Positions 1-64,000 of a stretch of 64,000 nt of DNA are shown piece by piece. A program made the translations under genes and the position numbers. Source of the DNA: Bdellovibrio bacteriovorus (GTDB lineage Bacteria; Bdellovibrionota; Bdellovibrionia; Bdellovibrionales; Bdellovibrionaceae); assembly GCF_001592745.1 (NCBI RefSeq), contig NZ_LUKD01000001.1:1955890-2019889 (forward strand), read 5' to 3'. The notes below the pieces were generated by a model. The model was not told where the DNA came from and searched no databases. It was given only the letters and a program-made list of their open reading frames with translations. The stretch's first letter is position 1; each line of letters begins with the position of its first letter.

Positions 1-85
1 ACTACTCACAGATTCCAACGACGCGTTCGCTTGTTGGAAGCGGTTGGGGAGTTAGAGGGGGCGGAGGTTTTGTTTTTGGGTTCTG

Positions 86-116
86 GCCGTCTGCGACGGC
101 GTTTTCGTTTTTTTTA
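86..116 (+). terminator. Rho-independent terminator at window start
   Basis: A 6-bp GC stem (GCCGTC/GACGGC) with a TGC loop is followed by a T-rich tail ending in eight T. It would end a transcript coming from the left of the window. The first 85 bases hold no reading frame that I can assign to a family, so I do not call a partial gene there. The downstream flgJ-like gene then needs its own promoter or read-through. Confidence 0.7.
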
Positions 117-159
117 ATTTCTAAGTTTCAGTTTTCAAACTTCGCACTGGGAGTTGCTT

Positions 160-891
160 ATGAGTGATTCTAGTGGTGCTGCTGGTGGGGCTGGAAATTT
201 TAAGGCTTTTGGGTCTAAGTTTCTTTCTCGGCCTGTGCCTAAATCTCCTGAGCAGAAGCTTCGGGAAGTTTCGGATATGTATGAGAAGCATTTTCTTCGT
301 GAGATGACGAAGGCGATGCGTTCCACTATTCAAGAAGGTGGATTTATTCAGACTAGTCATGCGGAAAAAATTTTTCGTGAGCAGTTGGATGATCACTATG
401 TTGAGAAGTGGGGAGAGCGTGGTGGTGTCGGGCTCTCTGATATGATTTACACGCAGTTGGTTGAGAAATTTGGTGTGATGATGGGAATTAAGACTCAGGT
501 ATCTAAGCCTCAGGGTCCTCTCCCTCTTGACACGAAATCTTTCGCGGCTCGTCCGTTTCAACATCCTGGTAAAAAACAATCCGTGTCTTATCGAATTGAT
601 AATACGCAAGGTCCTCAAGGTGCAGACAAGGCGCCTGAAGCTGTCAAAGCCCCATGGGACGGGGTTTTGCTGGGGAAGAAGACTTTGGCAGATGATCAGA
701 CAATGATTGAAATTGAGCACGACAATGGTCTTAAAAGTCAGATGGTTTTTAAGGGTGGAGTGTCTAAAGTTTCGACAGGGGAAAAACTGCAAGCTGGCGA
801 CACCCTTGGGTTTTTAAGTCCTGAGGCGAAGTCACTCTATTGGACAGTCGAGAAGGGTGCAGAACCTGGACCAGAAACTGTCTCAGAATGA
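160..891 (+). CDS. flgJ: FlgJ-type rod-binding protein with C-terminal LytM-like domain
   Basis: 243 aa. Residues about 35-110 match the FlgJ N-terminal rod-binding domain (a helix with KHFLREMTKAMR, then GGVGLSDMIYTQLV), the part that caps or scaffolds the flagellar rod in the periplasm. It lacks the glucosaminidase domain of enterobacterial FlgJ. Instead residues about 165-235 resemble the beta fold of M23/LytM domains (PWDGVLLG, IEIEHDNGL, LQAGDTLGFL), but the HxH zinc motif is missing, so it is probably not a peptidase. The start is ATG at 160, 6 nt after GGGAG; an in-frame TTG lies at 154 but places the ribosome site too close. First gene of the flgJ-flgM-flgN-flgK-flgL run. Confidence 0.8.
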   Translation: MSDSSGAAGGAGNFKAFGSKFLSRPVPKSPEQKLREVSDMYEKHFLREMTKAMRSTIQEGGFIQTSHAEKIFREQLDDHYVEKWGERGGVGLSDMIYTQLVEKFGVMMGIKTQVSKPQGPLPLDTKSFAARPFQHPGKKQSVSYRIDNTQGPQGADKAPEAVKAPWDGVLLGKKTLADDQTMIEIEHDNGLKSQMVFKGGVSKVSTGEKLQAGDTLGFLSPEAKSLYWTVEKGAEPGPETVSE

Positions 892-969
892 TTTGGTGTA
901 ACTGTCCCATTGTGATACTATGAAAAGAACAAAGAGTGTATTCTAACACTCGAAAGCAGGAGGCCTTCA

Positions 970-1299
970 ATGAAGATCACGCACAACAAAGTTGGACAGA
1001 ATTTGAATCTGACAGATTCTTCTCGCTCTAACAAAGCGGATGCAATTAAAAATAATTCCGCTGGTGCGCCGACAGCAAAAGCAGATGCATTGACTGCGTC
1101 GACTCTCGGTGAATCTTCTCGCGTTGAACTTTCTCCACGTGCGCAAGAAGCAAAAAGAATCAAAGAACTTGCGATGTCGGCTCCTGACGTTGACGAAGCC
1201 AAAGTTGCTAAGTTCAGAAAATTGATCGACGACGGAAAATACAACGTCGATGCAAAAGCTATCGCCGACAAAATGGTCGACGAACATTTAGATTTCTAA
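970..1299 (+). CDS. flgM: Anti-sigma-28 factor FlgM
   Basis: 109 aa, a normal FlgM length. The N-terminal half is polar and probably disordered; the C-terminal half carries the sigma-binding helices (SPRAQEAKRIKELA, then DEAKVAKFRKLIDDGKYNVD and AIADKMVDEHL). FlgM holds the flagellar sigma factor FliA inactive until it is exported through the finished hook-basal body. A strong GCAGGAGG site precedes the ATG by a few bases. A small hairpin (GAGTGT/ACACTC, about 934-951) lies in the gap after flgJ. Its placement just before flgN-flgK-flgL is the classical arrangement, and several sigma-28-like promoters occur in this window. Confidence 0.9.
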   Translation: MKITHNKVGQNLNLTDSSRSNKADAIKNNSAGAPTAKADALTASTLGESSRVELSPRAQEAKRIKELAMSAPDVDEAKVAKFRKLIDDGKYNVDAKAIADKMVDEHLDF

Positions 1300-1381
1300 A
1301 TTGCCGGAAGCCGGTAGAGCTAGCACCCATGCAGGGGTTTATTAACAACCTCACCGCCCAGGCGGCATCAAGGATGATGAA

Positions 1382-1903
1382 ATGATGGACGCAACAGTAG
1401 AAAGAGCGTTTCAAAAGTTAGAAGCCAATCTCGAGGAACTCACAAAGATCTATCGTTCTCTTCTCGATATCGTACGCAAAGAAAAAGACCTTCTTCTTCA
1501 AGCGGATCGCGATGCTTTGGAAGAAAGCAATAAACTTAAAGAAGAATTGCTTTTCAAACTTCGCGCGCAGGATGCTTTGCGTTCTCGCTATGCGATGGAT
1601 CTAGCAACAATGGTCGGAGCCGACGTGGAAAATCCTCGTTTGCTGGAGCTTGCACAAAAGTTAGCAGGCACTCCCGCAGCCGATCGTCTTCGCACTCAAC
1701 ATTCCGCTTTGGACATGTTGATCAAAAGAATCACTGACATTAACAAAGACAATGAAGAATACGCTAAGTCTGCTTTGCACACGTTGAATGGTGCTCTTGG
1801 CGAAATCAAAGATACTCTCTCCGGTAAAAAAACTTACGGAGGCAAAGGCCAATACAAACAAGGCCCTCAGGTGTCTGGCAACTTCGTTAGTAAAGAAGCG
1901 TAA
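1382..1903 (+). CDS. flgN: FlgN-family flagellar export chaperone
   Basis: 173 aa, almost entirely helical with heptad-like spacing, which fits FlgN (Pfam FlgN). FlgN binds the C-termini of FlgK and FlgL in the cytoplasm and delivers them to the export gate. The family is weakly conserved, so the call rests on length, helical character and position between flgM and flgK. Two adjacent ATG codons (1382, 1385) follow AGGATGA; either could be the start. A short CCGG-AAG-CCGG hairpin follows the flgM stop upstream of it. Confidence 0.8.
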   Translation: MMDATVERAFQKLEANLEELTKIYRSLLDIVRKEKDLLLQADRDALEESNKLKEELLFKLRAQDALRSRYAMDLATMVGADVENPRLLELAQKLAGTPAADRLRTQHSALDMLIKRITDINKDNEEYAKSALHTLNGALGEIKDTLSGKKTYGGKGQYKQGPQVSGNFVSKEA

Positions 1904-1981
1904 GCGCGGAAGCGCGCAGTGCCCTAGGGCGGAGCCCGAAGGCTGAAACGGTAACAACGACCCACCGAAGATGAGGATAGG

Positions 1982-3388
1982 ATGTCTAAAATCTCGGCTA
2001 TGATGGATACGGGTAAGCGCTCTCTGATGAATTCTCAGACAGCATTGCAAACGGTCGGTCATAACATCGCCAATAAATCAACCGAGGGCTTTTCACGCCA
2101 GCGTGTTGAGCTATTGTCGAATCAGCCTATCGGTGAGGGAAATCTTCAAATCGGTATGGGTGCCCGTGCCGGTGTCGTGACTCGCGTTAACAATCCTTGG
2201 TTAGAAAAACAAATTCAAAAAGAAGGCATGAACATGGGCTTCCATGATTCGCGTGCCGATGCTCTGGGCCGTGTAGAGCAAATCTACAATGAGCAGAACA
2301 ATAAAGGCCTGAATCAGTACATGACTGATTTCTTCAACTCGTTCCGTGAACTTTCTAACAATCCCGAAAGCTTGGCATCAAGAACTTTGGTGCGTGAATC
2401 TGCTGTTGCGATGTCGAAAGATTTCGGTCGCGTGGTGGGGCAATTAAAAGCCGTGCAGGAAGATCTAGATGGTCAGGTGAAGACGACTGTGAACGAGATC
2501 AATCAGTTGACGAAAGAAATTGCGCAGCTGAATGAAAAAATCCAAATGATCGAAGTTCAAAAAACTCCGGCCAATGATGAGCGCGATCGTCGTGACTTAG
2601 TTCTAAAAAAACTAGGCGAAAAGATCGACATTTCTTGGGCGGAAGGAAGAGACGGCATGGTGACAGTCACTGCCGGTCGTACAGGTATCCTGGTTTCAGG
2701 TATAGGCTCTTCAGAACTGAAAGCAGAACAAACCGGCAGCCGTGACCGCGTCGAAGTATTCTTCGTGGGTACGGGAACTCCCGCAAACATCACAGATCAA
2801 ATCACGGGTGGCCGTATTGGTGGTGCTTTGGAAGTTCGTGACCGTGTGATTGAGGACCTTTTGAATCACGTCGACAACATGGCTTACACATTGGCGAAAG
2901 AAGTCAATAAAGCCCATATTGAGGGATTTGATAAAAGTGGTCGTCCTGGTGTTTTATTTTTCGAAATGCCGGAACAGACAAAGGGAGCTGCATCGGTTAT
3001 CGGATTAAATAAAACAATCTTTAACGATGTCGGCAGAATCGCGGCCGGAGCCCAGTCTGGTGCAACGGGTGATAATACTGTTGCGAACGTGATCTCTTCC
3101 TTGCAGCACCGTCAAGTGATGGATGGTGGAACTTCGACTTTAGATGATTACTACAACACGCAAGTCGGTCAGATCGGTGCGGTCGCCCAACGTGCGGTGA
3201 AATCTCAAGAGTCTCAGAAAAACGTGATGAATCAGCTCACAAATATTCGTGAGAGCATCAGCGGCGTTTCTTTGGATGAAGAGACCACAAAAATGATCGA
3301 GTTCCAAAAAACTTACGATGCTTCTGCTCGTTTGATCAAAACAGCAGACGAAATGTTTGATACAGTATTGAATTTAAAACGGTTATAG
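1982..3388 (+). CDS. flgK: Flagellar hook-associated protein 1
   Basis: 468 aa. The N-terminus has the rod/hook protein signature (ALQTVGHNIANKSTEGFSRQRV), the middle is the FlgK D2-type region, and the C-terminus carries the D0 helix ending FQKTYDASARLIKTADEMFDT. FlgK forms the first junction ring between hook and filament. The ATG at 1982 follows GAGGATAG. The spacer before it starts with a GCGC-GGAA-GCGC hairpin after the flgN stop and contains a CGAAGGCTGAA motif that recurs before flgL. Somewhat shorter than the enterobacterial protein (about 550 aa), mainly in the variable centre. Confidence 0.93.
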   Translation: MSKISAMMDTGKRSLMNSQTALQTVGHNIANKSTEGFSRQRVELLSNQPIGEGNLQIGMGARAGVVTRVNNPWLEKQIQKEGMNMGFHDSRADALGRVEQIYNEQNNKGLNQYMTDFFNSFRELSNNPESLASRTLVRESAVAMSKDFGRVVGQLKAVQEDLDGQVKTTVNEINQLTKEIAQLNEKIQMIEVQKTPANDERDRRDLVLKKLGEKIDISWAEGRDGMVTVTAGRTGILVSGIGSSELKAEQTGSRDRVEVFFVGTGTPANITDQITGGRIGGALEVRDRVIEDLLNHVDNMAYTLAKEVNKAHIEGFDKSGRPGVLFFEMPEQTKGAASVIGLNKTIFNDVGRIAAGAQSGATGDNTVANVISSLQHRQVMDGGTSTLDDYYNTQVGQIGAVAQRAVKSQESQKNVMNQLTNIRESISGVSLDEETTKMIEFQKTYDASARLIKTADEMFDTVLNLKRL

Positions 3389-3458
3389 GCCGTAAGGCCG
3401 CAGAGCCGTAGCGCCTGATGGCGCGAAGGCTGAAGCAGCATAAGGATAGAAAGTTTAA

Positions 3459-4541
3459 ATGAGAATTGCAGATAAAATGTCATTCAATCAAGTGAACCAG
3501 AATCTGACGAAGAATCGTTCAGATATGGCGGACTTGCAGAATCAAGCTGCAACTCAAAAGCGTATTAATAAACCGTCAGATGATCCTTTAGCGTCAGCGC
3601 GTGTGCTGGCTTCTCGTACAGAAGAGCGTGGGAACACTCAGTTTATCAAGAATATCAATAACGCCCGTTCTTTCCTGGAGTTCTCGGACCAATCTTTGGG
3701 CGAACTTTCAGAAATCCTAGTGCGTGCGAAAGAGTTGGCTGTCAGCCAATCGAATGATGCCAGCGGAAACGAAGAAACACGTCTGGTCACGGCGTCTGAG
3801 ATCGAGCAGATCTATAATCAGGCGATTCAAATCGGAAACCGTAAACTCGGAGAGCGTTACGTTTTCGGTGGCTATAAAACTCAAACCACTCCCTTCAATC
3901 AGGCCGGAGAATACTTCGGTGATGATGGAGACATGAAGATCCAAACTCATAAGGATTCTTTCGTTGCCATGAATATTCCGGGCAGCAAAGTCTTCTTAGG
4001 CCGAGGTTTGGGTGGCGACGGGATTGTTCGGGCTCGTTACGAAGCACCGACAACGGTTGAACAGTTAAAACAATTCCAAAAAGAAGAACAACAACGCGAA
4101 GAGGCTAACCGCGAAGTCGAAAGCAACTTCGTAGAGACACGTGGACCTGCATCAGACCGCCGTTCAAGTCGTTCTGACAAGCAAGATCCGGTGACAGGTG
4201 GTGGGGGAACCAACATCTTCTCAACCATTAAGGACCTTGAGATTTCTTTGCGTACCAATGACAAGCAAGGCGTTCAAGCCGCCTTGGACACCCTGGATCA
4301 GGCGATCTCTCAGGTCGTTCTAACCCGTTCTGAGGTTGGGTCCAGAATCATGGCTGTGAACAATACCATGGACTCCCTGCAAAAAGCGGTGGTGGACAAT
4401 AAGGTGGCAGCATCCCAATTGGAAGATGCTGACGCTTTCCAGGTTATTTCAGATATCAATAAGACCGACAGCACCCTAAAAGCGACTCTCGAAACGTCGG
4501 GAAAGCTTATTCAACCAAGCCTTCTTGACTTTCTAAGATAA
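3459..4541 (+). CDS. flgL: Flagellar hook-associated protein 3
   Basis: 360 aa. The N-terminus (RIADKMSFNQVNQNL, then QKRINKPSDDPLASARVLA) is typical of FlgL and related flagellins, and the C-terminus has a matching D0/D1 coiled coil. FlgL forms the second hook-filament junction ring. A charged, low-complexity stretch (residues about 208-250, rich in E, R, S and D and ending in GGGGT) interrupts the middle and is unusual for the family. The spacer from flgK starts with a GGCC-GTAA-GGCC hairpin right at the stop codon. The csrA promoter follows 10 nt after the stop. Confidence 0.92.
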   Translation: MRIADKMSFNQVNQNLTKNRSDMADLQNQAATQKRINKPSDDPLASARVLASRTEERGNTQFIKNINNARSFLEFSDQSLGELSEILVRAKELAVSQSNDASGNEETRLVTASEIEQIYNQAIQIGNRKLGERYVFGGYKTQTTPFNQAGEYFGDDGDMKIQTHKDSFVAMNIPGSKVFLGRGLGGDGIVRARYEAPTTVEQLKQFQKEEQQREEANREVESNFVETRGPASDRRSSRSDKQDPVTGGGGTNIFSTIKDLEISLRTNDKQGVQAALDTLDQAISQVVLTRSEVGSRIMAVNNTMDSLQKAVVDNKVAASQLEDADAFQVISDINKTDSTLKATLETSGKLIQPSLLDFLR

Positions 4542-4551
4542 AAATAATACC

Positions 4552-4578
4552 TACAGTTCCGCTTAAAACTACCGATAA
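4552..4578 (+). promoter_or_regulatory. Sigma-28 (FliA)-type promoter for csrA
   Basis: TACAGTTC, an 11-nt spacer, then ACCGATAA. Against the E. coli FliA consensus TAAAGTTT-N11-GCCGATAA this is 6/8 and 7/8 with exact spacing. Transcription would begin about 15 nt before the csrA ATG. It suggests csrA (and perhaps fliW) joins the late flagellar class rather than depending only on read-through from flgL. Confidence 0.6.
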
Positions 4579-4601
4579 CGACTGCAGCAAAAGGAGTTGT
4601 C

Positions 4602-4829
4602 ATGCTGGTTCTCACACGGAAGTTGGGTGAAAGCATCGCTATCGATGACCACATCAAAATCAGAGTAGTTCAAATCAAAGGTAAACAGGTTCGTTTAGGC
4701 ATTGAAGCGCCCAAAGACACCAAAATTCACCGTGAAGAAGTCTACGTAGCTATTCAGGAACAAAACCAGCAGTCTGCAAGTGTGCCCGCTGATAAGACAC
4801 GCAGTGTCGCTAAACTCCTTAAGCCTTAG
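4602..4829 (+). CDS. csrA: Carbon storage regulator CsrA
   Basis: 75 aa. Opens with the invariant MLVLTRKLGESI, followed by the five-strand core including VRLGIEAPKD and the RNA-binding segment IHREEVY. CsrA dimers bind GGA motifs near ribosome-binding sites and usually repress translation. The gene is followed by a GACCCGCT/AGCGGGTC hairpin (4839-4870) and then fliW. A csrA-fliW pair next to flagellar genes is the arrangement in which FliW titrates CsrA away from flagellin mRNA. ATG follows AAAGGAG with good spacing. Confidence 0.96.
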   Translation: MLVLTRKLGESIAIDDHIKIRVVQIKGKQVRLGIEAPKDTKIHREEVYVAIQEQNQQSASVPADKTRSVAKLLKP

Positions 4830-4993
4830 TCATCTTAAGACCCGCTCCCAGTGCGCTGAAGAAGCGGGTCGTCAAATGCTCTAAATTTTAATTGAGTCTC
4901 CCTAGATTTAGGTCCAGATTTATAGGTGTATTCACCATCATGCCGTCTTGGTGTGTCTAAAATTATGGATGAATACGTTTTCCGGGAGGATGA

Positions 4994-5521
4994 ATGATCA
5001 TTTCGACATCGCGCTTCGGCCAAGTTGAGCTGAAACAGGAAGATGTTCTGACGTTTCCAGAAGGCCTATTGGGTTTCGGGGATCTACGTAAGTTCGCTCT
5101 TCTTGATGATCCAAATGATGAAATCTTCGCCTGGTTGCAAAGCTGTGAAGCGCCTCAAATCGCTTTTCCAGTTCTAGAGCCTGAGTTGTTTGCTCCTCAA
5201 TACAAAGCCACATTGACGAAAAGTGATATGGAAGCTTTGAAATTGGCGGCACAAGAAAAAGCTCGCTACTTCTCTATCGTGACTATTCCAGATGATCCTA
5301 CGCAAATGACGGCGAACCTAAAAGCTCCTGTTGTTGTGAACGTAGAAGCACGCACAGCTCGTCAATGTGTCCTTCAAGACAACAACTTGGCGATCCGTGA
5401 GCCTATCTTCACGAAACTTCAACAGCGCGTGGTTCAAAACCCTGCAGTGGCTATCAAGAACCAATCTTCTGGTATCGACGTAGCGACGAAATTGAACATT
5501 GTGAAAGAAGCGGGATTATAA
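4994..5521 (+). CDS. fliW: Flagellar assembly factor FliW
   Basis: 175 aa, slightly long for FliW (about 140-150 aa). Family landmarks are visible: an N-terminal beta strand followed by FPEGLLGFGDLRKFALLDD, then WLQSCEAPQIAFPVLEP and NLKAPVVVN near residue 110. FliW binds either CsrA or flagellin, so that low cytoplasmic flagellin relieves CsrA repression. It lies 164 nt after csrA with GGGAGGATGA before the ATG. The C-terminal 25 residues extend beyond the usual end of the family. A strong terminator follows at 5544. Confidence 0.93.
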   Translation: MIISTSRFGQVELKQEDVLTFPEGLLGFGDLRKFALLDDPNDEIFAWLQSCEAPQIAFPVLEPELFAPQYKATLTKSDMEALKLAAQEKARYFSIVTIPDDPTQMTANLKAPVVVNVEARTARQCVLQDNNLAIREPIFTKLQQRVVQNPAVAIKNQSSGIDVATKLNIVKEAGL

Positions 5522-5543
5522 TTCCGAATCAAAATTAAGAATG

Positions 5544-5573
5544 AAAAAAGGCTTGGTCACCCAAGCCTTTTTT
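5544..5573 (+). terminator. Rho-independent terminator after fliW
   Basis: Perfect stem AAGGCTTGG/CCAAGCCTT with a TCAC loop, preceded by an A run and followed by TTTT. It closes the flagellar operon and can work in both directions. Confidence 0.9.
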
Positions 5574-5649
5574 ATTTGTCCGAGCAACAGACTTCCACTG
5601 ATCTTTTATCCGTTCGATTGATTCTTGTGTTGAAGTCAGAATTGCAAAT

Positions 5650-5676
5650 AAAAAAAGCGGCCTCAAGACCGCCTTT
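5650..5676 (-). terminator. Terminator-like hairpin, inverted-repeat partner of 5852-5871
   Basis: Read on the minus strand it is GCGGTC-TTGA-GGCCGC followed by seven T, a good intrinsic terminator for transcription leaving rmuC. Almost the same sequence (17 of 18 bases) occurs in the opposite orientation at 5854-5871, so the two copies bracket the small peptide gene at 5715. Confidence 0.65.
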
Positions 5677-5685
5677 CTTATGGAC

Positions 5686-5713
5686 GAGAGTCCCCTCACC
5701 AAAGGAGGCTCTC
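5686..5713 (+). promoter_or_regulatory. Hairpin that sequesters a Shine-Dalgarno sequence
   Basis: Bases 5686-5696 pair with 5703-5713 (11 positions: nine Watson-Crick pairs, one G-U and one C-A mismatch) around a 6-nt loop. The right arm contains AGGAGG, the ribosome-binding site of the small gene whose ATG is at 5715. Translation would need the stem to open, as in RNA thermometers and many type I toxin messages. Confidence 0.6.
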
Positions 5714-5714
5714 T

Positions 5715-5813
5715 ATGAAAAATACCCCTCAACAAGGTACTTTTCGGAAGTTTATAGAATTACTTAAGTTGTTAATCCTGATTCTGTTTTTACTAATCAG
5801 TTCGTGCAGTTAA
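5715..5813 (+). CDS. 32-aa hydrophobic peptide ending in a lipobox
   Basis: An ORF too short for routine calling: ATG with AAAGGAGG 7 nt upstream and a TAA stop. The peptide starts MKNTPQQ, has a basic patch (FRK), a hydrophobic run (LLKLLILILFLL) and ends ISSCS, a lipobox (L-I-S-S-C) followed by one residue. It could be a tiny membrane peptide of the type I toxin kind, a minimal lipopeptide, or a chance ORF. The strong site, its burial in a hairpin and the flanking inverted hairpins favour a real gene. I recognise no family. Confidence 0.45.
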   Translation: MKNTPQQGTFRKFIELLKLLILILFLLISSCS

Positions 5814-5851
5814 GTTCTTAAGCTTGCCATAACCGGGATTCATCACGGATG

Positions 5852-5871
5852 AAGCGGTTTTGAGGCCGCTT
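5852..5871 (+). repeat. Inverted-repeat hairpin at the rmuC 3' end
   Basis: GCGGTT-TTGA-GGCCGC flanked by AA and TT; its outer bases include the rmuC stop codon. It is the mirror copy of the hairpin at 5650-5676. It has no long T tail, so it is a weak terminator on its own. Confidence 0.5.
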
Positions 5872-7093
5872 AAGCATTCTCTAACTGAGGTAATGATTTT
5901 TCCGTTTTAGCGCCCAAGCGCTTTAGATCTTCCACTTGGTCAATCAAGTTCCCGCGACCTTCAGAAACTTTCTTAATCACATCTTCATGTGCTTTTTGAG
6001 CCGCGGAAAGTTTTTCGCCTAGGTTTTGAAGGTCTTTTAAAAGGCCTGCGAATTTTTCATAAAGAAGGCCACCACGCTTCGCGATTTCAAGCGCATTTTT
6101 TTCCTGACGATCTTGCTTCCACAAAGCCGCCACCGTTCTTAGTGTTGCTAGCAAAGTCGTTGGACTCACGATCGCCACGTTTCTTTCCCACGCGTACTGG
6201 AAGAGCTCTGGCTTCAATTTAAACGCCAAAGCAAAAGCCGGCTCTAAAGGCATGAACAAAATCACGAAGTCCGGTGAAATCAACTTATCGGCTGCGTGAT
6301 ATTTTTTCTCTGATAAACCGTCGATGTGTTTTTTCAAAGATTCAACGTGAAGCTTTCCCGCACGCTCAAGATCTTCAGGGGTTTCTGCCGAAGAGTATTG
6401 TTCGTAAGCGATCAATGTCATCTTTGAGTCGACGATTAAATGTTTTTCGTCGGGCAGACTGACGATAACGTCAGGACGAAGAATTTGTCCGTCTTCGCCA
6501 CGCAAATCCAAGTCTGTTCCCTGAATGATGTACTCTTCACCTTTACGAAGGCCCGAGCGTTCCAGAATATTTTCTAAGATCAGCTCGCCCCAATTACCTT
6601 GCGTTTTTACTTCACCCTTAAGGGCTTTTGTCAGATTCTGCGTTTCTGCGGACATGACTTTATTTAGTTCCATGAGCTTCGAAAGTTCCCCGCGCAGCAT
6701 GCCGCGCTCAGAGCGTTCTGTGGAATAAGTCTCTTCCACTTTCTTTTCGAAATCTTTGATGCGCTCTTTAAGAGGTTCCAAAACAGAAGCGATATTTTTG
6801 TGGTTCTGATCGGTAAACTTGGCAGACTTTTCTTCAAAGATTTTTTGCGCCATCACTTCAAACTGAGTGTTCATTTTTTCCGCCAGCGCTTCTTGCTGTT
6901 TGCGAGCATCGGTCATCAAGACCTTTTGTTCAGCGAGGCTTTGTGAAAGAAGATCATTTTTCATCTGCAATGCTTGAACATCCGCCTGCAACTGAGCTTT
7001 TTCAGATGTCGCTTGGGCTTTCATTTTGAAATAAACCACGAGGCCCGCGATAAGCGCTCCCGCGAAAAAAGAAAGGACAACGAATAGATTCAT
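5870..7093 (-). CDS. rmuC: DNA recombination protein RmuC
   Basis: 407 aa. Residues 1-24 are a membrane anchor (LFVVLSFFAGALIAGLVVYF), about 30-150 a coiled coil, and about 160-380 the RmuC domain with WGELILENILE, LRPDVIVSLPDEKHLIVDSK, FVILFMPLEPAF and the PTTLLATLRTV block. RmuC proteins are inner-membrane, restriction-endonuclease-fold proteins that limit DNA inversions and rearrangements. The start is ATG at 7093, 7 nt after GGAGG; an upstream extension lacks a ribosome site. It is transcribed away from the divergent menA. Confidence 0.92.
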   Translation of the reverse strand: MNLFVVLSFFAGALIAGLVVYFKMKAQATSEKAQLQADVQALQMKNDLLSQSLAEQKVLMTDARKQQEALAEKMNTQFEVMAQKIFEEKSAKFTDQNHKNIASVLEPLKERIKDFEKKVEETYSTERSERGMLRGELSKLMELNKVMSAETQNLTKALKGEVKTQGNWGELILENILERSGLRKGEEYIIQGTDLDLRGEDGQILRPDVIVSLPDEKHLIVDSKMTLIAYEQYSSAETPEDLERAGKLHVESLKKHIDGLSEKKYHAADKLISPDFVILFMPLEPAFALAFKLKPELFQYAWERNVAIVSPTTLLATLRTVAALWKQDRQEKNALEIAKRGGLLYEKFAGLLKDLQNLGEKLSAAQKAHEDVIKKVSEGRGNLIDQVEDLKRLGAKTEKSLPQLENA

Positions 7094-7192
7094 GAAAAGA
7101 CCTCCGACGGTTTCTTTTTGCACTTAGAAATTGCATTGGTCATCAGAAAAAGTTCTGATAGAAATGGTTTAAAGTTAACTCGAAATGGTGCG

Positions 7193-8092
7193 ATGCAAAA
7201 TATGACTTCTTCTGCGATTCAAATCAAAAGTATCCTTCTGGCGTTCCGTCCGAAAACTCTCACGGCAGCTTTGGTGCCTTGTTTAGCGGGAACCGCCTTG
7301 GTGCGTGCCATTGGTCTTTCTTGGGATGGTTGGGTTTTATTTTACGCTTTAGCGGCCTCATTCTTAATTCAGATCGGAACGAATTTGGTTAATGATGCCG
7401 TTGATTTTAAAAAGGGCGCAGACACGGAAAAACGCATCGGCCCTCAGCGCATCACTCAGGCGGGGATTTTGACGGCGGGTCAGGTGATGGCCTTGGGATC
7501 TGTCTGTTTTCTTTTAGCCGTTCTTTGCGGTATTCCGCTCGTGATGAAAGGCGGCTGGGTCATCGTTGCTATCGGAATCGCTTCGGTATTGATGGGTTAC
7601 TCTTATACGGCGGGCCCTTTTCCTTTAGCTTATTTGGGATTGGGCGATCTGTTTGTAATTCTATTCTTTGGTTTGCTGGCCGTCATGGGAATCGTATTTC
7701 TGAATACCGGTGAGTGGATGCAAGAGGCTTTCGTTTTGGGATTGCAGATCGGATTTCACGCCACCGTTCTTATTGCGATCAATAATCTTCGCGACCACAG
7801 CGGTGACGCTTTAGTGAATAAAAAAACTCTGGCCGTCCGTTTCGGAGTGAAGTTTTCACGCTATGAAATCGCGACATTGTGTTTTTTGCCTTTTGTATTG
7901 AATCTTTATTGGTGGTTTGAAGGTTACAAGATTCCGGCGATCGTTTCGATGTTTGCAATGCCGCTGGCATTTAAGATCACAAAAAATGTTTTCAATACAG
8001 AGCCCAGCCCCGCTTACAATAAATTTTTAGGTCAGGCAGCCGGTCTTCACTTGGTGTTTGGTCTTTTATTGGCGATAGGATTCGCGTTTTGA
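7193..8092 (+). CDS. menA: 1,4-dihydroxy-2-naphthoate prenyltransferase MenA
   Basis: 299 aa from ATG 7193 (ATG 7202 is also possible). A UbiA-superfamily membrane protein with about eight to nine helices. The first Asp-rich motif is NDAVDFKKGAD, followed by GPQRITQAGILT; the second conserved loop is NNLRDHSGDALVNKKTLAVRFG. MenA attaches the polyprenyl tail to dihydroxynaphthoate in the inner membrane. Its 3' end overlaps menC by 4 nt (TTGA) and menE follows, which fixes the pathway. A second UbiA-family gene lies at 14498. Confidence 0.9.
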   Translation: MQNMTSSAIQIKSILLAFRPKTLTAALVPCLAGTALVRAIGLSWDGWVLFYALAASFLIQIGTNLVNDAVDFKKGADTEKRIGPQRITQAGILTAGQVMALGSVCFLLAVLCGIPLVMKGGWVIVAIGIASVLMGYSYTAGPFPLAYLGLGDLFVILFFGLLAVMGIVFLNTGEWMQEAFVLGLQIGFHATVLIAINNLRDHSGDALVNKKTLAVRFGVKFSRYEIATLCFLPFVLNLYWWFEGYKIPAIVSMFAMPLAFKITKNVFNTEPSPAYNKFLGQAAGLHLVFGLLLAIGFAF

Positions 8093-9081
8093 TTCAAATT
8101 TCTTACAGCCCTTATTCTTTGCAACCTTTGCAATCGCTCAATGCGGTGGCGGGGGCGGCTGCTCGCGAAGGCGTGCTGCTAAAAATTGAATGGGCTGATG
8201 GTCTGAAAGGCTATGCGGATCTTCATCCTTGGCCAGAACTAGGTGATTTAACTTTAGAAGAACAGCTTTCGAATCTTCGTCGCGGTAAAATGTCGGCGCA
8301 AGTCGAGCAATGTTTTTGGTTGGCCCGTCGTGATGCCCAGGCACGCAAAGAGGGTAAAAGTCTTTTTGATGGTGGTGAGAAACTAAAAAACAACTTTCTG
8401 CTTTCGGATTTCACGGCTTTAAAACCCGGTTTTCTTGATGAGTTAAAAAAAGAAGGCTTCACCACTTTGAAAATCAAAGTGGGTCGCAATCTTCAAGAAG
8501 AGGCGGGGGTTCTTACGCATGTTGCGGCCGCAGGAATGAAGATCCGTTTGGATTTTAATGCCGTGGCGACGTGGCAGATCTTTGAACGTTTTATGGGAAG
8601 CTTGCCCGCAACGGTGAAGCCTTCCATTGAATACGTGGAAGATCCGTTTCCTTTCGATATCGCTGCATGGTCCGAAGCAAAGAAGCTCGTAAAGATTGCC
8701 GTCGATAACCAATACGACAAAGTGCCTTGGGAAAAGTTGCAAAAAGCCCCTTTCGATGTGCTTGTGATTAAGCCCGCAAAAATCGACGTCGATAAGGCCC
8801 TTGCTCAATGTAAACAATGGAATCTGAAAGCCACGGTGACAAGCTACATGGATCATGCCGTTGGCATTGCTCATGCGGCAGCGATCGCCATGGAATTAAA
8901 GAAACAACACGGCGAAATGATTCTGGAAGCGGGTTGCCTGACTCATCGACAATTCAAAATGGACATGTTTTCGGCAGAGCTCAACACGCAGGGACCTTAC
9001 TTACTCAAAGTGAAAGGCCGGGGTGTAGGGTTTGATAAATTGCTTGAGGGGTTGCCTTGGCATCAGCTCAAAAGAAGTTAG
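8089..9081 (+). CDS. menC: o-Succinylbenzoate synthase MenC
   Basis: 330 aa, enolase superfamily. The catalytic set is present: KxK at K128/K130 (TLKIKVG), metal ligands D155 (RLDFNA), E184 (YVEDPF) and D206 (AVDNQ), and K228 (VIKPAK). The enzyme dehydrates SHCHC to o-succinylbenzoate in menaquinone synthesis. The start is a TTG that overlaps the menA stop, consistent with translational coupling. The 3' end overlaps menE by 25 nt in another frame. Confidence 0.92.
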   Translation: MIQISYSPYSLQPLQSLNAVAGAAAREGVLLKIEWADGLKGYADLHPWPELGDLTLEEQLSNLRRGKMSAQVEQCFWLARRDAQARKEGKSLFDGGEKLKNNFLLSDFTALKPGFLDELKKEGFTTLKIKVGRNLQEEAGVLTHVAAAGMKIRLDFNAVATWQIFERFMGSLPATVKPSIEYVEDPFPFDIAAWSEAKKLVKIAVDNQYDKVPWEKLQKAPFDVLVIKPAKIDVDKALAQCKQWNLKATVTSYMDHAVGIAHAAAIAMELKKQHGEMILEAGCLTHRQFKMDMFSAELNTQGPYLLKVKGRGVGFDKLLEGLPWHQLKRS

Positions 9082-10217
9082 ATCTTCATTCAGATAATAA
9101 CGAGATCTTACTGAATCCACGTCTTCCTCAAGAAGACTTTGAGGCCCTTCATTCGTTAGCACTCTCGATACAAAATGAAAGAAAATTAAAAGGCCATGTC
9201 TGGATTGCAACTTCTGGTTCGACGGCGGATTCAGCGGCGCGCACAAAACTTGTGGCTTTATCCAAAAAAGCGTTGATGAGTTCGGCTTCAGCCGTGAATC
9301 TGCATTTGCAAAGCACGTCTCAGGATGTGTGGGCGCAAGTTCTGCCGCATTTTCATGTTGGCGGTTTGGGAATCGAAGTGCGGGCAGAGCTTGCCGGTGC
9401 GAAAGTGATTTCGGCATTGAAGGACGGGCGCTGGGACGCTCATCACTATTACAGCATTCTTAAAAGCGAAAAGTGCACGTTGTCCGCTTTAGTGCCGACC
9501 CAAGTGTACGACTTGGTCGCTCATTCTTATCAAGCTCCCTCGACATTAAGGGCTATTGTGGTGGGTGGGGGCGCTTTCGAAGTCGAGTTATTCAAAAAAG
9601 CACGATCGTTGGGGTGGCCTGTGTTACCCAGCTACGGAATGACGGAAACAGCTTCGCAAATTGCAACTGCGAACCTGGATTCTTTAAAGAGTGATGAGTT
9701 TCCTGACATGGGGTTGCTCTCGCATGCCACCGCACGAACAAATGAAAATGGTTACCTAGAAGTTCAAGCGGATTCGTTATTCACATGTTATGCCCAAAAT
9801 ACTCAAGGTGGAACGCGCTCATGGGATCCGAAGGTGGAAGGCTGGTTTACGACGGAAGATCGCGGTCAGGTTCTTGACGGGGTTCTGCATGTGCAGGGGC
9901 GTAGCAAGGACTATATTAAAATCGGTGGCGAGGGGACAAACGTCGCGCACCTAAGATCTGTCTTAGAAAACTGCGCTCTGGCTTTGAATCCAAGCTTTCC
10001 TTTGAAAGTGACGTTGTTAGATATGCCATCTGAAAGGTTAGGAAGTGAAATTCACATTGTCAGTCTACTTTCAGAAGCAGAAACTGATAACATAGTGAAA
10101 GCCTATTCTGATAAGGTGCTTCCGTTTGAAAAACCGCGCAGGGTCCATTACGTGAAGAACATCCCACGCAGTGATCTGGGCAAGATTTTGTGGGCGCAAT
10201 TAAGGAGCTTGTTATGA
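9057..10217 (+). CDS. menE: o-Succinylbenzoate-CoA ligase MenE
   Basis: 386 aa, short for the adenylate-forming family, as is common for MenE. Visible motifs are the phosphate loop ATSGSTADSA (lacking the usual G-x-P-K ending), PSYGMTETAS, WFTTEDRGQ, the hinge GRSKDYIKIGGE and the C-terminal lysine in RSDLGKILW. It activates o-succinylbenzoate to the CoA ester. The start is TTG 5 nt after GAGGGG, inside the end of menC. The unusual phosphate loop merits note but the fold and context support the call. Confidence 0.88.
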   Translation: MASAQKKLDLHSDNNEILLNPRLPQEDFEALHSLALSIQNERKLKGHVWIATSGSTADSAARTKLVALSKKALMSSASAVNLHLQSTSQDVWAQVLPHFHVGGLGIEVRAELAGAKVISALKDGRWDAHHYYSILKSEKCTLSALVPTQVYDLVAHSYQAPSTLRAIVVGGGAFEVELFKKARSLGWPVLPSYGMTETASQIATANLDSLKSDEFPDMGLLSHATARTNENGYLEVQADSLFTCYAQNTQGGTRSWDPKVEGWFTTEDRGQVLDGVLHVQGRSKDYIKIGGEGTNVAHLRSVLENCALALNPSFPLKVTLLDMPSERLGSEIHIVSLLSEAETDNIVKAYSDKVLPFEKPRRVHYVKNIPRSDLGKILWAQLRSLL

Positions 10218-10537
10218 TTAAAAAAGAAGAAAATCCATGGTCGAAGGGCATCGTGCTTGTTTGTACGAAGTGCCATAAATCTATCAGCTCTAAAAGTCTG
10301 CATGAAGAAGGCAATGCGGGTGAAAATCTAAAAACATTTCTGAAAAAATCCTTCAAAGAAAGTGGTGATCTTTCAAAAATTCGCATTGTGACTTCAAGTT
10401 GTTTGGATGTCTGTATCGACGAACTGCAAGCTTTGACTTACGCCAGTGTTGATGGGGACACCGAAACGTTCACGGTCCACCCCGAGGCAGACCGTGATGA
10501 GTTGATGCAGATTCTGCGAAAGAAAATTAAGGAATAA
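10214..10537 (+). CDS. Thioredoxin-fold [2Fe-2S] ferredoxin-like protein
   Basis: 107 aa. Cys pattern CTKCHK near residue 17 and SSCLDVC near residue 62 resembles the thioredoxin-like [2Fe-2S] ferredoxin family (C-x-x-C...C-x-x-x-C). Such proteins move electrons or act as (2Fe-2S) partner proteins in the cytoplasm. The ATG overlaps the menE stop (ATGA) behind AAGGAG, so it is the last gene of menA-menC-menE. Its partner is not evident; a role in quinone metabolism is only suggested by position. Confidence 0.6.
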   Translation: MIKKEENPWSKGIVLVCTKCHKSISSKSLHEEGNAGENLKTFLKKSFKESGDLSKIRIVTSSCLDVCIDELQALTYASVDGDTETFTVHPEADRDELMQILRKKIKE

Positions 10538-12455
10538 AAAGTGTTCCGCTCAGAGTCTCAGAGTAGAGTCCTGGCACGAAAGAGCTTATTGACACATTCG
10601 TTCCGTTTGGAATTCCCAATTTCGAAATATAGAAGGTTGTTGTAGCACTTCCGGCAGGGATTGTGACTGTACTTGAAAGTGGTGCCGAGCAGCTGGCATC
10701 ACTGAAAACTCTATTGTTCACACCGTCCGAAAAATTCACAGTAAGTGCGATACTCAGGCTGCTTGGCACGTACGCTGGATTGTAATACGCATCTTTACGA
10801 GTCATGATCACCGGCACACAGCTTGGCGCAAGACTCAGATCCCAAAAATTAGATGGCGCTTCGTAGGTAATTCGTGTCGCCACAGTTTTCACTCTTAGTT
10901 CTGTATTATTCATTTGGGTTAATCCGCCGAGTTTAAAATGGTAAGTGCCATCATTAATGGTTGCTTTGAAATAAACTCGCGTCGCATCTGAGCCAGTTGC
11001 AACATTAGTTTGAGTTATTTCAGACCCAGCACTGCATATATCGCTGGCGTAAAAAGTTCCTACTGAGCTTTCCACTGTAGATAAATTGATAGTGGCATTG
11101 CTTGAGGCTGGCATGCGAGTGCCATTATCGTTCATAACAACAATGTCGAAATGTTGACACGAGTGTCGTGTGACATCACGAGGTCCCCAGATTCCCACCT
11201 TCGTGGTCGTATTTTTATTAGAAAGATCCACTTTCATATTGTACGGGGCAAAGTCGTAATTGTAGGCACTTCCTGACGCGGTGGTAGCCGAAATATTGAA
11301 TGATTTGTAAGAGTCTGAATCTGTTCCAGAGGCGTATTTCACGTAAATCGTAAACTCGCTTCCATAATCAGGCAAATTTACGATTGAGGATTCCGTAGAG
11401 CAAGATGTATCCGAGTAAAACTTCATCCTTGAGTCTGAGGTTGTTAGGCTAATAATGCCGTTGATATTGTCGTACGCCATTGTCCGATTATAGAGGTTCG
11501 TGCGCATCTTCATTGGATAGCAAACATCTTTATATATTTGATAGCGATGGTCTTCCAGCGAAAGCCAGCGAGTTGCAGTTGACGAAGAGTCGCGCATCGT
11601 TACTAGATAATCGGTTGGATTTGCAGTTAAAGCGGAAGGTGAAGCAATCTTGAATGTCATCGTTCCCGATTTAGCATTCGTCGGAAATTTGTAGATAATA
11701 TCGATGCCATCTTGGCCAGCGGGAATGGAAAACGTTGTTTGTCCGGCAGTACCTGAGGAATCATTGTCGCAGTCTTGGAAGGTATTGTAAGCGGAAATTG
11801 GCGTAGTCACGCCTTGAAAAGTATTTTGCACTGAAAAGCTGATCGCCGAAGTGTGCGTAGCACGATAGCCTTGGGCGTTTGTTAGATAAACACGCATAGA
11901 ATCGCATTGACCCGAACCCGCAAACCCGGCAGGCCATGTTTTTTCAATGTTGACCGTTGTTGCCGGGCTTGAACCATTGCCGCCGCCATGATCTTCAGGG
12001 TCTTGCAGAATTAGAATCGCTGTATCACCAATCAGTGTTTCACCTTTGATGTAGATGTAATCAACGTCAGTGCCATTGCTTCCACCCACGATACCCCAGA
12101 TATTTTCTAAATCATTTTTCGTTAGATAAAGATCAAAAGACCCATCAGAACAATCGCGATCGTTTGTGACGCCCGTAAGACTTGTCCCTGTTGTATCGGG
12201 AATTGAAGGCGGTTGATGCCAGGTCGTTTTATCGAAGCTTAAAAGAATATTTCCTACGCGGGCATCGCAGCTTCCTTGAATGCGCACATAGTTTTGCAAA
12301 TCAAAATCCTGATCAAAGGGACTGGATCCCTTCAGGGAAGGCGCGGGCAACTTTTTGCCTAACGAAGCCACTTCCAATTCAGGACTTTTGCAACTTGTTA
12401 ACAAGGCCGCAGAAAGGAGTAAAACAGAGAGATATTTAGAGCTTACGTTCTTCAT
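10527..12455 (-). CDS. Large lipoprotein with four Cys-paired Ig-like repeats
   Basis: 642 aa. The N-terminus is a lipoprotein signal with lipobox LLTSC. From about residue 165 the chain shows four segments of roughly 100-120 residues, each opening with a Cys near a beta strand (CDSMRVYL, CYPMKMRT, CQHFDIVV, CVPVIMTR) and later a second Cys before an Ala/Gly-containing strand pair such as VTIPAGSATTTFYI. This looks like tandem beta-sandwich domains with one disulphide each. No enzyme motif is visible. It is probably a surface or periplasmic lipoprotein; the function is unknown. The 3' end overlaps the convergent ferredoxin-like gene by 11 nt. Confidence 0.75.
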   Translation of the reverse strand: MKNVSSKYLSVLLLSAALLTSCKSPELEVASLGKKLPAPSLKGSSPFDQDFDLQNYVRIQGSCDARVGNILLSFDKTTWHQPPSIPDTTGTSLTGVTNDRDCSDGSFDLYLTKNDLENIWGIVGGSNGTDVDYIYIKGETLIGDTAILILQDPEDHGGGNGSSPATTVNIEKTWPAGFAGSGQCDSMRVYLTNAQGYRATHTSAISFSVQNTFQGVTTPISAYNTFQDCDNDSSGTAGQTTFSIPAGQDGIDIIYKFPTNAKSGTMTFKIASPSALTANPTDYLVTMRDSSSTATRWLSLEDHRYQIYKDVCYPMKMRTNLYNRTMAYDNINGIISLTTSDSRMKFYSDTSCSTESSIVNLPDYGSEFTIYVKYASGTDSDSYKSFNISATTASGSAYNYDFAPYNMKVDLSNKNTTTKVGIWGPRDVTRHSCQHFDIVVMNDNGTRMPASSNATINLSTVESSVGTFYASDICSAGSEITQTNVATGSDATRVYFKATINDGTYHFKLGGLTQMNNTELRVKTVATRITYEAPSNFWDLSLAPSCVPVIMTRKDAYYNPAYVPSSLSIALTVNFSDGVNNRVFSDASCSAPLSSTVTIPAGSATTTFYISKLGIPNGTNVSISSFVPGLYSETLSGTLFIP

Positions 12456-12573
12456 GGATATCTCTTCGACAAAGGACGAGGGGTCCTTAAGATTCAGAAT
12501 GAGATTCTTAGAAGAACTAAATTTCTTGTAAGTCTGATGACTCAGGCTGAGACGAAAAAAAGAAAGGGCTCAG

Positions 12574-13029
12574 TTATTTGCCCCAACCCTTCTCACTTTG
12601 AATTTGTTCACGCAACTGGGCTTCAATTTTTTCAGCGGGAATCACTTCACCGCGACCGACACCAGGGCAGAAGGCTTTGACATCTTTCGCCCACGACTTC
12701 GCGTTCATCACTTCGGGCCAGAAGGGCCATGTGCGACATTGAGTGGGGCGCGCTTCATAAGCGCCACAGCTTTTTCCTTTTAGAAACATGCAATCCGGGT
12801 TTTTAGGATCTTCTTTCAAATGCCAGATTCCGCCGCTGCGAGCACAGTATTTTTTCGTGAACTCTCCCACGCGCATGTTGAAGTGCTTTGCAAAGCGCTT
12901 GCGGTCTTCAAGACTCAAAAAGACGTAGCCATATTCACCATGAGACGTGCAGCATTTGCCAGAGCCGGTGCATTCAAAACGAACTCCCTTGCGCCACCAT
13001 TCATCACCTGTAAATTTGAACTCTTCCAT
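12574..13029 (-). CDS. YkgJ-family cysteine-cluster protein
   Basis: 151 aa. Eight-Cys pattern of the YkgJ/CxxCxxCC family: RFECTGSGKCCTSHGEYG near residue 20, YCARSGG near 60, DCMFLKGKSCGAYEARPTQC near 80-100, and RTWPFWPEV after it. The clustered Cys residues are thought to bind zinc or an Fe-S centre; the biochemical role of the family is not settled. It is adjacent to, and 1 nt from, the upstream hotdog thioesterase gene, so the two are very likely co-transcribed. Confidence 0.8.
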   Translation of the reverse strand: MEEFKFTGDEWWRKGVRFECTGSGKCCTSHGEYGYVFLSLEDRKRFAKHFNMRVGEFTKKYCARSGGIWHLKEDPKNPDCMFLKGKSCGAYEARPTQCRTWPFWPEVMNAKSWAKDVKAFCPGVGRGEVIPAEKIEAQLREQIQSEKGWGK

Positions 13030-13030
13030 C

Positions 13031-13453
13031 CTAGCCTTTCGACGTTTCCAGGTAAGGTTGCAAACGCGATTTCATTTCGGCAGGCAAAGCTGCTTTTTGC
13101 TTTGTTTTTCCATCCACCACGGAATGAACCATGTGAACCACCGCATTTGTTTTACCGGACTGAGTAAACACATACTTCATTTTAAACGAAGTTTCACCAA
13201 AACTCGCCACTGTCACCGCGATGTCGTAGGTTTGACCAGGAAAGAAAGGAGACAAAAAGTCAGATTCGGTGTGGCGGATCGGGATGATCAAATCACGTTG
13301 GCCAAACCAGCCCTGATAGGTATAACCAGCGGCTTGAATAAACTCCTCAAATGCGTCGTGGGCGAATCCGAAAATATTCCCGAAAAACATGATTCCCGCA
13401 GGGTCGGATTCCCTGAAGGTTAGGGTCTTTTTGGTGTGAAAGATTTTATTCAT
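13031..13453 (-). CDS. Hotdog-fold acyl-CoA thioesterase, candidate DHNA-CoA thioesterase
   Basis: 140 aa, one 4HBT domain. The active-site helix region reads RESDPAGIMFFGNIFGFAHDAFEEF, matching the D-x-x-G-x-x-[FY]-[FY] pattern of YbgC-type thioesterases with Asp as the catalytic residue. The menaquinone pathway needs a thioesterase for 1,4-dihydroxynaphthoyl-CoA, and this gene sits between menACE and a polyprenyl synthase/UbiA pair. That makes a MenI-like role a fair inference, not a demonstration; YbgC-like activity on other acyl-CoAs remains possible. Confidence 0.7.
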   Translation of the reverse strand: MNKIFHTKKTLTFRESDPAGIMFFGNIFGFAHDAFEEFIQAAGYTYQGWFGQRDLIIPIRHTESDFLSPFFPGQTYDIAVTVASFGETSFKMKYVFTQSGKTNAVVHMVHSVVDGKTKQKAALPAEMKSRLQPYLETSKG

Positions 13454-13544
13454 AATGTCTCGAACTTTAAGGCCGGAGAGCCCTTGACAGCAAGCAGATA
13501 AATCGACAAGTTATCGGCTTACGACCCACCTTCAGGAGTTAAAA

Positions 13545-14501
13545 TTGCAGCGAAGTGTCATTGATCTTAAAGTCTATGATCCAAAGGATTTTCCGGCTTA
13601 TTTGCCGAAGCTGAATAAGCTTTATGATGATCTCTTCGCAGGTGGAAAAGGCTTCCGCGCAAAACTCATTCGCATGATGAGTTCCAATCTTTCTTTAGAT
13701 CCCAAAGCCGAACTTCTTTTAGGTCAAACTATCGAGTTCATCCACAACGCCTCTTTGCTTCACGATGATCTTATTGATCGTTCTCATCTTCGCCGTGGCA
13801 AAACGGCGGCATGGTTGAAGTACACTCCCGAATACGCTGTTCTTGCGGGTGACTACCTTTTGGCGCGTGTGATGGTGAATCTTTCTGGTCACGGCAATAT
13901 CAAGCTGGTGCAATACACGGCGGAAGTGATCTCGGACCTTTTGGAAGGGGAGTGGCTTCAGGATTCAGTTGTGGGCGACTTTTTTGTGACGCTCGAACAA
14001 CTGGATCGTATTCATAACTTAAAGACGGCCAGCTTATTTAAATGGTGTATTCGCGCTCCATTCATTGCGCAAGAAAGATACGACGAAGAATTGCATCGTG
14101 TACTTGAAGAGATGGGAACTTTGTTGGGTCAGCTTTTCCAACGCAGTGATGATCTTCTTGATTACGACATTCGTAATGATGAAGGCAAAGCCATTCTTGG
14201 CGATTTGAAATCGGGATATTTAAATTCATTTGGAGCTTTCGTTTCGAAAGGCCGTTCCCGTCAAGAGATCGACACTCTGGTGAAGAGCAAAAATCTTGAA
14301 GAGTATTACGCCAGCATCGGTGGTAAAGCTCAGTTTGATCAAAAGCTTCTTGAATTTGACGAAATGAACAAAGGCTTGATCCAAATGTACAATCATCACT
14401 TGGAGCGCCTGAAAACTTTCTTAAAGCCCGGTGAGGAAGGTTTGATCGATCAACTTCGTCCTTTGACTGAGATTCTTTACTGGAGAAGGAAGCCGTCGTG
14501 A
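13545..14501 (+). CDS. Polyprenyl diphosphate synthase (trans, long chain)
   Basis: 318 aa. Both Asp-rich motifs are present: LLHDDLIDRS with following RRGK, and RSDDLLDYD. The residues before the first motif are small/aliphatic (HNAS), which fits a long-chain product such as hepta- or octaprenyl diphosphate for the menaquinone tail. Start is TTG 6 nt after CAGGAG; no ATG is well placed. The next gene, a UbiA-family prenyltransferase, overlaps by 4 nt, so synthase and transferase are coupled. Confidence 0.88.
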   Translation: MQRSVIDLKVYDPKDFPAYLPKLNKLYDDLFAGGKGFRAKLIRMMSSNLSLDPKAELLLGQTIEFIHNASLLHDDLIDRSHLRRGKTAAWLKYTPEYAVLAGDYLLARVMVNLSGHGNIKLVQYTAEVISDLLEGEWLQDSVVGDFFVTLEQLDRIHNLKTASLFKWCIRAPFIAQERYDEELHRVLEEMGTLLGQLFQRSDDLLDYDIRNDEGKAILGDLKSGYLNSFGAFVSKGRSRQEIDTLVKSKNLEEYYASIGGKAQFDQKLLEFDEMNKGLIQMYNHHLERLKTFLKPGEEGLIDQLRPLTEILYWRRKPS

Positions 14502-15565
14502 GTGAATTGATCACGCTGTCTAAGAATTCTCCTGAGTTTGAATCTTACCTTCTTGGAACATTCTCGAAAACCCATCGCGCTCTTCCCGTCCAAACACTGA
14601 ATGTGAATTCAGCGTCTGAGACGGTGACTTTCCGTATTCTGCCTTTGGAAAGTATCAAGAAACCCTCATCGTTGACGGTGCTTTTACAGACTTTCAAGGC
14701 GCGCAGTTTCTTGCTGATCTTGGCTCCGTTGTTTTTAGTTCTAACGAAAAACATCGCTTATCGTACGGTCGTAGATCCTTTAACGACAGCCATCGCCACA
14801 GTGGGTGTATTGCTTGCGTTCATTGCGGTAAATCTTCGCAATGACTACATGGACCACATGAAAGGCGTAGATCGCGTCCTTGAAAGAAGTGGCAGCCGTT
14901 CAATTCAAAACGGTTGGGTGACCGCCGACCAAGTTAAAAATTATTCGACGGTTCTACTTAGTATGGCCATTCTTTGCGCACTTCCGATCATCTTTGCGTT
15001 TCCAGAAGTCGCGGGAGTTATTTTCTTAAGCTTGATCATTGGATTGTGGGCTCAGTTTAAAAAACAAAATTCCTTTAAGTATCAGATCGGCGGAGAACTT
15101 GCCCTGTTTCTGATGTTAGGTCCCTTGTTAACCGTTGGATATCAGCTTGCCATGGGGGCCGGTTTTGACTGGGAAAGCGTGTGGCTAGGGTGCCTTTGGG
15201 GATGGCTGGTTCTTTTTGTAGTTCAACTGAAAAATTTCATGAACATCTTTCCTAGTGCGCAAGCGGGTTTCACGAATACGGTGAATTGGTTGGGCTTTGA
15301 TAAAAGTCGTCGCCTCTTGGCCGTGTGGTGGATTTTGTTCCTGGGTTTCAATTTGCTTTTCCACGTTCAGTATGCCGGATTCTATTGGGGTTTTTATTTA
15401 TCCCTGGTTCTGGTTCTTCTCTCTTTCAGTTTTATTTATAAGCTCAAAAATATTTCCAGTCCTGTTGGCAGCGAACTGCGCGCCGTTTTCAAAGCGGGAT
15501 TTTATCTTTTCCTGATCACCATAGGCTTGTGGGTATTTGAATGTCTGTGGTATCTGGGAACATAA
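14498..15565 (+). CDS. Second UbiA/MenA-family prenyltransferase
   Basis: 355 aa with about nine membrane helices after a 65-residue soluble N-terminal extension. The Asp-rich motif is NLRNDYMDHMKGVD followed by GSRSIQNGWVTADQV, clearly parallel to the MenA motif at 7193. The second conserved loop is less clear (VQLKNFMNIFPSAQAGFTNTV replaces the usual D-x-x-x-D), so catalysis may differ. GTG start overlapping the upstream polyprenyl synthase. It could attach the tail to another quinone precursor or be a diverged MenA paralogue. Confidence 0.75.
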   Translation: MSELITLSKNSPEFESYLLGTFSKTHRALPVQTLNVNSASETVTFRILPLESIKKPSSLTVLLQTFKARSFLLILAPLFLVLTKNIAYRTVVDPLTTAIATVGVLLAFIAVNLRNDYMDHMKGVDRVLERSGSRSIQNGWVTADQVKNYSTVLLSMAILCALPIIFAFPEVAGVIFLSLIIGLWAQFKKQNSFKYQIGGELALFLMLGPLLTVGYQLAMGAGFDWESVWLGCLWGWLVLFVVQLKNFMNIFPSAQAGFTNTVNWLGFDKSRRLLAVWWILFLGFNLLFHVQYAGFYWGFYLSLVLVLLSFSFIYKLKNISSPVGSELRAVFKAGFYLFLITIGLWVFECLWYLGT

Positions 15566-16299
15566 GCCCGTCTCGAACTTGTATTTTAGCTTCTGCAAAT
15601 GCTTTAGAAAAAGCGCAGTACTGGGCATCCTTTTTAAATTGCCCGGTAAACCCAGCGAATAAAGACGATTTCTTTTTTCATTTCGTCGTTGAAGCAGATC
15701 GCGTGTATGTGCGCGATCAAGAACGTCGCCTTTTAGAAATCGATTTTGATAAAAATCATCTGGATTACGAACGCAAAGGTCATCGTGGTAAGAATGAACT
15801 TATTGCCAAGGCTTTGGGTGTTGCGAAGGGCTGCCGAAAAATTTTAGACCTTTCAGTGGGTTTAGCTGTCGACAGCGTGTTTTTGACTCAACTGGGATTT
15901 CAAGTCACCGGCGTTGAAAGATCGCCAGTGCTTTATGCTCTTTTAAAGGAAGCGTTTGAGAAAACTCAAAAAGAGTATCTGAAGTCTTACGAACTTTTTT
16001 ATTCTGACAGTCTGAACTTTTTAAAGGAAAAAAAGGGTCAGATCGAAATTGACAGCATTTATTTTGATCCGATGTATCCGCATAAAAAGAAGTCTGCATT
16101 GCCGAAGCAAGAGATGGTCGTCTTTCGTGATCTCGTTGGACATGATGATGATGCGGCGGATGTCTTGAAGGAAGCTCTAACCTGGCCGGTGCAAAGAGTG
16201 GTTGTGAAACGCCCTTTGCATGCAGAAGAATTGTTGCCAGGGGTCCGTCACGCATACGAAGGAAAGGTGGTCCGCTATGATACTTATGTGGTTGGGTAG
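15541..16299 (+). CDS. rsmJ: RsmJ-like 16S rRNA guanine-N2 methyltransferase
   Basis: 252 aa. The SAM-binding region (ILDLSVGLAVDSVFLTQLG then VTGVERSPVLYALL) and the substrate motif YFDPMYPHKKKSALPKQEM are diagnostic of RsmJ (YhiQ), which methylates G1516 of 16S rRNA. In RsmJ the motif I is usually DxTAGLGRD; here it is DLSVGLAVD, a mild variation. The ATG lies inside the end of the preceding gene (25-nt overlap), suggesting coupling. Confidence 0.85.
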   Translation: MSVVSGNISPSRTCILASANALEKAQYWASFLNCPVNPANKDDFFFHFVVEADRVYVRDQERRLLEIDFDKNHLDYERKGHRGKNELIAKALGVAKGCRKILDLSVGLAVDSVFLTQLGFQVTGVERSPVLYALLKEAFEKTQKEYLKSYELFYSDSLNFLKEKKGQIEIDSIYFDPMYPHKKKSALPKQEMVVFRDLVGHDDDAADVLKEALTWPVQRVVVKRPLHAEELLPGVRHAYEGKVVRYDTYVVG

Positions 16300-17437
16300 T
16301 TTTTTTCTGGTGATGTACGGTTTGACGGAATCTCAGAAGCACTTAGGGACTCTTTTCTCGTCCTTGCATAAAAAAGTTCTTAACATGGGAATGGAAACAA
16401 ATTTGGTAAAGACTTTTATCCGTTGCGCTGATGTGGTGATCTTTGAAGTTTCACCACAGCGTTCCCTCTACACGGGGATGGCTTTGTACAATCTGCGTGT
16501 CTTACCCTTGGCTCCAGCGACTTTGATCATGGCGATGAGCACACTGGGCGTCTGGTGGATCGCGATTCTTAGCCTTTTGTTCTTGGGCTTCAGTGGGTAT
16601 TTTATTTTAGGTCTTTGTGTTTTGGGTCTTTTTATTTTCACTTCCAGCGCGAAAGCCAAAACACTCTTACAGTTTGCTTTTAGCGTGGGAATTTTTCTGA
16701 TCGGCGGCGAAAGCATGATCAAAAATTCCACGGTCATTCAGAATCTTTTAGGCCAAAGTGATTTGGCTTTCTTTTTGGCCGATGGTCGCTTTCCCCCGGT
16801 GTTGACTCTTCTTGCCGCAAGTCTTCTTTTGAGTCTTGTTATCAAAACAGAGTTTTGGACTCTGGTTTTGGGATTAAGCCTGCTAATGACAAGCACGGTG
16901 TCGCTAAACGGCGTGATGGGGCTTGTTGCCGGTGAAAGAATAGCGCGCATGATTCTTTTTTGGTGGCACTCGCGGTCTTTGAATCAAGATTGTCAGCGTA
17001 TCGGAAAGCACCTTGCGGCTATTTCCATTCTTGGAGTTCTGATCGGTTTCTGGTTGGCAGGCGAAGCACGCAATCTTTTCTATTTTAATTTTTCAACGGA
17101 CATGGCTTCTTTTCAGGATAAGAGCCTGCAATTTGTCGGACTCGTTCTTGTGATTTTAGTGTGTCAGTTCTTAGCGCAAATGATTTGGGGCCACTTCGGA
17201 AGTCGCGTCAAAGTCGACGAGCTGCAAGAGGCTAAATATTTTCCACCTATGTGGACTGAGCGTGAATATCTTTCTTTGCCAGCTATGTCCTGGGCCAAAG
17301 AGAAAGTGCAAAAGCGCTTAAGCGAAATTCGCTATCACCTGCAGGGACTTGGTTCTTTGAAAGAGGGACAGGTGCCAGAGCACATTCAAAATCGTCTGAA
17401 GGATGAAGAGCAGCAGTTAACCCGCCTGGTATTTTAA
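16277..17437 (+). CDS. Polytopic membrane protein, distant Na/Pi-cotransporter look-alike
   Basis: 386 aa from ATG 16277, which lies within the end of rsmJ. The N-terminus (MILMWLGSFFLVMYGL) and the segment FSVGIFLIGGESM recall the two inverted repeats of PNaS (NptA-type) transporters, but the Q-S-S signature of that family is absent. Around eight to ten hydrophobic helices are followed by a soluble, charged C-terminal tail of about 90 residues. I cannot assign a substrate. An alternative start at 16220 would add a polar 19-residue stretch without a ribosome site. Confidence 0.6.
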   Translation: MILMWLGSFFLVMYGLTESQKHLGTLFSSLHKKVLNMGMETNLVKTFIRCADVVIFEVSPQRSLYTGMALYNLRVLPLAPATLIMAMSTLGVWWIAILSLLFLGFSGYFILGLCVLGLFIFTSSAKAKTLLQFAFSVGIFLIGGESMIKNSTVIQNLLGQSDLAFFLADGRFPPVLTLLAASLLLSLVIKTEFWTLVLGLSLLMTSTVSLNGVMGLVAGERIARMILFWWHSRSLNQDCQRIGKHLAAISILGVLIGFWLAGEARNLFYFNFSTDMASFQDKSLQFVGLVLVILVCQFLAQMIWGHFGSRVKVDELQEAKYFPPMWTEREYLSLPAMSWAKEKVQKRLSEIRYHLQGLGSLKEGQVPEHIQNRLKDEEQQLTRLVF

Positions 17438-17465
17438 AACCCCGACTAAGGGCTGTGACTTGCGA

Positions 17466-17495
17466 TAAGGATGACACTCACGAGTGTCCTCCTTA
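17466..17495 (+). promoter_or_regulatory. Hairpin in the leader of the SpoIIE-like gene
   Basis: TAAGGA-t-GACACT pairs with AGTGTC-c-TCCTTA around a CACG loop: 12 base pairs with one internal mismatch. It lies 30 nt after the membrane-protein stop and ends 11 nt before the ATG at 17507. It has no T tail. The structure makes the in-frame ATG at 17471, inside the stem, an unlikely start. Confidence 0.45.
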
Positions 17496-17506
17496 CAATA
17501 TTTTTC

Positions 17507-18397
17507 ATGGCAGACGAGACTGATTTTAAAGAGCGTATTTCTGAACTCGAACATGAACTCGCAGTAAAAGATGCTGAGCTTCATCGTTATCGCCTGGAAC
17601 TTTCCAAGGCCAACACGGCATTAGAGAAGCTGATCACGCAAATCAGTCAGGAACTGAAGTTCGCTCAGACGCTGCAAAAGTTTCTTTCTCCGACAGAACT
17701 TCCCAATGTTCAGGGTTTTGAATTTAGCACTAAGTTTTTACCAGGCACGCGTTCCGGTGGTGATTACTTTGATATCTTTGAGCATGAAGACAAATTGAAA
17801 TTTGGAATTTTGATCTCGAGTGCGAGTGGTTATTCTCTGTCGTCACTTTTGCTTTCCGTGATTATTAAAATCTCGTCGCAGATGGAAGCTCGTCGAGGAC
17901 TTGAAGCGCATAAGGTCGTGGCTTTGCTGGCAAAAGAGATCGTGCCGCATATTTTGAATGAAGATAAAGCCAGCGTCTTTTATGGCGTGGTCGACCGCCG
18001 TAGTTATGAAATGCAGTACTGTTCCGTCGGTGTGATAGATGGCTTTTTACAGGTCTATGGTCAAGACAGCTTGGTAGAGCTTCTACCAACGGGGCCTAGC
18101 TTCTCGAAAGACTTTAACACGGAGCCTCAAAGTCGCACGGTGCAGCTCAATCCTCGGGATCGTCTAGTGATTGCGACCGAGGGGTTGAAGAATTCTCAGA
18201 ACTCGTTAGGGGTGAACTGGGGTGGGCACGGACTTTCTGAGGCTATTTCTCGGGCGCCGAAACAAGGTGTTCACGAACTGCGTAACGAGATCTTATTCTC
18301 GAATGAAAAATACACGGGTAAGACGGATCCTGTGAGGGATCAAACCTTGATCGTCACGGAAGTAAAAGACAAGGTCATCAAGCTCGCTAAAAACTAA
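17507..18397 (+). CDS. SpoIIE/RsbU-type PP2C domain protein with altered metal site
   Basis: 296 aa. Residues about 5-50 form a coiled coil; the rest is a SpoIIE-type phosphatase domain. The GTRSGGDYFDIF motif keeps one metal Asp (D86). The second motif, normally D-x-S-G-H-G, reads SSASGYS, so Asp and His are replaced; the T-D-G motif is TEG; the final D-D-x-T is RDQT. Loss of several metal ligands suggests a pseudophosphatase or an enzyme with changed metal use. Members normally dephosphorylate anti-sigma antagonists in partner-switching systems. No antagonist or anti-sigma gene is adjacent. Confidence 0.75.
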   Translation: MADETDFKERISELEHELAVKDAELHRYRLELSKANTALEKLITQISQELKFAQTLQKFLSPTELPNVQGFEFSTKFLPGTRSGGDYFDIFEHEDKLKFGILISSASGYSLSSLLLSVIIKISSQMEARRGLEAHKVVALLAKEIVPHILNEDKASVFYGVVDRRSYEMQYCSVGVIDGFLQVYGQDSLVELLPTGPSFSKDFNTEPQSRTVQLNPRDRLVIATEGLKNSQNSLGVNWGGHGLSEAISRAPKQGVHELRNEILFSNEKYTGKTDPVRDQTLIVTEVKDKVIKLAKN

Positions 18398-18419
18398 AAC
18401 GGCCTGATGTTTTATGAAA

Positions 18420-18440
18420 AACGCTCTCCTCTAGAGCGTT
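18420..18440 (+). terminator. Hairpin terminator after the SpoIIE-like gene
   Basis: AACGCTCT/AGAGCGTT with a 5-nt loop, preceded by AAA and followed by a modest T-rich stretch (CCATTTCTT). Confidence 0.55.
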
Positions 18441-18544
18441 CCATTTCTTGAATTCCAGCTCGATTTTCGTGGGTTCTTCGTCGGGGACCAAATCGTTTTC
18501 AACAACGGGTTTATGGGACTTTAGATGTGTAAGTCCGTGACTTG

Positions 18545-18572
18545 TTGTTGAATTTGTTGTTATGAGTACAAT
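18545..18572 (+). promoter_or_regulatory. Candidate sigma-70-type promoter of gltA
   Basis: TTGTTG, a 16-nt spacer and TACAAT, placing the transcript start about 25 nt before the citrate synthase ATG. The -10 box matches at 5/6 and the -35 box at 4/6. Confidence 0.4.
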
Positions 18573-18603
18573 GTTTAAGTGAAAAGTCAGAAAGGAAACT
18601 ACA

Positions 18604-19743
18604 ATGGCTGAAGTAAATATCTACGAAGGCGCCTTGGATAAGGGTTTGGAAGGCGTTGTTGCGTGTACGACGAAAGTATCTTTTATCGTCGGTGATTCTT
18701 TAAATTTCCGTGGTTACACAATTGACGATCTTGCGGAAAATTCAACTTTTGAGGAAGTTACTTACCTTCTTTGGAATGACAAAATGCCTAACGCGAAAGA
18801 GCTAGAGACTTTTTCTGCGACACTTCACAAAGAAATGGCATTGAGCCCAGAATTTATCCAAGTTCTTAAAGCAATTCCTACAAACGTTCATCCAATGGGT
18901 TGGTTGCGTACAGCTGTATCATTGATGGCTCACTGGGATTCTGACGCTAACGACAACTCTGCTGAAGCGAACCTTCGTAAATCAGTTCGTTTGACGGCAA
19001 AAATGGGAACTTTGCTTTGTGCATTTGATGCTATTCGCAAAGGCCAAGAACCGGTTCAACCTAAGGCTGATAAATCTATCGCTTGGAACATGATGTACAT
19101 GCTTGGTGGCGGTAAAGAGCCTAATGCTGAGCACGTAAAAGTGATGGACACTTGCTTGATCCTTCACGCTGACCACGAATTGAACTGCTCTGCATTCGCA
19201 ACTCGTGTAACAGCTTCTTCATTGTCAGATCTTCACTCTGCGATCGTATCTGCGATTGGTGCGTTGAAAGGACCTCTTCACGGTGGTGCCAACGAACAAG
19301 TGATCTTGATGCTTCAAAAAATCGGAACAATGGACAAAGCACAACAATTTGTTAAAGACGCTTTGCAAGCTAAAGAAAAAGTAATGGGTATCGGTCACCG
19401 CGTTTATAAAAACGGCGATCCACGTGCTCGTATCTTGCGTGGTATGTCTGACAAATTGACTAAGGCCGCTGGCATTCACCACATGTACGAAATGTCCACT
19501 TTGATTGACGACACAATGTACAAAGAAAAAGGTTTGATGCCGAACGTGGACTTCTATTCTGCAACTGTTTACTTCTCTATGGGTATCCCCACAGATCTAT
19601 TCACTCCGATCTTTGCGGCTTCTCGTATTTCTGGATGGTGTGCTCATGCGTTTGAACAATACGCAAACAACCGCATCTATCGTCCTCGTGGTAAATGGGC
19701 AGGCAAAGAAGGTCTTAAGTGGACTCCTGCGGCTCAAAGATAA
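18604..19743 (+). CDS. gltA: Citrate synthase
   Basis: 379 aa, the short citrate synthase type. The catalytic residues are visible: His in HADHELNCS (near 190), His in GIGHRVYK (near 264) and Asp in NVDFYSA (near 314); the GPLHGGANE loop and RPRGKW near the C-terminus also match. It condenses acetyl-CoA and oxaloacetate at the entry of the TCA cycle. Relatives in this size class can include 2-methylcitrate synthases, but nothing in the neighbourhood points to propionate metabolism. GAAAGGAAAC precedes the ATG. Codon use appears more biased than in flanking genes, as expected for high expression. Confidence 0.92.
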   Translation: MAEVNIYEGALDKGLEGVVACTTKVSFIVGDSLNFRGYTIDDLAENSTFEEVTYLLWNDKMPNAKELETFSATLHKEMALSPEFIQVLKAIPTNVHPMGWLRTAVSLMAHWDSDANDNSAEANLRKSVRLTAKMGTLLCAFDAIRKGQEPVQPKADKSIAWNMMYMLGGGKEPNAEHVKVMDTCLILHADHELNCSAFATRVTASSLSDLHSAIVSAIGALKGPLHGGANEQVILMLQKIGTMDKAQQFVKDALQAKEKVMGIGHRVYKNGDPRARILRGMSDKLTKAAGIHHMYEMSTLIDDTMYKEKGLMPNVDFYSATVYFSMGIPTDLFTPIFAASRISGWCAHAFEQYANNRIYRPRGKWAGKEGLKWTPAAQR

Positions 19744-19773
19744 TTTGTTGAGCTTCAAATTTTCTACTGCGAA

Positions 19774-19804
19774 AGAGGAGACTTCAGGTCTCCTCTTTTT
19801 TTTG
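19774..19804 (+). terminator. Rho-independent terminator after gltA
   Basis: Nine-bp perfect stem AGAGGAGAC/GTCTCCTCT with loop TTCAG, followed by eight T. Confidence 0.93.
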
Positions 19805-19922
19805 CTCTTTTGCAGAGTATTTTTTTTTCGAAATATATGCGTCCCTAGCCCACTCAGCGCTGCCCAAATTCCCCAATTCGGAACAGAATTTTCTTTAATG
19901 AATGGAACCTGAGGGGGAGGCT

Positions 19923-21449
19923 ATGAAATTGTTTCTAATCGCTTTTCTTCACACGTTGCTGTTGGTGAGTACACAGGCTAACGCGCAATTTACGCAGGCC
20001 GCACGCGCAGACTACTTGAACATCATCGATGAACTCGATCTGGGTGACATGCGAAACACGATGCTCAACGTGGGGAATGAGGGGTTGAACCCCAGCCGTT
20101 ACTGGACGGCCGCCATGGAGCAAGCCTGGAAGGTCGGAGGCTATTGGGATGCGAACCTGAAGCGTCAGGCAAACGAAAACTTTCTTTTACTCCTTGAAGA
20201 CATGCACGGGGGAGTTGTGGACCCAAGCACAATGGGTTCCGACGTTAAGATGTCGAAGAAATCTTTCGTGAGCGATAAGCAGCTTCGCGTGTTGATGTAC
20301 ACGCATGGTTTACGCTCGCAACCTTTACTGATGAGCTTTTCTCCACAATCAGCTCCGTATATTTCTTTAAAAGAAGCCCTTCGTCGTATCACTTACTATT
20401 GCAACAATGGCATGTGGACGAATCTTCCGACACCCGCAAAAAAAGTGGAGCTTGGCGGAAGTGATCCCGCAATTCCTGCATGGAAAGAACGTCTGCGTCT
20501 GTTAGGCTATAAAATCTCAAGCGTGGATCAGACTTTCGATACGCAGATGATGACTGCAATCAATGACATCCAATGGTTGAACAAAGTTGTGCCCGACGGT
20601 TCTATCACCGCCAGCGGAAGTACCTATAAATATCTGAACACAGGCTGCATAGAAAGAGCTCGTCAGATTCGCTTAGATATGGAAAAGCTTCGTTGGTTCC
20701 CGCAAACCTTTGAAGACCGCTATATTTATGTGAACTTGGCGATGACTCAATTCAATTTGATCGACAAGCAGACGGGCACCAGTATGAACTTCCGTACGAT
20801 CAATGGTCGCACCGCGCGTCCTTCACCAACGATGAAGGACAAAGTGGTTTACATCGTGATCAACCCGTACTGGGTCGTGCCACCGACAATTTTCCGTGAA
20901 GACAAGATGGAGGATTTAAAAGGTTTAAGTCCATCGCAAATCACAGAATATTTCGACAGCCATAACTATGAACTTTGGAACAGCACTTTCACTAGACGCG
21001 TGGACCCATCCACCGTTGATTGGAACAGTCTAGACCCCAATTCAGACAACCTGTTCTATATTCGTCAGCGTCCACACTTGGGGAATGCTTTGGGAGTATT
21101 GAAGTTCATGATGACAAACCCTTACGCGATTTATCTGCATGATACGAATCAGCGTGAGCTTTTCGCCGATGGACAAAGACAATTGAGTTCTGGCTGTATT
21201 CGCTTGGAACAGCCAGTGGAGTTGGCGGAGTATCTGTTGAAAGGGACGAACTGGAATCGCAGTGCTATTGAGGCGGCGATGGCGAAGCCGGGTGAAGTCA
21301 TGGAAAACGACACCCGCGTTAACTTGCAAAAGCCTATTCCGGTTTATCTTGTGTTCCAGACTTCGAGTTTGAATTCGGATGGGGTTATTCGGTTCTCTGA
21401 GGATACTTATCGTCAGGGAGCGCGGATGCTTCAGCGCGGGGCTTATTAG
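19923..21449 (+). CDS. YcbB/LdtD-type L,D-transpeptidase
   Basis: 508 aa with a signal peptide ending STQANA. An N-terminal alpha-helical region is followed by a peptidoglycan-binding-like segment (SDPAIPAWKERLRLLGY) and a YkuD catalytic domain: VIYIVINPYWVVP-like strand, conserved HDTNQRELF His, and SSGCIRL with catalytic Cys near residue 425. Such enzymes make 3-3 crosslinks or attach ligands to meso-DAP in the periplasm. In predatory relatives L,D-transpeptidases also remodel prey wall, so self or prey targeting cannot be decided here. Start chosen at ATG 19923 after GGGGGAGG. Confidence 0.88.
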   Translation: MKLFLIAFLHTLLLVSTQANAQFTQAARADYLNIIDELDLGDMRNTMLNVGNEGLNPSRYWTAAMEQAWKVGGYWDANLKRQANENFLLLLEDMHGGVVDPSTMGSDVKMSKKSFVSDKQLRVLMYTHGLRSQPLLMSFSPQSAPYISLKEALRRITYYCNNGMWTNLPTPAKKVELGGSDPAIPAWKERLRLLGYKISSVDQTFDTQMMTAINDIQWLNKVVPDGSITASGSTYKYLNTGCIERARQIRLDMEKLRWFPQTFEDRYIYVNLAMTQFNLIDKQTGTSMNFRTINGRTARPSPTMKDKVVYIVINPYWVVPPTIFREDKMEDLKGLSPSQITEYFDSHNYELWNSTFTRRVDPSTVDWNSLDPNSDNLFYIRQRPHLGNALGVLKFMMTNPYAIYLHDTNQRELFADGQRQLSSGCIRLEQPVELAEYLLKGTNWNRSAIEAAMAKPGEVMENDTRVNLQKPIPVYLVFQTSSLNSDGVIRFSEDTYRQGARMLQRGAY

Positions 21450-21782
21450 TCTTTCGCTTCGAACGGGGGATTTGGCCTGAAGAGAGGTCTTCGTGCTGAG
21501 TCGCTTCGTTCGGGCACGCCTTCCAGGCTCTGTCGGTGCCGAGGCTTCGCCTCGGTTCGCGCCATCGTGGCGCCACCGAAGGCCCTTCACTTCGGACTCG
21601 TCCCGAAGACCTCTCTTCAGGCCAAATCTTGTTCGCATCGGAGCTTGTAAGCTCGGCTGTTTCAATCTTCAGATAATAAAACTAGGAATGAAATAAAATT
21701 TGAATTTTGTTGTGAGTTCGGAAAATGAAGCTGAGGAATTGTCTTCAGCTTCGTTTCGGTATTTTGGCTTACGCTTTTTTGG
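21450..21782. other. Gene-free convergent intergenic region
   Basis: 333 bases between the stop codons of two convergent genes. It is dominated by the 160-bp inverted-repeat structure at 21469-21628; the remainder (21629-21782) is AT-richer and shows nothing I can name. No plausible ORF with a ribosome site was seen. Confidence 0.7.
21469..21628. repeat. 160-bp palindromic structure with 25-bp perfect arms
   Basis: Bases 21469-21493 are the exact reverse complement of 21604-21628 (arm core TTTGGCCTGAAGAGAGG). Inside lie further hairpins: CCGAGGC-TTC-GCCTCGG (about 21539-21555), CGCCA-TCG-TGGCG (about 21560-21572) and GAGTC...GACTC pairs. It could be a REP/MITE-like insertion or a giant bidirectional terminator. 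No T tract follows either arm. Confidence 0.75.
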
Positions 21783-23546
21783 TTAGCGGCTGGATGGGAT
21801 TATTGTTGAGGTTGTTCCTGTGGTTCCGATCACGCTTCCGGGGAGGGGAGTTAGGATGGAGGTTCCTGTTGTTGTGCCCAGCGAGGTGAGGCCTATGGAG
21901 CTTGTTGAGCCTAGGTAGGTTGTGCCGTAGCCGTATTGGATTTGTTGGATTCGGGACATTAAGTTGTACATTTCTTGTTGGAGTGAGGATACGGCTTGGT
22001 ATTTTTGCAGTGTTTGGGATTGGTACTGTTGTTGGTATTGCATCATGCTTTGATATTGTTGCATCTGCATTTGCATCATTTGTTGTTGATACTGGGATTG
22101 CATTTGCAACATTGTTGAATCATAGCCGGTCATTGATCCCATGCCCATCATTGTGCCGTAACCCATCATGTTTCCATAGCCCATCATGGATCCCATTGGG
22201 TAGCCACTCATCATTGATCCCATCATGGTACCGTAGCCTCCCATCATGGAACCCATCATGTTTCCCATTCCCATGATTCCACCGACACCCATCATGCTTC
22301 CATAGCCACCCATCATATTACCCATTCCCATCATGGATCCCATACCCATCATCGGGTAACCACTCATGCCGCCGTAACCGGACATTCCCCACGGGCCCAT
22401 GCCTCCGTTGAAGATACCGCCGCCCATGGTGTTTCCCATCATGCCTGCGGGATAACCGAAGGCTCCACCCATTCCCATATTTCCGTAAAGGCTTCCGGTG
22501 CCGTAAGCTCCCATCATTCCCATCGGGCCGTTCATGTTTCCGGTTCCTCCCATGCCGTTTCCGCAGCCGAAGGCGCCTTGGCCTGTTCCGCCACCTAGGG
22601 CGCCGTAAATTCCTGCGGCTAAGTAGGGGAAGCCGTAGCTCCAGCTGGGATAACTTTGTGTGGGCCATCCGATGTTGGAGTTGTATTCCGCCACCATCTT
22701 GTTTTGTTGATATCCTGTGTACGTTGCTAGTAATCCCGTTCCGACGTTGGCGATCACGTTCGCCCAATCAGTTTGCGGTTTTTGATATTGATAACCGCCG
22801 TTACCTTGTTGCATACATTCAACACAAATGCCGCCTTCGGTTTGTGCGGTCATGCGTTCGCGTTGTTCTTCTAATGCATTTTGTTTGGCGTCTTTTAAAT
22901 CTTCTTTCGAGCGTTCGATCAGTGATTCTAAACTTTCAATTTCGCGCTGAAGTTTTTGCGATTTGGCGTAAGACTTTCGGTATTCACTCAAACCTTTTTT
23001 GCAAGTGTTTGCATCTGAGCGCCCCCCTTCACTGGGTTTGAAGCGCGAGTTCGAACAAATTGAAGCGCTGACGGAGCCGGCCTTACCTGGATCACAATAC
23101 TGTTTCCATTCAGAAATCGTGAATCCATGCACGGGCGTCATCGCGGTGCCAGGAAGTTGTTCTGAGCCTTGTTGGCCTTGCGCTGAAAACTCGCCTTCTT
23201 CTTGCAAGCCTTTGTATTCATAACACTGACGATTGTTTTCAATGTGTTCAAAGACGAACTGGGCATAGTCATCGGAAACCGTTTTTTCAATATCCGCCTT
23301 GTGTCTTTCAGATTCGCGATCGGTCTTTTTCTTTTCAGACTTTTTTGTCTTTAGCTGCTTTTGCGCTTCGCTGATCGCAGACTGAATTTCTTTAGTCTCA
23401 TCATCTTGATTTGTGGCTCCGTTGCCTGCGCGTGTTTGGTATGAGCAGCCTTGCATTCCGCCCCACATGCCCGTGCCCCACATCGATTGGGCCCCAGAGG
23501 CGATCGGGCAGGAAATCAAAAGTACTAAACCTAAATTGCGAAGCAT
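21783..23546 (-). CDS. Secreted Met/Gly-rich repeat protein with coiled coil
   Basis: 587 aa. A signal peptide (LGLVLLISCPIASGAQ; a Cys within it is not at a good lipobox) leads into a short Met/Trp/Gly patch. Residues about 45-100 and 195-250 are charged coiled coils, with six or more Cys between (RQCYEY, QYCDPG, ASICSN, NTCKKG, ICVECM). From about 320 to 495 the sequence is a low-complexity tract of GMM, GYG, GNMMG and GSMMG units with about one Met in four residues, followed by a Gln/Tyr/Met-rich helix (MQMQQYQS type) and a Thr/Ser/Gly tail. No family recognised. A Met-rich surface or fibrous role, or metal binding, is speculation. Confidence 0.75.
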   Translation of the reverse strand: MLRNLGLVLLISCPIASGAQSMWGTGMWGGMQGCSYQTRAGNGATNQDDETKEIQSAISEAQKQLKTKKSEKKKTDRESERHKADIEKTVSDDYAQFVFEHIENNRQCYEYKGLQEEGEFSAQGQQGSEQLPGTAMTPVHGFTISEWKQYCDPGKAGSVSASICSNSRFKPSEGGRSDANTCKKGLSEYRKSYAKSQKLQREIESLESLIERSKEDLKDAKQNALEEQRERMTAQTEGGICVECMQQGNGGYQYQKPQTDWANVIANVGTGLLATYTGYQQNKMVAEYNSNIGWPTQSYPSWSYGFPYLAAGIYGALGGGTGQGAFGCGNGMGGTGNMNGPMGMMGAYGTGSLYGNMGMGGAFGYPAGMMGNTMGGGIFNGGMGPWGMSGYGGMSGYPMMGMGSMMGMGNMMGGYGSMMGVGGIMGMGNMMGSMMGGYGTMMGSMMSGYPMGSMMGYGNMMGYGTMMGMGSMTGYDSTMLQMQSQYQQQMMQMQMQQYQSMMQYQQQYQSQTLQKYQAVSSLQQEMYNLMSRIQQIQYGYGTTYLGSTSSIGLTSLGTTTGTSILTPLPGSVIGTTGTTSTIIPSSR

Positions 23547-23602
23547 AAGACCACCTTGTTTGTGATCTTAGGTTAGCTAACAAGTATGGAGCGAATATGG
23601 AG

Positions 23603-25009
23603 CTAGGACTTCGTGAACGAAAATGAGACTTTGGCACCCAAGACTTTGCCATCTTCAACCTGGTTGGAGGCACGAAGCAGCCCCCCATGCAGTTGAGCAA
23701 TTTCTTTCATAATGACGGATCCAATCCCGACAGAGATGCGCTTGTTGTCAGATGATTCCGAAACCAAAGTGCGACTGGATTTTTTGTGGCCGAATTCTAA
23801 AAGGCCTTTTTCGCTAAAACCGGGACCATCATCGATAAGTTGAAGTTGCAAATCTTTTCCCGATTGAGTCAGCTCAATACGGATTTTAGATTTTGCAAAG
23901 GAACTGGAGTTCTCGAAAGCATTACGAAGCATGCGATCAATAAGACGAGGGGCCCCCATCAATACAAAAGTGTCTCCTGTTTTCTGAAAATCAAATTGCA
24001 GCCGAGGATAGCGCTGTCTGAAAACGGTGATTTGTTCTTGAATTCTCTCATCAAGGCGAATTGTCTCGGTACCTAAAGAATATTTCGGCTCTGTGATTTG
24101 AGCTAAGAATAAAAGGTCCTCAACCAGTTTACCGAAGTACTCAACTTCGGTAAAACTCAAGGATAATACTTCCTGTCGCTTTTCTTCTGAAAGCTGGTGG
24201 TTGGCAGTTTGCAAAGTTTCCAGAAAGGATCGCAGCGACGCCAAAGGAGTTCGTAAGTCGTGAGCAAGATCTTGCAACAATTCACGACGCGTGCGATCTG
24301 CCTTGCGCAATTGTTCCACCATATTTTCTAAGTCACCCGCCATTTCGTTAAACGCATTCGTCAGTAAGGCCAACTCATCAAACTTGCGTGACGGAAGGCG
24401 TGCTGAAAGATTTCCTTCGCGCAAAGAATTAAGTACATCCAAGGCTTCGCGGGAGCGTTCTTGATACTTAGAAAATTGGTAAAGCAATGCGATCCCGATA
24501 GAAATAATGATACAAGCGATCAACGCAGTCAAAGTGACGATCGGTCCAATAGGAGGCTTGTCTCGAGGTCCGCCAAACTTGCTTAGAAGGAAGACTCCTT
24601 CCTGATTGGTGACGGAAATCACTTCTGGAGGAGGGCCCGGCATGCGCTGAGTTTCAGAGGGACTCGCGGAAATCGCTAGATCTTTTTTCAAGGCATGCAT
24701 TTGATCGTCCGTCAGGGCAGACGACAAAACTTTTTTTCCCGTGGTCAAACTCACACCATCTGCATTGATCAGATCATGTTTTTCTAAGCCATTTTTGCGT
24801 GAAAATTCATTTAAAAGAGGAAGGGCCTTAAAAGGATCTTTGTCATAAGCATCTAAAAGCGCTCGGTTCATCCCCGCAGGCCGTAAGAACATTCGATCTC
24901 GCTCAAAACTAGTCAGAATCCATGATAAGGCAATCGCCACGACCACGAAAACCAAAATAATCGATGCAAAGATCAAAAAGTTTTTACGAAAAAGAGGTTT
25001 AGTTATCAT
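23603..25009 (-). CDS. Sensor histidine kinase (HAMP, HisKA, HATPase)
   Basis: 468 aa. Membrane helices at about 9-31 and 157-180 flank a periplasmic sensor; a HAMP segment follows (NSLREGNLSARLPSRKFDELALLTNAFNEMA region). The phospho-acceptor motif is HDLRTPLASLRSF, and the ATP domain shows NAFENS, DDGPGFS and SVGIGSVIMKEIA (a G2-box variant). The sensor ligand is unknown. It overlaps the response regulator upstream by 4 nt, so the pair forms a two-component system. Confidence 0.9.
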   Translation of the reverse strand: MITKPLFRKNFLIFASIILVFVVVAIALSWILTSFERDRMFLRPAGMNRALLDAYDKDPFKALPLLNEFSRKNGLEKHDLINADGVSLTTGKKVLSSALTDDQMHALKKDLAISASPSETQRMPGPPPEVISVTNQEGVFLLSKFGGPRDKPPIGPIVTLTALIACIIISIGIALLYQFSKYQERSREALDVLNSLREGNLSARLPSRKFDELALLTNAFNEMAGDLENMVEQLRKADRTRRELLQDLAHDLRTPLASLRSFLETLQTANHQLSEEKRQEVLSLSFTEVEYFGKLVEDLLFLAQITEPKYSLGTETIRLDERIQEQITVFRQRYPRLQFDFQKTGDTFVLMGAPRLIDRMLRNAFENSSSFAKSKIRIELTQSGKDLQLQLIDDGPGFSEKGLLEFGHKKSSRTLVSESSDNKRISVGIGSVIMKEIAQLHGGLLRASNQVEDGKVLGAKVSFSFTKS

Positions 25010-25683
25010 ACCGCTTTCTCAAGCCGGTATCCTTGTCCATAGACCGAGTTGATTTTAACACCTTTGACTCCGTTTTTAGAAAGCTTCGAGCGGATATGGC
25101 TGATGTGTGAATCGACGGTGCGATCATAGATTTCTTCACCGGAAGCCAAACGCTCAATCAGTTGCTCTCTGGTCACAATCGTCTCAGGATGTTCAAAGAA
25201 AGTCGTCAGAATTTCAAACTCACGGCGGTTTAAACTAATCAAAGCTTCGCCGTGTTTTAAGACCTGTTGATTTTTGATCAGTGTCACGCCGTTGAAGCGT
25301 ACTAAATCCAAAGTGGCCTTCATGTCAGAAAGCTGATTGCGGATGCGAAGGGCTAATTCTTTTTGACTGAAAGGCTTGCGAATATAGTCATTCGCTCCTT
25401 CCTCAAAACCACGAACCACACTTTCTTCGTCTGTTCTGGCTGTCAAAAAAATCACGGGTGTATTTAATTTTTCTCCACGCAGCCACTGACAGAAATCATA
25501 GCCGTTGCCGTCTGGCAGATTGACGTCTAAGAGAAATAAATCTGGCGGCGATGTCACAGAGGCTCTGTTCTTGGCCTCAGTTAAGCTTTGCACCCATTCT
25601 ACTTTGTAAGATTGAAGTTCCAGTTGAAGTTGGATGGCTTTTCCAAGAATGGGATCGTCTTCTAAAAGAAATATCGTCGTCAT
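25006..25683 (-). CDS. OmpR-family response regulator
   Basis: 225 aa. Receiver domain 1-120: acidic pair LLEDDP, phospho-acceptor Asp in FLLDVNLPDGNG, Thr in FLTARTD and Lys in YIRKPFS. C-terminal winged helix (about 128-222) has LNRREFEILTTFFEHPETIVTREQL-type helices (fragment) and the RTVDSHISHIRSKL recognition helix. It activates or represses transcription once phosphorylated, presumably by the overlapping kinase. The regulon is not identifiable. Confidence 0.93.
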   Translation of the reverse strand: MTTIFLLEDDPILGKAIQLQLELQSYKVEWVQSLTEAKNRASVTSPPDLFLLDVNLPDGNGYDFCQWLRGEKLNTPVIFLTARTDEESVVRGFEEGANDYIRKPFSQKELALRIRNQLSDMKATLDLVRFNGVTLIKNQQVLKHGEALISLNRREFEILTTFFEHPETIVTREQLIERLASGEEIYDRTVDSHISHIRSKLSKNGVKGVKINSVYGQGYRLEKAV

Positions 25684-25805
25684 AATATTAGCCTACCATG
25701 TCAAGAGTGCTTACTCATGATTTTATTCTCTACGGCAACTGTTGAAGAAATGTGGAAGTCTGGTCTAATGTCTCAGTACAGAACAATGGCGACAGGAGAT
25801 TCGAG

Positions 25806-26207
25806 ATGGCCTCTATTTTCACAAAAATTATTTCTGGTGAACTTCCTTCTTACAAAATTTATGAGGATGATCACGTGCTATCCTTCTTGGCTCTGGACCA
25901 AGTGAATTTGGGTCACACACTTGTGATCTGCAAAGAAGAGATCAATCATTGGACCGAAGTTCCTGCAGAAACCTACGCGCACCTGCACAAGATTTCTCAA
26001 AAAATCGGCAAGGCCATTCTCAAAGCGGCGGGTTCTCCTCGCGTAGGACAAATCGTTGCAGGATTTGAAGTGCCTCACTATCACTTGCACCTTATCCCGG
26101 CGTGGTCGATTCCAGATCTAGATTTCAAACGAGCACAACGTCGCTCTGACACTGAAATGAAGCAAATCCAAAACGAAATTATCAAACACTTAAATGAAAT
26201 GAAGTAA
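25806..26207 (+). CDS. HIT-family nucleotide hydrolase/transferase
   Basis: 133 aa. Opens ASIFTKIISGELPSYKIYEDD, typical of HIT proteins (Hint/PKCI branch), and ends with the catalytic histidine triad PHYHLHLIPAW. Members cleave nucleoside phosphoramidates or dinucleotides. The start is ATG 25806 after CAGGAGA; an earlier in-frame codon at 25752 would add a polar extension with no family match. It is followed 5 nt later by the DUF1653 gene. Confidence 0.88.
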   Translation: MASIFTKIISGELPSYKIYEDDHVLSFLALDQVNLGHTLVICKEEINHWTEVPAETYAHLHKISQKIGKAILKAAGSPRVGQIVAGFEVPHYHLHLIPAWSIPDLDFKRAQRRSDTEMKQIQNEIIKHLNEMK

Positions 26208-26212
26208 TCCAG

Positions 26213-26455
26213 ATGGCGGAACAAAACAGTTACGAAAACATTATTCCGGGAGCTATTTACCAACACTACAAAGGCAAACCTTACCGAGTGATCGGCGTTG
26301 GTAAGCACAGCGAAAGCTTGGAAGATGTAGTTTTGTACGAGGCTCTTTACGAAAATCCGTTGGGACGTTTGTGGTGTCGACCGGCTTCGATGTGGTCCGA
26401 AATAGTCCAAGTCGATGGTCAGAAAATGCCCCGTTTCAAATTCCTATTTAAGTAA
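26213..26455 (+). CDS. DUF1653-family protein
   Basis: 80 aa, the full family length. Motifs: PGAIYQHYKGKPYRVIGVG near the N-terminus, VVLYEALY, and LWCRPASMWSE near residue 60. The DUF1653 family is a small, possibly RNA- or nucleotide-associated beta barrel of unknown function. It lies 5 nt after the HIT gene and is probably translated from the same message. A weak hairpin (CCACC-TCC-GGTGG, 26474-26486) follows. Confidence 0.85.
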   Translation: MAEQNSYENIIPGAIYQHYKGKPYRVIGVGKHSESLEDVVLYEALYENPLGRLWCRPASMWSEIVQVDGQKMPRFKFLFK

Positions 26456-26554
26456 TAATTTCAGGTTGTTCCACCACCTCCGGTGGGGCTTCTCATTACG
26501 TTTTCATTTGAATATCAGGACCTTATCAGTTGGAAACAAAATAGGGTCCGTCTT

Positions 26555-26583
26555 TTGACCTTTACATGCCGCTTCTCTACAAA
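26555..26583 (+). promoter_or_regulatory. Candidate sigma-70 promoter of the porin-imelysin operon
   Basis: TTGACC, an exact 17-nt spacer, then TACAAA. It lies after the DUF1653 gene and about 25 nt before the porin-like ATG. I did not see a convincing Fur box overlapping it. Confidence 0.5.
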
Positions 26584-26608
26584 CGGGCCTCACGGAGAAG
26601 CAGTATTC

Positions 26609-27976
26609 ATGAAACGTTTGTTATTAGCTATTTTTACCCTTTCCAGTATCGCTAATGCCCAAGAGCCCACAAGCTCTTCAACAACGACAGCTCCGACGAC
26701 AGAAATCCAGGCCCCGGTATCGGCCCCAACAACAACTCCTATCGAAGAAGAAGACGAAGATGACGAAAGCCGTGAGGCAGCCGTATCGACTTCAACGGCA
26801 AATGGAAATGTTGAAAAGGCTTATCCTAAGTTTGAGTTTACGTCGTACGGTTACATCGTTTTCGGCCAACGCGAAACTTTCAAAACAGTACAAAACCTCA
26901 CTCCTATCACGCGCCGTGAAATGGACTTGGCAGAGATTGCCTTTGAAGGTGAGTACATTCTTTCTGACAGTTCCAAAATCGAGTTCGAAATCGAAATCGA
27001 ACACGGTGGTGTAGGAACTGTTGTCGAGTTTGATCCTTTTGAAGAGTTCGGTGAGTTCGAACAAGAAATCGAAAAGGGCGGTGAAGTCGTCCTTCCTGAA
27101 TTGTACTACAAAAAAACTTGGAAGAAGACGAACACCGCTTTGAAAGTGGGTAAGTTCCCATTGTTCATCGCCCTGGGTTCTGTTCAAACGAAGCCGCACA
27201 TGTACGCTTCGATCTTGGCTTCCGATCTTGAAGCTCGCATGATTCCATTGAACTGGACAGAAACGGGCGTTCAAGTAGAACAAAAATTTTCTGACTTCAC
27301 AGCGCGCCTGGGTGTTGTCAGTGGTTTGAACTCTGAGTTCTTCCGTACCTACAACTGGATCGGTGGCGGTTATCAACGTCACTTTGAAACAACAAATGCG
27401 GATGACCTTGCTACATTGGCAAGTATCGAGTGGGGAAGTGTTGCTAAAGGAAAGGGTTTTGCTCTTTCTTATTACGCAGGAAACACGACTGGCAACCGCT
27501 ACAAAGTCGACAAGTTGAAAGAGGATGCAGAAGTGACTCTTTGGACGTTGATGGGTGGTTACAAATTTGGTGGTTTTGGATTTAGCGGTGAAGTGATCGA
27601 AGGAACTTTGGAAAACTCCAATTTAGTTTCTGCGGCAAATGCGACTTTGGGTGGTTTGGCAAAACCAAAGGCGTTTGCTCCACTAGGTCACAAAGCCCGT
27701 TTAGAGTCTTTGCAAATCTATTACGATTTCGCATCTATCAGACTGACACCGTTCTTGAAATGGGAACACGTGAACACGTTTGAAGAAGTTGAAGGCAACA
27801 TCAACAAAAACCCTCGTTACGATGTGACTCGCAACTCGGGTGGCTTGATGTGGTTCTTTGATCAAGGGGCCTTCTTGAAAGCTCAGTACGCGACGGAAGT
27901 GACTGAACTTGAGGGCCTGCCTGAAACATATCAGGCAAACATTGCATTCGGTTTTGATATAGACAGTTTTAAATAA
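26609..27976 (+). CDS. Porin-like outer membrane protein of a metal-uptake operon
   Basis: 455 aa from ATG 26609, with signal peptide ending IANAQ. A Thr/Ser/Pro-rich linker and an acidic patch (EEEDEDDES) precede a beta-rich region with alternating hydrophobic strands and a C-terminal strand ending FGFDIDSFK. This fits a 14- to 18-strand outer-membrane barrel. The next two genes encode imelysin and a dihaem oxidoreductase, so the barrel may serve metal entry. The acidic stretch could collect cations, but that is inference. The long upstream in-frame extension to 26483 crosses the promoter and is not used. Confidence 0.7.
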   Translation: MKRLLLAIFTLSSIANAQEPTSSSTTTAPTTEIQAPVSAPTTTPIEEEDEDDESREAAVSTSTANGNVEKAYPKFEFTSYGYIVFGQRETFKTVQNLTPITRREMDLAEIAFEGEYILSDSSKIEFEIEIEHGGVGTVVEFDPFEEFGEFEQEIEKGGEVVLPELYYKKTWKKTNTALKVGKFPLFIALGSVQTKPHMYASILASDLEARMIPLNWTETGVQVEQKFSDFTARLGVVSGLNSEFFRTYNWIGGGYQRHFETTNADDLATLASIEWGSVAKGKGFALSYYAGNTTGNRYKVDKLKEDAEVTLWTLMGGYKFGGFGFSGEVIEGTLENSNLVSAANATLGGLAKPKAFAPLGHKARLESLQIYYDFASIRLTPFLKWEHVNTFEEVEGNINKNPRYDVTRNSGGLMWFFDQGAFLKAQYATEVTELEGLPETYQANIAFGFDIDSFK

Positions 27977-27995
27977 TCAATAAGGAGAAAAGCTC

Positions 27996-29081
27996 ATGAA
28001 AGCTTTGAAATTAATGGCTGCAGCTTTGGCCTTCGTAGGCGCAACGGCACAAGCGGCGACAAACCAAGAAATCATTAATCACGTTTCTTACAATGTGATT
28101 CTTGCAACCTACAACGACCTTGCTTCACAAGCGGCAAACTTAAATGCAGCCGTGAACACGTTGGCGGCAAACCCAACAGAAGCCAACCTTGCAAAAGCTC
28201 AAGATGCTTGGCGCGCAACTCGTATTCCTTGGGAAAGCTCAGAAGCTTTCTTGTTCGGTCCGGTAGATTCTTTGGGTATCGATCCTCTATTGGATACTTG
28301 GCCATTGAACATCTTGGATCTTGATTCTGTTTTGAAATCAAACCGCGCTATCACAACTGATTTCGTACGCGCTTTAGGAACAAACCTTCAAGGTTTCCAC
28401 ACAATCGAATATCTTTTGTTCGGTGACGGCAAATCAGCAAACACGAAGCCAGCTTCTGCTTTGACTGCAAAACAGTTTGAATACTTGAAAGCAACAACGG
28501 CTTTGTTGGCTGAAAACACGGCTTACCTTGCAAATTCTTGGTCTAAAAACTATGACCCAGAAAATCCATCAGCTCCAGGTTACGTTCAAGTGATCAGCAA
28601 CCCAGGATTCGACAATCCATTCTACTCTTCTGACAGAGCAGTTATGGAAGAATTCGTTCAGGGTATGATGGGCATCCTTGATGAAGTTGCTAACGGTAAA
28701 ATGTCAGACCCAATGGGTGCGGATATCAACTCTGCAAACATGGCATTGGTTGAGTCTCCGTTCTCTTGGAACTCTTTGAATGACTTCACAAACAACATCC
28801 GTTCTGTGTACAGCATCTACACTGGCCACTACAGAAGCACAAAAGGCCCTGGCGTAAAAGCTTTGGTTGAAAGAGTGGACGCGGCGTTGGCTGCCCGTGT
28901 TGAAGGCGAAATCTTGAATTGCATGCAGTTGATCCAAGCTATCCGTCCTGCGGGTGGTGGTGACTTCGGTCAAGCGATCTTCACTCCTGATGGTCGCGCC
29001 CGTGCTCAAAAAGCTATCGATGCTTTGAACGCTCTTCACGCAACAATGGAAAACGAAGTTCTTCCAACACTAGATATGTAA
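27996..29081 (+). CDS. Imelysin-family periplasmic protein
   Basis: 361 aa with signal peptide ending TAQA. The imelysin signature GFHTIEYLLFG (G-x-H-x-x-E) is at about residue 131; a second half carries GPGVKALVE and LNCMQLIQAI. Imelysins (IrpA/EfeO-M75 relatives) are periplasmic proteins of iron-regulated operons. It follows the porin-like gene by 19 nt with AAGGAGAAA and precedes the dihaem oxidoreductase, the usual partner in this type of operon. Confidence 0.88.
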   Translation: MKALKLMAAALAFVGATAQAATNQEIINHVSYNVILATYNDLASQAANLNAAVNTLAANPTEANLAKAQDAWRATRIPWESSEAFLFGPVDSLGIDPLLDTWPLNILDLDSVLKSNRAITTDFVRALGTNLQGFHTIEYLLFGDGKSANTKPASALTAKQFEYLKATTALLAENTAYLANSWSKNYDPENPSAPGYVQVISNPGFDNPFYSSDRAVMEEFVQGMMGILDEVANGKMSDPMGADINSANMALVESPFSWNSLNDFTNNIRSVYSIYTGHYRSTKGPGVKALVERVDAALAARVEGEILNCMQLIQAIRPAGGGDFGQAIFTPDGRARAQKAIDALNALHATMENEVLPTLDM

Positions 29082-29094
29082 TTTGGAGATTCCT

Positions 29095-30606
29095 ATGAAA
29101 GCCTGGATCTTACTTTCAGCTTTTAATATCTTCGTCGGAGGAGTTGCTTATGCGGCTCCTTCTGTCGATATGGACTATGTTCACGCGGTTAAATCCGGTG
29201 GTGACACGACGATCATGATAAAAGGGGAATCCATCCGGGCTTTCCGCAATCCTGCGACGAATCTGACTGAAGAGGAAATCGCACGTCATTTGACGGGCGA
29301 TGCTCTTTTTGAAAGAAATTTTTCCGACGATGCCAGCCGTTTTGATCACGGTTTGGGCCCAGTATTTAACAATACAAGTTGTAATGCCTGTCACTCCAAA
29401 GATGGACGTGGTGCTCTGCCGGTGATTCTTCCCGGGCAAGAGTGGGTGCAACTTCGTCAAAACGAATCTATCTTTTTGCGCATCAGTATCGAGGACGGCA
29501 TCCAACGTCCTAAAACTGCAGAGAACCATTGGGGTGCTCCGGTTGCGGTTCCCGGTTTTTCCGATCAACTTTTCCACTTAGGCTCTATGGGAGTCCGTAA
29601 AGATCTTCCCGGTGCAGGCCAAGCGCAAGTTTGGATGAAGTACGAGAAAAGTACATTCACTTACCCTGATGGCACAGCTGTGCAACTTCGTAAGCCTGTC
29701 TTTAAAATCACGGCCGCTTATGATGAATATTTTGACTCCGTGACAGGTGAAACGAAAAGTCGCTTGTATGAAAAAGACGTAAAAACAAGTCCGCGCATGG
29801 GAACTCCGATGATCGGCTTGGGGCTTCTTGAAGCTATTAAAGAATCAGACATTTTAGCTTTGGCCGCTCGTGATCTTTCCGCTGAAGGCGTAAAGGGCAC
29901 AGTGAACTGGGTGTTTGATATTGAAAAGGCCATGGCGAATGATCCCTATCCCGTATCGATGGGACGTTTTGGTTTGAAAAATAACACTCCTTCCGTATTG
30001 CACCAATCTTTGGGTGCTCTTCGCGGTGACATTGGTGTTACAAATTACGCGTTTCCGATGGAAAGTATTTTCGGAACGGCCTTGTTTGAATCATTTGTGC
30101 AAGATCCGAAAGCACCTGCTCCACTTGAAGCCAGTGATCAGGTGGCAAATGATCTGGTATTTTACTCGCAGACTTTGGCGGTGCCTTCACGTCGTAACGT
30201 GACAGAGGCGGAAGTTGTTCGTGGCGCTCAAATTTTCCATCAAGTCAGCTGCACAAGCTGTCACCAACCTAGTTTTGTGACGGGACCTCACAAAATCGCC
30301 GCTTTCAGCAATCAAAAAATTTATCCTTATACTGACATGCTTTTGCACGACATGGGTGAGGGACTTGCTGATGGACGCCAAGACTTCGATGCAAACGGAC
30401 GTCAGTGGAAGACTCGTCCCTTATGGGGCATGGGGCATACTCACACAATCAATCCTCGCGCGGGTTTCTTACACGACGGTCGCGCCCGTACGGTTGAAGA
30501 GGCCATCTTATGGCACGGTGGTGAAGGCGAGTATTCCAAAAACAAATTCGTAAATCTTCCCAAAGCGGACCGCTCCGCTTTGATTCAATTTATTCGTTCA
30601 CTTTAG
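29095..30606 (+). CDS. Dihaem (CxxCH) oxidoreductase of the imelysin operon
   Basis: 503 aa with a signal peptide (FNIFVGGVAYA). Two c-type haem motifs are present: CNACH near residue 96 and CTSCH near residue 387, with a cytochrome-peroxidase-like MauG/COG3488 layout (DGRGALPV after the first, LLHDMGEGLADG and HDGRARTVEEAILWHGGE late). In other bacteria this family accompanies imelysin in iron-uptake clusters and is often annotated as a thiol oxidoreductase. Start is ATG 29095 after GGAG, 13 nt after imelysin. Confidence 0.85.
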   Translation: MKAWILLSAFNIFVGGVAYAAPSVDMDYVHAVKSGGDTTIMIKGESIRAFRNPATNLTEEEIARHLTGDALFERNFSDDASRFDHGLGPVFNNTSCNACHSKDGRGALPVILPGQEWVQLRQNESIFLRISIEDGIQRPKTAENHWGAPVAVPGFSDQLFHLGSMGVRKDLPGAGQAQVWMKYEKSTFTYPDGTAVQLRKPVFKITAAYDEYFDSVTGETKSRLYEKDVKTSPRMGTPMIGLGLLEAIKESDILALAARDLSAEGVKGTVNWVFDIEKAMANDPYPVSMGRFGLKNNTPSVLHQSLGALRGDIGVTNYAFPMESIFGTALFESFVQDPKAPAPLEASDQVANDLVFYSQTLAVPSRRNVTEAEVVRGAQIFHQVSCTSCHQPSFVTGPHKIAAFSNQKIYPYTDMLLHDMGEGLADGRQDFDANGRQWKTRPLWGMGHTHTINPRAGFLHDGRARTVEEAILWHGGEGEYSKNKFVNLPKADRSALIQFIRSL

Positions 30607-30725
30607 GAAGTGTTTCATTATGACTGGTTCAGAAAATCTGGACCAGGACGTAGTGGAAGTTTTCAATCTTGTTATAGTACCATCGATATCAAGCTTCTAT
30701 TGGGGCTGGTAAGGAGGTGGTGCTT

Positions 30726-30773
30726 ATGGTTAATACATGTGACATAACCAAGGCGGAGGTGGCGGTTTCTTAG
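30726..30773 (+). CDS. 15-aa micro-ORF with consensus ribosome site
   Basis: ATG at 30726 is 6-7 nt after AAGGAGGTG, a near-complete anti-16S match that is stronger than most sites in the window. The product begins MVNTCDITKAEVAVS and stops. It may be a leader peptide, or the site may be a decoy inside a small RNA. There is no independent support for translation. Confidence 0.25.
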   Translation: MVNTCDITKAEVAVS

Positions 30774-30819
30774 AAACCCCAGGGCCTTCGCCTAGGATTC
30801 GAAAGAATTCTTAAACCTT

Positions 30820-30847
30820 AGAGCGACTCGAAAGAGTCGCTCTTTCT
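30820..30847 (+). terminator. Strong terminator between the uptake operon and cheA
   Basis: Perfect 10-bp stem AGAGCGACTC/GAGTCGCTCT capped by a GAAA tetraloop and followed by TTCTATTT. Confidence 0.85.
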
Positions 30848-30910
30848 ATTTCTGAGCTTTTCTAGATTATGTTTTATCCGTAACAGTCTTAAAAATATTC
30901 TCTGCAATCC

Positions 30911-30937
30911 TAACTTAAATACTGAATATTCCGATAA
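30911..30937 (+). promoter_or_regulatory. Sigma-28-type promoter for the cheA cluster
   Basis: TAACTTAA, an 11-nt spacer, then TCCGATAA (7/8 to the FliA -10). The -35 half is weak apart from TAA. The start would be about 40 nt before the cheA ATG, consistent with late flagellar/chemotaxis control. Confidence 0.45.
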
Positions 30938-30983
30938 ATTCCTAAGACTTCACACACTTGCGGAAAGCGGGAATTTTCAATTC

Positions 30984-32729
30984 ATGTCTGACGAAAATAA
31001 TATTAACGGAAATCCGGGACAGGATGACTCTGTCGTTCTGATCGACTTCGCGCAAGTGGAAGAAGTCTCTCGCGTCTTTTTTGAAGAATCCAAAGAGATT
31101 CTTGAAGAACTCGACGCGCAAATCTTAAAGCTGGAAGACGCGCCTTCAGATCAAGATCAGATCAATGTGCTGTTCAGAAAAGTGCATACCATCAAGGGCA
31201 GCGTGGGTGCCGTGCCTGGGGGGCAACTACTAGGTTCTTTAGCGCACGAATTTGAAGCTCTTTTAACTCGAATTAAACGCGAAAATCACACCGTCACCAA
31301 AGAGTGCATTGATCTATTTCTGAAGAGTTCGCGTATCATGAAAGTTTTAGCTCAGGCCTTGCGGGACAAAAGTGAACTGTATCCCGAAGAACTCAGCGAG
31401 GCGATTGAACTTATTGCGAGCTACGGTAGCTTTGACTCACTCAGTGAGGCGGGGACCGCAGTCGCAAAAACTCATAAGTCCCGTCCGACAAGCCAGGGAA
31501 TGAGTGCTGATGAACAAGGCGTGTGGTTGTCGCTAAATCAATTGAATGAATTTTTGCGCCTTTCCGGAGAACTTTTGGTTCTGAAGAACTTCTTTCAGAT
31601 GATGAACCAAACGGTGAACTTCCGTTTGCAACCAGAATTGTTTGAAAGACGCCAAGCGGATTTTTCTCAGAACTTGAATAAGATCAGTGATCAGTTTCAG
31701 CACCAGGTGCAAAGTGTTCGAAAAGAAAAAGCCAGCGAAAGCTTTAAGTCGTTGCAATTGCTTGTACGTCAGGCCTCGACAGAGCTGAATAAAAACGTTC
31801 AGCTGGAAATCCTGGGTGGGGACCTGATGATCGATAAGGGCTTGGGACAAGATCTTTATGAAGCCCTGGTACACATCGCCCGAAACTCGATTGACCACGG
31901 TATCGAGGATCAATTTGAGCGGGCTCTTCAAGGCAAATCTCCGATTGGAAACCTAACTCTTGAAATTGAAGAAAAAAATAACACCATTCATCTGTCCTTT
32001 AAAGACGATGGTAAGGGTCTGGATAAAGAACGCATTCTTCAACGAGCACTGAAAAATGCTCTGGTCTCTGAAGCTGAAGTTTCGCAGCTTTCGGATGAAC
32101 AGATATATAAATTTATCTTTCACGCCGGATTTTCGACAAAAGACAAAGTCACGACGATCTCGGGCCGAGGCGTCGGTATGGATATCGTATTTGCCATCGT
32201 TGAAAAATATCAAGGAAAGATCCGCATAGAGAATACGCCAGGTCAGGGGGCCTCTTTCCGCCTTGAAATTCCAGTGCCTCAACACATTATGGTGGAAAGT
32301 GCGTTACTGTGCTCTTGGAGTGACTTCCGTTTAGCGGTGCCATTGACTTCGGTGGCTCACATCAGTTCTTGTCAAGAACTGCAAATGACGACGGTGAATC
32401 ATCTGCGTTTCTGTCAGTTCAGTGGATTGACGGTTCCGTTATTAAATTATCACGAGATCTTAAACCATCATGTATCGGCAGCAGAAGATTTGGTTCGTGG
32501 TTCCTCGGCCGTATTTATTAGAGTCAAAGAAGGTGTATTCGCTCTTCTGGTTGATCGCATTGAGGCGCAAACGGATCTGGTTGTAAAAGGCTTCGGCAAT
32601 ATCGTCAAAGAACAGAAAGGCTTTAAAGGCGTTTCTATTTTGGCGGACGAAAAAGTAACTTACATTGTCGACCCAGAAAAGATGATTCAATTCCTATTTC
32701 AGCTCGAGACTATGCAGGAGGCCGCATGA
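30984..32729 (+). CDS. cheA: CheA-type chemotaxis histidine kinase
   Basis: 581 aa. Hpt domain 27-130 with phospho-accepting H68 in KVHTIKGSVG; a helical dimerisation region at about 185-250; HATPase with HIARNSIDHG, DDGKGLD and ISGRGVGMDIV; and a CheW-like C-terminal domain from about 430. The stretch after the Hpt (about 135-180) is too short for a P2 domain, so response-regulator docking must differ from E. coli. Overlaps the next gene by 4 nt. Phosphoryl transfer would be to the receiver of the downstream CheD-CheB fusion or to a CheY elsewhere; none is encoded here. Confidence 0.88.
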   Translation: MSDENNINGNPGQDDSVVLIDFAQVEEVSRVFFEESKEILEELDAQILKLEDAPSDQDQINVLFRKVHTIKGSVGAVPGGQLLGSLAHEFEALLTRIKRENHTVTKECIDLFLKSSRIMKVLAQALRDKSELYPEELSEAIELIASYGSFDSLSEAGTAVAKTHKSRPTSQGMSADEQGVWLSLNQLNEFLRLSGELLVLKNFFQMMNQTVNFRLQPELFERRQADFSQNLNKISDQFQHQVQSVRKEKASESFKSLQLLVRQASTELNKNVQLEILGGDLMIDKGLGQDLYEALVHIARNSIDHGIEDQFERALQGKSPIGNLTLEIEEKNNTIHLSFKDDGKGLDKERILQRALKNALVSEAEVSQLSDEQIYKFIFHAGFSTKDKVTTISGRGVGMDIVFAIVEKYQGKIRIENTPGQGASFRLEIPVPQHIMVESALLCSWSDFRLAVPLTSVAHISSCQELQMTTVNHLRFCQFSGLTVPLLNYHEILNHHVSAAEDLVRGSSAVFIRVKEGVFALLVDRIEAQTDLVVKGFGNIVKEQKGFKGVSILADEKVTYIVDPEKMIQFLFQLETMQEAA

Positions 32730-33490
32730 GTGACTTCTTTAGTGATGACTTTACGGCCGAGCTGAAAGCCTATTTCCTTGATAGCGTCTGCAAAGAGGCC
32801 GACAAATTCATTGATTTAACTGATGAGTCGACGTTACGTCGTATTCGTAACGAAGTGGGCGAGCAAACTCGCGCTTGGGCGGTCGACGCGAAAACGAATG
32901 AGTTCGTGCATTTTTCTCAATGGTTGGAATTATTTGAAGAGCGCACTCAAAGTTTTAAAGAACCCCGAGAGCTGATCAAATCTCTTAAAACACTGAAGGC
33001 CTATGCGGAAGCGTTGATTCAGGAAAAGGCAGATACCGCGGACCATCCCGTGCGCTTTGCACTTTCGGCAGAGCTTCGACAAGACGTTCAGCTTCTTCAT
33101 TGCCGTTGGGGAAATCAGGACTTCGCGATTCCATTGCTCAATGTCGTCGAGATCAGCAGTCAGATTCCACTGTATCCCTTGCCGGATAAAAAAGACGGCC
33201 TTATGGGCGTAATCCCTTTTCGTGGTGAAGCTGTTCCCGTGATCAGCTTTCACGATCACGGCTTTAATCATTCTGAAATTAAAAACACTTTTTATGTTAT
33301 CTGCGAGCATCAAGGCGTTCGCTTTTCTTTGCAGGTGACTGAAACCGATGACTTGATGAGCTTAAAAGAATCTGAACTGTTGAATGTCGAAAGCCATTCT
33401 ACGGTTATTCAGACTGCCTTTGTGTCGAAATTTTTTATTAAAGGTAACAAGAGCATCATGATTCTAGATCTTGAAAAACTGGTGGCATGA
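32726..33490 (+). CDS. CheW-domain coupling protein with N-terminal helical extension
   Basis: 254 aa. Residues about 1-105 are helical and charged with no family I recognise; about 112-252 are a CheW-like fold (VQLLHCRWGNQDFAIPLLNVVEI, then LMGVIPFRGEAVPVISF and SIMILDLEKL). CheW links receptors to CheA at the inner membrane. A normal CheW is about 150-170 aa, so the extension is notable and could bring a second binding function. It overlaps cheA and the cheD-cheB gene by 4 nt each. Confidence 0.8.
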   Translation: MSDFFSDDFTAELKAYFLDSVCKEADKFIDLTDESTLRRIRNEVGEQTRAWAVDAKTNEFVHFSQWLELFEERTQSFKEPRELIKSLKTLKAYAEALIQEKADTADHPVRFALSAELRQDVQLLHCRWGNQDFAIPLLNVVEISSQIPLYPLPDKKDGLMGVIPFRGEAVPVISFHDHGFNHSEIKNTFYVICEHQGVRFSLQVTETDDLMSLKESELLNVESHSTVIQTAFVSKFFIKGNKSIMILDLEKLVA

Positions 33491-35052
33491 TGAATACACA
33501 TTATTTGTTTCCTGGAAAATTAGCGGCCTTTAAAGAAGAAACCGTGATTTCAACTTTGCTGGGTTCCTGTGTCGCCGTTGCGATATTTGATCCCACGACA
33601 AAAATTGGCGGTTTGAATCACTATCTTTTGCCTGAAGGTCTGCCAGAGGAAAGTCAGAATAGCCGCTATGGCAGCTACGCGATTCCTCAACTCATTGAAG
33701 AGTGCGTTCGCTTGGGTGCCAATCGCAGCCGGATGCAGGCTAAAATTTACGGTGGCGGGAACGTCATCAGTGTTTCACAACTTGGCGACGGCATTGGTAA
33801 ACGCAACATTGAAATCGCTGAGCAACTGATGCGCGAATTCAACATCCCGATCATCGAACGCAATGTCGCCGGTGAAAATGCTCGCACCATTAAAATGAAT
33901 ACATCCACATTTGAAGTGATTCATAACTCGCCTCGCGACACGGGTTCTGTGGATAAACCTGTGGACGTATCTGGCTTCAGACCCTTGTCTATAGCGAAAA
34001 ACGTGAAAGTGCTCGTTGTTGATGATTCGGCAACGGTGCGTACTCTTTTCACGAATATATTTACGAAAAGTGGTTTGGAAGTCGTAGGCTCTGCCGCAGA
34101 TCCTTACCAGGCTCGCGAAATGATTCTTAGTAAGAAGCCTGACGTGATCACCTTAGATATTGAGATGCCGAAGATGTCTGGCGTGATGTTCTTGGAAAAA
34201 CTGATGAAACATCATCCGATTCCTGTCGTCATGGTTTCTTCATTGGCAAGCACGGGTGAAGCGGCACTGAAATCTTTAGAACTGGGCGCAGTTGAATTCG
34301 TTCACAAACCTTCGCAGTTTGATCCCGCTGTTCTAAAAGATCTTGCCGCAATGCTGGTGGATAAGGTGCGGGCAGCAGCCTCGGTGAATGTGTTGAAGAG
34401 ATTAAAAGAAACTCCGCCCGTTGTTGAAATTAAGACGACAGCGCCTGTAAAAATGAATGTGCGAAAAGCGGCTGAACTAAAAGTTGTTGTTTTGGGTGGC
34501 AATGCGGGCAGTGCGGATGCCGTAGAAAAATTTGTGAAAAATTTGGCCGCCGACACACCTCCCGTCGTGGTTGCGTGCAGCACCGTCGCGAATTTCGCGA
34601 CAGCTTTTATTAGTAAGTTAAAACAAGGTTCGAAAGTGACTCCTATTCTTGCAAAAGACGGAGAGTTTTTAAGAATGGGTCACGTCTATTTTATTCCTGC
34701 TGAACATCACGGAAAAATTCAGACGGGTGGAACGGGGCCGGTGCTAAATATCGCTAAGGGCACGCCTGTTTCGTCGCAGCTACCTTCGGCCAATGTTCTT
34801 TTCCAATCTGCCGCGCTGTCTTATTCAAAAGGTGTTTATGCGGTTTTATTGGGAGGCTTCGGCGCTGACGGCGTAGATGGTCTTATTGAGGTGCAGAAAA
34901 AAGGCGGTGCCACTGTGGTGCAGCACCCAGATGAGGCACAATTCCCGTATGGGCCACAGAAAGCCATTGAACTAGGAGTGGCGGATGAGATACTTAAGGC
35001 AGAGATGTTGGCGCATCATCTGATGCAGTATCGAAACCAAAACTTATACTAG
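33487..35052 (+). CDS. CheD-CheB fusion with inactive-looking methylesterase domain
   Basis: 521 aa in one frame. 1-150 is CheD with its Cys-His pair (C28 in LLGSCVAV, H45 in GLNHYLLP), the receptor glutamine deamidase. 172-290 is a receiver (D179/D180, phospho-acceptor D224, K274). 328-515 is a CheB methylesterase fold (PSANVLFQSAA, GGFGADG), but the Ser of G-A-S-T-G-G is Asn339 (LGGNAGS) and the His of Q-H-M-P is Ser365; only Asp461 of the triad remains. CheD and receiver look functional; the methylesterase does not. No CheR is nearby. Confidence 0.88.
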   Translation: MMNTHYLFPGKLAAFKEETVISTLLGSCVAVAIFDPTTKIGGLNHYLLPEGLPEESQNSRYGSYAIPQLIEECVRLGANRSRMQAKIYGGGNVISVSQLGDGIGKRNIEIAEQLMREFNIPIIERNVAGENARTIKMNTSTFEVIHNSPRDTGSVDKPVDVSGFRPLSIAKNVKVLVVDDSATVRTLFTNIFTKSGLEVVGSAADPYQAREMILSKKPDVITLDIEMPKMSGVMFLEKLMKHHPIPVVMVSSLASTGEAALKSLELGAVEFVHKPSQFDPAVLKDLAAMLVDKVRAAASVNVLKRLKETPPVVEIKTTAPVKMNVRKAAELKVVVLGGNAGSADAVEKFVKNLAADTPPVVVACSTVANFATAFISKLKQGSKVTPILAKDGEFLRMGHVYFIPAEHHGKIQTGGTGPVLNIAKGTPVSSQLPSANVLFQSAALSYSKGVYAVLLGGFGADGVDGLIEVQKKGGATVVQHPDEAQFPYGPQKAIELGVADEILKAEMLAHHLMQYRNQNLY

Positions 35053-35061
35053 GATTCTTTC

Positions 35062-36441
35062 TTGGAACTTTCGAACTTTATTGGCGGGGAGTTCATCCCT
35101 GCCGAAAGTAAAAACACGTTTTCTAAATTCAATCCCTTTACTGGCGAAGTCTTGGCTCAAGTTTCATCTTCGGATGCAATGGATGTCATTAAAGCTTTAC
35201 AGATCGCCAAAAAAGCCGCGACAAGTTTCAAAGACAGTTCCTTAGAACAAAGAGCGACTTATTTAAGATCACTTGCGCAGGCTCTTCAAGAGGATGCCGA
35301 TCACATTGCTTACGAAGAAGCCCTTCATCAGGGGCTACCTCATGCTTTCGTATTAAAGAACAGCGTCGAAGTTTCCATTCGCATCTTGCAAGAGACTGCC
35401 GAAAGCCTTTTGCAATCGCAAGATCCTCAAAAGCTTTTTCAGCCCTCAGGCATTGTCGGTATCATCACCGCTTGGAGCTGTTCTTTACGTTTGATCGTAG
35501 AAAGACTTGCACCGGCACTCGCGGCAGGCAATGTGGTTCTTGTCAAAGTTTCTGAGCATTCTCCCATCACGGTAAAAGTTTTGGGCGAAGCTTTGCAAAA
35601 AGCTCAGATTCCCGCAGGCGTTATCAACCTTTTACAGGGAAATGCTGAGGTCGCGCAAATCATTGCCGGTCACCCCAGCATTCGCGCCGTAACCGCCGCG
35701 GGAAAAACTTCTACGTTAGAAGCCATTGCAAAAACGGCTTTGCCACAGTTCAAAAAATTACAGTTAAGTGGCGGGGCTAAAAATCCATCCGCTATTTTGG
35801 CCGACACGGATTATAAGAATCTTCTTCCCGAAATTCTTCGTCCCTTTTTAGTGGGGCAAGGACAGATGTGCTGGAATATATCTCGTTTGTTTGTCTTGGA
35901 ATCGTTTGCTCCTGATTTTTTAGAGGCAGTGAAGAACTATTTTGCTGATCTCAAGCCCCTGAAAGATCCTCGCGGAAATGAATCCTGGACACCCTTGATT
36001 TCACAGAATTCTGTTTCAGGCATCGATGAAAAAATTAAATTTGGCGTTTCAGAGCACGGTAAAATTTTTGTGGGCGGAAAAGCCGAAGGCGCGGGCTATT
36101 TTTACAAACCCACGGTGATGTTGGATCTTCCTAATTGCAGCGTCTTACAACAGGATGAACTGCATGGACCTCTTTTGTTGATCACGCCGGTTAAATATCA
36201 GCATGAAATTCAAAAGTGGGCCAACACTTCTTATGTCGCTCACTCCTCAGTGGTGTGGGGACCCGCGGAAAAAGTGATGAAGGTTGCTGCGGCTTTAGAC
36301 ACGGCCCATGTTTGGGTGAATTCTTGGATGAATGGTGAAACTACCACGATCTTCGGGCACAAACACTCGAGCTTTGGCAATCTCGACATGTCTTGGAATG
36401 GTTCCTTTTATTCGGATGTAAAAAAATTGGCGGGGACCTAA
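35062..36441 (+). CDS. Aldehyde dehydrogenase-family protein with substituted active site
   Basis: 459 aa, ALDH fold. The nucleophile C270 (GQGQMCWN) is kept and K162 of K-x-S-E is kept (VKVSEHSP). However, the usual P-W-N-F-P reads TAWSCS (oxyanion Asn replaced by Ser139) and the E of L-E-L-G-G-K is Gln234 (LQLSGGAKNP). These changes would weaken hydride-transfer chemistry or hydrolysis of the thioester. The enzyme may be an acyl-transferring variant or inactive. TTG start 7 nt after AGGA, 9 nt after the chemotaxis cluster; whether it belongs to that operon is unclear. Confidence 0.78.
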   Translation: MELSNFIGGEFIPAESKNTFSKFNPFTGEVLAQVSSSDAMDVIKALQIAKKAATSFKDSSLEQRATYLRSLAQALQEDADHIAYEEALHQGLPHAFVLKNSVEVSIRILQETAESLLQSQDPQKLFQPSGIVGIITAWSCSLRLIVERLAPALAAGNVVLVKVSEHSPITVKVLGEALQKAQIPAGVINLLQGNAEVAQIIAGHPSIRAVTAAGKTSTLEAIAKTALPQFKKLQLSGGAKNPSAILADTDYKNLLPEILRPFLVGQGQMCWNISRLFVLESFAPDFLEAVKNYFADLKPLKDPRGNESWTPLISQNSVSGIDEKIKFGVSEHGKIFVGGKAEGAGYFYKPTVMLDLPNCSVLQQDELHGPLLLITPVKYQHEIQKWANTSYVAHSSVVWGPAEKVMKVAAALDTAHVWVNSWMNGETTTIFGHKHSSFGNLDMSWNGSFYSDVKKLAGT

Positions 36442-36490
36442 CGTCGTCAAGACTCTGACGAAATCAGGTGTTGGAAAATTGACAAGCCCT

Positions 36491-36697
36491 TTAGTTTAAA
36501 ATGTGGGTTTTGTTGCGCGTTTTCACTTCGCATTGAGTGCAGAATGCTTCTTCTGTGATCTCACCTGTGGATCGGTCTGCGATGTGTTTTAGTTCAAGTA
36601 CAGTGCCGCAAAGTATGCAATTGTTTTGGGAAATTATAAACTCACGATGTTTTGGAGAGTCTGTTTTTTCAAAATAATTGATCTTGCTGTATTCCAT
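36491..36697 (-). CDS. Small protein with two CxxC pairs
   Basis: 68 aa. Start chosen at ATG 36697 after AAGGACGAG; a longer upstream frame exists but lacks a ribosome site. The pairs CILC (residue 28) and CTQC (about 54) could form a zinc knuckle. It has no recognisable family. It is convergent with the ALDH gene and divergent from the collagen-like lipoprotein gene; a CGTCCG/CGGACG hairpin lies between (36790-36808). Confidence 0.6.
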   Translation of the reverse strand: MEYSKINYFEKTDSPKHREFIISQNNCILCGTVLELKHIADRSTGEITEEAFCTQCEVKTRNKTHILN

Positions 36698-36878
36698 GTT
36701 GTCTCGTCCTTCGAGTTCTTCGCTTACGTACCGGCAAAGGCTCCATCCTGGAGCAAAACTCATTCACTGCAAAACCTGTTCACAGGCCAACGTCCGGACA
36801 TCGGACGCTTGTTAGCTTCCATTCACTTCTTGTCCGGCCTCCGTTTTGGATAAGGCGAGCACCGAAGGAGAAATAAAT

Positions 36879-37796
36879 ATGAAACATAAAATTTCTAAAT
36901 TGATGTTGTTCGCCGCTCTTATTCCGCTCTGGGGTTGCGTTGAGGTTAAAGATAAAGAGGTGGGAGTCTCTCCTCCGGCGACTCCTACCCCCAAAATGAT
37001 CGAGCGGAAGTTTTCGGATTTAGTCGTGAACCAAGATCTTTATCTCTATAAAGGTGGGTTTCGTACGAAACAAGAAATGGAGGCACTGGTCGCCAACGAA
37101 GGGCTTTTAAGGGAAGTGCAAACTTATTCACTTCAGTTTCAAAAGATCACATTTTCCGCAGAGGGCCGTCTTTTTACAATGGGTCATGTGGTGATCTTGA
37201 AAGCAGAAGAACTGATTTCCGAAGAAGGACATATTTTAACTTTTCCTGAAGAACAAGTGGCCCCTTTAGGGCACGAAGGCCGTCACGGTGGGCACATCGC
37301 CCTCATCGCTACCAATGCAGAAGGCTTATTGAACATCGTTCTTCGCGGTGAGAATGGCGGACAAGGTCATCCCGGCAAGGATCCCGATCTTGCTTTGAAA
37401 GGAAAAAAGGGAAGAGACGCCAACTCGGGCTTATGCGTGAATGGAAACATCCGAGAGGCATGCACACCCGATCCAGGCGGACAAGGATTGCCAGGATATC
37501 AAGGGCTGCAAGGTCACCGTGGTGGAAATACTGGAACTTTAAGTCTTGAAATTAAATCTAAGAGTGAGTTTCAGCCAAAAATTTATCGTTTGGTTGGCAA
37601 GGGTGGGCCTGGTGGCGTCGGTGGCAAAGGCGGCCAAGGCGGCGACGGTGGAGATTCCATTAATCGCAAGAAGCCTCGAGTGGGAGCTGGCAGTCAAGGA
37701 CCTGAAGGTCCTCAAGGAAAGCCTGGCCCCGATGGTCAGGACGGCATTCAAGAATCTGTGTGCGCCGTGAACGAATCCGGTGCGAACTGCATCTAA
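36879..37796 (+). CDS. Lipoprotein with collagen-like Gly-X-Y C-terminus
   Basis: 305 aa. The lipoprotein signal ends PLWGC. Residues about 25-160 form a globular domain with no family I know. From about 165 to 295 the chain is rich in Gly-X-Y triplets ([59 protein letters not shown]), broken by a 30-residue insert. Only a few blocks have enough consecutive triplets to form a triple helix. The ATG follows GAAGGAGA. It ends 4 nt into the convergent kinase gene. Likely outer-surface or periplasmic. Confidence 0.75.
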
Positions 37797-39796
37797 CTTA
37801 ATTCTTCTTCGATAGGCGCGTGACTTAAAATAGTTTGAACAAGCGCATCGACATGCACGGGCTTTGTTAAATAGTCCGTGCAGCCCGCCTCTAAACATCT
37901 TTCCCGATCATCCTTCATCGCGTGGGCGGTCAGAGCGATGATCGGTTTTTTATATCCCGCCTGACGTAACTTTTTCGTAGCCGTGTAACCGTCCATGATC
38001 GGCATTTGAATATCCATTAAGATGATATCGTAATTTTCATTCAGCGCTTTATTCAGACCTTCTTCGCCGTTCGTAGCTAAAGTCAACTTGGCGCCTCGCT
38101 TGCTTAACATTCGCTGTATCAAAAGACGATTGTCTTCGACATCATCCACTAAAAGAATTGAAGTTTCTGAAAGCTGTTTTGCGTGGATAAAATCTTTCTT
38201 TGGTAGTTGGAAACCTTTCTGCGACGCGCTTGCAGGATCCAAACTGATGCGAATGGTAAAGGTGCTTCCTTTTCCGGCTTCACTTTCTTCTAGAAGAACT
38301 GTTCCGCCCATCATCTCGGCCAACTTGCGTGATAGCACCAAGCCCAATCCCGTTCCTTCGTACTTTCGAGAGACAGAGCTGTCGACCTGACTGAAAGGTT
38401 GGAAAAGCAACGAGCGTTTCTCTGCCGAAATGCCCACGCCCGTATCTTTAATAGTGAACAGAAGATTCGATCCGGAAACTTCATAAGTCATCCGCACGTA
38501 ACCTTGATCGGTGAACTTAATCGCATTGCCTAAAATATTTGTAAGCACTTGTCTTAGGCGCAAAGGGTCGGTGGTGATCGTGTCAGGCACAATGCCTCGA
38601 CGATTGAACTCGATGTGAATAGGCTTTCCGTGAGCGCGTGCCACCATTAAGACGTGAATATCATCAAGCAACGTAGAAAGAGAAAACGAACTCTGTTCAA
38701 TCTCTAAGTGTCCTGCTTCTACTTTCGATAGATCCAAAATGTCATTGATGATGCGGGTGAGGTTTTCACCCGTACGTTGAATGATGTTTAAATATTGCAG
38801 CCTTTCGGTTTCGGAAAGCTGTGAGTCTTTAAGCAGATCTGAAAAGCCGATAATCGCCGCCAAGGGCGTGCGAATCTCATGACTCATATTTGCCAAAAAC
38901 AGACTCTTCAGCTGACTGGCTTGTTCGGCTTGTCTTCGTTCGCCGATGCTGTGGCGCAAATCGAAAGCCATTTTATTTAAAGACTCTGCCAGTTGACCGA
39001 TTTCGTCGCCAGAACGAACGGGTACTTCGACATTAAATTGACCTTCACCAATTTTTTTTGCGGCCGTGTTGATCTCTTTTAAGCCTTTTGAAATATTTCT
39101 GCTGGTCACGATCGTCAAGATCAAGCTTGTGCCTTCAACGATCAAAACGGCAAATAATAAAGTGATCAATAATACTTTTTCTAACCAACGTGAACCTTCC
39201 CCCAAGGTGTAAGAGAAGTTGCCTTCCAAAACCGTCAGTCGATCGTTCAGTTCGTCAATTTTATCTAGGGTTTGGATCAGCTGTTTCTCAGAAGCATTGT
39301 TTGTGATCAATTGATGCAGACTTTCACCGTAAGAAATAAGCTCATTCGTCAGGTCGTCACCTTCGCGCCAGATCCGAATAGCTTCTTTCATATAGTGGAA
39401 GTCATGAAACTTCATCAGAGTGATAACACCCGGGATATCATCTTCATGAATTTTACCTTGAAGAAAACCTTGATAAGCTCCATCCAGATCCGGTGGAACC
39501 TGCTCTAAAGAACGACGGGCTTTGCTGTCTCCCAGCGGGATCTCTAAATTTTCACGGAATGACTGATAGAATTTGGGATCACGCGTGCGTGCGTATTTAT
39601 GCAAACTGATGACGGCATCTTTTTGCGCTTTGGACCACAAGCTTTCGCCCGTTACAAAACTACGCACTGATGAAAGCGTGTTCATGGCAAAATAGAGAGA
39701 GAATAATTCCAAGGCGATGAGCAAAGCCATAACGCCGATCACGGCATACAGCTTATTAGATACAGACATATATTTCCAAAAGCGTCGAAGTCCCAT
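37793..39796 (-). CDS. Hybrid sensor histidine kinase with receiver domain
   Basis: 667 aa. Two membrane helices (about 13-35 and 208-230) flank a helical periplasmic sensor; a HAMP segment, HisKA ([14 protein letters not shown]), HATPase ([28 protein letters not shown]) and a C-terminal receiver ([33 protein letters not shown]) follow. No Hpt is fused, so phosphate must go to a separate Hpt protein. An ATG at 39769 is an alternative start. TCCGATAA lies at 39804-39811 on this strand but has no good -35. Confidence 0.9.
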
Positions 39797-39865
39797 GTAA
39801 TACTTATCGGAAATTTATAACATTAGTAAACAAAAAACACTTTCGGATTTACAGGACATGAGATG

Positions 39866-39892
39866 AAAAGACCTTCATTTTGAAGGTCTTTT
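39866..39892. terminator. Bidirectional terminator between ddl and the hybrid kinase
   Basis: Twelve-bp perfect stem AAAAGACCTTCA/TGAAGGTCTTTT with a TTT loop. It lies just past the ddl stop codon and ends that minus-strand transcript. Confidence 0.8.
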
Positions 39893-39913
39893 AGACAGAT
39901 TGATTGCAACCGC

Positions 39914-41005
39914 TTAATCTAAGTAAGAGGTTTTAAGTTTTTGTTCCGCTGCGTGCTTTTCAAGACCGAATTGAATCAGTTTTGTAATCAATTCTTTATA
40001 CGATACACCCGTGGCTTCCCACATTTTCGGGTACATCGAGATCTTCGTAAAGCCCGGAATGGTGTTGATTTCATTTATGAACAACTCGCCGTTTTGTTTT
40101 AAAAAGAAGTCCACCCGAGTCAAACCATCGCAACCCATTGCTTGGTAAGTTTTCTTAGCTAAATCCTGTAGTTTTCCCAAGGTTTCTTGGGAAATTTCAG
40201 CGGGGATTTTTAACAAGGCCCCATTGTCGTCAATGTACTTAGCCTCATAAGAATAAAATTCGTGCTGTGGGATGATCTCCCCCGGTAAGGAGGCTTGGGG
40301 TGCATGGTTATGTCCCATCACCGAACATTCGATTTCGCGTCCTTGGATGAATTCTTCGGCTAAAACTTTGGTATCGAATTGGAAGGCGTCTTTCAGTTTC
40401 GTCTCAAAGTCAGTGGCTGATTTAATTTTATGAACGCCGACGGAAGAACCTGCATTCGCGGGTTTAATAAAGAAAGGGCTTCCCAATTTAGCTACGATGT
40501 CGTCGTAGTTGTTTTTCTGAAACGGTGTTAAAAGCATATAGCGGGCATTAGGAATTTGAGCGGCGACGAAAAGTCTTTTCATCACTTCTTTATCCATACC
40601 CGCAGCCGATGACCAAACTCCACAGCCTACGAAAGGCACTTGCACCATTTTAAATAGACCTTGAATCGTTCCATCTTCACCCATGGTTCCATGCATAATA
40701 GGGAAGGCGACATCAATTGGAGTTTTAGAATGATCTTTCAAAGAATAAAGAACAGGTTTTCCCTGGAAGGAAATCAAAGCCACAGGTTCAGCGTTTGCCG
40801 GAAGTGACGAGTCCACGATCTTTGTTGCTTGTGTGAATAAAGACATGTCGGGGAAGCGATACCAGCTTCCTTCTTTACTCAGACCGATCAAGATGGGAGT
40901 GAATTGATCTTTATCCAAAGCATCCGCAACATTTTTAGCAGAGCGAAGAGAAACTTCGTGCTCTGCAGATTTTCCACCAAAGATAAGAGCGACTGTTTTT
41001 TTCAT
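39914..41005 (-). CDS. ddl: D-alanine--D-alanine ligase
   Basis: 363 aa. ATP-grasp fold with [14 protein letters not shown] at the N-terminus, [48 protein letters not shown] and the metal motif [22 protein letters not shown]. It joins two D-Ala for peptidoglycan precursor synthesis in the cytoplasm. Length is normal for the longer Ddl form. It is 21 nt downstream of elbB on the same strand. Confidence 0.93.
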
Positions 41006-41026
41006 TTTTATTATCCAATTCCTAAA

Positions 41027-41680
41027 TTAAGCCCATTCAACTAGTTCGTGCGCCAGACCAAAAATTCCCTTAAAGACTTCGTTTGGCTTTGCATCGTCAT
41101 ACATGTAGGCCGGAGTCGTGACTATTTTACCTTCACGATCAGTGATGTAGTCATCCACGGGACATTCTTCGTGAACCGCACCGGTTTTTTGAATTTCTGC
41201 AGCTGTTTCTTTGTCGTCACCTATAGTGATCGTGATTTTTTTATCACCTAAAACACGCGCCAACAAAACCGGAGCGATGCAAATCGCGCCGATAGGTTTG
41301 CTTGCTGCATGGAATTCGGTGATCACACGTTTTACTTCGGGGTTGACATCACACTTCGCACCTTTTTCGGCCCAGTTACAAAGATTTTTCGCAGCTCCAT
41401 AGCCGCCAGGGAAGGCGATGGCATCGAAGTCTTTAGTTTGAAGTTTGTCTAAAGCTTGCACCTGGCCACGAGCAATGCGAGCGGCTTCAACAAGCAGTCG
41501 GCGTTTGTCGCCCGATGCTTGTCCTGCTAAGTGATCCATCGCAGGGATTTCTATATCTGGTGCAAAGCAACTGACTTCGGCACCCGCTTGATTAAGAGCA
41601 ATAAGTAAACTGACAGCCTCTGTGATTTCGCTGCCATCAAGATACCCGCATCCGGAAAGAACAACGGCGATCTTTTTCAT
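41027..41680 (-). CDS. elbB: ElbB/DJ-1-family protein (glyoxalase III-like)
   Basis: 217 aa. Class I glutamine-amidotransferase/DJ-1 fold: VVLSGCGYLDGSEITEA at the N-terminus, FPGGYGAAKNL, the nucleophile-elbow IGAICIAPVLLA with Cys near 135, and a C-terminal TPAYMYDDAKPNEVFKGI. This matches ElbB, reported to have weak glyoxalase activity and once linked to isoprenoid synthesis. Its ribosome site GGAGG lies in the stem of the hairpin at 41684-41707, immediately before the ATG. Confidence 0.87.
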   Translation of the reverse strand: MKKIAVVLSGCGYLDGSEITEAVSLLIALNQAGAEVSCFAPDIEIPAMDHLAGQASGDKRRLLVEAARIARGQVQALDKLQTKDFDAIAFPGGYGAAKNLCNWAEKGAKCDVNPEVKRVITEFHAASKPIGAICIAPVLLARVLGDKKITITIGDDKETAAEIQKTGAVHEECPVDDYITDREGKIVTTPAYMYDDAKPNEVFKGIFGLAHELVEWA

Positions 41681-41683
41681 AAA

Positions 41684-41707
41684 AAAACCTCCTGCAAGGG
41701 AGGTTTT
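41684..41707 (-). promoter_or_regulatory. Terminator-like hairpin that also contains the elbB ribosome site
   Basis: On the minus strand AAAACCTCC pairs with GGAGGTTTT over a 6-nt loop, and a run of T leads directly into the elbB ATG at 41680. The right arm is the Shine-Dalgarno. The structure could attenuate transcription, block translation, or both. Confidence 0.5.
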
Positions 41708-41765
41708 AGAGTACTGTCATTTAGAACTCTTGGCAATGAATCGAGGCCGATTAGGACTGTGTGCC

Positions 41766-42635
41766 TTAAGGAGTTCCTCTTTTAAAATTTTTTAATTTTG
41801 TACAAGTCGTCACCAAAACTTTTTGGCTCTGAATCGGGTAAAGCTGACGATAGCAATATTCCTGCATGCGTGAAAAGAAAGGCATGTCAGGACTCAAAGT
41901 CACCCAGTAATTCACCTTCTGCTTTTCCACGGTTTCGCCGCGTTTCAACGCGATTGTCCAATTGAAAGAGACTTTTTTTGTTTTAATCGTACAGTTTTCA
42001 AAACCACCGCAGTTAGGTTGAGCTTTAATCAGATCCGGAACGGGACGCATTTCTTCTTCCACCTTGAGGTTGGAACAAGTGATGTCGCAGCTATCGACCT
42101 GGAGGTCTTCTTTGCAATACTTATCCAAGGCATCGGATTTTTCGCAGGCGTAAGCCAAACCATAAAGGCGTTCGAAGCCCAAAACCATTTGATTGTCGTC
42201 AGCCATGGTTTTTAATTCAGGTTGATAACTCATAACTCTTTGAGCATTCGCGATAGAGGCATCTAATTTTGCGACAGAACGGTGATCTTCACGCGTGGAT
42301 TCCGCACCTTCTTGGTCTCCCTTGTAGGCTTTGCTTTGATAAGCATACGTATAAAGCCACTCATCGGCTTTTTCTTCTTTATTTGTGATAGTGATAGCTT
42401 CTTGCAAAACATAAAAAGGCTGAGGATTGTTCTCGAGCGTTTGCTCGGTTTCCTGAAACAGAAAATCATTTTTAGCCATGGTCAACGGATCCGCCTGGCC
42501 CCAGGCTGTTGCCAAAGAATCTTGAACTTCGGCGACCGTTGCTGGAGTTTCCGTTTCTTCTAAAGGTTCTTTAATACAAGAGACAACACTGCTTAGAACT
42601 AGCAGCGATAATAATCCGTGTTTCCATGAAATCAT
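41766..42635 (-). CDS. Hypothetical lipoprotein
   Basis: 289 aa from ATG 42635. Signal with lipobox VVSC at residues about 18-21. The mature part has several Cys residues (YACEKSD, KYCKED, DSCDITC, PNCGGFENC, EYCYRQ, VTTCTK) and an alternating pattern suggesting a disulphide-rich fold. No family recognised. The ATG overlaps the upstream acetyltransferase stop (ATGA), so the two are translationally coupled. Confidence 0.65.
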   Translation of the reverse strand: MISWKHGLLSLLVLSSVVSCIKEPLEETETPATVAEVQDSLATAWGQADPLTMAKNDFLFQETEQTLENNPQPFYVLQEAITITNKEEKADEWLYTYAYQSKAYKGDQEGAESTREDHRSVAKLDASIANAQRVMSYQPELKTMADDNQMVLGFERLYGLAYACEKSDALDKYCKEDLQVDSCDITCSNLKVEEEMRPVPDLIKAQPNCGGFENCTIKTKKVSFNWTIALKRGETVEKQKVNYWVTLSPDMPFFSRMQEYCYRQLYPIQSQKVLVTTCTKLKNFKRGTP

Positions 42636-43723
42636 ATTGAATCCCAGCCCCAAATCCAGAGGTTTAGTGGTAATACTTTTTCGAATTTTTCGACCGTTTC
42701 GTCTTTGAAAATGCCCAACGCTCGATAGTCGACGGGACCGAAAAGAAGACGAACCATGTCGGTTTCATTTTTAATAGTGTAAAGATCCTGACCAATGCCA
42801 AAGACAAAGTGTTCAGGGTGTTTTTCAAGAACGATGTCAGCGACACCTTCGGCGCGGAAAGCGCGTTTGATTTTTGCTGATAGCTGGTCAAAGTTCACAA
42901 GCTTAATCATGCCTAAAAAGCCCTGATTCATTGTCACTGGTTTTTGTTGTAACTGTTGAATCAGGTTTGTTGCATGTCGTGGGCAAATGATCGTGTAAGG
43001 TTGATTTTTTTGCGCGCGAATAAAGCTGAAAAGAGCCATCAGTTTCGAAACAGATCCGCCCCATTCATGAATATAGCCGCCTAAGTCCACTCCTTTACCT
43101 TCGATAGCGTAGGCTGCCAACTGACCGTTAGATTCCCACGCGGTGTAGACTTTTGTTTGTGGAATCGAAAGAAACTTTCGAGTCTCTTCAATCGTGCGCA
43201 CCGAGTTCACGGAATGTGAAGAATACAGACGATAAATAGCATCAGGAGAAACCTTAGTGTCTGTAGAAAAACGCAAGTTTATTGGCGGAACATCGAAGTT
43301 TTCTTCGACCACAAAGCTGATCTCACTGCCGGCAAGTTCAAATCCCATACGACGGTAAAAGTCGAAAAGATCTGTCCAAAGAATGGCGATATCACAAGAC
43401 TGGTCAGTCGCGGATTTTAAGCAGTCAGAAATAACTTGAGTGCTATAGCCCTGTCCGCGGTGGTTATCGTCCGTCACGACAGAGCCAATGGCCCCGACCT
43501 TAAAAATCACGTGTGGGGACTTAATAATAAGAGGTTTCAATACGGCATGCGATAAAACCTGATCTTCATCAGCTATTATGCGCATATTGTGCAAGTTGTT
43601 AGATGAAAAGGCTGTGGGATATTCCGCAGCAATCGACCAGGAGGCTTCATTGCGCAACTTTTTGTTCAAAAAATCTAAAACACGAGGCAATTCGTTTTCT
43701 GACGGCGAGCGAGGTCCTTCCAT
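42632..43723 (-). CDS. GNAT-family N-acetyltransferase, two-domain
   Basis: 363 aa from ATG 43723 after AAAGGAGAG. The N-terminal half is a GNAT domain with the acetyl-CoA loop RGQGYSTQVI and a following LFDFYRRMGFEL; the C-terminal half (about 200-360) lacks obvious motifs and may be a second degenerate GNAT domain or a lipid/substrate lid. The layout resembles Eis-like or MSH-type two-domain enzymes, but substrate is not predictable. Coupled to the downstream lipoprotein. Confidence 0.8.
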   Translation of the reverse strand: MEGPRSPSENELPRVLDFLNKKLRNEASWSIAAEYPTAFSSNNLHNMRIIADEDQVLSHAVLKPLIIKSPHVIFKVGAIGSVVTDDNHRGQGYSTQVISDCLKSATDQSCDIAILWTDLFDFYRRMGFELAGSEISFVVEENFDVPPINLRFSTDTKVSPDAIYRLYSSHSVNSVRTIEETRKFLSIPQTKVYTAWESNGQLAAYAIEGKGVDLGGYIHEWGGSVSKLMALFSFIRAQKNQPYTIICPRHATNLIQQLQQKPVTMNQGFLGMIKLVNFDQLSAKIKRAFRAEGVADIVLEKHPEHFVFGIGQDLYTIKNETDMVRLLFGPVDYRALGIFKDETVEKFEKVLPLNLWIWGWDSI

Positions 43724-43827
43724 GAACTCTCCTTTAATTTCCTCTCTAGAATATCTGTAAAAAGGCCAGGACCCCAGCATTCAACAAAGGACGTCGTGAA
43801 AAATGCGACCCAAGTCGGGAACGGGGT

Positions 43828-43857
43828 TTGACATCAAGGTCAAAAGTTTTATATTAA
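43828..43857 (+). promoter_or_regulatory. Candidate promoter of the ferredoxin-nth genes
   Basis: TTGACA, an 18-nt spacer, then TATTAA; it lies 23 nt before the ferredoxin ATG. Confidence 0.45.
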
Positions 43858-43879
43858 GGTCGCATATTTAGGAGACCTC

Positions 43880-44116
43880 ATGGCCGATAAGAGTCAGCAA
43901 TGGAAAGAGAATAAACCAGGCAAGATTTTCGTGGATCAATCTTGTATTGCTTGTGACGCCTGCGTTCTGACCGCTCCTAAGAATTTCTCTATGCACGAAG
44001 AAGATGGCCATGCCTTCGTAAGCAAGCAACCCGAATCTCCGGAAGAAGAAGCTCTATGTAAAGAGGCGATGGAAGGTTGTCCTGTAGAAGCTATCGGTAA
44101 TGACGGTGACCAATAA
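43880..44116 (+). CDS. Ferredoxin with one [4Fe-4S] motif set
   Basis: 78 aa. CIACDAC (near residue 22) and CPVEAIG (near residue 67) supply C-x-x-C-x-x-C and a distant C-P, the pattern of monocluster ferredoxins of the Fer4 type. It overlaps nth by 17 nt, an unusual coupling of an electron carrier with an Fe-S DNA repair enzyme. Whether it serves Nth or simply shares the transcript is unknown. Confidence 0.85.
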   Translation: MADKSQQWKENKPGKIFVDQSCIACDACVLTAPKNFSMHEEDGHAFVSKQPESPEEEALCKEAMEGCPVEAIGNDGDQ

Positions 44117-44810
44117 AAAGACCGTAAAAAAGCCGGTCAAAGCTGCCAAAGCACCGGCTTCAAAAAAGGCTTCTTCTGCTAAAAAAGCCGCCCCCCTGCT
44201 AGCCACCCTAGCCCTGTTTAAAAGATATTATCCGGATGCTCACTGTGCTTTAAATTTTACCAATCCTTTTGAGCTCTTGGTGGCCACGGTCTTATCTGCT
44301 CAGTGCACGGATGAGCGTGTAAATATGGTGACCCCGGCGCTATTTAAGAAATACCCGACGCCGCAAAAAATGGCCAAGGCTCCGGTTGAAGACATTGAAC
44401 AACTGATTCGTTCTACAGGTTTTTTTAAAAACAAAGCGAACAATCTAAAGCAGGCGGCGATTCAGCTGACAGAAAAACATAAGTCCGAGATCCCACAAAA
44501 CCTCGAGGCTTTGGTCGAGCTTCCCGGCGTGGGTCGTAAAACGGCGAACGTGGTTCTTGGGAATGCTTTTGGGATCGCCAGCGGTATCGTCGTTGATACT
44601 CATGTGACGCGGTTATCTTATCGCTTGGGTTGGACTCAGACGGACAATGCTGTGTTGATTGAAAAAGAACTGGTAAAACATGTGCCCGAAGAAGATTGGG
44701 TGATGTTCTCTCACTATCTGATCTCTCATGGTCGGGCTATCTGTAAGGCGAGAAAACCTGATTGCAGTCACTGCTTTCTAGAGGAGACTTGCCCTAAGAA
44801 GGGTGTCTAG
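44100..44810 (+). CDS. nth: Endonuclease III (DNA glycosylase/AP lyase)
   Basis: 236 aa. A Lys/Ala-rich N-terminal tail of about 35 residues precedes the helix-hairpin-helix domain: LPGVGRKTANVVLG with catalytic Lys, VDTHVTRLS with catalytic Asp, and the Fe-S loop C-KARKPD-C-SH-C-FLEET-C. It removes oxidised pyrimidines. The basic tail is longer than in E. coli Nth (211 aa) and may aid DNA binding. ATG lies inside the ferredoxin gene. Confidence 0.92.
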   Translation: MTVTNKKTVKKPVKAAKAPASKKASSAKKAAPLLATLALFKRYYPDAHCALNFTNPFELLVATVLSAQCTDERVNMVTPALFKKYPTPQKMAKAPVEDIEQLIRSTGFFKNKANNLKQAAIQLTEKHKSEIPQNLEALVELPGVGRKTANVVLGNAFGIASGIVVDTHVTRLSYRLGWTQTDNAVLIEKELVKHVPEEDWVMFSHYLISHGRAICKARKPDCSHCFLEETCPKKGV

Positions 44811-44818
44811 TTCACAAT

Positions 44819-45307
44819 GTGTTCATGTTGGTTGCATTTTTTGAGAGCGTTAAATACGTAGGCCATCTTTTACCTATTTCTTTCTTAAGAATTTTCTTAG
44901 GTTATTACTATTTAGAACAAGCCATGGTGAAGTATCGCGGTGATTTTTTAACTCGTCCGCGAATCGCCGATCAAATGGCGGAGTGGTTGCCTGCAAGCCA
45001 TGCTCCGAACTGGTTCAAAATCTTTGCGAGCAGTCAGATGATTCCCAACTGGCAGACCGTGGCCTTTATTATTTTAGGCTTGGAGTTTGCGGTTGCGATT
45101 TCCTACATCGTTGGTTACGTGGTTCGCCCTGTGGCTTTATTAGGAGTTTTGTTGTGCGTGACGATGCTTTTTGTTTCGGGTCCCGCAACGGAAGATCTCT
45201 ATAAAACATTCTTAGCCATTCATTTGATTCTTGCCTGGGTCGGCGCAGGTCGCTGCTTAGGTTTTGATTACTACTTCTTCAAACGTCGCCGCGGATTATG
45301 GTGGTAG
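44819..45307 (+). CDS. DoxX-like membrane protein
   Basis: 162 aa with four hydrophobic helices. LPISFLRIFLGYYYLEQAMVKY at the first helix and an internal VGYVVRPVALLG helix are in the style of the DoxX/SURF4 family, integral membrane proteins linked to quinone or redox functions. GTG at 44819 or ATG at 44825 are both possible starts; the ribosome site is weak. Only 8 nt from nth and 1 nt from the ThiB-like gene. Confidence 0.65.
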   Translation: MFMLVAFFESVKYVGHLLPISFLRIFLGYYYLEQAMVKYRGDFLTRPRIADQMAEWLPASHAPNWFKIFASSQMIPNWQTVAFIILGLEFAVAISYIVGYVVRPVALLGVLLCVTMLFVSGPATEDLYKTFLAIHLILAWVGAGRCLGFDYYFFKRRRGLWW

Positions 45308-45308
45308 A

Positions 45309-46349
45309 GTGAAACATTTTGTCTTTTTCTTAGCTGTTATTTTTCTGGGGCTTTTCTTGGCTGTTTTAAATAAGACAGATCAAGGAGGAAGCACGAGTTC
45401 TCTGCCCACATTACGTGTGTTTGGATACGCCTCTTTCACGGGGCGCTGGGGTCCGGGGCCACTATTAAAAGAAGCCTTTGAAAAAAACTGTAAGTGCAAA
45501 GTGGAATTCATTGAAGGCAGTGACTCTGGAATTCTTTTACAACGACTTAAAATCGAAGGTGAAAGCCTGGGGGCTGACGTTGTCGTCGGCTTAGACCAAT
45601 TTGATATCTCCAAAGCCGTTGCGGAACAGCCGTGGCGGAAACTCAGCCTGGGACAGTTGGACGTCTATGATTCTGTTCGTCCTGCTTTAGCGAATAGTTT
45701 TTTTGTTCCCTATGACTGGGGTGCTTTGACATTTATTGCCCGCAAAGACGAATTGACACGTTTGCCTTCAAGCTTAGATGACTTGTTAGCTCCAGAACTT
45801 TCTAAGCGTATTGCTTTGCAAGATCCACGAACAAGTTCTCCGGGGATGCAGTTTCTGTATTGGGTGGTGCGCTCAAAAGGAGAAGAGGAAGGCTTTAAGT
45901 TCTTGCAGAAGCTGATGGGTCAAGTGCATAGCTTTTCACCGACGTGGTCCACGGCTTATGGTCTTTTCACCAACAAGCAAACGAAGCTTGTGTACTCTTA
46001 CGTGACTTCGCCGTTGTATCATGAAATGGAAGAAAAAAAGAGCGACTACATCGCGCTTCCGTTTAACGAACCTTTGCCAGTGCAGTTTGAGTTTGTGGGC
46101 ATTCCGGATTTTTGTCGTCACTGTGACTTGGCTGAAAAATTCGTGAATTTGATGCTGTCACAAGAAGGTCAGCGCATCATCATGGAAAAAAACTACATGT
46201 TTCCGGTGATGAAAGGCGTGATGGAAGACACGGCCTTTGCCCCTTTGGTGAACGTAAAAACTATAGAGCAAGTCGAAATTCTTTCGTCATCCGAAGTCGA
46301 TCGTCTTTTGAAACGCTGGACGGAAATTCGTAGGAGCGAACTCAATTGA
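45309..46349 (+). CDS. thiB: Thiamine-type ABC transporter, substrate-binding protein
   Basis: 346 aa from GTG 45309. The N-terminus is hydrophobic and uncleaved or signal-like (FVFFLAVIFLGLFLAVL). The segment RVFGYASFTGRWGPGPLLKEAFEKNC (in parts) followed by ADVVVGLDQFD is close to ThiB, which binds thiamine or its phosphates in the periplasm. An internal Cys pair (CKC) near the N-terminus is also ThiB-like. No TPP riboswitch was found upstream, so thiamine control is not evident. Confidence 0.82.
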   Translation: MKHFVFFLAVIFLGLFLAVLNKTDQGGSTSSLPTLRVFGYASFTGRWGPGPLLKEAFEKNCKCKVEFIEGSDSGILLQRLKIEGESLGADVVVGLDQFDISKAVAEQPWRKLSLGQLDVYDSVRPALANSFFVPYDWGALTFIARKDELTRLPSSLDDLLAPELSKRIALQDPRTSSPGMQFLYWVVRSKGEEEGFKFLQKLMGQVHSFSPTWSTAYGLFTNKQTKLVYSYVTSPLYHEMEEKKSDYIALPFNEPLPVQFEFVGIPDFCRHCDLAEKFVNLMLSQEGQRIIMEKNYMFPVMKGVMEDTAFAPLVNVKTIEQVEILSSSEVDRLLKRWTEIRRSELN

Positions 46350-47809
46350 ACTTGAGAAATGCGCTTCGTTTTAGCGTCGTTATCTTTTTACTTCTTCCGT
46401 TTCTTTTTTTGCTAACGCAGTTTCGTATTACTCAATGGCCTGACACCGGTGAACTTCTGTGGGCCTTTAAGAATAGTTTTATTCAAGCCTTCTTTTCTGC
46501 GGTGTTTGCCCTAATTATAGGTTTTTGGGTGAGCTTGGGCCTGCTTTCGCTCAATTCCGGTCCCTATAAGAAGCTGCGTTTCGTTTTAGAAATTTTCTGT
46601 CTGCTCCCAAATTTTCTGCCGCCGATATTCATTCTGCTTTCCACCTTAAACGTCGTTGATCCTTTTCCTATGGGTGTAACTGGTATTGTCTTGATTCACA
46701 CCTTAATGAACTTTGGATTGGTCGCGGTATTGTTAGCTGGAATTATTGAAAACAAGATGGGTGGAATGATCGAGCTTGCCTATGTAGAAGGCTCCAGCCG
46801 ATGGCAGTTTCTTACTCGCGGACTTTTGCCATTTTTAAAAAAAGATTTTTGGCTTTTAGGTCTTTTCATTTTCGTCGTCTGCTTCGGAAGCTTTGCCGTC
46901 CCCCTTATTGTCGGTGGGGGCAAAGGAACGACAGTGGAAGTATTAATTTATGAGAAAATCCGTCTTTCCAACAATTGGGGAGATGCCGTTCTTTTAGCCT
47001 TTCTGCAATCCACCTTCATCTTCGCTTTGTCCTTCATAGCCAGTCGAGGAAAAGGGGCTCACGTCACGCGTGAAGCCAATTTGAACCTTATCAAGTCGTT
47101 CAGCGGAGTTTTCATCATTGTCGGTCTTTCCTTCATGTATCTTTTTGGATATCTGCAAGGATTCTTTTCGGGCTTGGCATTGATCACCAATTTTTACGAA
47201 TTACAGTCAGCTCTTTTTTGGAACTTTTTAGGCAGCATGGCTTTAGGAGTTACTGTCGGTGTACTTTGTTATGCGGGACTGATGCTGATTGCTTATTGTT
47301 GGCCGAAAGCATGGTTCGAAAAATTCCTGAACGGTTATGTCGCACCCTCAACCTCTTTAGCTTGCTTCAGTCTTCTTTTGATCGGTCCCAATGAAGGTTT
47401 TTATCCATTTATCAAAATTCCTATTGCTCTTACTTTGTTAAGTCTTAATAGCCTCTTTCGTATGGGTTGGGACGGGGAGCTTCATGCTTTGCAATCCCAG
47501 ATTACAGTCGCTTATGCCATGGGGGCTTCACGCAGTCAGATATTTAAAGAAATTCTTTTTCCGCAACTGTCGGCTCGCGCTGGGTTGTTGGCAGGGATTG
47601 CTTCCATTTGGGCTTGCGGAGATTTCGCAGTATCGAGAATACTTGCGCATCGGGACCTTAGCATCGCGATGATGACCGAAACTCTGATGTCGGGTTACCG
47701 TTTGAATCAAGCCATTGTGTTGAGCAGTTTAATTATTCTGGCGGGACTGCTGTGTTTTTTCATCTGTGTGGGGGGAAGTCGTGTCCTACGTCGAAAATTT
47801 GCACCGTGA
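46346..47809 (+). CDS. thiP: Thiamine-type ABC transporter, permease
   Basis: 487 aa, two permease modules in one chain with about twelve helices. EAA-type loops occur after helices (EGSSRWQFLTRGLLPFLK near 150 and AMGASRSQIFKEILFPQL near 395), as in ThiP and FbpB. It overlaps thiB by 4 nt with a TTG start. The ATPase gene overlaps the 3' end, giving a complete B-P-Q transporter. Confidence 0.82.
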   Translation: MNLRNALRFSVVIFLLLPFLFLLTQFRITQWPDTGELLWAFKNSFIQAFFSAVFALIIGFWVSLGLLSLNSGPYKKLRFVLEIFCLLPNFLPPIFILLSTLNVVDPFPMGVTGIVLIHTLMNFGLVAVLLAGIIENKMGGMIELAYVEGSSRWQFLTRGLLPFLKKDFWLLGLFIFVVCFGSFAVPLIVGGGKGTTVEVLIYEKIRLSNNWGDAVLLAFLQSTFIFALSFIASRGKGAHVTREANLNLIKSFSGVFIIVGLSFMYLFGYLQGFFSGLALITNFYELQSALFWNFLGSMALGVTVGVLCYAGLMLIAYCWPKAWFEKFLNGYVAPSTSLACFSLLLIGPNEGFYPFIKIPIALTLLSLNSLFRMGWDGELHALQSQITVAYAMGASRSQIFKEILFPQLSARAGLLAGIASIWACGDFAVSRILAHRDLSIAMMTETLMSGYRLNQAIVLSSLIILAGLLCFFICVGGSRVLRRKFAP

Positions 47810-48416
47810 TTATGGCGATTTTAAAATCGACATCGATCGTTGGGAAATCCTGGATCAGGGCGTGACCGTGTTATGGGGGCCGTCAGGTTCTGGAAAGACG
47901 TCGGTGTTCCGTATCCTATTAGGCCTTGAAGAGTGTCCGGGAATGAAGTGGGCGTTTCAGGGGGTCGATCTTGCGAAATTAAAAACCCCTGATAAAAGAT
48001 TGGGTGTGGTCTTTCAAACTTTAGATCTTTTCCCGCATATGACGGCCGAAGAAAATATTCTTTTTGCTGCCAGAGCTCGCAGTGTCGACTCACGCAAGGT
48101 AGCCGCCCGCATGAAAGAACTGAATGAAGTCATGCAAATGGAAGGCTTCTTACAAAGAAAGGCGTCGGTTCTTTCGGGCGGGGAAAAACAGCGTGTGGCC
48201 ATAGCTCGCGCCATCGTCGGCGAACCTAGGCTGTTGCTTTTGGACGAGCCGTTTTCGGCCTTGGATCAAGAACTTCGAGAGGAAAGCCGTAAGTTATTAA
48301 AGCGTGTGATCGAAGTGGAAAAAATTCCGGCGTTACTGGTGACACACGATCAACGTGACGTGGAAGTGTTGGCTAATAAGGTTTCAAAGATTCGCAACGG
48401 GCAGTTGCAGTCTTAA
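47781..48416 (+). CDS. thiQ: Thiamine-type ABC transporter, ATPase
   Basis: 211 aa. Walker A GPSGSGKTS, Q-loop VFQTLDLFPHMTAEEN, signature LSGGEKQRVAIARA, Walker B LLLLDEPFSALD and the switch His in LVTHDQRD are intact. ThiQ powers thiamine import. GTG at 47781 after GGGGGAAG; an in-frame GTG at 47766 is another option. It ends 4 nt into the convergent hybrid kinase gene. Confidence 0.85.
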   Translation: MSYVENLHRDYGDFKIDIDRWEILDQGVTVLWGPSGSGKTSVFRILLGLEECPGMKWAFQGVDLAKLKTPDKRLGVVFQTLDLFPHMTAEENILFAARARSVDSRKVAARMKELNEVMQMEGFLQRKASVLSGGEKQRVAIARAIVGEPRLLLLDEPFSALDQELREESRKLLKRVIEVEKIPALLVTHDQRDVEVLANKVSKIRNGQLQS

Positions 48417-51127
48417 ACCGTGTACCGCTGAATCATATCTATTAAATAAGATTTCTTAATCGGTTTTGTTACGTGCTCTGAGCAACCAGCGTCCAAAGAT
48501 TTTTGTACGTCTTCAGCCATCGCATTGGCACTGACGGCGATGATAGGAATGGGCTTGCGATGTGTTTCGGCTTCCCACTGACGAATCTTTCGAGTGGCGG
48601 CATAACCGTCCATCACGGGCATTTGAATATCCATTAGAATAAGATCAAAAGGTTCAGAGAAAACTTTCTCAACCGCTTGGAGGCCGTTTTCCGCCTGAAC
48701 CACTTCAAAAGGCAGTTTTTTAAGATATGTTAATAACAAGAATCGGTTGTCTTCGGTGTCATCGACCACCAAAATGCGCGAGTTGCGCGTCAGATCCTTT
48801 TCCTCAGGCGGCGGAGGGGTTGGTGCGGCGAGTGCGGCGGGTGCAGCTTCGACTCCTGGCTCTGCGGGAATAAATGGAATAGTAAAGAAGAAAGCACTTC
48901 CGGCGCCTTCTTCACTTTCAAACCAAATGCGGCCGCCCATCAACTCGACTAGGTTCTTTGAGATTGTCAGACCTAAACCACTGCCACCGAACTTACGAGT
49001 GATCGAGCTGTCCGCTTGAACGAAGTTTTGGAATAACAGATGTTGCTTGTCTAAAGGAATTCCAGTGCCGGTATCTTTGATTCCAAAACGAACATATTTC
49101 TTCGTTTCATCTTCAAAATCCGCAGTCACCGTGATTTGCCCTTGCTGAGTGAACTTGATCGCATTTCCAATCAAGTTGAAAAGAATCTGTCTTAAGCGGG
49201 TGGGATCGCCTACGACCAGGCGAGAAGTGGCGCTATCTAAATGCATTTCTAAATTAAAGCGCAGATTTTTTTCAGCGGCCTTCTGTTTCAAGATGTCACA
49301 AATATTGTTGGTGGTGGCCTGAAGATCAAATGCAATCTTTTCCAGGCGAACTTCGCGGGCTTCGATTTTTGAGATATCCAAGATGTCGTTGATAAGGGCC
49401 AAAAGATTTTCACCGGCATTGGCGCAAACTCGCACCAGTTGTTCTTGTTCGGGTTTCAGATCTGATTCAGTCAGGATGTCCGTGATGCCGATGATGGCAT
49501 TCAAAGGGGTGCGGATCTCGTGACTCATACGAGCCAAAAACTCGGACTTCGCCTGCGAGGCTTTCACCGCCGCTTCCCGAGCTTCAATCAATGCGTTTTC
49601 TGCGGTGATACGGTCGGTAATATCAGTACAAACAAAAACAAAAGTAAGATCTTTTCCCGTGCGTCCAGGCAACGCCGCCCAGTTCATCAAAATCGGAATA
49701 CGGCGGTCTTCTGCATTCACGATTTCGGCTTCAATACTGTGCCGTGTATGTAAAAGCCAGTTGTAGTTGCTAAATTCTGGCTGTGCGTGAACCAGCGTTT
49801 TTAAATCGATATGTGAAAGCTGGCTGGGAGTAATTCCCAGTAGATTCATCGCGGATTCGTTGGCTTGGGAAACGACATAGGAGCTTTGGCGCCAATCATC
49901 GTGATGAGTCACGCGTACGATGAATAGGAAGGCTTTGATGGACTGGATCACGCTGTCTAGGAATTCTTTTGATACCGTCGTCGTTTCCAGACGGTCCGCC
50001 AACTGATTGTACTTGCTGACCAGAAGACCGATTTCGTCTTTGGAGTTATAATTGATCTTCTGAGTTAAGTTCGACGTTCCTAATTTTTCCAAGCGGTCCG
50101 TCAGAAGTTGAATAGGTTCGACAACTTTTCCGGTAGCGGCAAAAGTGGCAAAGAAGAAAAGAATGAAGATCAACACCGCAGCGGCACTAGATGCAATAGC
50201 GATACGGTCCAAGACGGCAAAAGCTTCGCTTTCATCAATCTTTGTTTGGATGTACCAAAGTTCTCCGTTTGGAAGATAAATTTTTCCGATTGAGCGGATG
50301 ACTTTTTGACCGCGGTAGTCTGTGCCCAGCTCGCGCACTTCACTTAAGTTTTCAATCTTTTTGATATCTTCGTCGCCGCGGTTGGAGGAAAGAATTTCGG
50401 CTTCGGAACTTTTAGAACTTTGCCCACCTTCTACACGGAATCGCCCGGTGTTTCGTAAACTCCAGTCTTCTCCATAGATCAATGTCTCACCCGTTTGTCC
50501 CATGCCGTGAGTTGCCCAGGCAAAGTTGTCGCTGGTGATTCGATCGATTTCCGAAATCGAAATTTTTAAAATTAAAACGCCGACGACCATGTTGCGGCGA
50601 AAAATGGGTGCTGCAACAAAACCCGTCGCCGAACTCGGGCTGACGGCATCTTTGTCGAAATCAAGAAACAAGGTCGAACCTTCTTGAGCTTTCATGCCCC
50701 ACTGAAACAGATCTTTCAGTTTGTTCGTGCCGTGGGTGTCTCGAAGAATAGAAATACCGTCTTCGATGTCTTTGCGAGTAGTATAGACGACGACACCTTT
50801 AGGATTCACCAATGCCATGTCGTAGATGTTAAAATCCAAAACATAGTTATCCAGAAGACGACGGAACTCTGGATGGGATTCCATATTTGTATCTAACATC
50901 AGATCGTCGGTTTGTTCGTGCGATGAAATAAGATTGATCGCAGTTTGAAGATCGCGAAAGTAGTTCTCGATTGCTGTGGTTTTGCTGATGCGGATTTGGG
51001 TCAGGCGTTCGTAGGTGCTATCAATGACCGTGGACTCTACGATCTTAAGGCCGATCAAAGCTACAACGAAAGTCGCCAGAAAGACCGAGATGAGGTTGAA
51101 TAAAAAAATCCTTAAACGTAAAGTCAT
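48413..51127 (-). CDS. Hybrid histidine kinase with Cache-like sensor and PAS
   Basis: 904 aa. Helix 1 (about 7-27), a 280-residue periplasmic region with Cache-style strands (MALVNPKGVVVYTTRKDIEDG and YIQTKIDESEAF), helix 2 (about 307-330), HAMP, a PAS-like domain (VSQANESAMNLLGI), HisKA ([18 protein letters not shown]), HATPase (DTGTGIPLDKQ, KFGGSGLGLTISKNLVELMGG), a Pro/Ala linker and a C-terminal receiver (LVVDDTEDN, LMDIQMPVMDG, VTKPIKK). It senses a small molecule outside the membrane and needs a partner Hpt. Confidence 0.9.
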   Translation of the reverse strand: MTLRLRIFLFNLISVFLATFVVALIGLKIVESTVIDSTYERLTQIRISKTTAIENYFRDLQTAINLISSHEQTDDLMLDTNMESHPEFRRLLDNYVLDFNIYDMALVNPKGVVVYTTRKDIEDGISILRDTHGTNKLKDLFQWGMKAQEGSTLFLDFDKDAVSPSSATGFVAAPIFRRNMVVGVLILKISISEIDRITSDNFAWATHGMGQTGETLIYGEDWSLRNTGRFRVEGGQSSKSSEAEILSSNRGDEDIKKIENLSEVRELGTDYRGQKVIRSIGKIYLPNGELWYIQTKIDESEAFAVLDRIAIASSAAAVLIFILFFFATFAATGKVVEPIQLLTDRLEKLGTSNLTQKINYNSKDEIGLLVSKYNQLADRLETTTVSKEFLDSVIQSIKAFLFIVRVTHHDDWRQSSYVVSQANESAMNLLGITPSQLSHIDLKTLVHAQPEFSNYNWLLHTRHSIEAEIVNAEDRRIPILMNWAALPGRTGKDLTFVFVCTDITDRITAENALIEAREAAVKASQAKSEFLARMSHEIRTPLNAIIGITDILTESDLKPEQEQLVRVCANAGENLLALINDILDISKIEAREVRLEKIAFDLQATTNNICDILKQKAAEKNLRFNLEMHLDSATSRLVVGDPTRLRQILFNLIGNAIKFTQQGQITVTADFEDETKKYVRFGIKDTGTGIPLDKQHLLFQNFVQADSSITRKFGGSGLGLTISKNLVELMGGRIWFESEEGAGSAFFFTIPFIPAEPGVEAAPAALAAPTPPPPEEKDLTRNSRILVVDDTEDNRFLLLTYLKKLPFEVVQAENGLQAVEKVFSEPFDLILMDIQMPVMDGYAATRKIRQWEAETHRKPIPIIAVSANAMAEDVQKSLDAGCSEHVTKPIKKSYLIDMIQRYTV

Positions 51128-51390
51128 GAACCCTTTTTAATGCCCTTGTCTTTCAGTGATAGCGTATCCCTATTTTGCGGGCAACGAGTTGTTCTCTATC
51201 AAAGCGAAAACAGGCCTTTTTCTGCTCGGACTGAAGCCAGTTTTTTATTACAAATTGTCTTTCGATTTCGATGCATGTTGATTACTTTTTTGACAGGCAT
51301 GAAGGCTTTGCAGGCGGAGTATGTATTTTCAACGGGAGACTCGGCCATTTCGGTGAAGTTTTGGTATAAATAAGGCCACACGGAGGCCTT

Positions 51391-52113
51391 GTGGTTATGA
51401 AATCATCCCAGTCATTAGTCGCATTACTGCTGATGCTTCCGTTATTCCTCGTCTCTTGTGCAGTTTCAAAATCTTCAGACGGATTTGGACTCACTCCTTC
51501 AATCTACTACAAGCCCACCATCGTTCAGTCGAATAATAAATGCAGTCTTACGCATATGCGTGATTTGATCACTCCGCAAGGAGATACGCTGACGTCGATG
51601 TGTGAGTCAGACTATAAGCAATGTTTAATGCAAGGCTCTTGTTTCGTACAAAAAGACGGAACGATGACTTCGTATAACTACCACTCAACGATCGAAGGTA
51701 TCCCGCGTTTTGTTGAAGTGGATTTGACCACATGTCCATTCGGTTATGGCGCCTATGGTGATTGTTTGGATCCCTATTTCTCTGTTGCGGCCGACTTGAG
51801 TTATCACAAAGTGGGTGATGTTATTTTTATTCCGCGTTTAGTGGATGCGATTCTTCCCAATGGAGAAATTCATGATGGCTTCGTGATCGTGCGTGACTCG
51901 GGCGGTGCTATCACAGGGCGCGGCCGCTTCGACTTCTTCACGGGTTTTTATAATCACTTGGCTAAAGAAAACACGCTAGCGACATTAGGTTTTGGCGATA
52001 CGAAAAATCGATTTGATTACCGCCTTGCCACTGATGAAGAAGCTCAGGCGGCGCGTGATAGAAGAAACTTTCCTGGCCTGAAGCCCTCTGTGGTGGCCGA
52101 AGGCATTCGTTAG
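51391..52113 (+). CDS. 3D/double-psi-barrel lipoprotein
   Basis: 240 aa. Lipobox LVSC follows a hydrophobic signal. Late in the chain HDGFVIVRDSGGAITGRGRFDFFTG has the D-x-G...D...D layout of the 3D domain (double-psi barrel) found in MltA-type lytic transglycosylases and related wall enzymes; about four Cys precede it (CESDYKQCLMQGSC). It may cleave or bind peptidoglycan. The GTG at 51391 or ATG at 51397 could be the start; GGAGG sits 4 nt and 10 nt away. The 263 nt upstream shows no clear gene. Confidence 0.65.
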   Translation: MVMKSSQSLVALLLMLPLFLVSCAVSKSSDGFGLTPSIYYKPTIVQSNNKCSLTHMRDLITPQGDTLTSMCESDYKQCLMQGSCFVQKDGTMTSYNYHSTIEGIPRFVEVDLTTCPFGYGAYGDCLDPYFSVAADLSYHKVGDVIFIPRLVDAILPNGEIHDGFVIVRDSGGAITGRGRFDFFTGFYNHLAKENTLATLGFGDTKNRFDYRLATDEEAQAARDRRNFPGLKPSVVAEGIR

Positions 52114-52203
52114 AGTATTAACTCTGGACATTCTTTTTGCTTTCAAAAAAAGGCAGTGCTAAGCAGGTCTTGGTGTCGTCATTTTTTTTCGAAGGAAATT
52201 GAT

Positions 52204-53241
52204 ATGAAAACCGGGCTGCTGGCGTTTGCTATTTTGTTGGTCTCTGCTGTTTCTTTTGCTGAAGTTCACTATCTTCCGCTGGGTCCTGGCAAAGTGCTGG
52301 CCTACGAGTATGTTGAAGGTTCTCCCAGTGCCCCGACGCTGATACTTTTGCCGGGAGTGAACCGCGGCCTTTCTTCAAACGACACGTCTGTACGACTGTT
52401 GATCCAACAGGGTTGGAATCTACTTCTTCCATCTTTACCGGCGCATCCTAAATCCATCCAGGGCTTAAAACTCTCTGAGAGTCCTTACTTCACTTATGAT
52501 AGCTCTGTTCGCTCACCAGACTTTGCAAACGATGTTTCGGAGCTCGTGCACGCACTAGGTATTTTAAGAGCTGTGCCCGTAACTTTATCGTATACGTCGT
52601 CAGTAGGTGCTTATCTCGATGCCAAAGAGTTTCCACATATTATTGAAACTGTTCCTATGGCCGTGCCAACGGAAAGCGATCCTGATGCTGCGAAAACAGC
52701 AGAACTTTGGGAGTCTTGGTTCAAACTAAATCCCTTTATGGCGCCCTTTTGGATTCGTCAATTCCGCGATCAGGCTTACACTTCTCATTGGCATAAAACT
52801 GTCGACAAAAATTTATCGGCTGACAGTGATTTCTATGGTGAAAATCCTCGTGTGAGCGATATTAAAAAAGGCTATGTCACAATCGCTCGGGCCGCTGAAG
52901 ACTTCGATTTTACGAAGTGGGATTTTCATTCAGAACAAAGGACTCGCGATTTTGTTTTTGCAGAAAATGAAAATCCGGAACGTTTGAAAAACCAGGTGGA
53001 AGTCTTAAAAAGATATTTGGCGACTGGTAAGCCCGTACGAGTGATCTTGGTACAGAACGTGGGGCATGTTCTTCCCACAGAAAATCCAGAAGTGTATGCG
53101 GCGACATTAGGGCTTTTACTGCGACAGTCCCGCAGAGCGCAAACGCAATTTGCGGTGGTCAGCACTGCGAAATCTGTAGAGTCCATCGAATGGAAAGATC
53201 GCAGTGCTTTGGATGCTTGGATTAAAGAGAACCAACGTTAA
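52204..53241 (+). CDS. Secreted alpha/beta-hydrolase-like protein
   Basis: 345 aa with signal peptide ending VSFA. LILLPGVNRGLSS (oxyanion-type strand) and later a conserved histidine (VGHVLPTENPE) fit an alpha/beta hydrolase, but the nucleophile region reads LSYTSSVGA instead of G-x-S-x-G. An acid (Asp or Glu) cannot be fixed by eye. Function is unknown. The last 20 nt overlap the convergent gene at 53222. Confidence 0.55.
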   Translation: MKTGLLAFAILLVSAVSFAEVHYLPLGPGKVLAYEYVEGSPSAPTLILLPGVNRGLSSNDTSVRLLIQQGWNLLLPSLPAHPKSIQGLKLSESPYFTYDSSVRSPDFANDVSELVHALGILRAVPVTLSYTSSVGAYLDAKEFPHIIETVPMAVPTESDPDAAKTAELWESWFKLNPFMAPFWIRQFRDQAYTSHWHKTVDKNLSADSDFYGENPRVSDIKKGYVTIARAAEDFDFTKWDFHSEQRTRDFVFAENENPERLKNQVEVLKRYLATGKPVRVILVQNVGHVLPTENPEVYAATLGLLLRQSRRAQTQFAVVSTAKSVESIEWKDRSALDAWIKENQR

Positions 53242-54475
53242 GCATAAAGGTCATGCCTTCTAAGGGCTTTTCCATATCCTTTAAGATCTCGCCCCAGGTC
53301 GGCGTCGCGTTCACGCGGAAAAGATGTTTAAAAAGAACCTTGTGAACCGGCGTCTCGTAACCAAAGTAGCTTGAAAGACCATTTGTCAGAATGTCAATTT
53401 TGCCCTTGGACTTTTGCTCTTCAAACATTGTTAAGTAATATGAGTAGCTCGAGCATCCATCAAAGAAAAAGATTTGATGTTTGCGCGGATTGAATTCAAA
53501 ACCACCGGCTTTTTCTTCCAAAGAGCCAATGTCTAAGTTGCCTCCCAAGCCAGAGTGACCGGCATAGATAATAACATCTGCGTTTTCAATTGCGTGTTTA
53601 AAAAATTTTGCGAATGTGACGTTTTTACTGGCGACTGCGGTTTCAGCAAGAAGGCGAGTGATGCGAACTTGGATTTCGGAGCCATCGGCCTTTCTTAAAG
53701 TTTTTGTGAACTGGTGAATGGGACGGTTTTGATAACGAGCTACAATTTTCTCGTTAAAACCAGCTTGGCGCAGCCATTGATTCATTTCTTCAAAAGCCGT
53801 GCGGCCTTCATCTTCAGGGTCTTTCGCGCTGTCTGCGTAACCATTGATTGTTGTGATTTCAAAAAGATCACCGTTGCCGTTATCTCCTCGAAGTTTGTCT
53901 AAGGCAGCATCCGTTTCAGATGAAGCATTTTTCAAAGCGGTGACTTTTATGTTCACGGTTTTTGCCATGGGCGCTTGGCGAAGGAACTCGCAGCCTTCGC
54001 GGAAAGGGTCATAGAAGTACCAGAAGTCGCCGAAGCTTGTGTAATGCTCGTCCGTGCATTTCTCTTCATAGAAATTATCAAGATCGCTGGGCAGGGTGAT
54101 TTTCCACGATCCTGTTTCTAGAATTTTTTTGGCCATATTTTTATTCACGAGCATCACACCGTCGACTTTGTAGGCTATGGTGCGAACGCCGGCAGACCTG
54201 CGATTTTTCAAGATCTCGTAAGCTAAAGGGAACTTCGGGGCGCCAACTCCAGGTGTGTCGGCATTGATACCGTAAAAGCCCACCATAGTAGGTGATTGCA
54301 TGTATCCGAAAAGATGTTGGGCGTGGAGGTCGGAAAGTGTGACTGCATCCGAAGTGTCTGTTGTTGTAAACTCAGTGCTATAAGAGAATTTGACTTCGAC
54401 GGAACTAGGAGAAAAAACCGCGGCCGACGCCGAAAGCGTCGAAGCCAGAACCAAGAAAAACGCCAGGGACTTCAT
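53222..54475 (-). CDS. Secreted protein with caspase-like (clan CD) His/Cys motifs
   Basis: 417 aa with signal peptide ending SASA. Near residue 300 a hydrophobic strand runs into IIYAGHSGLGG (H307), and after 33 residues another strand runs into QIFFFDGCSSY (C341). This hydrophobic-block-H-S/G and hydrophobic-block-D/A-G-C layout is how clan CD peptidases (caspases, gingipains, clostripain) present their dyad. The N-terminal 280 residues are novel to me. Substrate and processing are unknown. An exported cysteine protease would suit a predator, but that is inference. Confidence 0.6.
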   Translation of the reverse strand: MKSLAFFLVLASTLSASAAVFSPSSVEVKFSYSTEFTTTDTSDAVTLSDLHAQHLFGYMQSPTMVGFYGINADTPGVGAPKFPLAYEILKNRRSAGVRTIAYKVDGVMLVNKNMAKKILETGSWKITLPSDLDNFYEEKCTDEHYTSFGDFWYFYDPFREGCEFLRQAPMAKTVNIKVTALKNASSETDAALDKLRGDNGNGDLFEITTINGYADSAKDPEDEGRTAFEEMNQWLRQAGFNEKIVARYQNRPIHQFTKTLRKADGSEIQVRITRLLAETAVASKNVTFAKFFKHAIENADVIIYAGHSGLGGNLDIGSLEEKAGGFEFNPRKHQIFFFDGCSSYSYYLTMFEEQKSKGKIDILTNGLSSYFGYETPVHKVLFKHLFRVNATPTWGEILKDMEKPLEGMTFMLNVGSL

Positions 54476-54612
54476 ACTAAGGACCTCCTGCTATTTTTTG
54501 CCGGAAGCCCTTTTTATGGGAGGCCGTGAAGGCCGTCAATACGTCCTCACGAGGCCTTGTTATTCTTTCAGAGGGGCCGATGGGATCATGCCCTCTAAAC
54601 GCATATACTCTT

Positions 54613-55587
54613 TTAGAAGCTTCCTGTGACAGAAGCAGAAACCCAATACGGCATGTCCAAGCGAATGTCGTCTTTGTTAATCGCATCTCTGTAAAAGGAA
54701 ACGCCAGCCTCCAGAGCGGCCGTTGCTCCATAGTAAGGCGTGGGGGTAGAGAGTTTACCGACAACTTCTGCATCCCAGTTGATTTGCGGAGCATGATAGT
54801 ACTGATGTCCATCGCCACGAGCGACGTGATTCCAGTTGTTGTTCTTTTCATAGCCTTCATCTCGCCCTTGAACGGCGTCGCGAGCTTTGTAGTTACCAAC
54901 CACTCCCGCTTCAAAAAAGGACGTTATACGATATTTGCTTGAAAGCTGGGTGAGGAATTCGTTTCCTAAGGCCCAACCTTTGGCATTTCTTCCGCCGCGC
55001 ACAGTGAGCTGACCTCGCGCCGAGTTCACCCATTTCGCAAGATTCAGGGAATAAGTCGAACCCAAGATGAGATCCGCAGTGCCCGAACCCAACTGCATGT
55101 TATAGGCCGCTGTTTGCGTTGGGTTCGAAGTGAATGTTTCGTCAATGCTTCCTGTCGGCAAAGTCACGCTGATGTCGGAAAGAACAAGATGTGCTTCTTT
55201 CGCGTAGGTCGCAGTCATCGCCATCAAACGAACATCCCCGATCCCTTCGGTGTAATCGCGCGTTTTGAAATTGAGGCCGCCCGGAATCGGTTCATATTTT
55301 GTCTCGACCATATTTTTAATATGCGGAACAAAAGCAAGGAACGTCCATGTCGGACTGTAAAGCCACGTTGCTGTGATCATATTCACGTCGACGGTCGACG
55401 CATCAAAACCGTAAATGCGTGTGTTGGCATTGTTCGTACCTTGAAGATCGTATTTGTAATAGCTGTAAGTAAGAAAAACCGACGGAGGTTTTGGTGCGGG
55501 AGTGATGGAGGTACCTGTGGTTTCAGATTGTGCAAAACTAGATGCGGAAAAAGACATCGTCAGAATGAATCCCAAAATTTTCTTCAT
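54613..55587 (-). CDS. Outer-membrane barrel protein, transporter-like
   Basis: 324 aa from ATG 55587 after AAGGAGAA, with a signal peptide ending SSFA. The rest alternates hydrophobic and polar residues with many aromatic girdles and ends in a strand (YWVSASVTGSF) whose last residue is Phe, a hallmark of Bam-inserted barrels. An SDISVTLPTGSIDE block resembles the DUF3570/phenol-transporter style, without a firm match. A CCCTCT/AGAGGG hairpin lies past its stop (54570-54596). Confidence 0.7.
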   Translation of the reverse strand: MKKILGFILTMSFSASSFAQSETTGTSITPAPKPPSVFLTYSYYKYDLQGTNNANTRIYGFDASTVDVNMITATWLYSPTWTFLAFVPHIKNMVETKYEPIPGGLNFKTRDYTEGIGDVRLMAMTATYAKEAHLVLSDISVTLPTGSIDETFTSNPTQTAAYNMQLGSGTADLILGSTYSLNLAKWVNSARGQLTVRGGRNAKGWALGNEFLTQLSSKYRITSFFEAGVVGNYKARDAVQGRDEGYEKNNNWNHVARGDGHQYYHAPQINWDAEVVGKLSTPTPYYGATAALEAGVSFYRDAINKDDIRLDMPYWVSASVTGSF

Positions 55588-55853
55588 GAAAGTTCTCCTT
55601 TGCTGGAGCATAAAACTCGTGAAGACGATTTTCAGTCAATGAAATTCACTCTAAAAAATCTAGAGCAATTGCTTTAATCTGCGAATGAAAAACAGGTAGA
55701 TCTGATGGGAATATTTGGCACAACGAGACCCGTGTTTTTGTCCCTAAACTGTCGCCGTGTCAATTTGATACACACTCTTACGGGCCTATATCGCGCTTTA
55801 GGCTGACCTAGTTTTTGCTTGGAAGAATCCCGGTATAACCCAGGACGTTTATT

Positions 55854-56810
55854 ATGAAATCAGTTGTGAAGCCTTTAATGATTATCTTATTTGCGGGAAT
55901 TGCGTCGCCGCATGTGTTGGCGCAGGTTTCATCGTCGGCGGCTTCGGTCGTGATTGAACATGCTGCTGAAAGCGAACTTCACAAGCTCTTTGCTAAAGCT
56001 CAAGAACACGCTGTTCTTTCAAAACCACTGCGTGATCGTGTTGATTTCTTTTCGGCTCAATTCTTAGGAAAACCTTACCTGGGTGGCGCGCTTGGAGAGG
56101 GAAGCACATCTTCTTTTGATAACGACCCGCTCTTTCGTTTTGATGCGTTTGATTGCACAACTTATGTTGAAACCGTCGTAGCACTTTCGTTAGTTTCTTC
56201 AGAAGAATCTTTTAAAAGTTTACTGACACAGATTCGCTACATGAATGGCAACGTCAGTCTTTTCACACGCAATCATTTCACGAGTGTCGATTGGAATCCA
56301 AATGCAGAACGACTTGGAGTTTTGCGGGACATCACCAGGGATGTGGGATCTTCCCAGACGTCGACGTTGGAAACTCTCATTGAAAAGAACACTTGGTTTG
56401 CGCGCCAAGCTCCCGACATGGTGAAGGCGAAGGACAACGAGGCAAAGAAGATCGAATACATTCGCGCAAGTACGCAGAGCATGGGTCAGGAAAAAGCTCG
56501 TCTTAATTTCATAGATAAAAAGACCTTGGTTTCTAATCGGGATTTGCTTCGCTATTTTCCCAAGGCAGGTGTGATCAATATCGTTCGTGCAAATTGGAAA
56601 GTGAAAGACGCCATCGGAACGGCGTTGGATATTTCTCATCAGGGAGTTTTCTTTGAACGCGACGGTCAGATCATCTTCCGTCACGCAAGTTTTAAACGCG
56701 GGTCTCAGTTCGTCGTCGAAATTCCGCTTATTGATTATGTGAAAAACAACTTTGGGGATTCTACTTTTGCCGGAATTAATATCCTGGGATTAAACGATCT
56801 CCGTTTCTAA
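55854..56810 (+). CDS. DUF1460-family amidase-like protein
   Basis: 318 aa with signal peptide ending HVLA. The core DCTTYVETVVAL (nucleophile Cys near 101) and RNHFTSVDWNP (His near 142) match DUF1460, an NlpC/P60-like fold acting on muropeptides. The C-terminal part (FFERDGQIIFRHAS) continues the family. Such enzymes cut stem peptides or recycle wall fragments. A candidate promoter TTGATA-N16-TATATC lies at 55765-55792. Confidence 0.82.
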   Translation: MKSVVKPLMIILFAGIASPHVLAQVSSSAASVVIEHAAESELHKLFAKAQEHAVLSKPLRDRVDFFSAQFLGKPYLGGALGEGSTSSFDNDPLFRFDAFDCTTYVETVVALSLVSSEESFKSLLTQIRYMNGNVSLFTRNHFTSVDWNPNAERLGVLRDITRDVGSSQTSTLETLIEKNTWFARQAPDMVKAKDNEAKKIEYIRASTQSMGQEKARLNFIDKKTLVSNRDLLRYFPKAGVINIVRANWKVKDAIGTALDISHQGVFFERDGQIIFRHASFKRGSQFVVEIPLIDYVKNNFGDSTFAGINILGLNDLRF

Positions 56811-57291
56811 AAATATGTAACATAAGCGTTGAGAATTTCTTGCTTTCAATCCTTTGGTCGAGGCTTCCCTAGACCTTCGTCTTAAAATTTTTTGGTCCTT
56901 AATATCCAGTCTTTTCAATACTTAAGCGGGGTCCTGAGAAAATTCCTAGACCTAAGCCCTAAAGTTTCCTGGACCATGGTCCGAAGAGTTCCTCGTACAC
57001 GTTGGTGCAAAGCTTCAGACGCTCGGACCCCTCCAAAACTCGAAAGAGTTCCTAAAGGCAACCTTCTCTGATGGCTCGGTTCCTCGAAGATCGGGACAGT
57101 CACCCTGATCCCGAGGGACCCTCCAACCTAAATTTTTAAATTTATTTTTTAGTGAGTTAGTAAATTTTAAAAAACTGATCATCGTACGTTGGTGGGATTC
57201 AAGATTGTTCTGATGGCAAGTGGTGCTGCCTAGGTCCATGAATAGTTCCGTAAAATCAGCGCGCGAGATCTCAATCCCTTAGGAGGTTCTC
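56811..57291 (+). promoter_or_regulatory. Long leader/control region of the first flagellin gene
   Basis: 481 bases without a gene. It contains CTAGACC twice (56869, 56946), repeated TTCCT-type blocks, the sigma-28-like promoter at 56960, a hairpin CCTCG...CGAGG (about 57082-57117), a very AT-rich stretch (57123-57175) and AGGAGGT 5 nt before the flagellin ATG. The leader would be about 300 nt, long enough for RNA-level control. Confidence 0.5.
56960..56987 (+). promoter_or_regulatory. Sigma-28-like promoter of flagellin 1
   Basis: TAAAGTTT (8/8 to the FliA -35) with a 12-nt spacer before TCCGAAGA (5/8). The spacer is one longer than ideal, but the CCGAA core is shared with the second flagellin promoter at 59341. 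Confidence 0.4.
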
Positions 57292-58116
57292 ATGGGCTTA
57301 AGAATCGCAACAAACACTGCATCAATCGCAGCACAACGTGTGCTATCCAAACAACAAAAACGAGCGGAACATTCAGCGCAAGCTCTTGCGTCGGGTTCGC
57401 GTATCGTTAATGCCGCCGACGACGCTGCCGGTTTGGCGATCTCAGAAAATTTCAAAGGACAGTTAAAAGGTATTGCGCAAGCGCGTAATAACGCGAACAA
57501 CGCGATTTCATTCTCGCAAGTGGGTGAGGGTGGATTGAGCGAAGTTTCAAATATCCTGATTCGTCTCCGTGAGCTCGGAGTACAGGCGGCCTCTGATACT
57601 GTCAGTGATACGGAGCGCGGGTTCCTCAACAATGAGGCCCAGCAACTCATCCAAGAAGCAGACCGTATTGCTAAGACCACTACGTTCGGTAATACAAAAC
57701 TCCTAGATGGTTCCGGTGGTAAATTAGAATTCCACGTCGGTGCCTACGGTGGAGAAGAAAATATCATCGCCTTCGACTTCGATGCCGACGCGACAACCAG
57801 TGCTCTGGGTATCAGCGGTATTGATGTGGCGGATAAATCAGGAGCGCGTAGCACTCTGGAATCCGTCGACGAAGCCATCCAAAAAGTCGGCTCATTGCGC
57901 GCAAGTTTCGGTGCGATGCAATCACGACTTGAATCAACAGTAAGTAACCTCGATGTTTCTTACGAAAACTTGTCAGCAGCCAACTCTCGTATCCGCGACA
58001 CTGACGTGGCGAAGGAAACAGCAGAAATGGCGTCAGCAAGTATCTTGCAAAACACAGCGGTATCGGTTTTGGCTCAAGCCAACCAGTTACCAAATGTGGC
58101 GATGAAACTAGTATAA
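57292..58116 (+). CDS. fliC: Flagellin, first copy
   Basis: 274 aa, a short flagellin made only of D0/D1 (no D2/D3). N-terminus GLRIATNTASIAAQRVLSK, then GSRIVNAADDAAGLAISENF and RELGVQAASDTVSDTERGF; C-terminus SRIRDTDVAKETAEMASASI and ANQLPNVAMKLV. It builds the filament after export. The second copy at 59539 shares the layout but differs at many positions, so the filament is probably a mixture. AGGAGGT site; strong terminator at 58231. Confidence 0.94.
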   Translation: MGLRIATNTASIAAQRVLSKQQKRAEHSAQALASGSRIVNAADDAAGLAISENFKGQLKGIAQARNNANNAISFSQVGEGGLSEVSNILIRLRELGVQAASDTVSDTERGFLNNEAQQLIQEADRIAKTTTFGNTKLLDGSGGKLEFHVGAYGGEENIIAFDFDADATTSALGISGIDVADKSGARSTLESVDEAIQKVGSLRASFGAMQSRLESTVSNLDVSYENLSAANSRIRDTDVAKETAEMASASILQNTAVSVLAQANQLPNVAMKLV

Positions 58117-58230
58117 TAAAAAATCAAAAACCATATTCGTACACTACGATATCGAGTGGGGCCTTACTGGGATAGGGTCTCATTCGAGAATGAGGGGTCG
58201 CCCACATATACCTCTCGTGTCTTAAGCCCA

Positions 58231-58260
58231 CCCTGGGAGCACCCGCTCCCAGGGATTTTC
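58231..58260 (+). terminator. Rho-independent terminator of flagellin 1
   Basis: Ten-bp stem CCCTGGGAGC/GCTCCCAGGG with an ACCC loop, followed by ATTTTC. The mobile element begins at the next base, so the insertion leaves the flagellin message intact. Confidence 0.85.
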
Positions 58261-58293
58261 AAGGTGCCTGCTTCTTTTTTGGGTCTACACCGC
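58261..58293 (+). repeat. Left 33-bp terminal inverted repeat
   Basis: Exact reverse complement of 59184-59216, without a mismatch. The outer part contains GGTGCCTG and a run of six T. Confidence 0.92.
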
Positions 58294-58389
58294 ATCAAAA
58301 GGCAGAATCTGAGCTTCGGACCGCAGCAATATCCCGATCGAACTTAGGTGAGTTACATCACCCTTTTTCCTTTGCATTGGTCCCACTTC

Positions 58390-59028
58390 ATGGGACGACC
58401 GATATTCCACAATCACACAGAATTTCCTTATCACGTGACCGCGCGATGTATTAATCGAGATTGGTTTTCTTTAGACATGGATTTCATCTGGGAAGTTATG
58501 TCTAGAAATCTGTATTTCTTGAATGGCGCATTCAATCTGCGAATTCATGCTTTTGTTTTGATGAGCAATCACTTCCATATGATAGTTCGTACTCCGGATG
58601 CTAATCTTAGTGAGGCTATGAGATATTTCATGCGAGAAACAAGCCGTGAGATTTCTTTTAACAGCTTCCGTATCAACCAAACTTACGGATCTCGTTTTCA
58701 CCGTACTCTAATAGATAATCCGCTTTATTATCTTCACGCCTATAAATATGTTTATCGAAACCCTGTAGCTGCCGGACTCTGTAATAAGGTCGAAGAGTAT
58801 CCTTACTCTTCTTTGCAAGGACTCTTGGGAAATACATGGATGGACGTTCCTATCTCCGAAGACGAGAACTGGGGTTTCTTTTCATCAAGAACTGAAACGT
58901 TGAAGTGGCTAAACACGACACCAGACCCACAATGTATGGAGGAAGTGCGAGTTGCTTTGAGGAAGCCAACTTTTAAACTTTCTCCGCAGAACAAGCGACC
59001 TTCAATTTTAGAAAAGCATCCGCTATAA
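58390..59028 (+). CDS. Y1 (HUH) transposase, RAYT/REP-associated type
   Basis: 212 aa from ATG 58390 (GTG 58348 would add 14 residues; neither has a strong ribosome site). Opening GRPIFHNHTEFPYHVTARC and the metal motif NHFHMIVRTP with H-F-H are typical of Y1 transposases; the catalytic Tyr is probably in HAYKYVYRNPVAAGL. The gene has no frameshift, so activity is plausible. RAYTs act on REP palindromes; here the flanking 33-bp repeats are the likely substrate. Confidence 0.88.
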   Translation: MGRPIFHNHTEFPYHVTARCINRDWFSLDMDFIWEVMSRNLYFLNGAFNLRIHAFVLMSNHFHMIVRTPDANLSEAMRYFMRETSREISFNSFRINQTYGSRFHRTLIDNPLYYLHAYKYVYRNPVAAGLCNKVEEYPYSSLQGLLGNTWMDVPISEDENWGFFSSRTETLKWLNTTPDPQCMEEVRVALRKPTFKLSPQNKRPSILEKHPL

Positions 59029-59183
59029 ACAGGCAACATCATCGTTACATTGTCGATACTTCGTATTGCAGGAACCTTCGCGCCAGTGTTCTTTTCTGTT
59101 GTAACGACGCACTTACGTCGAGTGAAAATAGCTATACGTTCGTGACTCGAATATTCAAGCTTCCCCTAAAAATTTCTGTTAAC

Positions 59184-59216
59184 GCGGTGTAGACCCAAAA
59201 AAGAAGCAGGCACCTT
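59184..59216 (-). repeat. Right 33-bp terminal inverted repeat
   Basis: Perfect partner of 58261-58293. Confidence 0.92.
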
Positions 59217-59335
59217 TTGGTCGGGGTGGCTTTTGGTCTTGGGCTGGACTTTGGTTTGGGATTTGGATGGATTTTGGGCTGGTTTTCAGGATGTTGGTCT
59301 AGGTTTATCTGGATGATGGTCTAGTTTTGCAGGAC
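59217..59335 (+). repeat. G/T-skewed degenerate repeat tract
   Basis: About 119 bases with few C or A and recurring TTTGG, GGGCTGG and GGTCTAG units, the last at 59296 and 59318. It lies between the mobile element and the sigma-28-like promoter. No ORF; origin is unclear. Confidence 0.5.
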
Positions 59336-59340
59336 GCGAC

Positions 59341-59367
59341 TAAAGGCTTCACAGACCTCGCCGAAAG
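59341..59367 (+). promoter_or_regulatory. Sigma-28-like promoter of flagellin 2
   Basis: TAAAGGCT, an exact 11-nt spacer and GCCGAAAG (6/8 on each half). Predicted start about 59375, giving a leader near 165 nt. Confidence 0.55.
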
Positions 59368-59374
59368 GTATGTC

Positions 59375-59538
59375 AGAAGCAACGACGGAACTTAAGTCGA
59401 AGTACTCGAGAGACTCGGATGGAGTGACTGCCTGAAGAGAATCGTTAGCAGAGGAACCCGACAAAAGTGAAGTCACTAACGTGTACAACAGGCAAGCCTA
59501 AGTAGGTATAAGGCTGCCGCAATTAATGGGGGTCCCAC
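59375..59538 (+). promoter_or_regulatory. Structured 5' leader of flagellin 2
   Basis: Contains a hairpin GGC-A-AGCCT/AGGCT-GCC (59491-59518) close to the ribosome site GGGGG (59528-59532), and several GGA triplets (59387, 59417, 59421, 59453) of the kind CsrA binds. With csrA and fliW in the same window, CsrA control is a reasonable but untested idea. Confidence 0.4.
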
Positions 59539-60372
59539 ATGGGAATGAGAATTTCTACTAACGTATCAGCGATCAACGCACAGAGAACTATGATTACTTC
59601 TCAGCGTTCAATCGGTAAATCCATGGAGCAATTGTCTTCTGGATCACGTATCAACAAAGCGGCAGATGACGCTGCGGGATTGGCGATCAGTGAAAACTTG
59701 AAATCGCAAATCAGATCATTGAGCCAAGCAGGCCGTAACGCCAACGATGGTATCTCAATGGTACAAACTGCAGAGGGTGGCTTGAGTGAAATTTCTAACA
59801 TCTTGACTCGTATGAGAGAACTAGGTGTTCAGGCTTCATCTGATACTGTTGGTGACACTGAGCGTGGCTTCTTGGATAAAGAGGTTCAACAATTAAAAGC
59901 TGAAGCTCAACGTATTACTCAAACAACTAAATTCGGAACTACAAAACTTCTTGATGGTTCTGGTGATAAGTTCGACTTCCAAGTTGGTATCAACAACAAC
60001 GAAGAAGCAGACAGAATTTCGTTCAATGCAGGTGAAACAGATTCAACAATTGCAGCTCTTGGAATTGATTCTTTCGACTTCTCTTCCAAAGCGGGTGCGC
60101 AAGAGGCTCTTGAGCTAGTGGATAAAGCCCAATCTCAAGTGAACGGTTACCGCGCGAATCTCGGTGCCCTTCAAAACCGCTTGCAATCCACAGTTGATAA
60201 CTTGGGTGTGCAACATGAGAACATCTCTGCTGCGAACTCTCGTATCCGTGACACTGACGTAGCTGCAGCATCTGCTGAGTCGACTCGTAACTCAGTACTA
60301 TTGCAGGCAAATACTGCGGTGTTGGCGCAAGCGAATGCGATGCCAAACTCAGCATTGAGATTGATTGGTTAA
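59539..60372 (+). CDS. fliC: Flagellin, second copy
   Basis: 277 aa, D0/D1 only. N-terminus GMRISTNVSAINAQRTM, GSRINKAADDAAGLAISENL, RELGVQASSDTVGDTERGF; C-terminus SRIRDTDVAAASAESTRNS and ALRLIG. Parallel to the copy at 57292 with moderate divergence, consistent with an old duplication later separated by the mobile element. Codon use is strongly biased as in highly expressed genes. Start ATG 6 nt after TGGGGGT. Confidence 0.95.
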   Translation: MGMRISTNVSAINAQRTMITSQRSIGKSMEQLSSGSRINKAADDAAGLAISENLKSQIRSLSQAGRNANDGISMVQTAEGGLSEISNILTRMRELGVQASSDTVGDTERGFLDKEVQQLKAEAQRITQTTKFGTTKLLDGSGDKFDFQVGINNNEEADRISFNAGETDSTIAALGIDSFDFSSKAGAQEALELVDKAQSQVNGYRANLGALQNRLQSTVDNLGVQHENISAANSRIRDTDVAAASAESTRNSVLLQANTAVLAQANAMPNSALRLIG

Positions 60373-60400
60373 TTATATAAGAAAATAAAAAGTTTGATCT

Positions 60401-60464
60401 GGGAGGGCACCTCCGTTCCCTCCCGGTACCAACCTACCCAAGGAAGCTGTAACGCTTCCTTGGG
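60401..60464 (+). terminator. Two stacked hairpins after flagellin 2
   Basis: GGGAGGG/CCCTCCC (60401-60424) then CCCAAGGAAGC/GCTTCCTTGGG (60437-60464), both with full complementarity. They lack a T tail but would stabilise the 3' end of the abundant message. Confidence 0.65.
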
Positions 60465-60474
60465 GTACTAACAG

Positions 60475-60495
60475 GCCTTGCAAGAAGGCTTTTTG
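60475..60495 (+). terminator. Rho-independent terminator after flagellin 2
   Basis: GCCTT-GCAAG-AAGGC stem followed by TTTTTG; short but with a good T run. Confidence 0.6.
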
Positions 60496-60658
60496 TATTT
60501 GTCCTTACCGTTACCGCAAATGTCGTCGGTCAAAAAAATCTTGTGATAAGATTCAAATTACCAAAAAAATTCTAAGTGATCAGAACGTAATGGCGGTTTC
60601 CTTGACCGTTGAATCGTGTCGTAATTTTGTAAGTGCCTCACAGAAAACGGAGGTATTT

Positions 60659-60961
60659 ATGAAAATTGTTCTAGCATCACTATTATTAATGGCTTCTTCA
60701 TCTGCATTTGCTCTTGAAAGTCACTATGGCCAGGTTTCAAGATCAGGTCATGTGTGGCATTGCTCTTTGAGCAACCAATCAGATGAAACTCTGAGTATGA
60801 AATACGTCGAGTTTGGATTTTCTCGTTTAGGGTCTAAAGGAGAGGATCTTGAAATCCGTAAGCAGATTGATGAGCAAGTTTATCCAGGTGAAACTGTGAC
60901 TTCATCAGTAAGGGAGTCGCGGGCCCACGGTGCTTACTATTGCAGATTCTGGGCTCGCTAA
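60659..60961 (+). CDS. Small secreted protein
   Basis: 100 aa from ATG 60659, 6 nt after GGAGG, with signal peptide ending SSAFA. Two Cys remain (WHCSL, YYCRFW), probably a disulphide, in a chain of beta character. An upstream in-frame region to 60590 lacks a ribosome site. No family recognised. Confidence 0.65.
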   Translation: MKIVLASLLLMASSSAFALESHYGQVSRSGHVWHCSLSNQSDETLSMKYVEFGFSRLGSKGEDLEIRKQIDEQVYPGETVTSSVRESRAHGAYYCRFWAR

Positions 60962-60999
60962 TTCCGAGTTCATTATTGCCAGTGAGGATTTAAAAATAA

Positions 61000-61028
61000 A
61001 AGAGCTCTTCCATTTATGAAGAGCTCTT
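61000..61028. terminator. Bidirectional terminator, convergent genes
   Basis: Eleven-bp stem AAGAGCTCTTC/GAAGAGCTCTT with a 7-nt loop; the minus-strand side runs into a T-rich stretch. It serves the small secreted protein gene and the sugar dehydrogenase gene. Confidence 0.8.
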
Positions 61029-61035
61029 CCTCACA

Positions 61036-62244
61036 CTACTGCGGCTCTACTTTCCATATCTGGCCTTCATCGGTCGCAATATACAGATTGCTGTCAGGAC
61101 CCATTACTAACGAACGCATGCGAGCCGAAGGTAATGTCGCGGTGGTTGTGGCTTCTCGCTCTCCAGAACTATTTAAGTAAAAGACGTCCATACGTTGAGC
61201 CGCCATCATGCCCACGGCAAGATTACCTTCCCACGCACGCCATTTAGATCCCGTGAGGAATGTGGCAGGTCCCATACCTTGAGAATCCGCGTAGACAACT
61301 GTAGGGCGCATGGCATTCGGAAACTTTTCTAAGTCCGTCATGGGTGTCGGAATGCCGCTGGGTTTGTTCGAGATGTAACCACAATAATTATCCGCACAGG
61401 TGACCCCGGGTTCTGGTTTTGGATCCCAGCCACCATTTCCCCCGGCAACAAGACGAGTGACTTCATCGCTGTGATTTGGACCGTGTTCGGAGATATAGGG
61501 CTGACCTGTTACGGGATGAAAAGTGATGCCCTGAACGTTGCGATGACCAAAGGTGAAGATACGCGGATCACCACCGGAAGGAAAATTGTTGTTCGGAGCT
61601 CCATTGCCGCTGGTATCGATACGTAAAACTTTCCCACCCAGCTTTGTGACATCTTGAGGGAGTGGACCATTGTGATTATCGCCCGTAGTGACGTATAGGT
61701 ATCCATTGCTGTCAAAACGAATGCGGCCGCCACTGTGAGATCCTGCCCCACCCCAATTGTTCGCGGCATTTTTATAAGAGATGTATGTGACGATATCGGT
61801 ACGACTTAATGCCGTGGATAAATCTTGCGATAACGTCAGCTTCACAACGCGATTGGTGCGAGGGCTTGAAAGATTCGAAGCCATGTAAACGTAAATCAAA
61901 CGATTCACCGCAAAGTTTGGATCTAAAGCGACACCATGAACACCCGATTGACCTTCGCAGAAAAGATCATTCGCAACAAGAGTTGAGCCTGATGTGCCGA
62001 AAAGGCGAACAACACTGCCGTCAGTTTTACGCATGGAAAGACCACGGCATTTTTCGGTGTAAAACATTGTGCCGTCTGGAAGAAACGCAAGGTCCCAGGG
62101 ATTCTGCAACCCGGTCATAAAATTTGTTTTTACTAACGTGGGCTCGCGAGAAGATCCTAAAGACTCTTCTGCGCCATTTGAACTGCCATTTGCACACGCT
62201 GCCTGCAGGACCACATAAGCCAAGAGTAGCTTTTTCAGAGACAT
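61036..62244 (-). CDS. PQQ-type soluble sugar dehydrogenase-like lipoprotein
   Basis: 402 aa. The signal contains lipobox LQAAC. The mature part is a six-blade propeller of the glucose/sorbosone dehydrogenase family: LQNPWDLAFLPDGTMFYTEK, GVHGVALDPNF, YVTTGDNHNGP, GHRNVQGITFHP and EHGPNHSDEVTRL, the last typical of the PQQ/Ca pocket. It may oxidise sugars with PQQ or act as a binding propeller; no PQQ synthesis genes are present. GGAGGTGATGG precedes the ATG. Confidence 0.85.
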   Translation of the reverse strand: MSLKKLLLAYVVLQAACANGSSNGAEESLGSSREPTLVKTNFMTGLQNPWDLAFLPDGTMFYTEKCRGLSMRKTDGSVVRLFGTSGSTLVANDLFCEGQSGVHGVALDPNFAVNRLIYVYMASNLSSPRTNRVVKLTLSQDLSTALSRTDIVTYISYKNAANNWGGAGSHSGGRIRFDSNGYLYVTTGDNHNGPLPQDVTKLGGKVLRIDTSGNGAPNNNFPSGGDPRIFTFGHRNVQGITFHPVTGQPYISEHGPNHSDEVTRLVAGGNGGWDPKPEPGVTCADNYCGYISNKPSGIPTPMTDLEKFPNAMRPTVVYADSQGMGPATFLTGSKWRAWEGNLAVGMMAAQRMDVFYLNSSGEREATTTATLPSARMRSLVMGPDSNLYIATDEGQIWKVEPQ

Positions 62245-62379
62245 CCATCACCTCCATGAATTCTGATAACGAGGCAAGGGTACACAAGGCGTAGACTGGG
62301 ATCAAAGAATTGAAATATGTATGTTGATAGTTGTGAGAGTCACACGGCTGATTTAAAGGGTGGGGCAGCGGAAATGAAA

Positions 62380-62410
62380 TAAAAAAGGGAACTGGTGTCT
62401 GCCAATTCCC
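62380..62410 (-). terminator. Rho-independent terminator, minus strand
   Basis: On the minus strand GGGAATTGG pairs with CCAGTTCCC (one G-U) followed by six T; it ends the gene at 62436. Confidence 0.8.
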
Positions 62411-62435
62411 TATCGAAAGTCTTAATTCTAAGATC

Positions 62436-62771
62436 CTATTTCTTTTGGCAAGTGACTTCAATAATATCGCCATCCAGCGCCAATCCGCCACGCCCATTAG
62501 CTTCGTAAATTAAAGCAACACCACGACGAGAAGCTCCGCCATCTAGATCATTGTCCTTGATTGCGATCACGCTGCCGTTGTTGTTATGAGTGACAAGGAA
62601 ACGCTCTTTAGACTCGCTCAAGTGGTGGATCGTCAAAGTCTCTTCGCCACCATCGCGATCCACTGTGACAAAATCAAAGCGGTTGGTTTGCGTAATGCAC
62701 TCCACACCCGCAGATGCAGCTTGAACAGATAAACCGATTGATAAAGACAGTAGCGTAGCCATGATTTTCAT
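62436..62771 (-). CDS. Small secreted protein
   Basis: 111 aa with a signal peptide ending SAG or similar (VQAASAG). Two Cys (ECITQT near 25, VTCQKK at the end) probably pair. Charged central segment KDNDLDGGAS. No family recognised. AAAAGGAGAG precedes the ATG. The 173 nt to the next gene show nothing named. Confidence 0.6.
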   Translation of the reverse strand: MKIMATLLSLSIGLSVQAASAGVECITQTNRFDFVTVDRDGGEETLTIHHLSESKERFLVTHNNNGSVIAIKDNDLDGGASRRGVALIYEANGRGGLALDGDIIEVTCQKK

Positions 62772-62944
62772 AATTTCTCTCCTTTTTTAAACGTAAAGAT
62801 CCGACTTGAAGAGTGCGAAAGCCGTGCCCTGGTTTTAACGCTTTCAGCAGGGATTGAACACCTGGCGTCTGCCTGCGAATAGGACAGGTGACGGTGAGGG
62901 GCGCTGGGCTATAGAAATGGAAGTCTCAATATGAGACAAGAGGC

Positions 62945-64000
62945 ATGAACGTTGAATCGGCTGTGATAAAGAGATCCAAGGCGAACTCCGATAAGTTCTT
63001 CATTATGAACGTCATGGGACTTCTTCTATCTTTAATGATTTTTTCTGCGGCTCACGCAGAGGAAAGTTGTTCGACTATTGATTACCGCCAGGAGCTTGGC
63101 CCGAACCGGGATCAAGGCGAACTGAGCTGGTGTTTTGCTTACACTTCGGCGGACCTTATTTCTCAACGAGTGAAAACCCGTGTTTCGGCGACCGACATCG
63201 CTTCAACTTTCATCTTGGCTGACCCTTATAAGCTGGAAGAGTCTACTCAGCCTGAGGTGAAAAACTATCTGCAGGAAAATCCAGAAATTTACACACGTCT
63301 TCAAGGAATTCGCCTAGCATCCGCGGGCAAATACGATCCGGAGCATATCTTACGCAAAGAGGGTTTGATGGATACCGGAGGCCAGGAAGATGCTGCTATT
63401 ATTTTGGCAAATACCAAAGGCATGTGCACAGAGAAGAACTTTCCCTCTACAGAATCCAATCAGACAAAGTTTTTTGGCCAGATCACAAAACTGTATAAGA
63501 AGCGAAACGAAGCACATATAAAACAGAACAACTGCGGTCTATTTCAGTCCCAGGCCGATTTCACTTCCGCCGTCGTTGATCCCTTTTCCGTTGCCATCAC
63601 CAGCGTGTATGAAGATGAACGCGATCGCCGTTGTCAGCGCAAGCCGTGGCCTGTTCCTCTCGTTCCAGTCATGACGAAGTTCGGTGATAGCCTTGAAGAA
63701 TACGAAGCGCGTATCAAAAAAGGCGAGATCAACAAAGAAGAGGGATCTAAAAAGCTTTTTGCAACCATTGATCATGCGTTAGAAAATGGCCGTATTGCTG
63801 GCATTGGATATAACGCGTACTCATTGATGGCTCCCGAAGAAGGGGAAGACAACAAGCATGCGGATCATTCAAGCGTGATCGCCGCGCGCAAGAAGATTGG
63901 CGGAAAATGCCAATACTTGATTCGAAATACCTGGGGCAGCGATTGCTCTATTTACTACGCAAAATTTCACAAACGCTGTGAAAAAGGCAACGTGTGGGTC
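62945..64000 (+). CDS. Papain-like (C1) cysteine peptidase, 3' end beyond the window
   Basis: An open frame of 352 codons runs to the window edge. Starts at ATG 62945 or, more like a signal peptide, at 63005 (NVMGLLLSLMIFSAAHA). DQGELSWCFAYTSADL has the C1 active-site Cys (normally Q-G-x-C-G-S-C-W), HADHSSVIAA supplies the His and YLIRNTWGSDC the Asn. The mature form thus has a full papain triad, with an insert of more than 200 residues between Cys and His. A secreted protease role is likely. Confidence 0.75.
   Translation, partial: MNVESAVIKRSKANSDKFFIMNVMGLLLSLMIFSAAHAEESCSTIDYRQELGPNRDQGELSWCFAYTSADLISQRVKTRVSATDIASTFILADPYKLEESTQPEVKNYLQENPEIYTRLQGIRLASAGKYDPEHILRKEGLMDTGGQEDAAIILANTKGMCTEKNFPSTESNQTKFFGQITKLYKKRNEAHIKQNNCGLFQSQADFTSAVVDPFSVAITSVYEDERDRRCQRKPWPVPLVPVMTKFGDSLEEYEARIKKGEINKEEGSKKLFATIDHALENGRIAGIGYNAYSLMAPEEGEDNKHADHSSVIAARKKIGGKCQYLIRNTWGSDCSIYYAKFHKRCEKGNVWV

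Follow-up and report, generated by a model that had tools for sequence, protein, structure and literature searches.

Why would a chemotaxis protein keep a CheB domain without the catalytic Ser and His of a methylesterase? The question arose in the window, a stretch of 64,000 nucleotides of Bdellovibrio bacteriovorus DNA, where one gene joins a CheD domain, a receiver and a CheB-like domain. The initial annotation had proposed that the CheB half has lost its catalytic Ser and His, and that the protein is a receiver-gated deamidase or a switch that binds CheD.

A three-domain fusion at the end of a chemotaxis module

The fusion gene is a single in-frame ATG open reading frame (Table 1), and Pfam recognised all three parts of its product: CheD (5.2e-24), Response_reg (4.4e-24) and CheB_methylest (2.4e-34). 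Its nearest named relative is from Bdellovibrio bacteriovorus strain kdesi (81% across the full protein). T23, C28 and H45 of CheD are invariant in the aligned type-B members that have a CheD domain, as are the acid pair D179/D180, the phospho-Asp D224 and the Lys K274 of the receiver in those that have a receiver. The open reading frame, the Pfam matches and the alignment thus bear out the annotated order CheD-receiver-CheB, with the CheD and receiver residues intact.

Table 1. Features of the fusion, its module and its flank in the window, with receiver-less fusions found in other genomes.
Feature	Position	Strand	Remarks
cheD::REC::cheBpsi fusion gene	33487..35052	+	521 aa
CheD domain (aa 5-148)	33499..33930	+	T23, C28, H45 present
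CheB-type receiver (aa 172-282)	34000..34332	+	D179, D180, D224, K274 present; best-conserved domain
Dead CheB catalytic domain (aa 331-514)	34477..35028	+	S164->N339, H190->S365, M283->F458, D286 = D461
cheA'	30984..32729	+	Hpt-kinase-CheW; one of the genome's two CheA genes; 4-bp overlap with cheW'
cheW'	32726..33490	+	CheW domain and N-terminal segment aa 1-118; 4-bp overlap with fusion
Aldehyde-dehydrogenase-like gene	35062..36441	+	next in most, not all, Bdellovibrio loci; flank marker outside module
Receiver-less CheD-CheB fusions	L208 3854-4954; L209 1224-2273; L210 4214-5317

The genes cheA', cheW' and the fusion follow one another with successive 4-base overlaps, and their order is the same in every locus of the genus that was read. 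The fusion comes last and has the only receiver of the module in Bdellovibrio. As first noted, the cluster in the window holds neither cheR nor cheY; a related genus has both in its homologous cluster (L115). In G003 the module lies within a full chemotaxis cluster, in the order cheW-cheY-cheA-cheR-cheA'-cheW'-fusion-cheB.

Two further observations concern the upstream genes. The cheA' of G003 (L115 3848-5965), G066 (L116 3464-5593) and G136 (L119 9762-11870) includes an additional receiver at its N-terminus, which is lacking from cheA' of the window. The N-terminal 118 aa of cheW' (window 32726-33080; L115 5965-6939; L116 5607-6938) look like a former Hpt domain, whose phospho-His is kept in G003 (VHTLKG) and G066 (IHSMKG) and lost in Bdellovibrio, G035, G136 and G088. 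This degenerate Hpt is a second degenerate partner within the operon of the fusion.

Loss of the esterase site in a retained CheB fold

We aligned the fusion with Salmonella CheB (1a2o). N339 falls on the catalytic S164, S365 on H190 and D461 on D286, and both the Ser and the His column are ungapped. The Ser is absent from every dead member, with Asn in its place; the His is absent too, its column reading S, A or T across the clade; the Asp is retained and invariant. Both annotated substitutions were thus confirmed against a CheB structure, and an alternative alignment supplying Ser or His was ruled out, as pairwise and multiple alignments concur at both columns.

We surveyed 144 genomes of the class and 369 of the phylum. 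Fusions with a dead triad form one group, found in 21 of the 24 genomes of the genus and in G035, G066, G003, G087, G080, G088, G136 and G273. The same substitutions had been expected to recur in homologues, and they do: in every distinct dead sequence read (~29), Gly-Asn replaces the Ser motif, Ser, Ala or Thr replaces the His, and the Asp is kept. All 86 distinct stand-alone REC-CheB proteins compared have Ser-His-Asp. The CheB tree unites the dead catalytic domains in a single, long-branched clade. One protein (L046) that a motif rule had called dead reads GASIGG, with the Ser, and is intact.

The dead domain is under purifying selection, with dN/dS of 0.03-0.07 within the genus (~0.05, the receiver being lower), values that are rough because several pairs approach saturation at synonymous sites. 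Within the genus it is conserved to the same degree as the CheD domain. The receiver is the best-conserved domain, with a mean identity of 0.90 in the genus and 54 of 111 columns invariant in 20 members. When 27 dead proteins were compared with 91 intact ones, only seven columns were fixed for differing residues, three of them at the active site (S164N, H190S and M283F), and the receiver and the fold core were kept or under tighter constraint in the dead group. The fixed changes cluster at the former catalytic cleft, where T165, G167, Q189, P192, T281, G313 and M314 are also lost. Asn339, Phe458 and Asp461 vary little or not at all; Cys364, next to the His column, is not retained.

Structure prediction agreed with the Pfam match in placing a CheB catalytic fold behind the receiver. 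The AlphaFold2 model of the fusion has a mean pLDDT of 85 and a pTM of 0.62, with low-confidence linkers. Foldseek found that its receiver and pseudo-CheB part (REC-CheBpsi) resembles full-length CheB (6ymz/1a2o; TM 0.82-0.86 by target), that the dead domain matches 1chd (rmsd 1.7 A), and that the CheD domain matches 2f9z chain C. The predicted placement of the domains is not independent evidence, as the alignment behind the model is mostly of ordinary CheB and CheD.

Because the dead domain forms one clade, is under purifying selection and carries fixed cleft changes, it is well supported by these sequence comparisons that the CheB half lost its esterase active site but keeps the CheB fold. 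This part of the annotation stands, while the receiver-gated deamidase or CheD switch is something that we infer. Fused homologues with both Ser and His, which had been named as evidence to the contrary, do exist in the phylum: both residues are present in the intact fusions read, eight with a receiver in one set and further ones besides. However, these have a separate CheD clade and their CheBs group with ordinary CheBs, so that the two trees do not favour a common origin of intact and dead fusions.

CheD without the module and CheB beside it

In two genomes of the same genus (G011 and G005) the flank order is unchanged, but the locus lacks cheA' and cheW', and the fusion has shrunk to a CheD of ~155 aa. 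A solo CheD also occurs in genus g19, where it adjoins or lies near the HIT gene found at the flank of the module in G035. The solo CheDs belong to the dead-fusion clade of the CheD tree, with that of G011 nested inside. Two apparent solo rows of the first CheD tree (L234 and L106) come from fused genes truncated where a locus or contig ends, and the test of solo origin excluded them. Parsimony gives four changes, but the AU test did not reject a single, one-clade origin of the solo form (p = 0.069), which makes it uncertain how many losses were independent. Where the module is missing, then, CheD persists but REC-CheBpsi is missing too.

Fusions without a receiver were seen as well. G088, a single MAG, encodes a 379-aa fusion of CheD and dead CheB (L121 7255-8391) followed by an intact REC-CheB. 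Receiver-less fusions of CheD to a high-scoring CheB, 350-368 aa long, occur in G036, G078 and G061 (Table 1). An alphaproteobacterial open frame of 605 aa (L054 4666-6480) has CheD in its C-terminal part; no Pfam match covers its first 440 aa, which may mean that translation starts further downstream.

The genome that holds the window has one other CheB (C1:1019041), which adjoins cheR and is intact (SSTGG, QHM, GMGKDG). It also has a single CheD, that of the fusion, two CheA proteins and 24 receptor matches. An intact REC-CheB gene directly follows the dead fusion in G003, G066, G087, G080, G088 and G273, and the CheBs that adjoin the fusion in members of the class group with the canonical Bdellovibrio CheB in the CheB tree, which points to catalysis having been left to the neighbour. 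Module and intact cheB are adjacent in these deeper lineages, whereas in Bdellovibrio they lie at separate places. The annotation had suggested looking for an intact cheB in the genomes with the fusion: a further CheB match was found in 27 of 29 dead-fusion genomes (catalytic residues were read in part of these further CheBs), the other two (G012 and G019) being drafts.

We also considered a CheC as partner of CheD. The 166-aa CheC-superfamily protein of this genome scores 73.6 bits as CheX versus 29 bits as CheC (CheC cut-off 22) and is better explained as CheX; a second match is weak and lies in a 315-aa frame. A consensus scan of 17 receptor frames, out of the 24 matches, found three QQ and three EQ methylation-like sites. 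Elsewhere in many Bdellovibrionota a divergent second CheD gene adjoins a protein with three CheW domains (L212-L226, for example L212 3830-5782); the window's own genome has a triple-CheW gene beside a receptor (C1:391006-393066), with no CheD at that place.

A gate for CheD and its alternatives

For the live CheD, the dead CheB half is probably a switch or a docking element. That REC-CheBpsi is, more specifically, a phosphorylation-driven gate or docking arm tying CheD to the second kinase is a reading of these sequences to which we give about even weight for and against. A two-domain switch of the CheB type would have been captured to set the availability of CheD as receptor deamidase or adaptor. 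CheA', the second CheA, coupled through cheW', would phosphorylate Asp224 of the receiver, and the REC-CheB interface would open on phosphorylation as in CheB. The dead domain would hydrolyse nothing, its remodelled cleft serving as a docking or masking surface that faces receptor helices or CheD, with demethylation left to the intact CheB. The output of the kinase would then decide the access of CheD to receptors; recruiting and withholding CheD are both compatible with the sequence.

Several observations favour the gate: the invariant residues of CheD and of the highly conserved receiver, the low dN/dS of a dead domain as conserved as CheD, active-site residues switched and fixed while core and receiver are retained, the place of the fusion and its receiver at the end of three overlapping genes, the joint absence of cheA'/cheW' and REC-CheBpsi in G011 and G005 with CheD alone in g19, and an intact CheB supplied next door or elsewhere. 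The genome has CheX and no clear CheC partner for CheD, and some of its 24 receptors have Q-containing methylation-like sites. There are also precedents. Phosphorylated CheB opens up between its receiver and its catalytic domain, and modelling predicts a receptor-tether site solely in that open, activated state (PMC8609364). The CheY~P of B. subtilis governs the access of CheD to receptors through CheC, and binding by CheD outweighs its deamidase activity (PMC3513319); the fusion could do likewise within a single chain, fed by CheA'. On the other side, the fusion of G088 lacks a receiver, although this is a single MAG; the CheD-CheBpsi interface is putative, in a model of modest pTM, with weak linkers, that was built on an alignment mostly of ordinary CheBs; a single solo origin would make the losses fewer; and CheX scores weakly as CheC, which leaves room for a separate CheD partner.

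A broader proposal, which we hold more tentatively, is a new adaptation branch in which a second CheA with its own CheW would phosphorylate the pseudo-CheB and so turn CheD on or off at receptors, as a one-chain counterpart of CheC/CheD/CheY~P. Such a branch would have arisen after a CheB copy fused and gave up catalysis, which a neighbour kept.

REC-CheBpsi could instead be a competitive brake and phosphate sink that drains CheA' and occupies receptor sites in place of CheB, with CheD mainly a receptor anchor. The intact receiver, the kept fold and the intact CheB in most genomes, adjacent in deep lineages, agree with this, but the remodelled substrate cleft (M283F, with T165, G167, P192 and G313 changed) does not favour plain substrate mimicry and the CheD catalytic residues are invariant; we consider it unlikely. 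Less probable still is a mere structural spacer or dimerisation arm, kept because it is fused: a retained fold with lost catalysis, and a G088 protein that does without the receiver, would suit it, but a spacer would not be expected to have the receiver as its best-conserved domain, nor to be missing where cheA'/cheW' are absent though CheD stays. Similarly improbable is that the former cleft has gained new chemistry or a new ligand site built on the invariant Asn and Asp; the cleft changes, Phe458 included, are fixed and not drifting, yet the clade has no conserved nucleophile, with S, A or T in the His column and Cys364 not kept. A decaying relic or a sequencing or alignment error, which the loss of catalytic residues as such might suggest, is refuted by identical substitutions in ~29 distinct sequences across genera and many assemblies, open frames and a dN/dS of ~0.05.

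To our knowledge, there are few descriptions of chemotaxis response regulators that retain a dead enzyme domain for regulation. In the open literature, with most subscription journals outside its scope, we found no description of a CheD-CheB fusion, a pseudo-CheB or the module cheA'-cheW'-fusion. The parts belong to known families; the combination and the conserved catalytic loss are new. Several families of this predatory phylum have preserved a dead CheB, with natural controls in the CheD-only relatives, the intact CheB next door and the separately formed intact fusion. Control of CheD by binding versus catalysis becomes directly testable outside Bacillus and, as the dead half probably serves the live half as a switch or docking element, the fusion is a natural test case for the rewiring of receptor adaptation.

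With CheB (PF01339 and an N-terminal receiver; 1a2o, 6ymz) the fusion shares fold and order, Asp286, the phosphorylation residues of the receiver and the predicted two-domain arrangement; it differs in that Ser164 and His190 are gone, the cleft is remodelled and the whole lies behind CheD. The type A fusions of other Bdellovibrionota (for example L112-L114 and L257-L266) have the same domain order, but their Ser-His-Asp is intact and both their CheD and their CheB clades are apart. With the CheD deamidase (PF03975; 2f9z chain C) the fusion shares the fold and the Thr, Cys and His residues, but its CheD shares one chain with a receiver and a dead CheB and is not paired with a free CheC. The likeness to the B. 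subtilis CheC/CheD/CheY~P loop would be that a phosphorylated receiver controls the access of CheD to receptors, whereas here, with no clear CheC, receiver and partner domain lie on the CheD chain itself.
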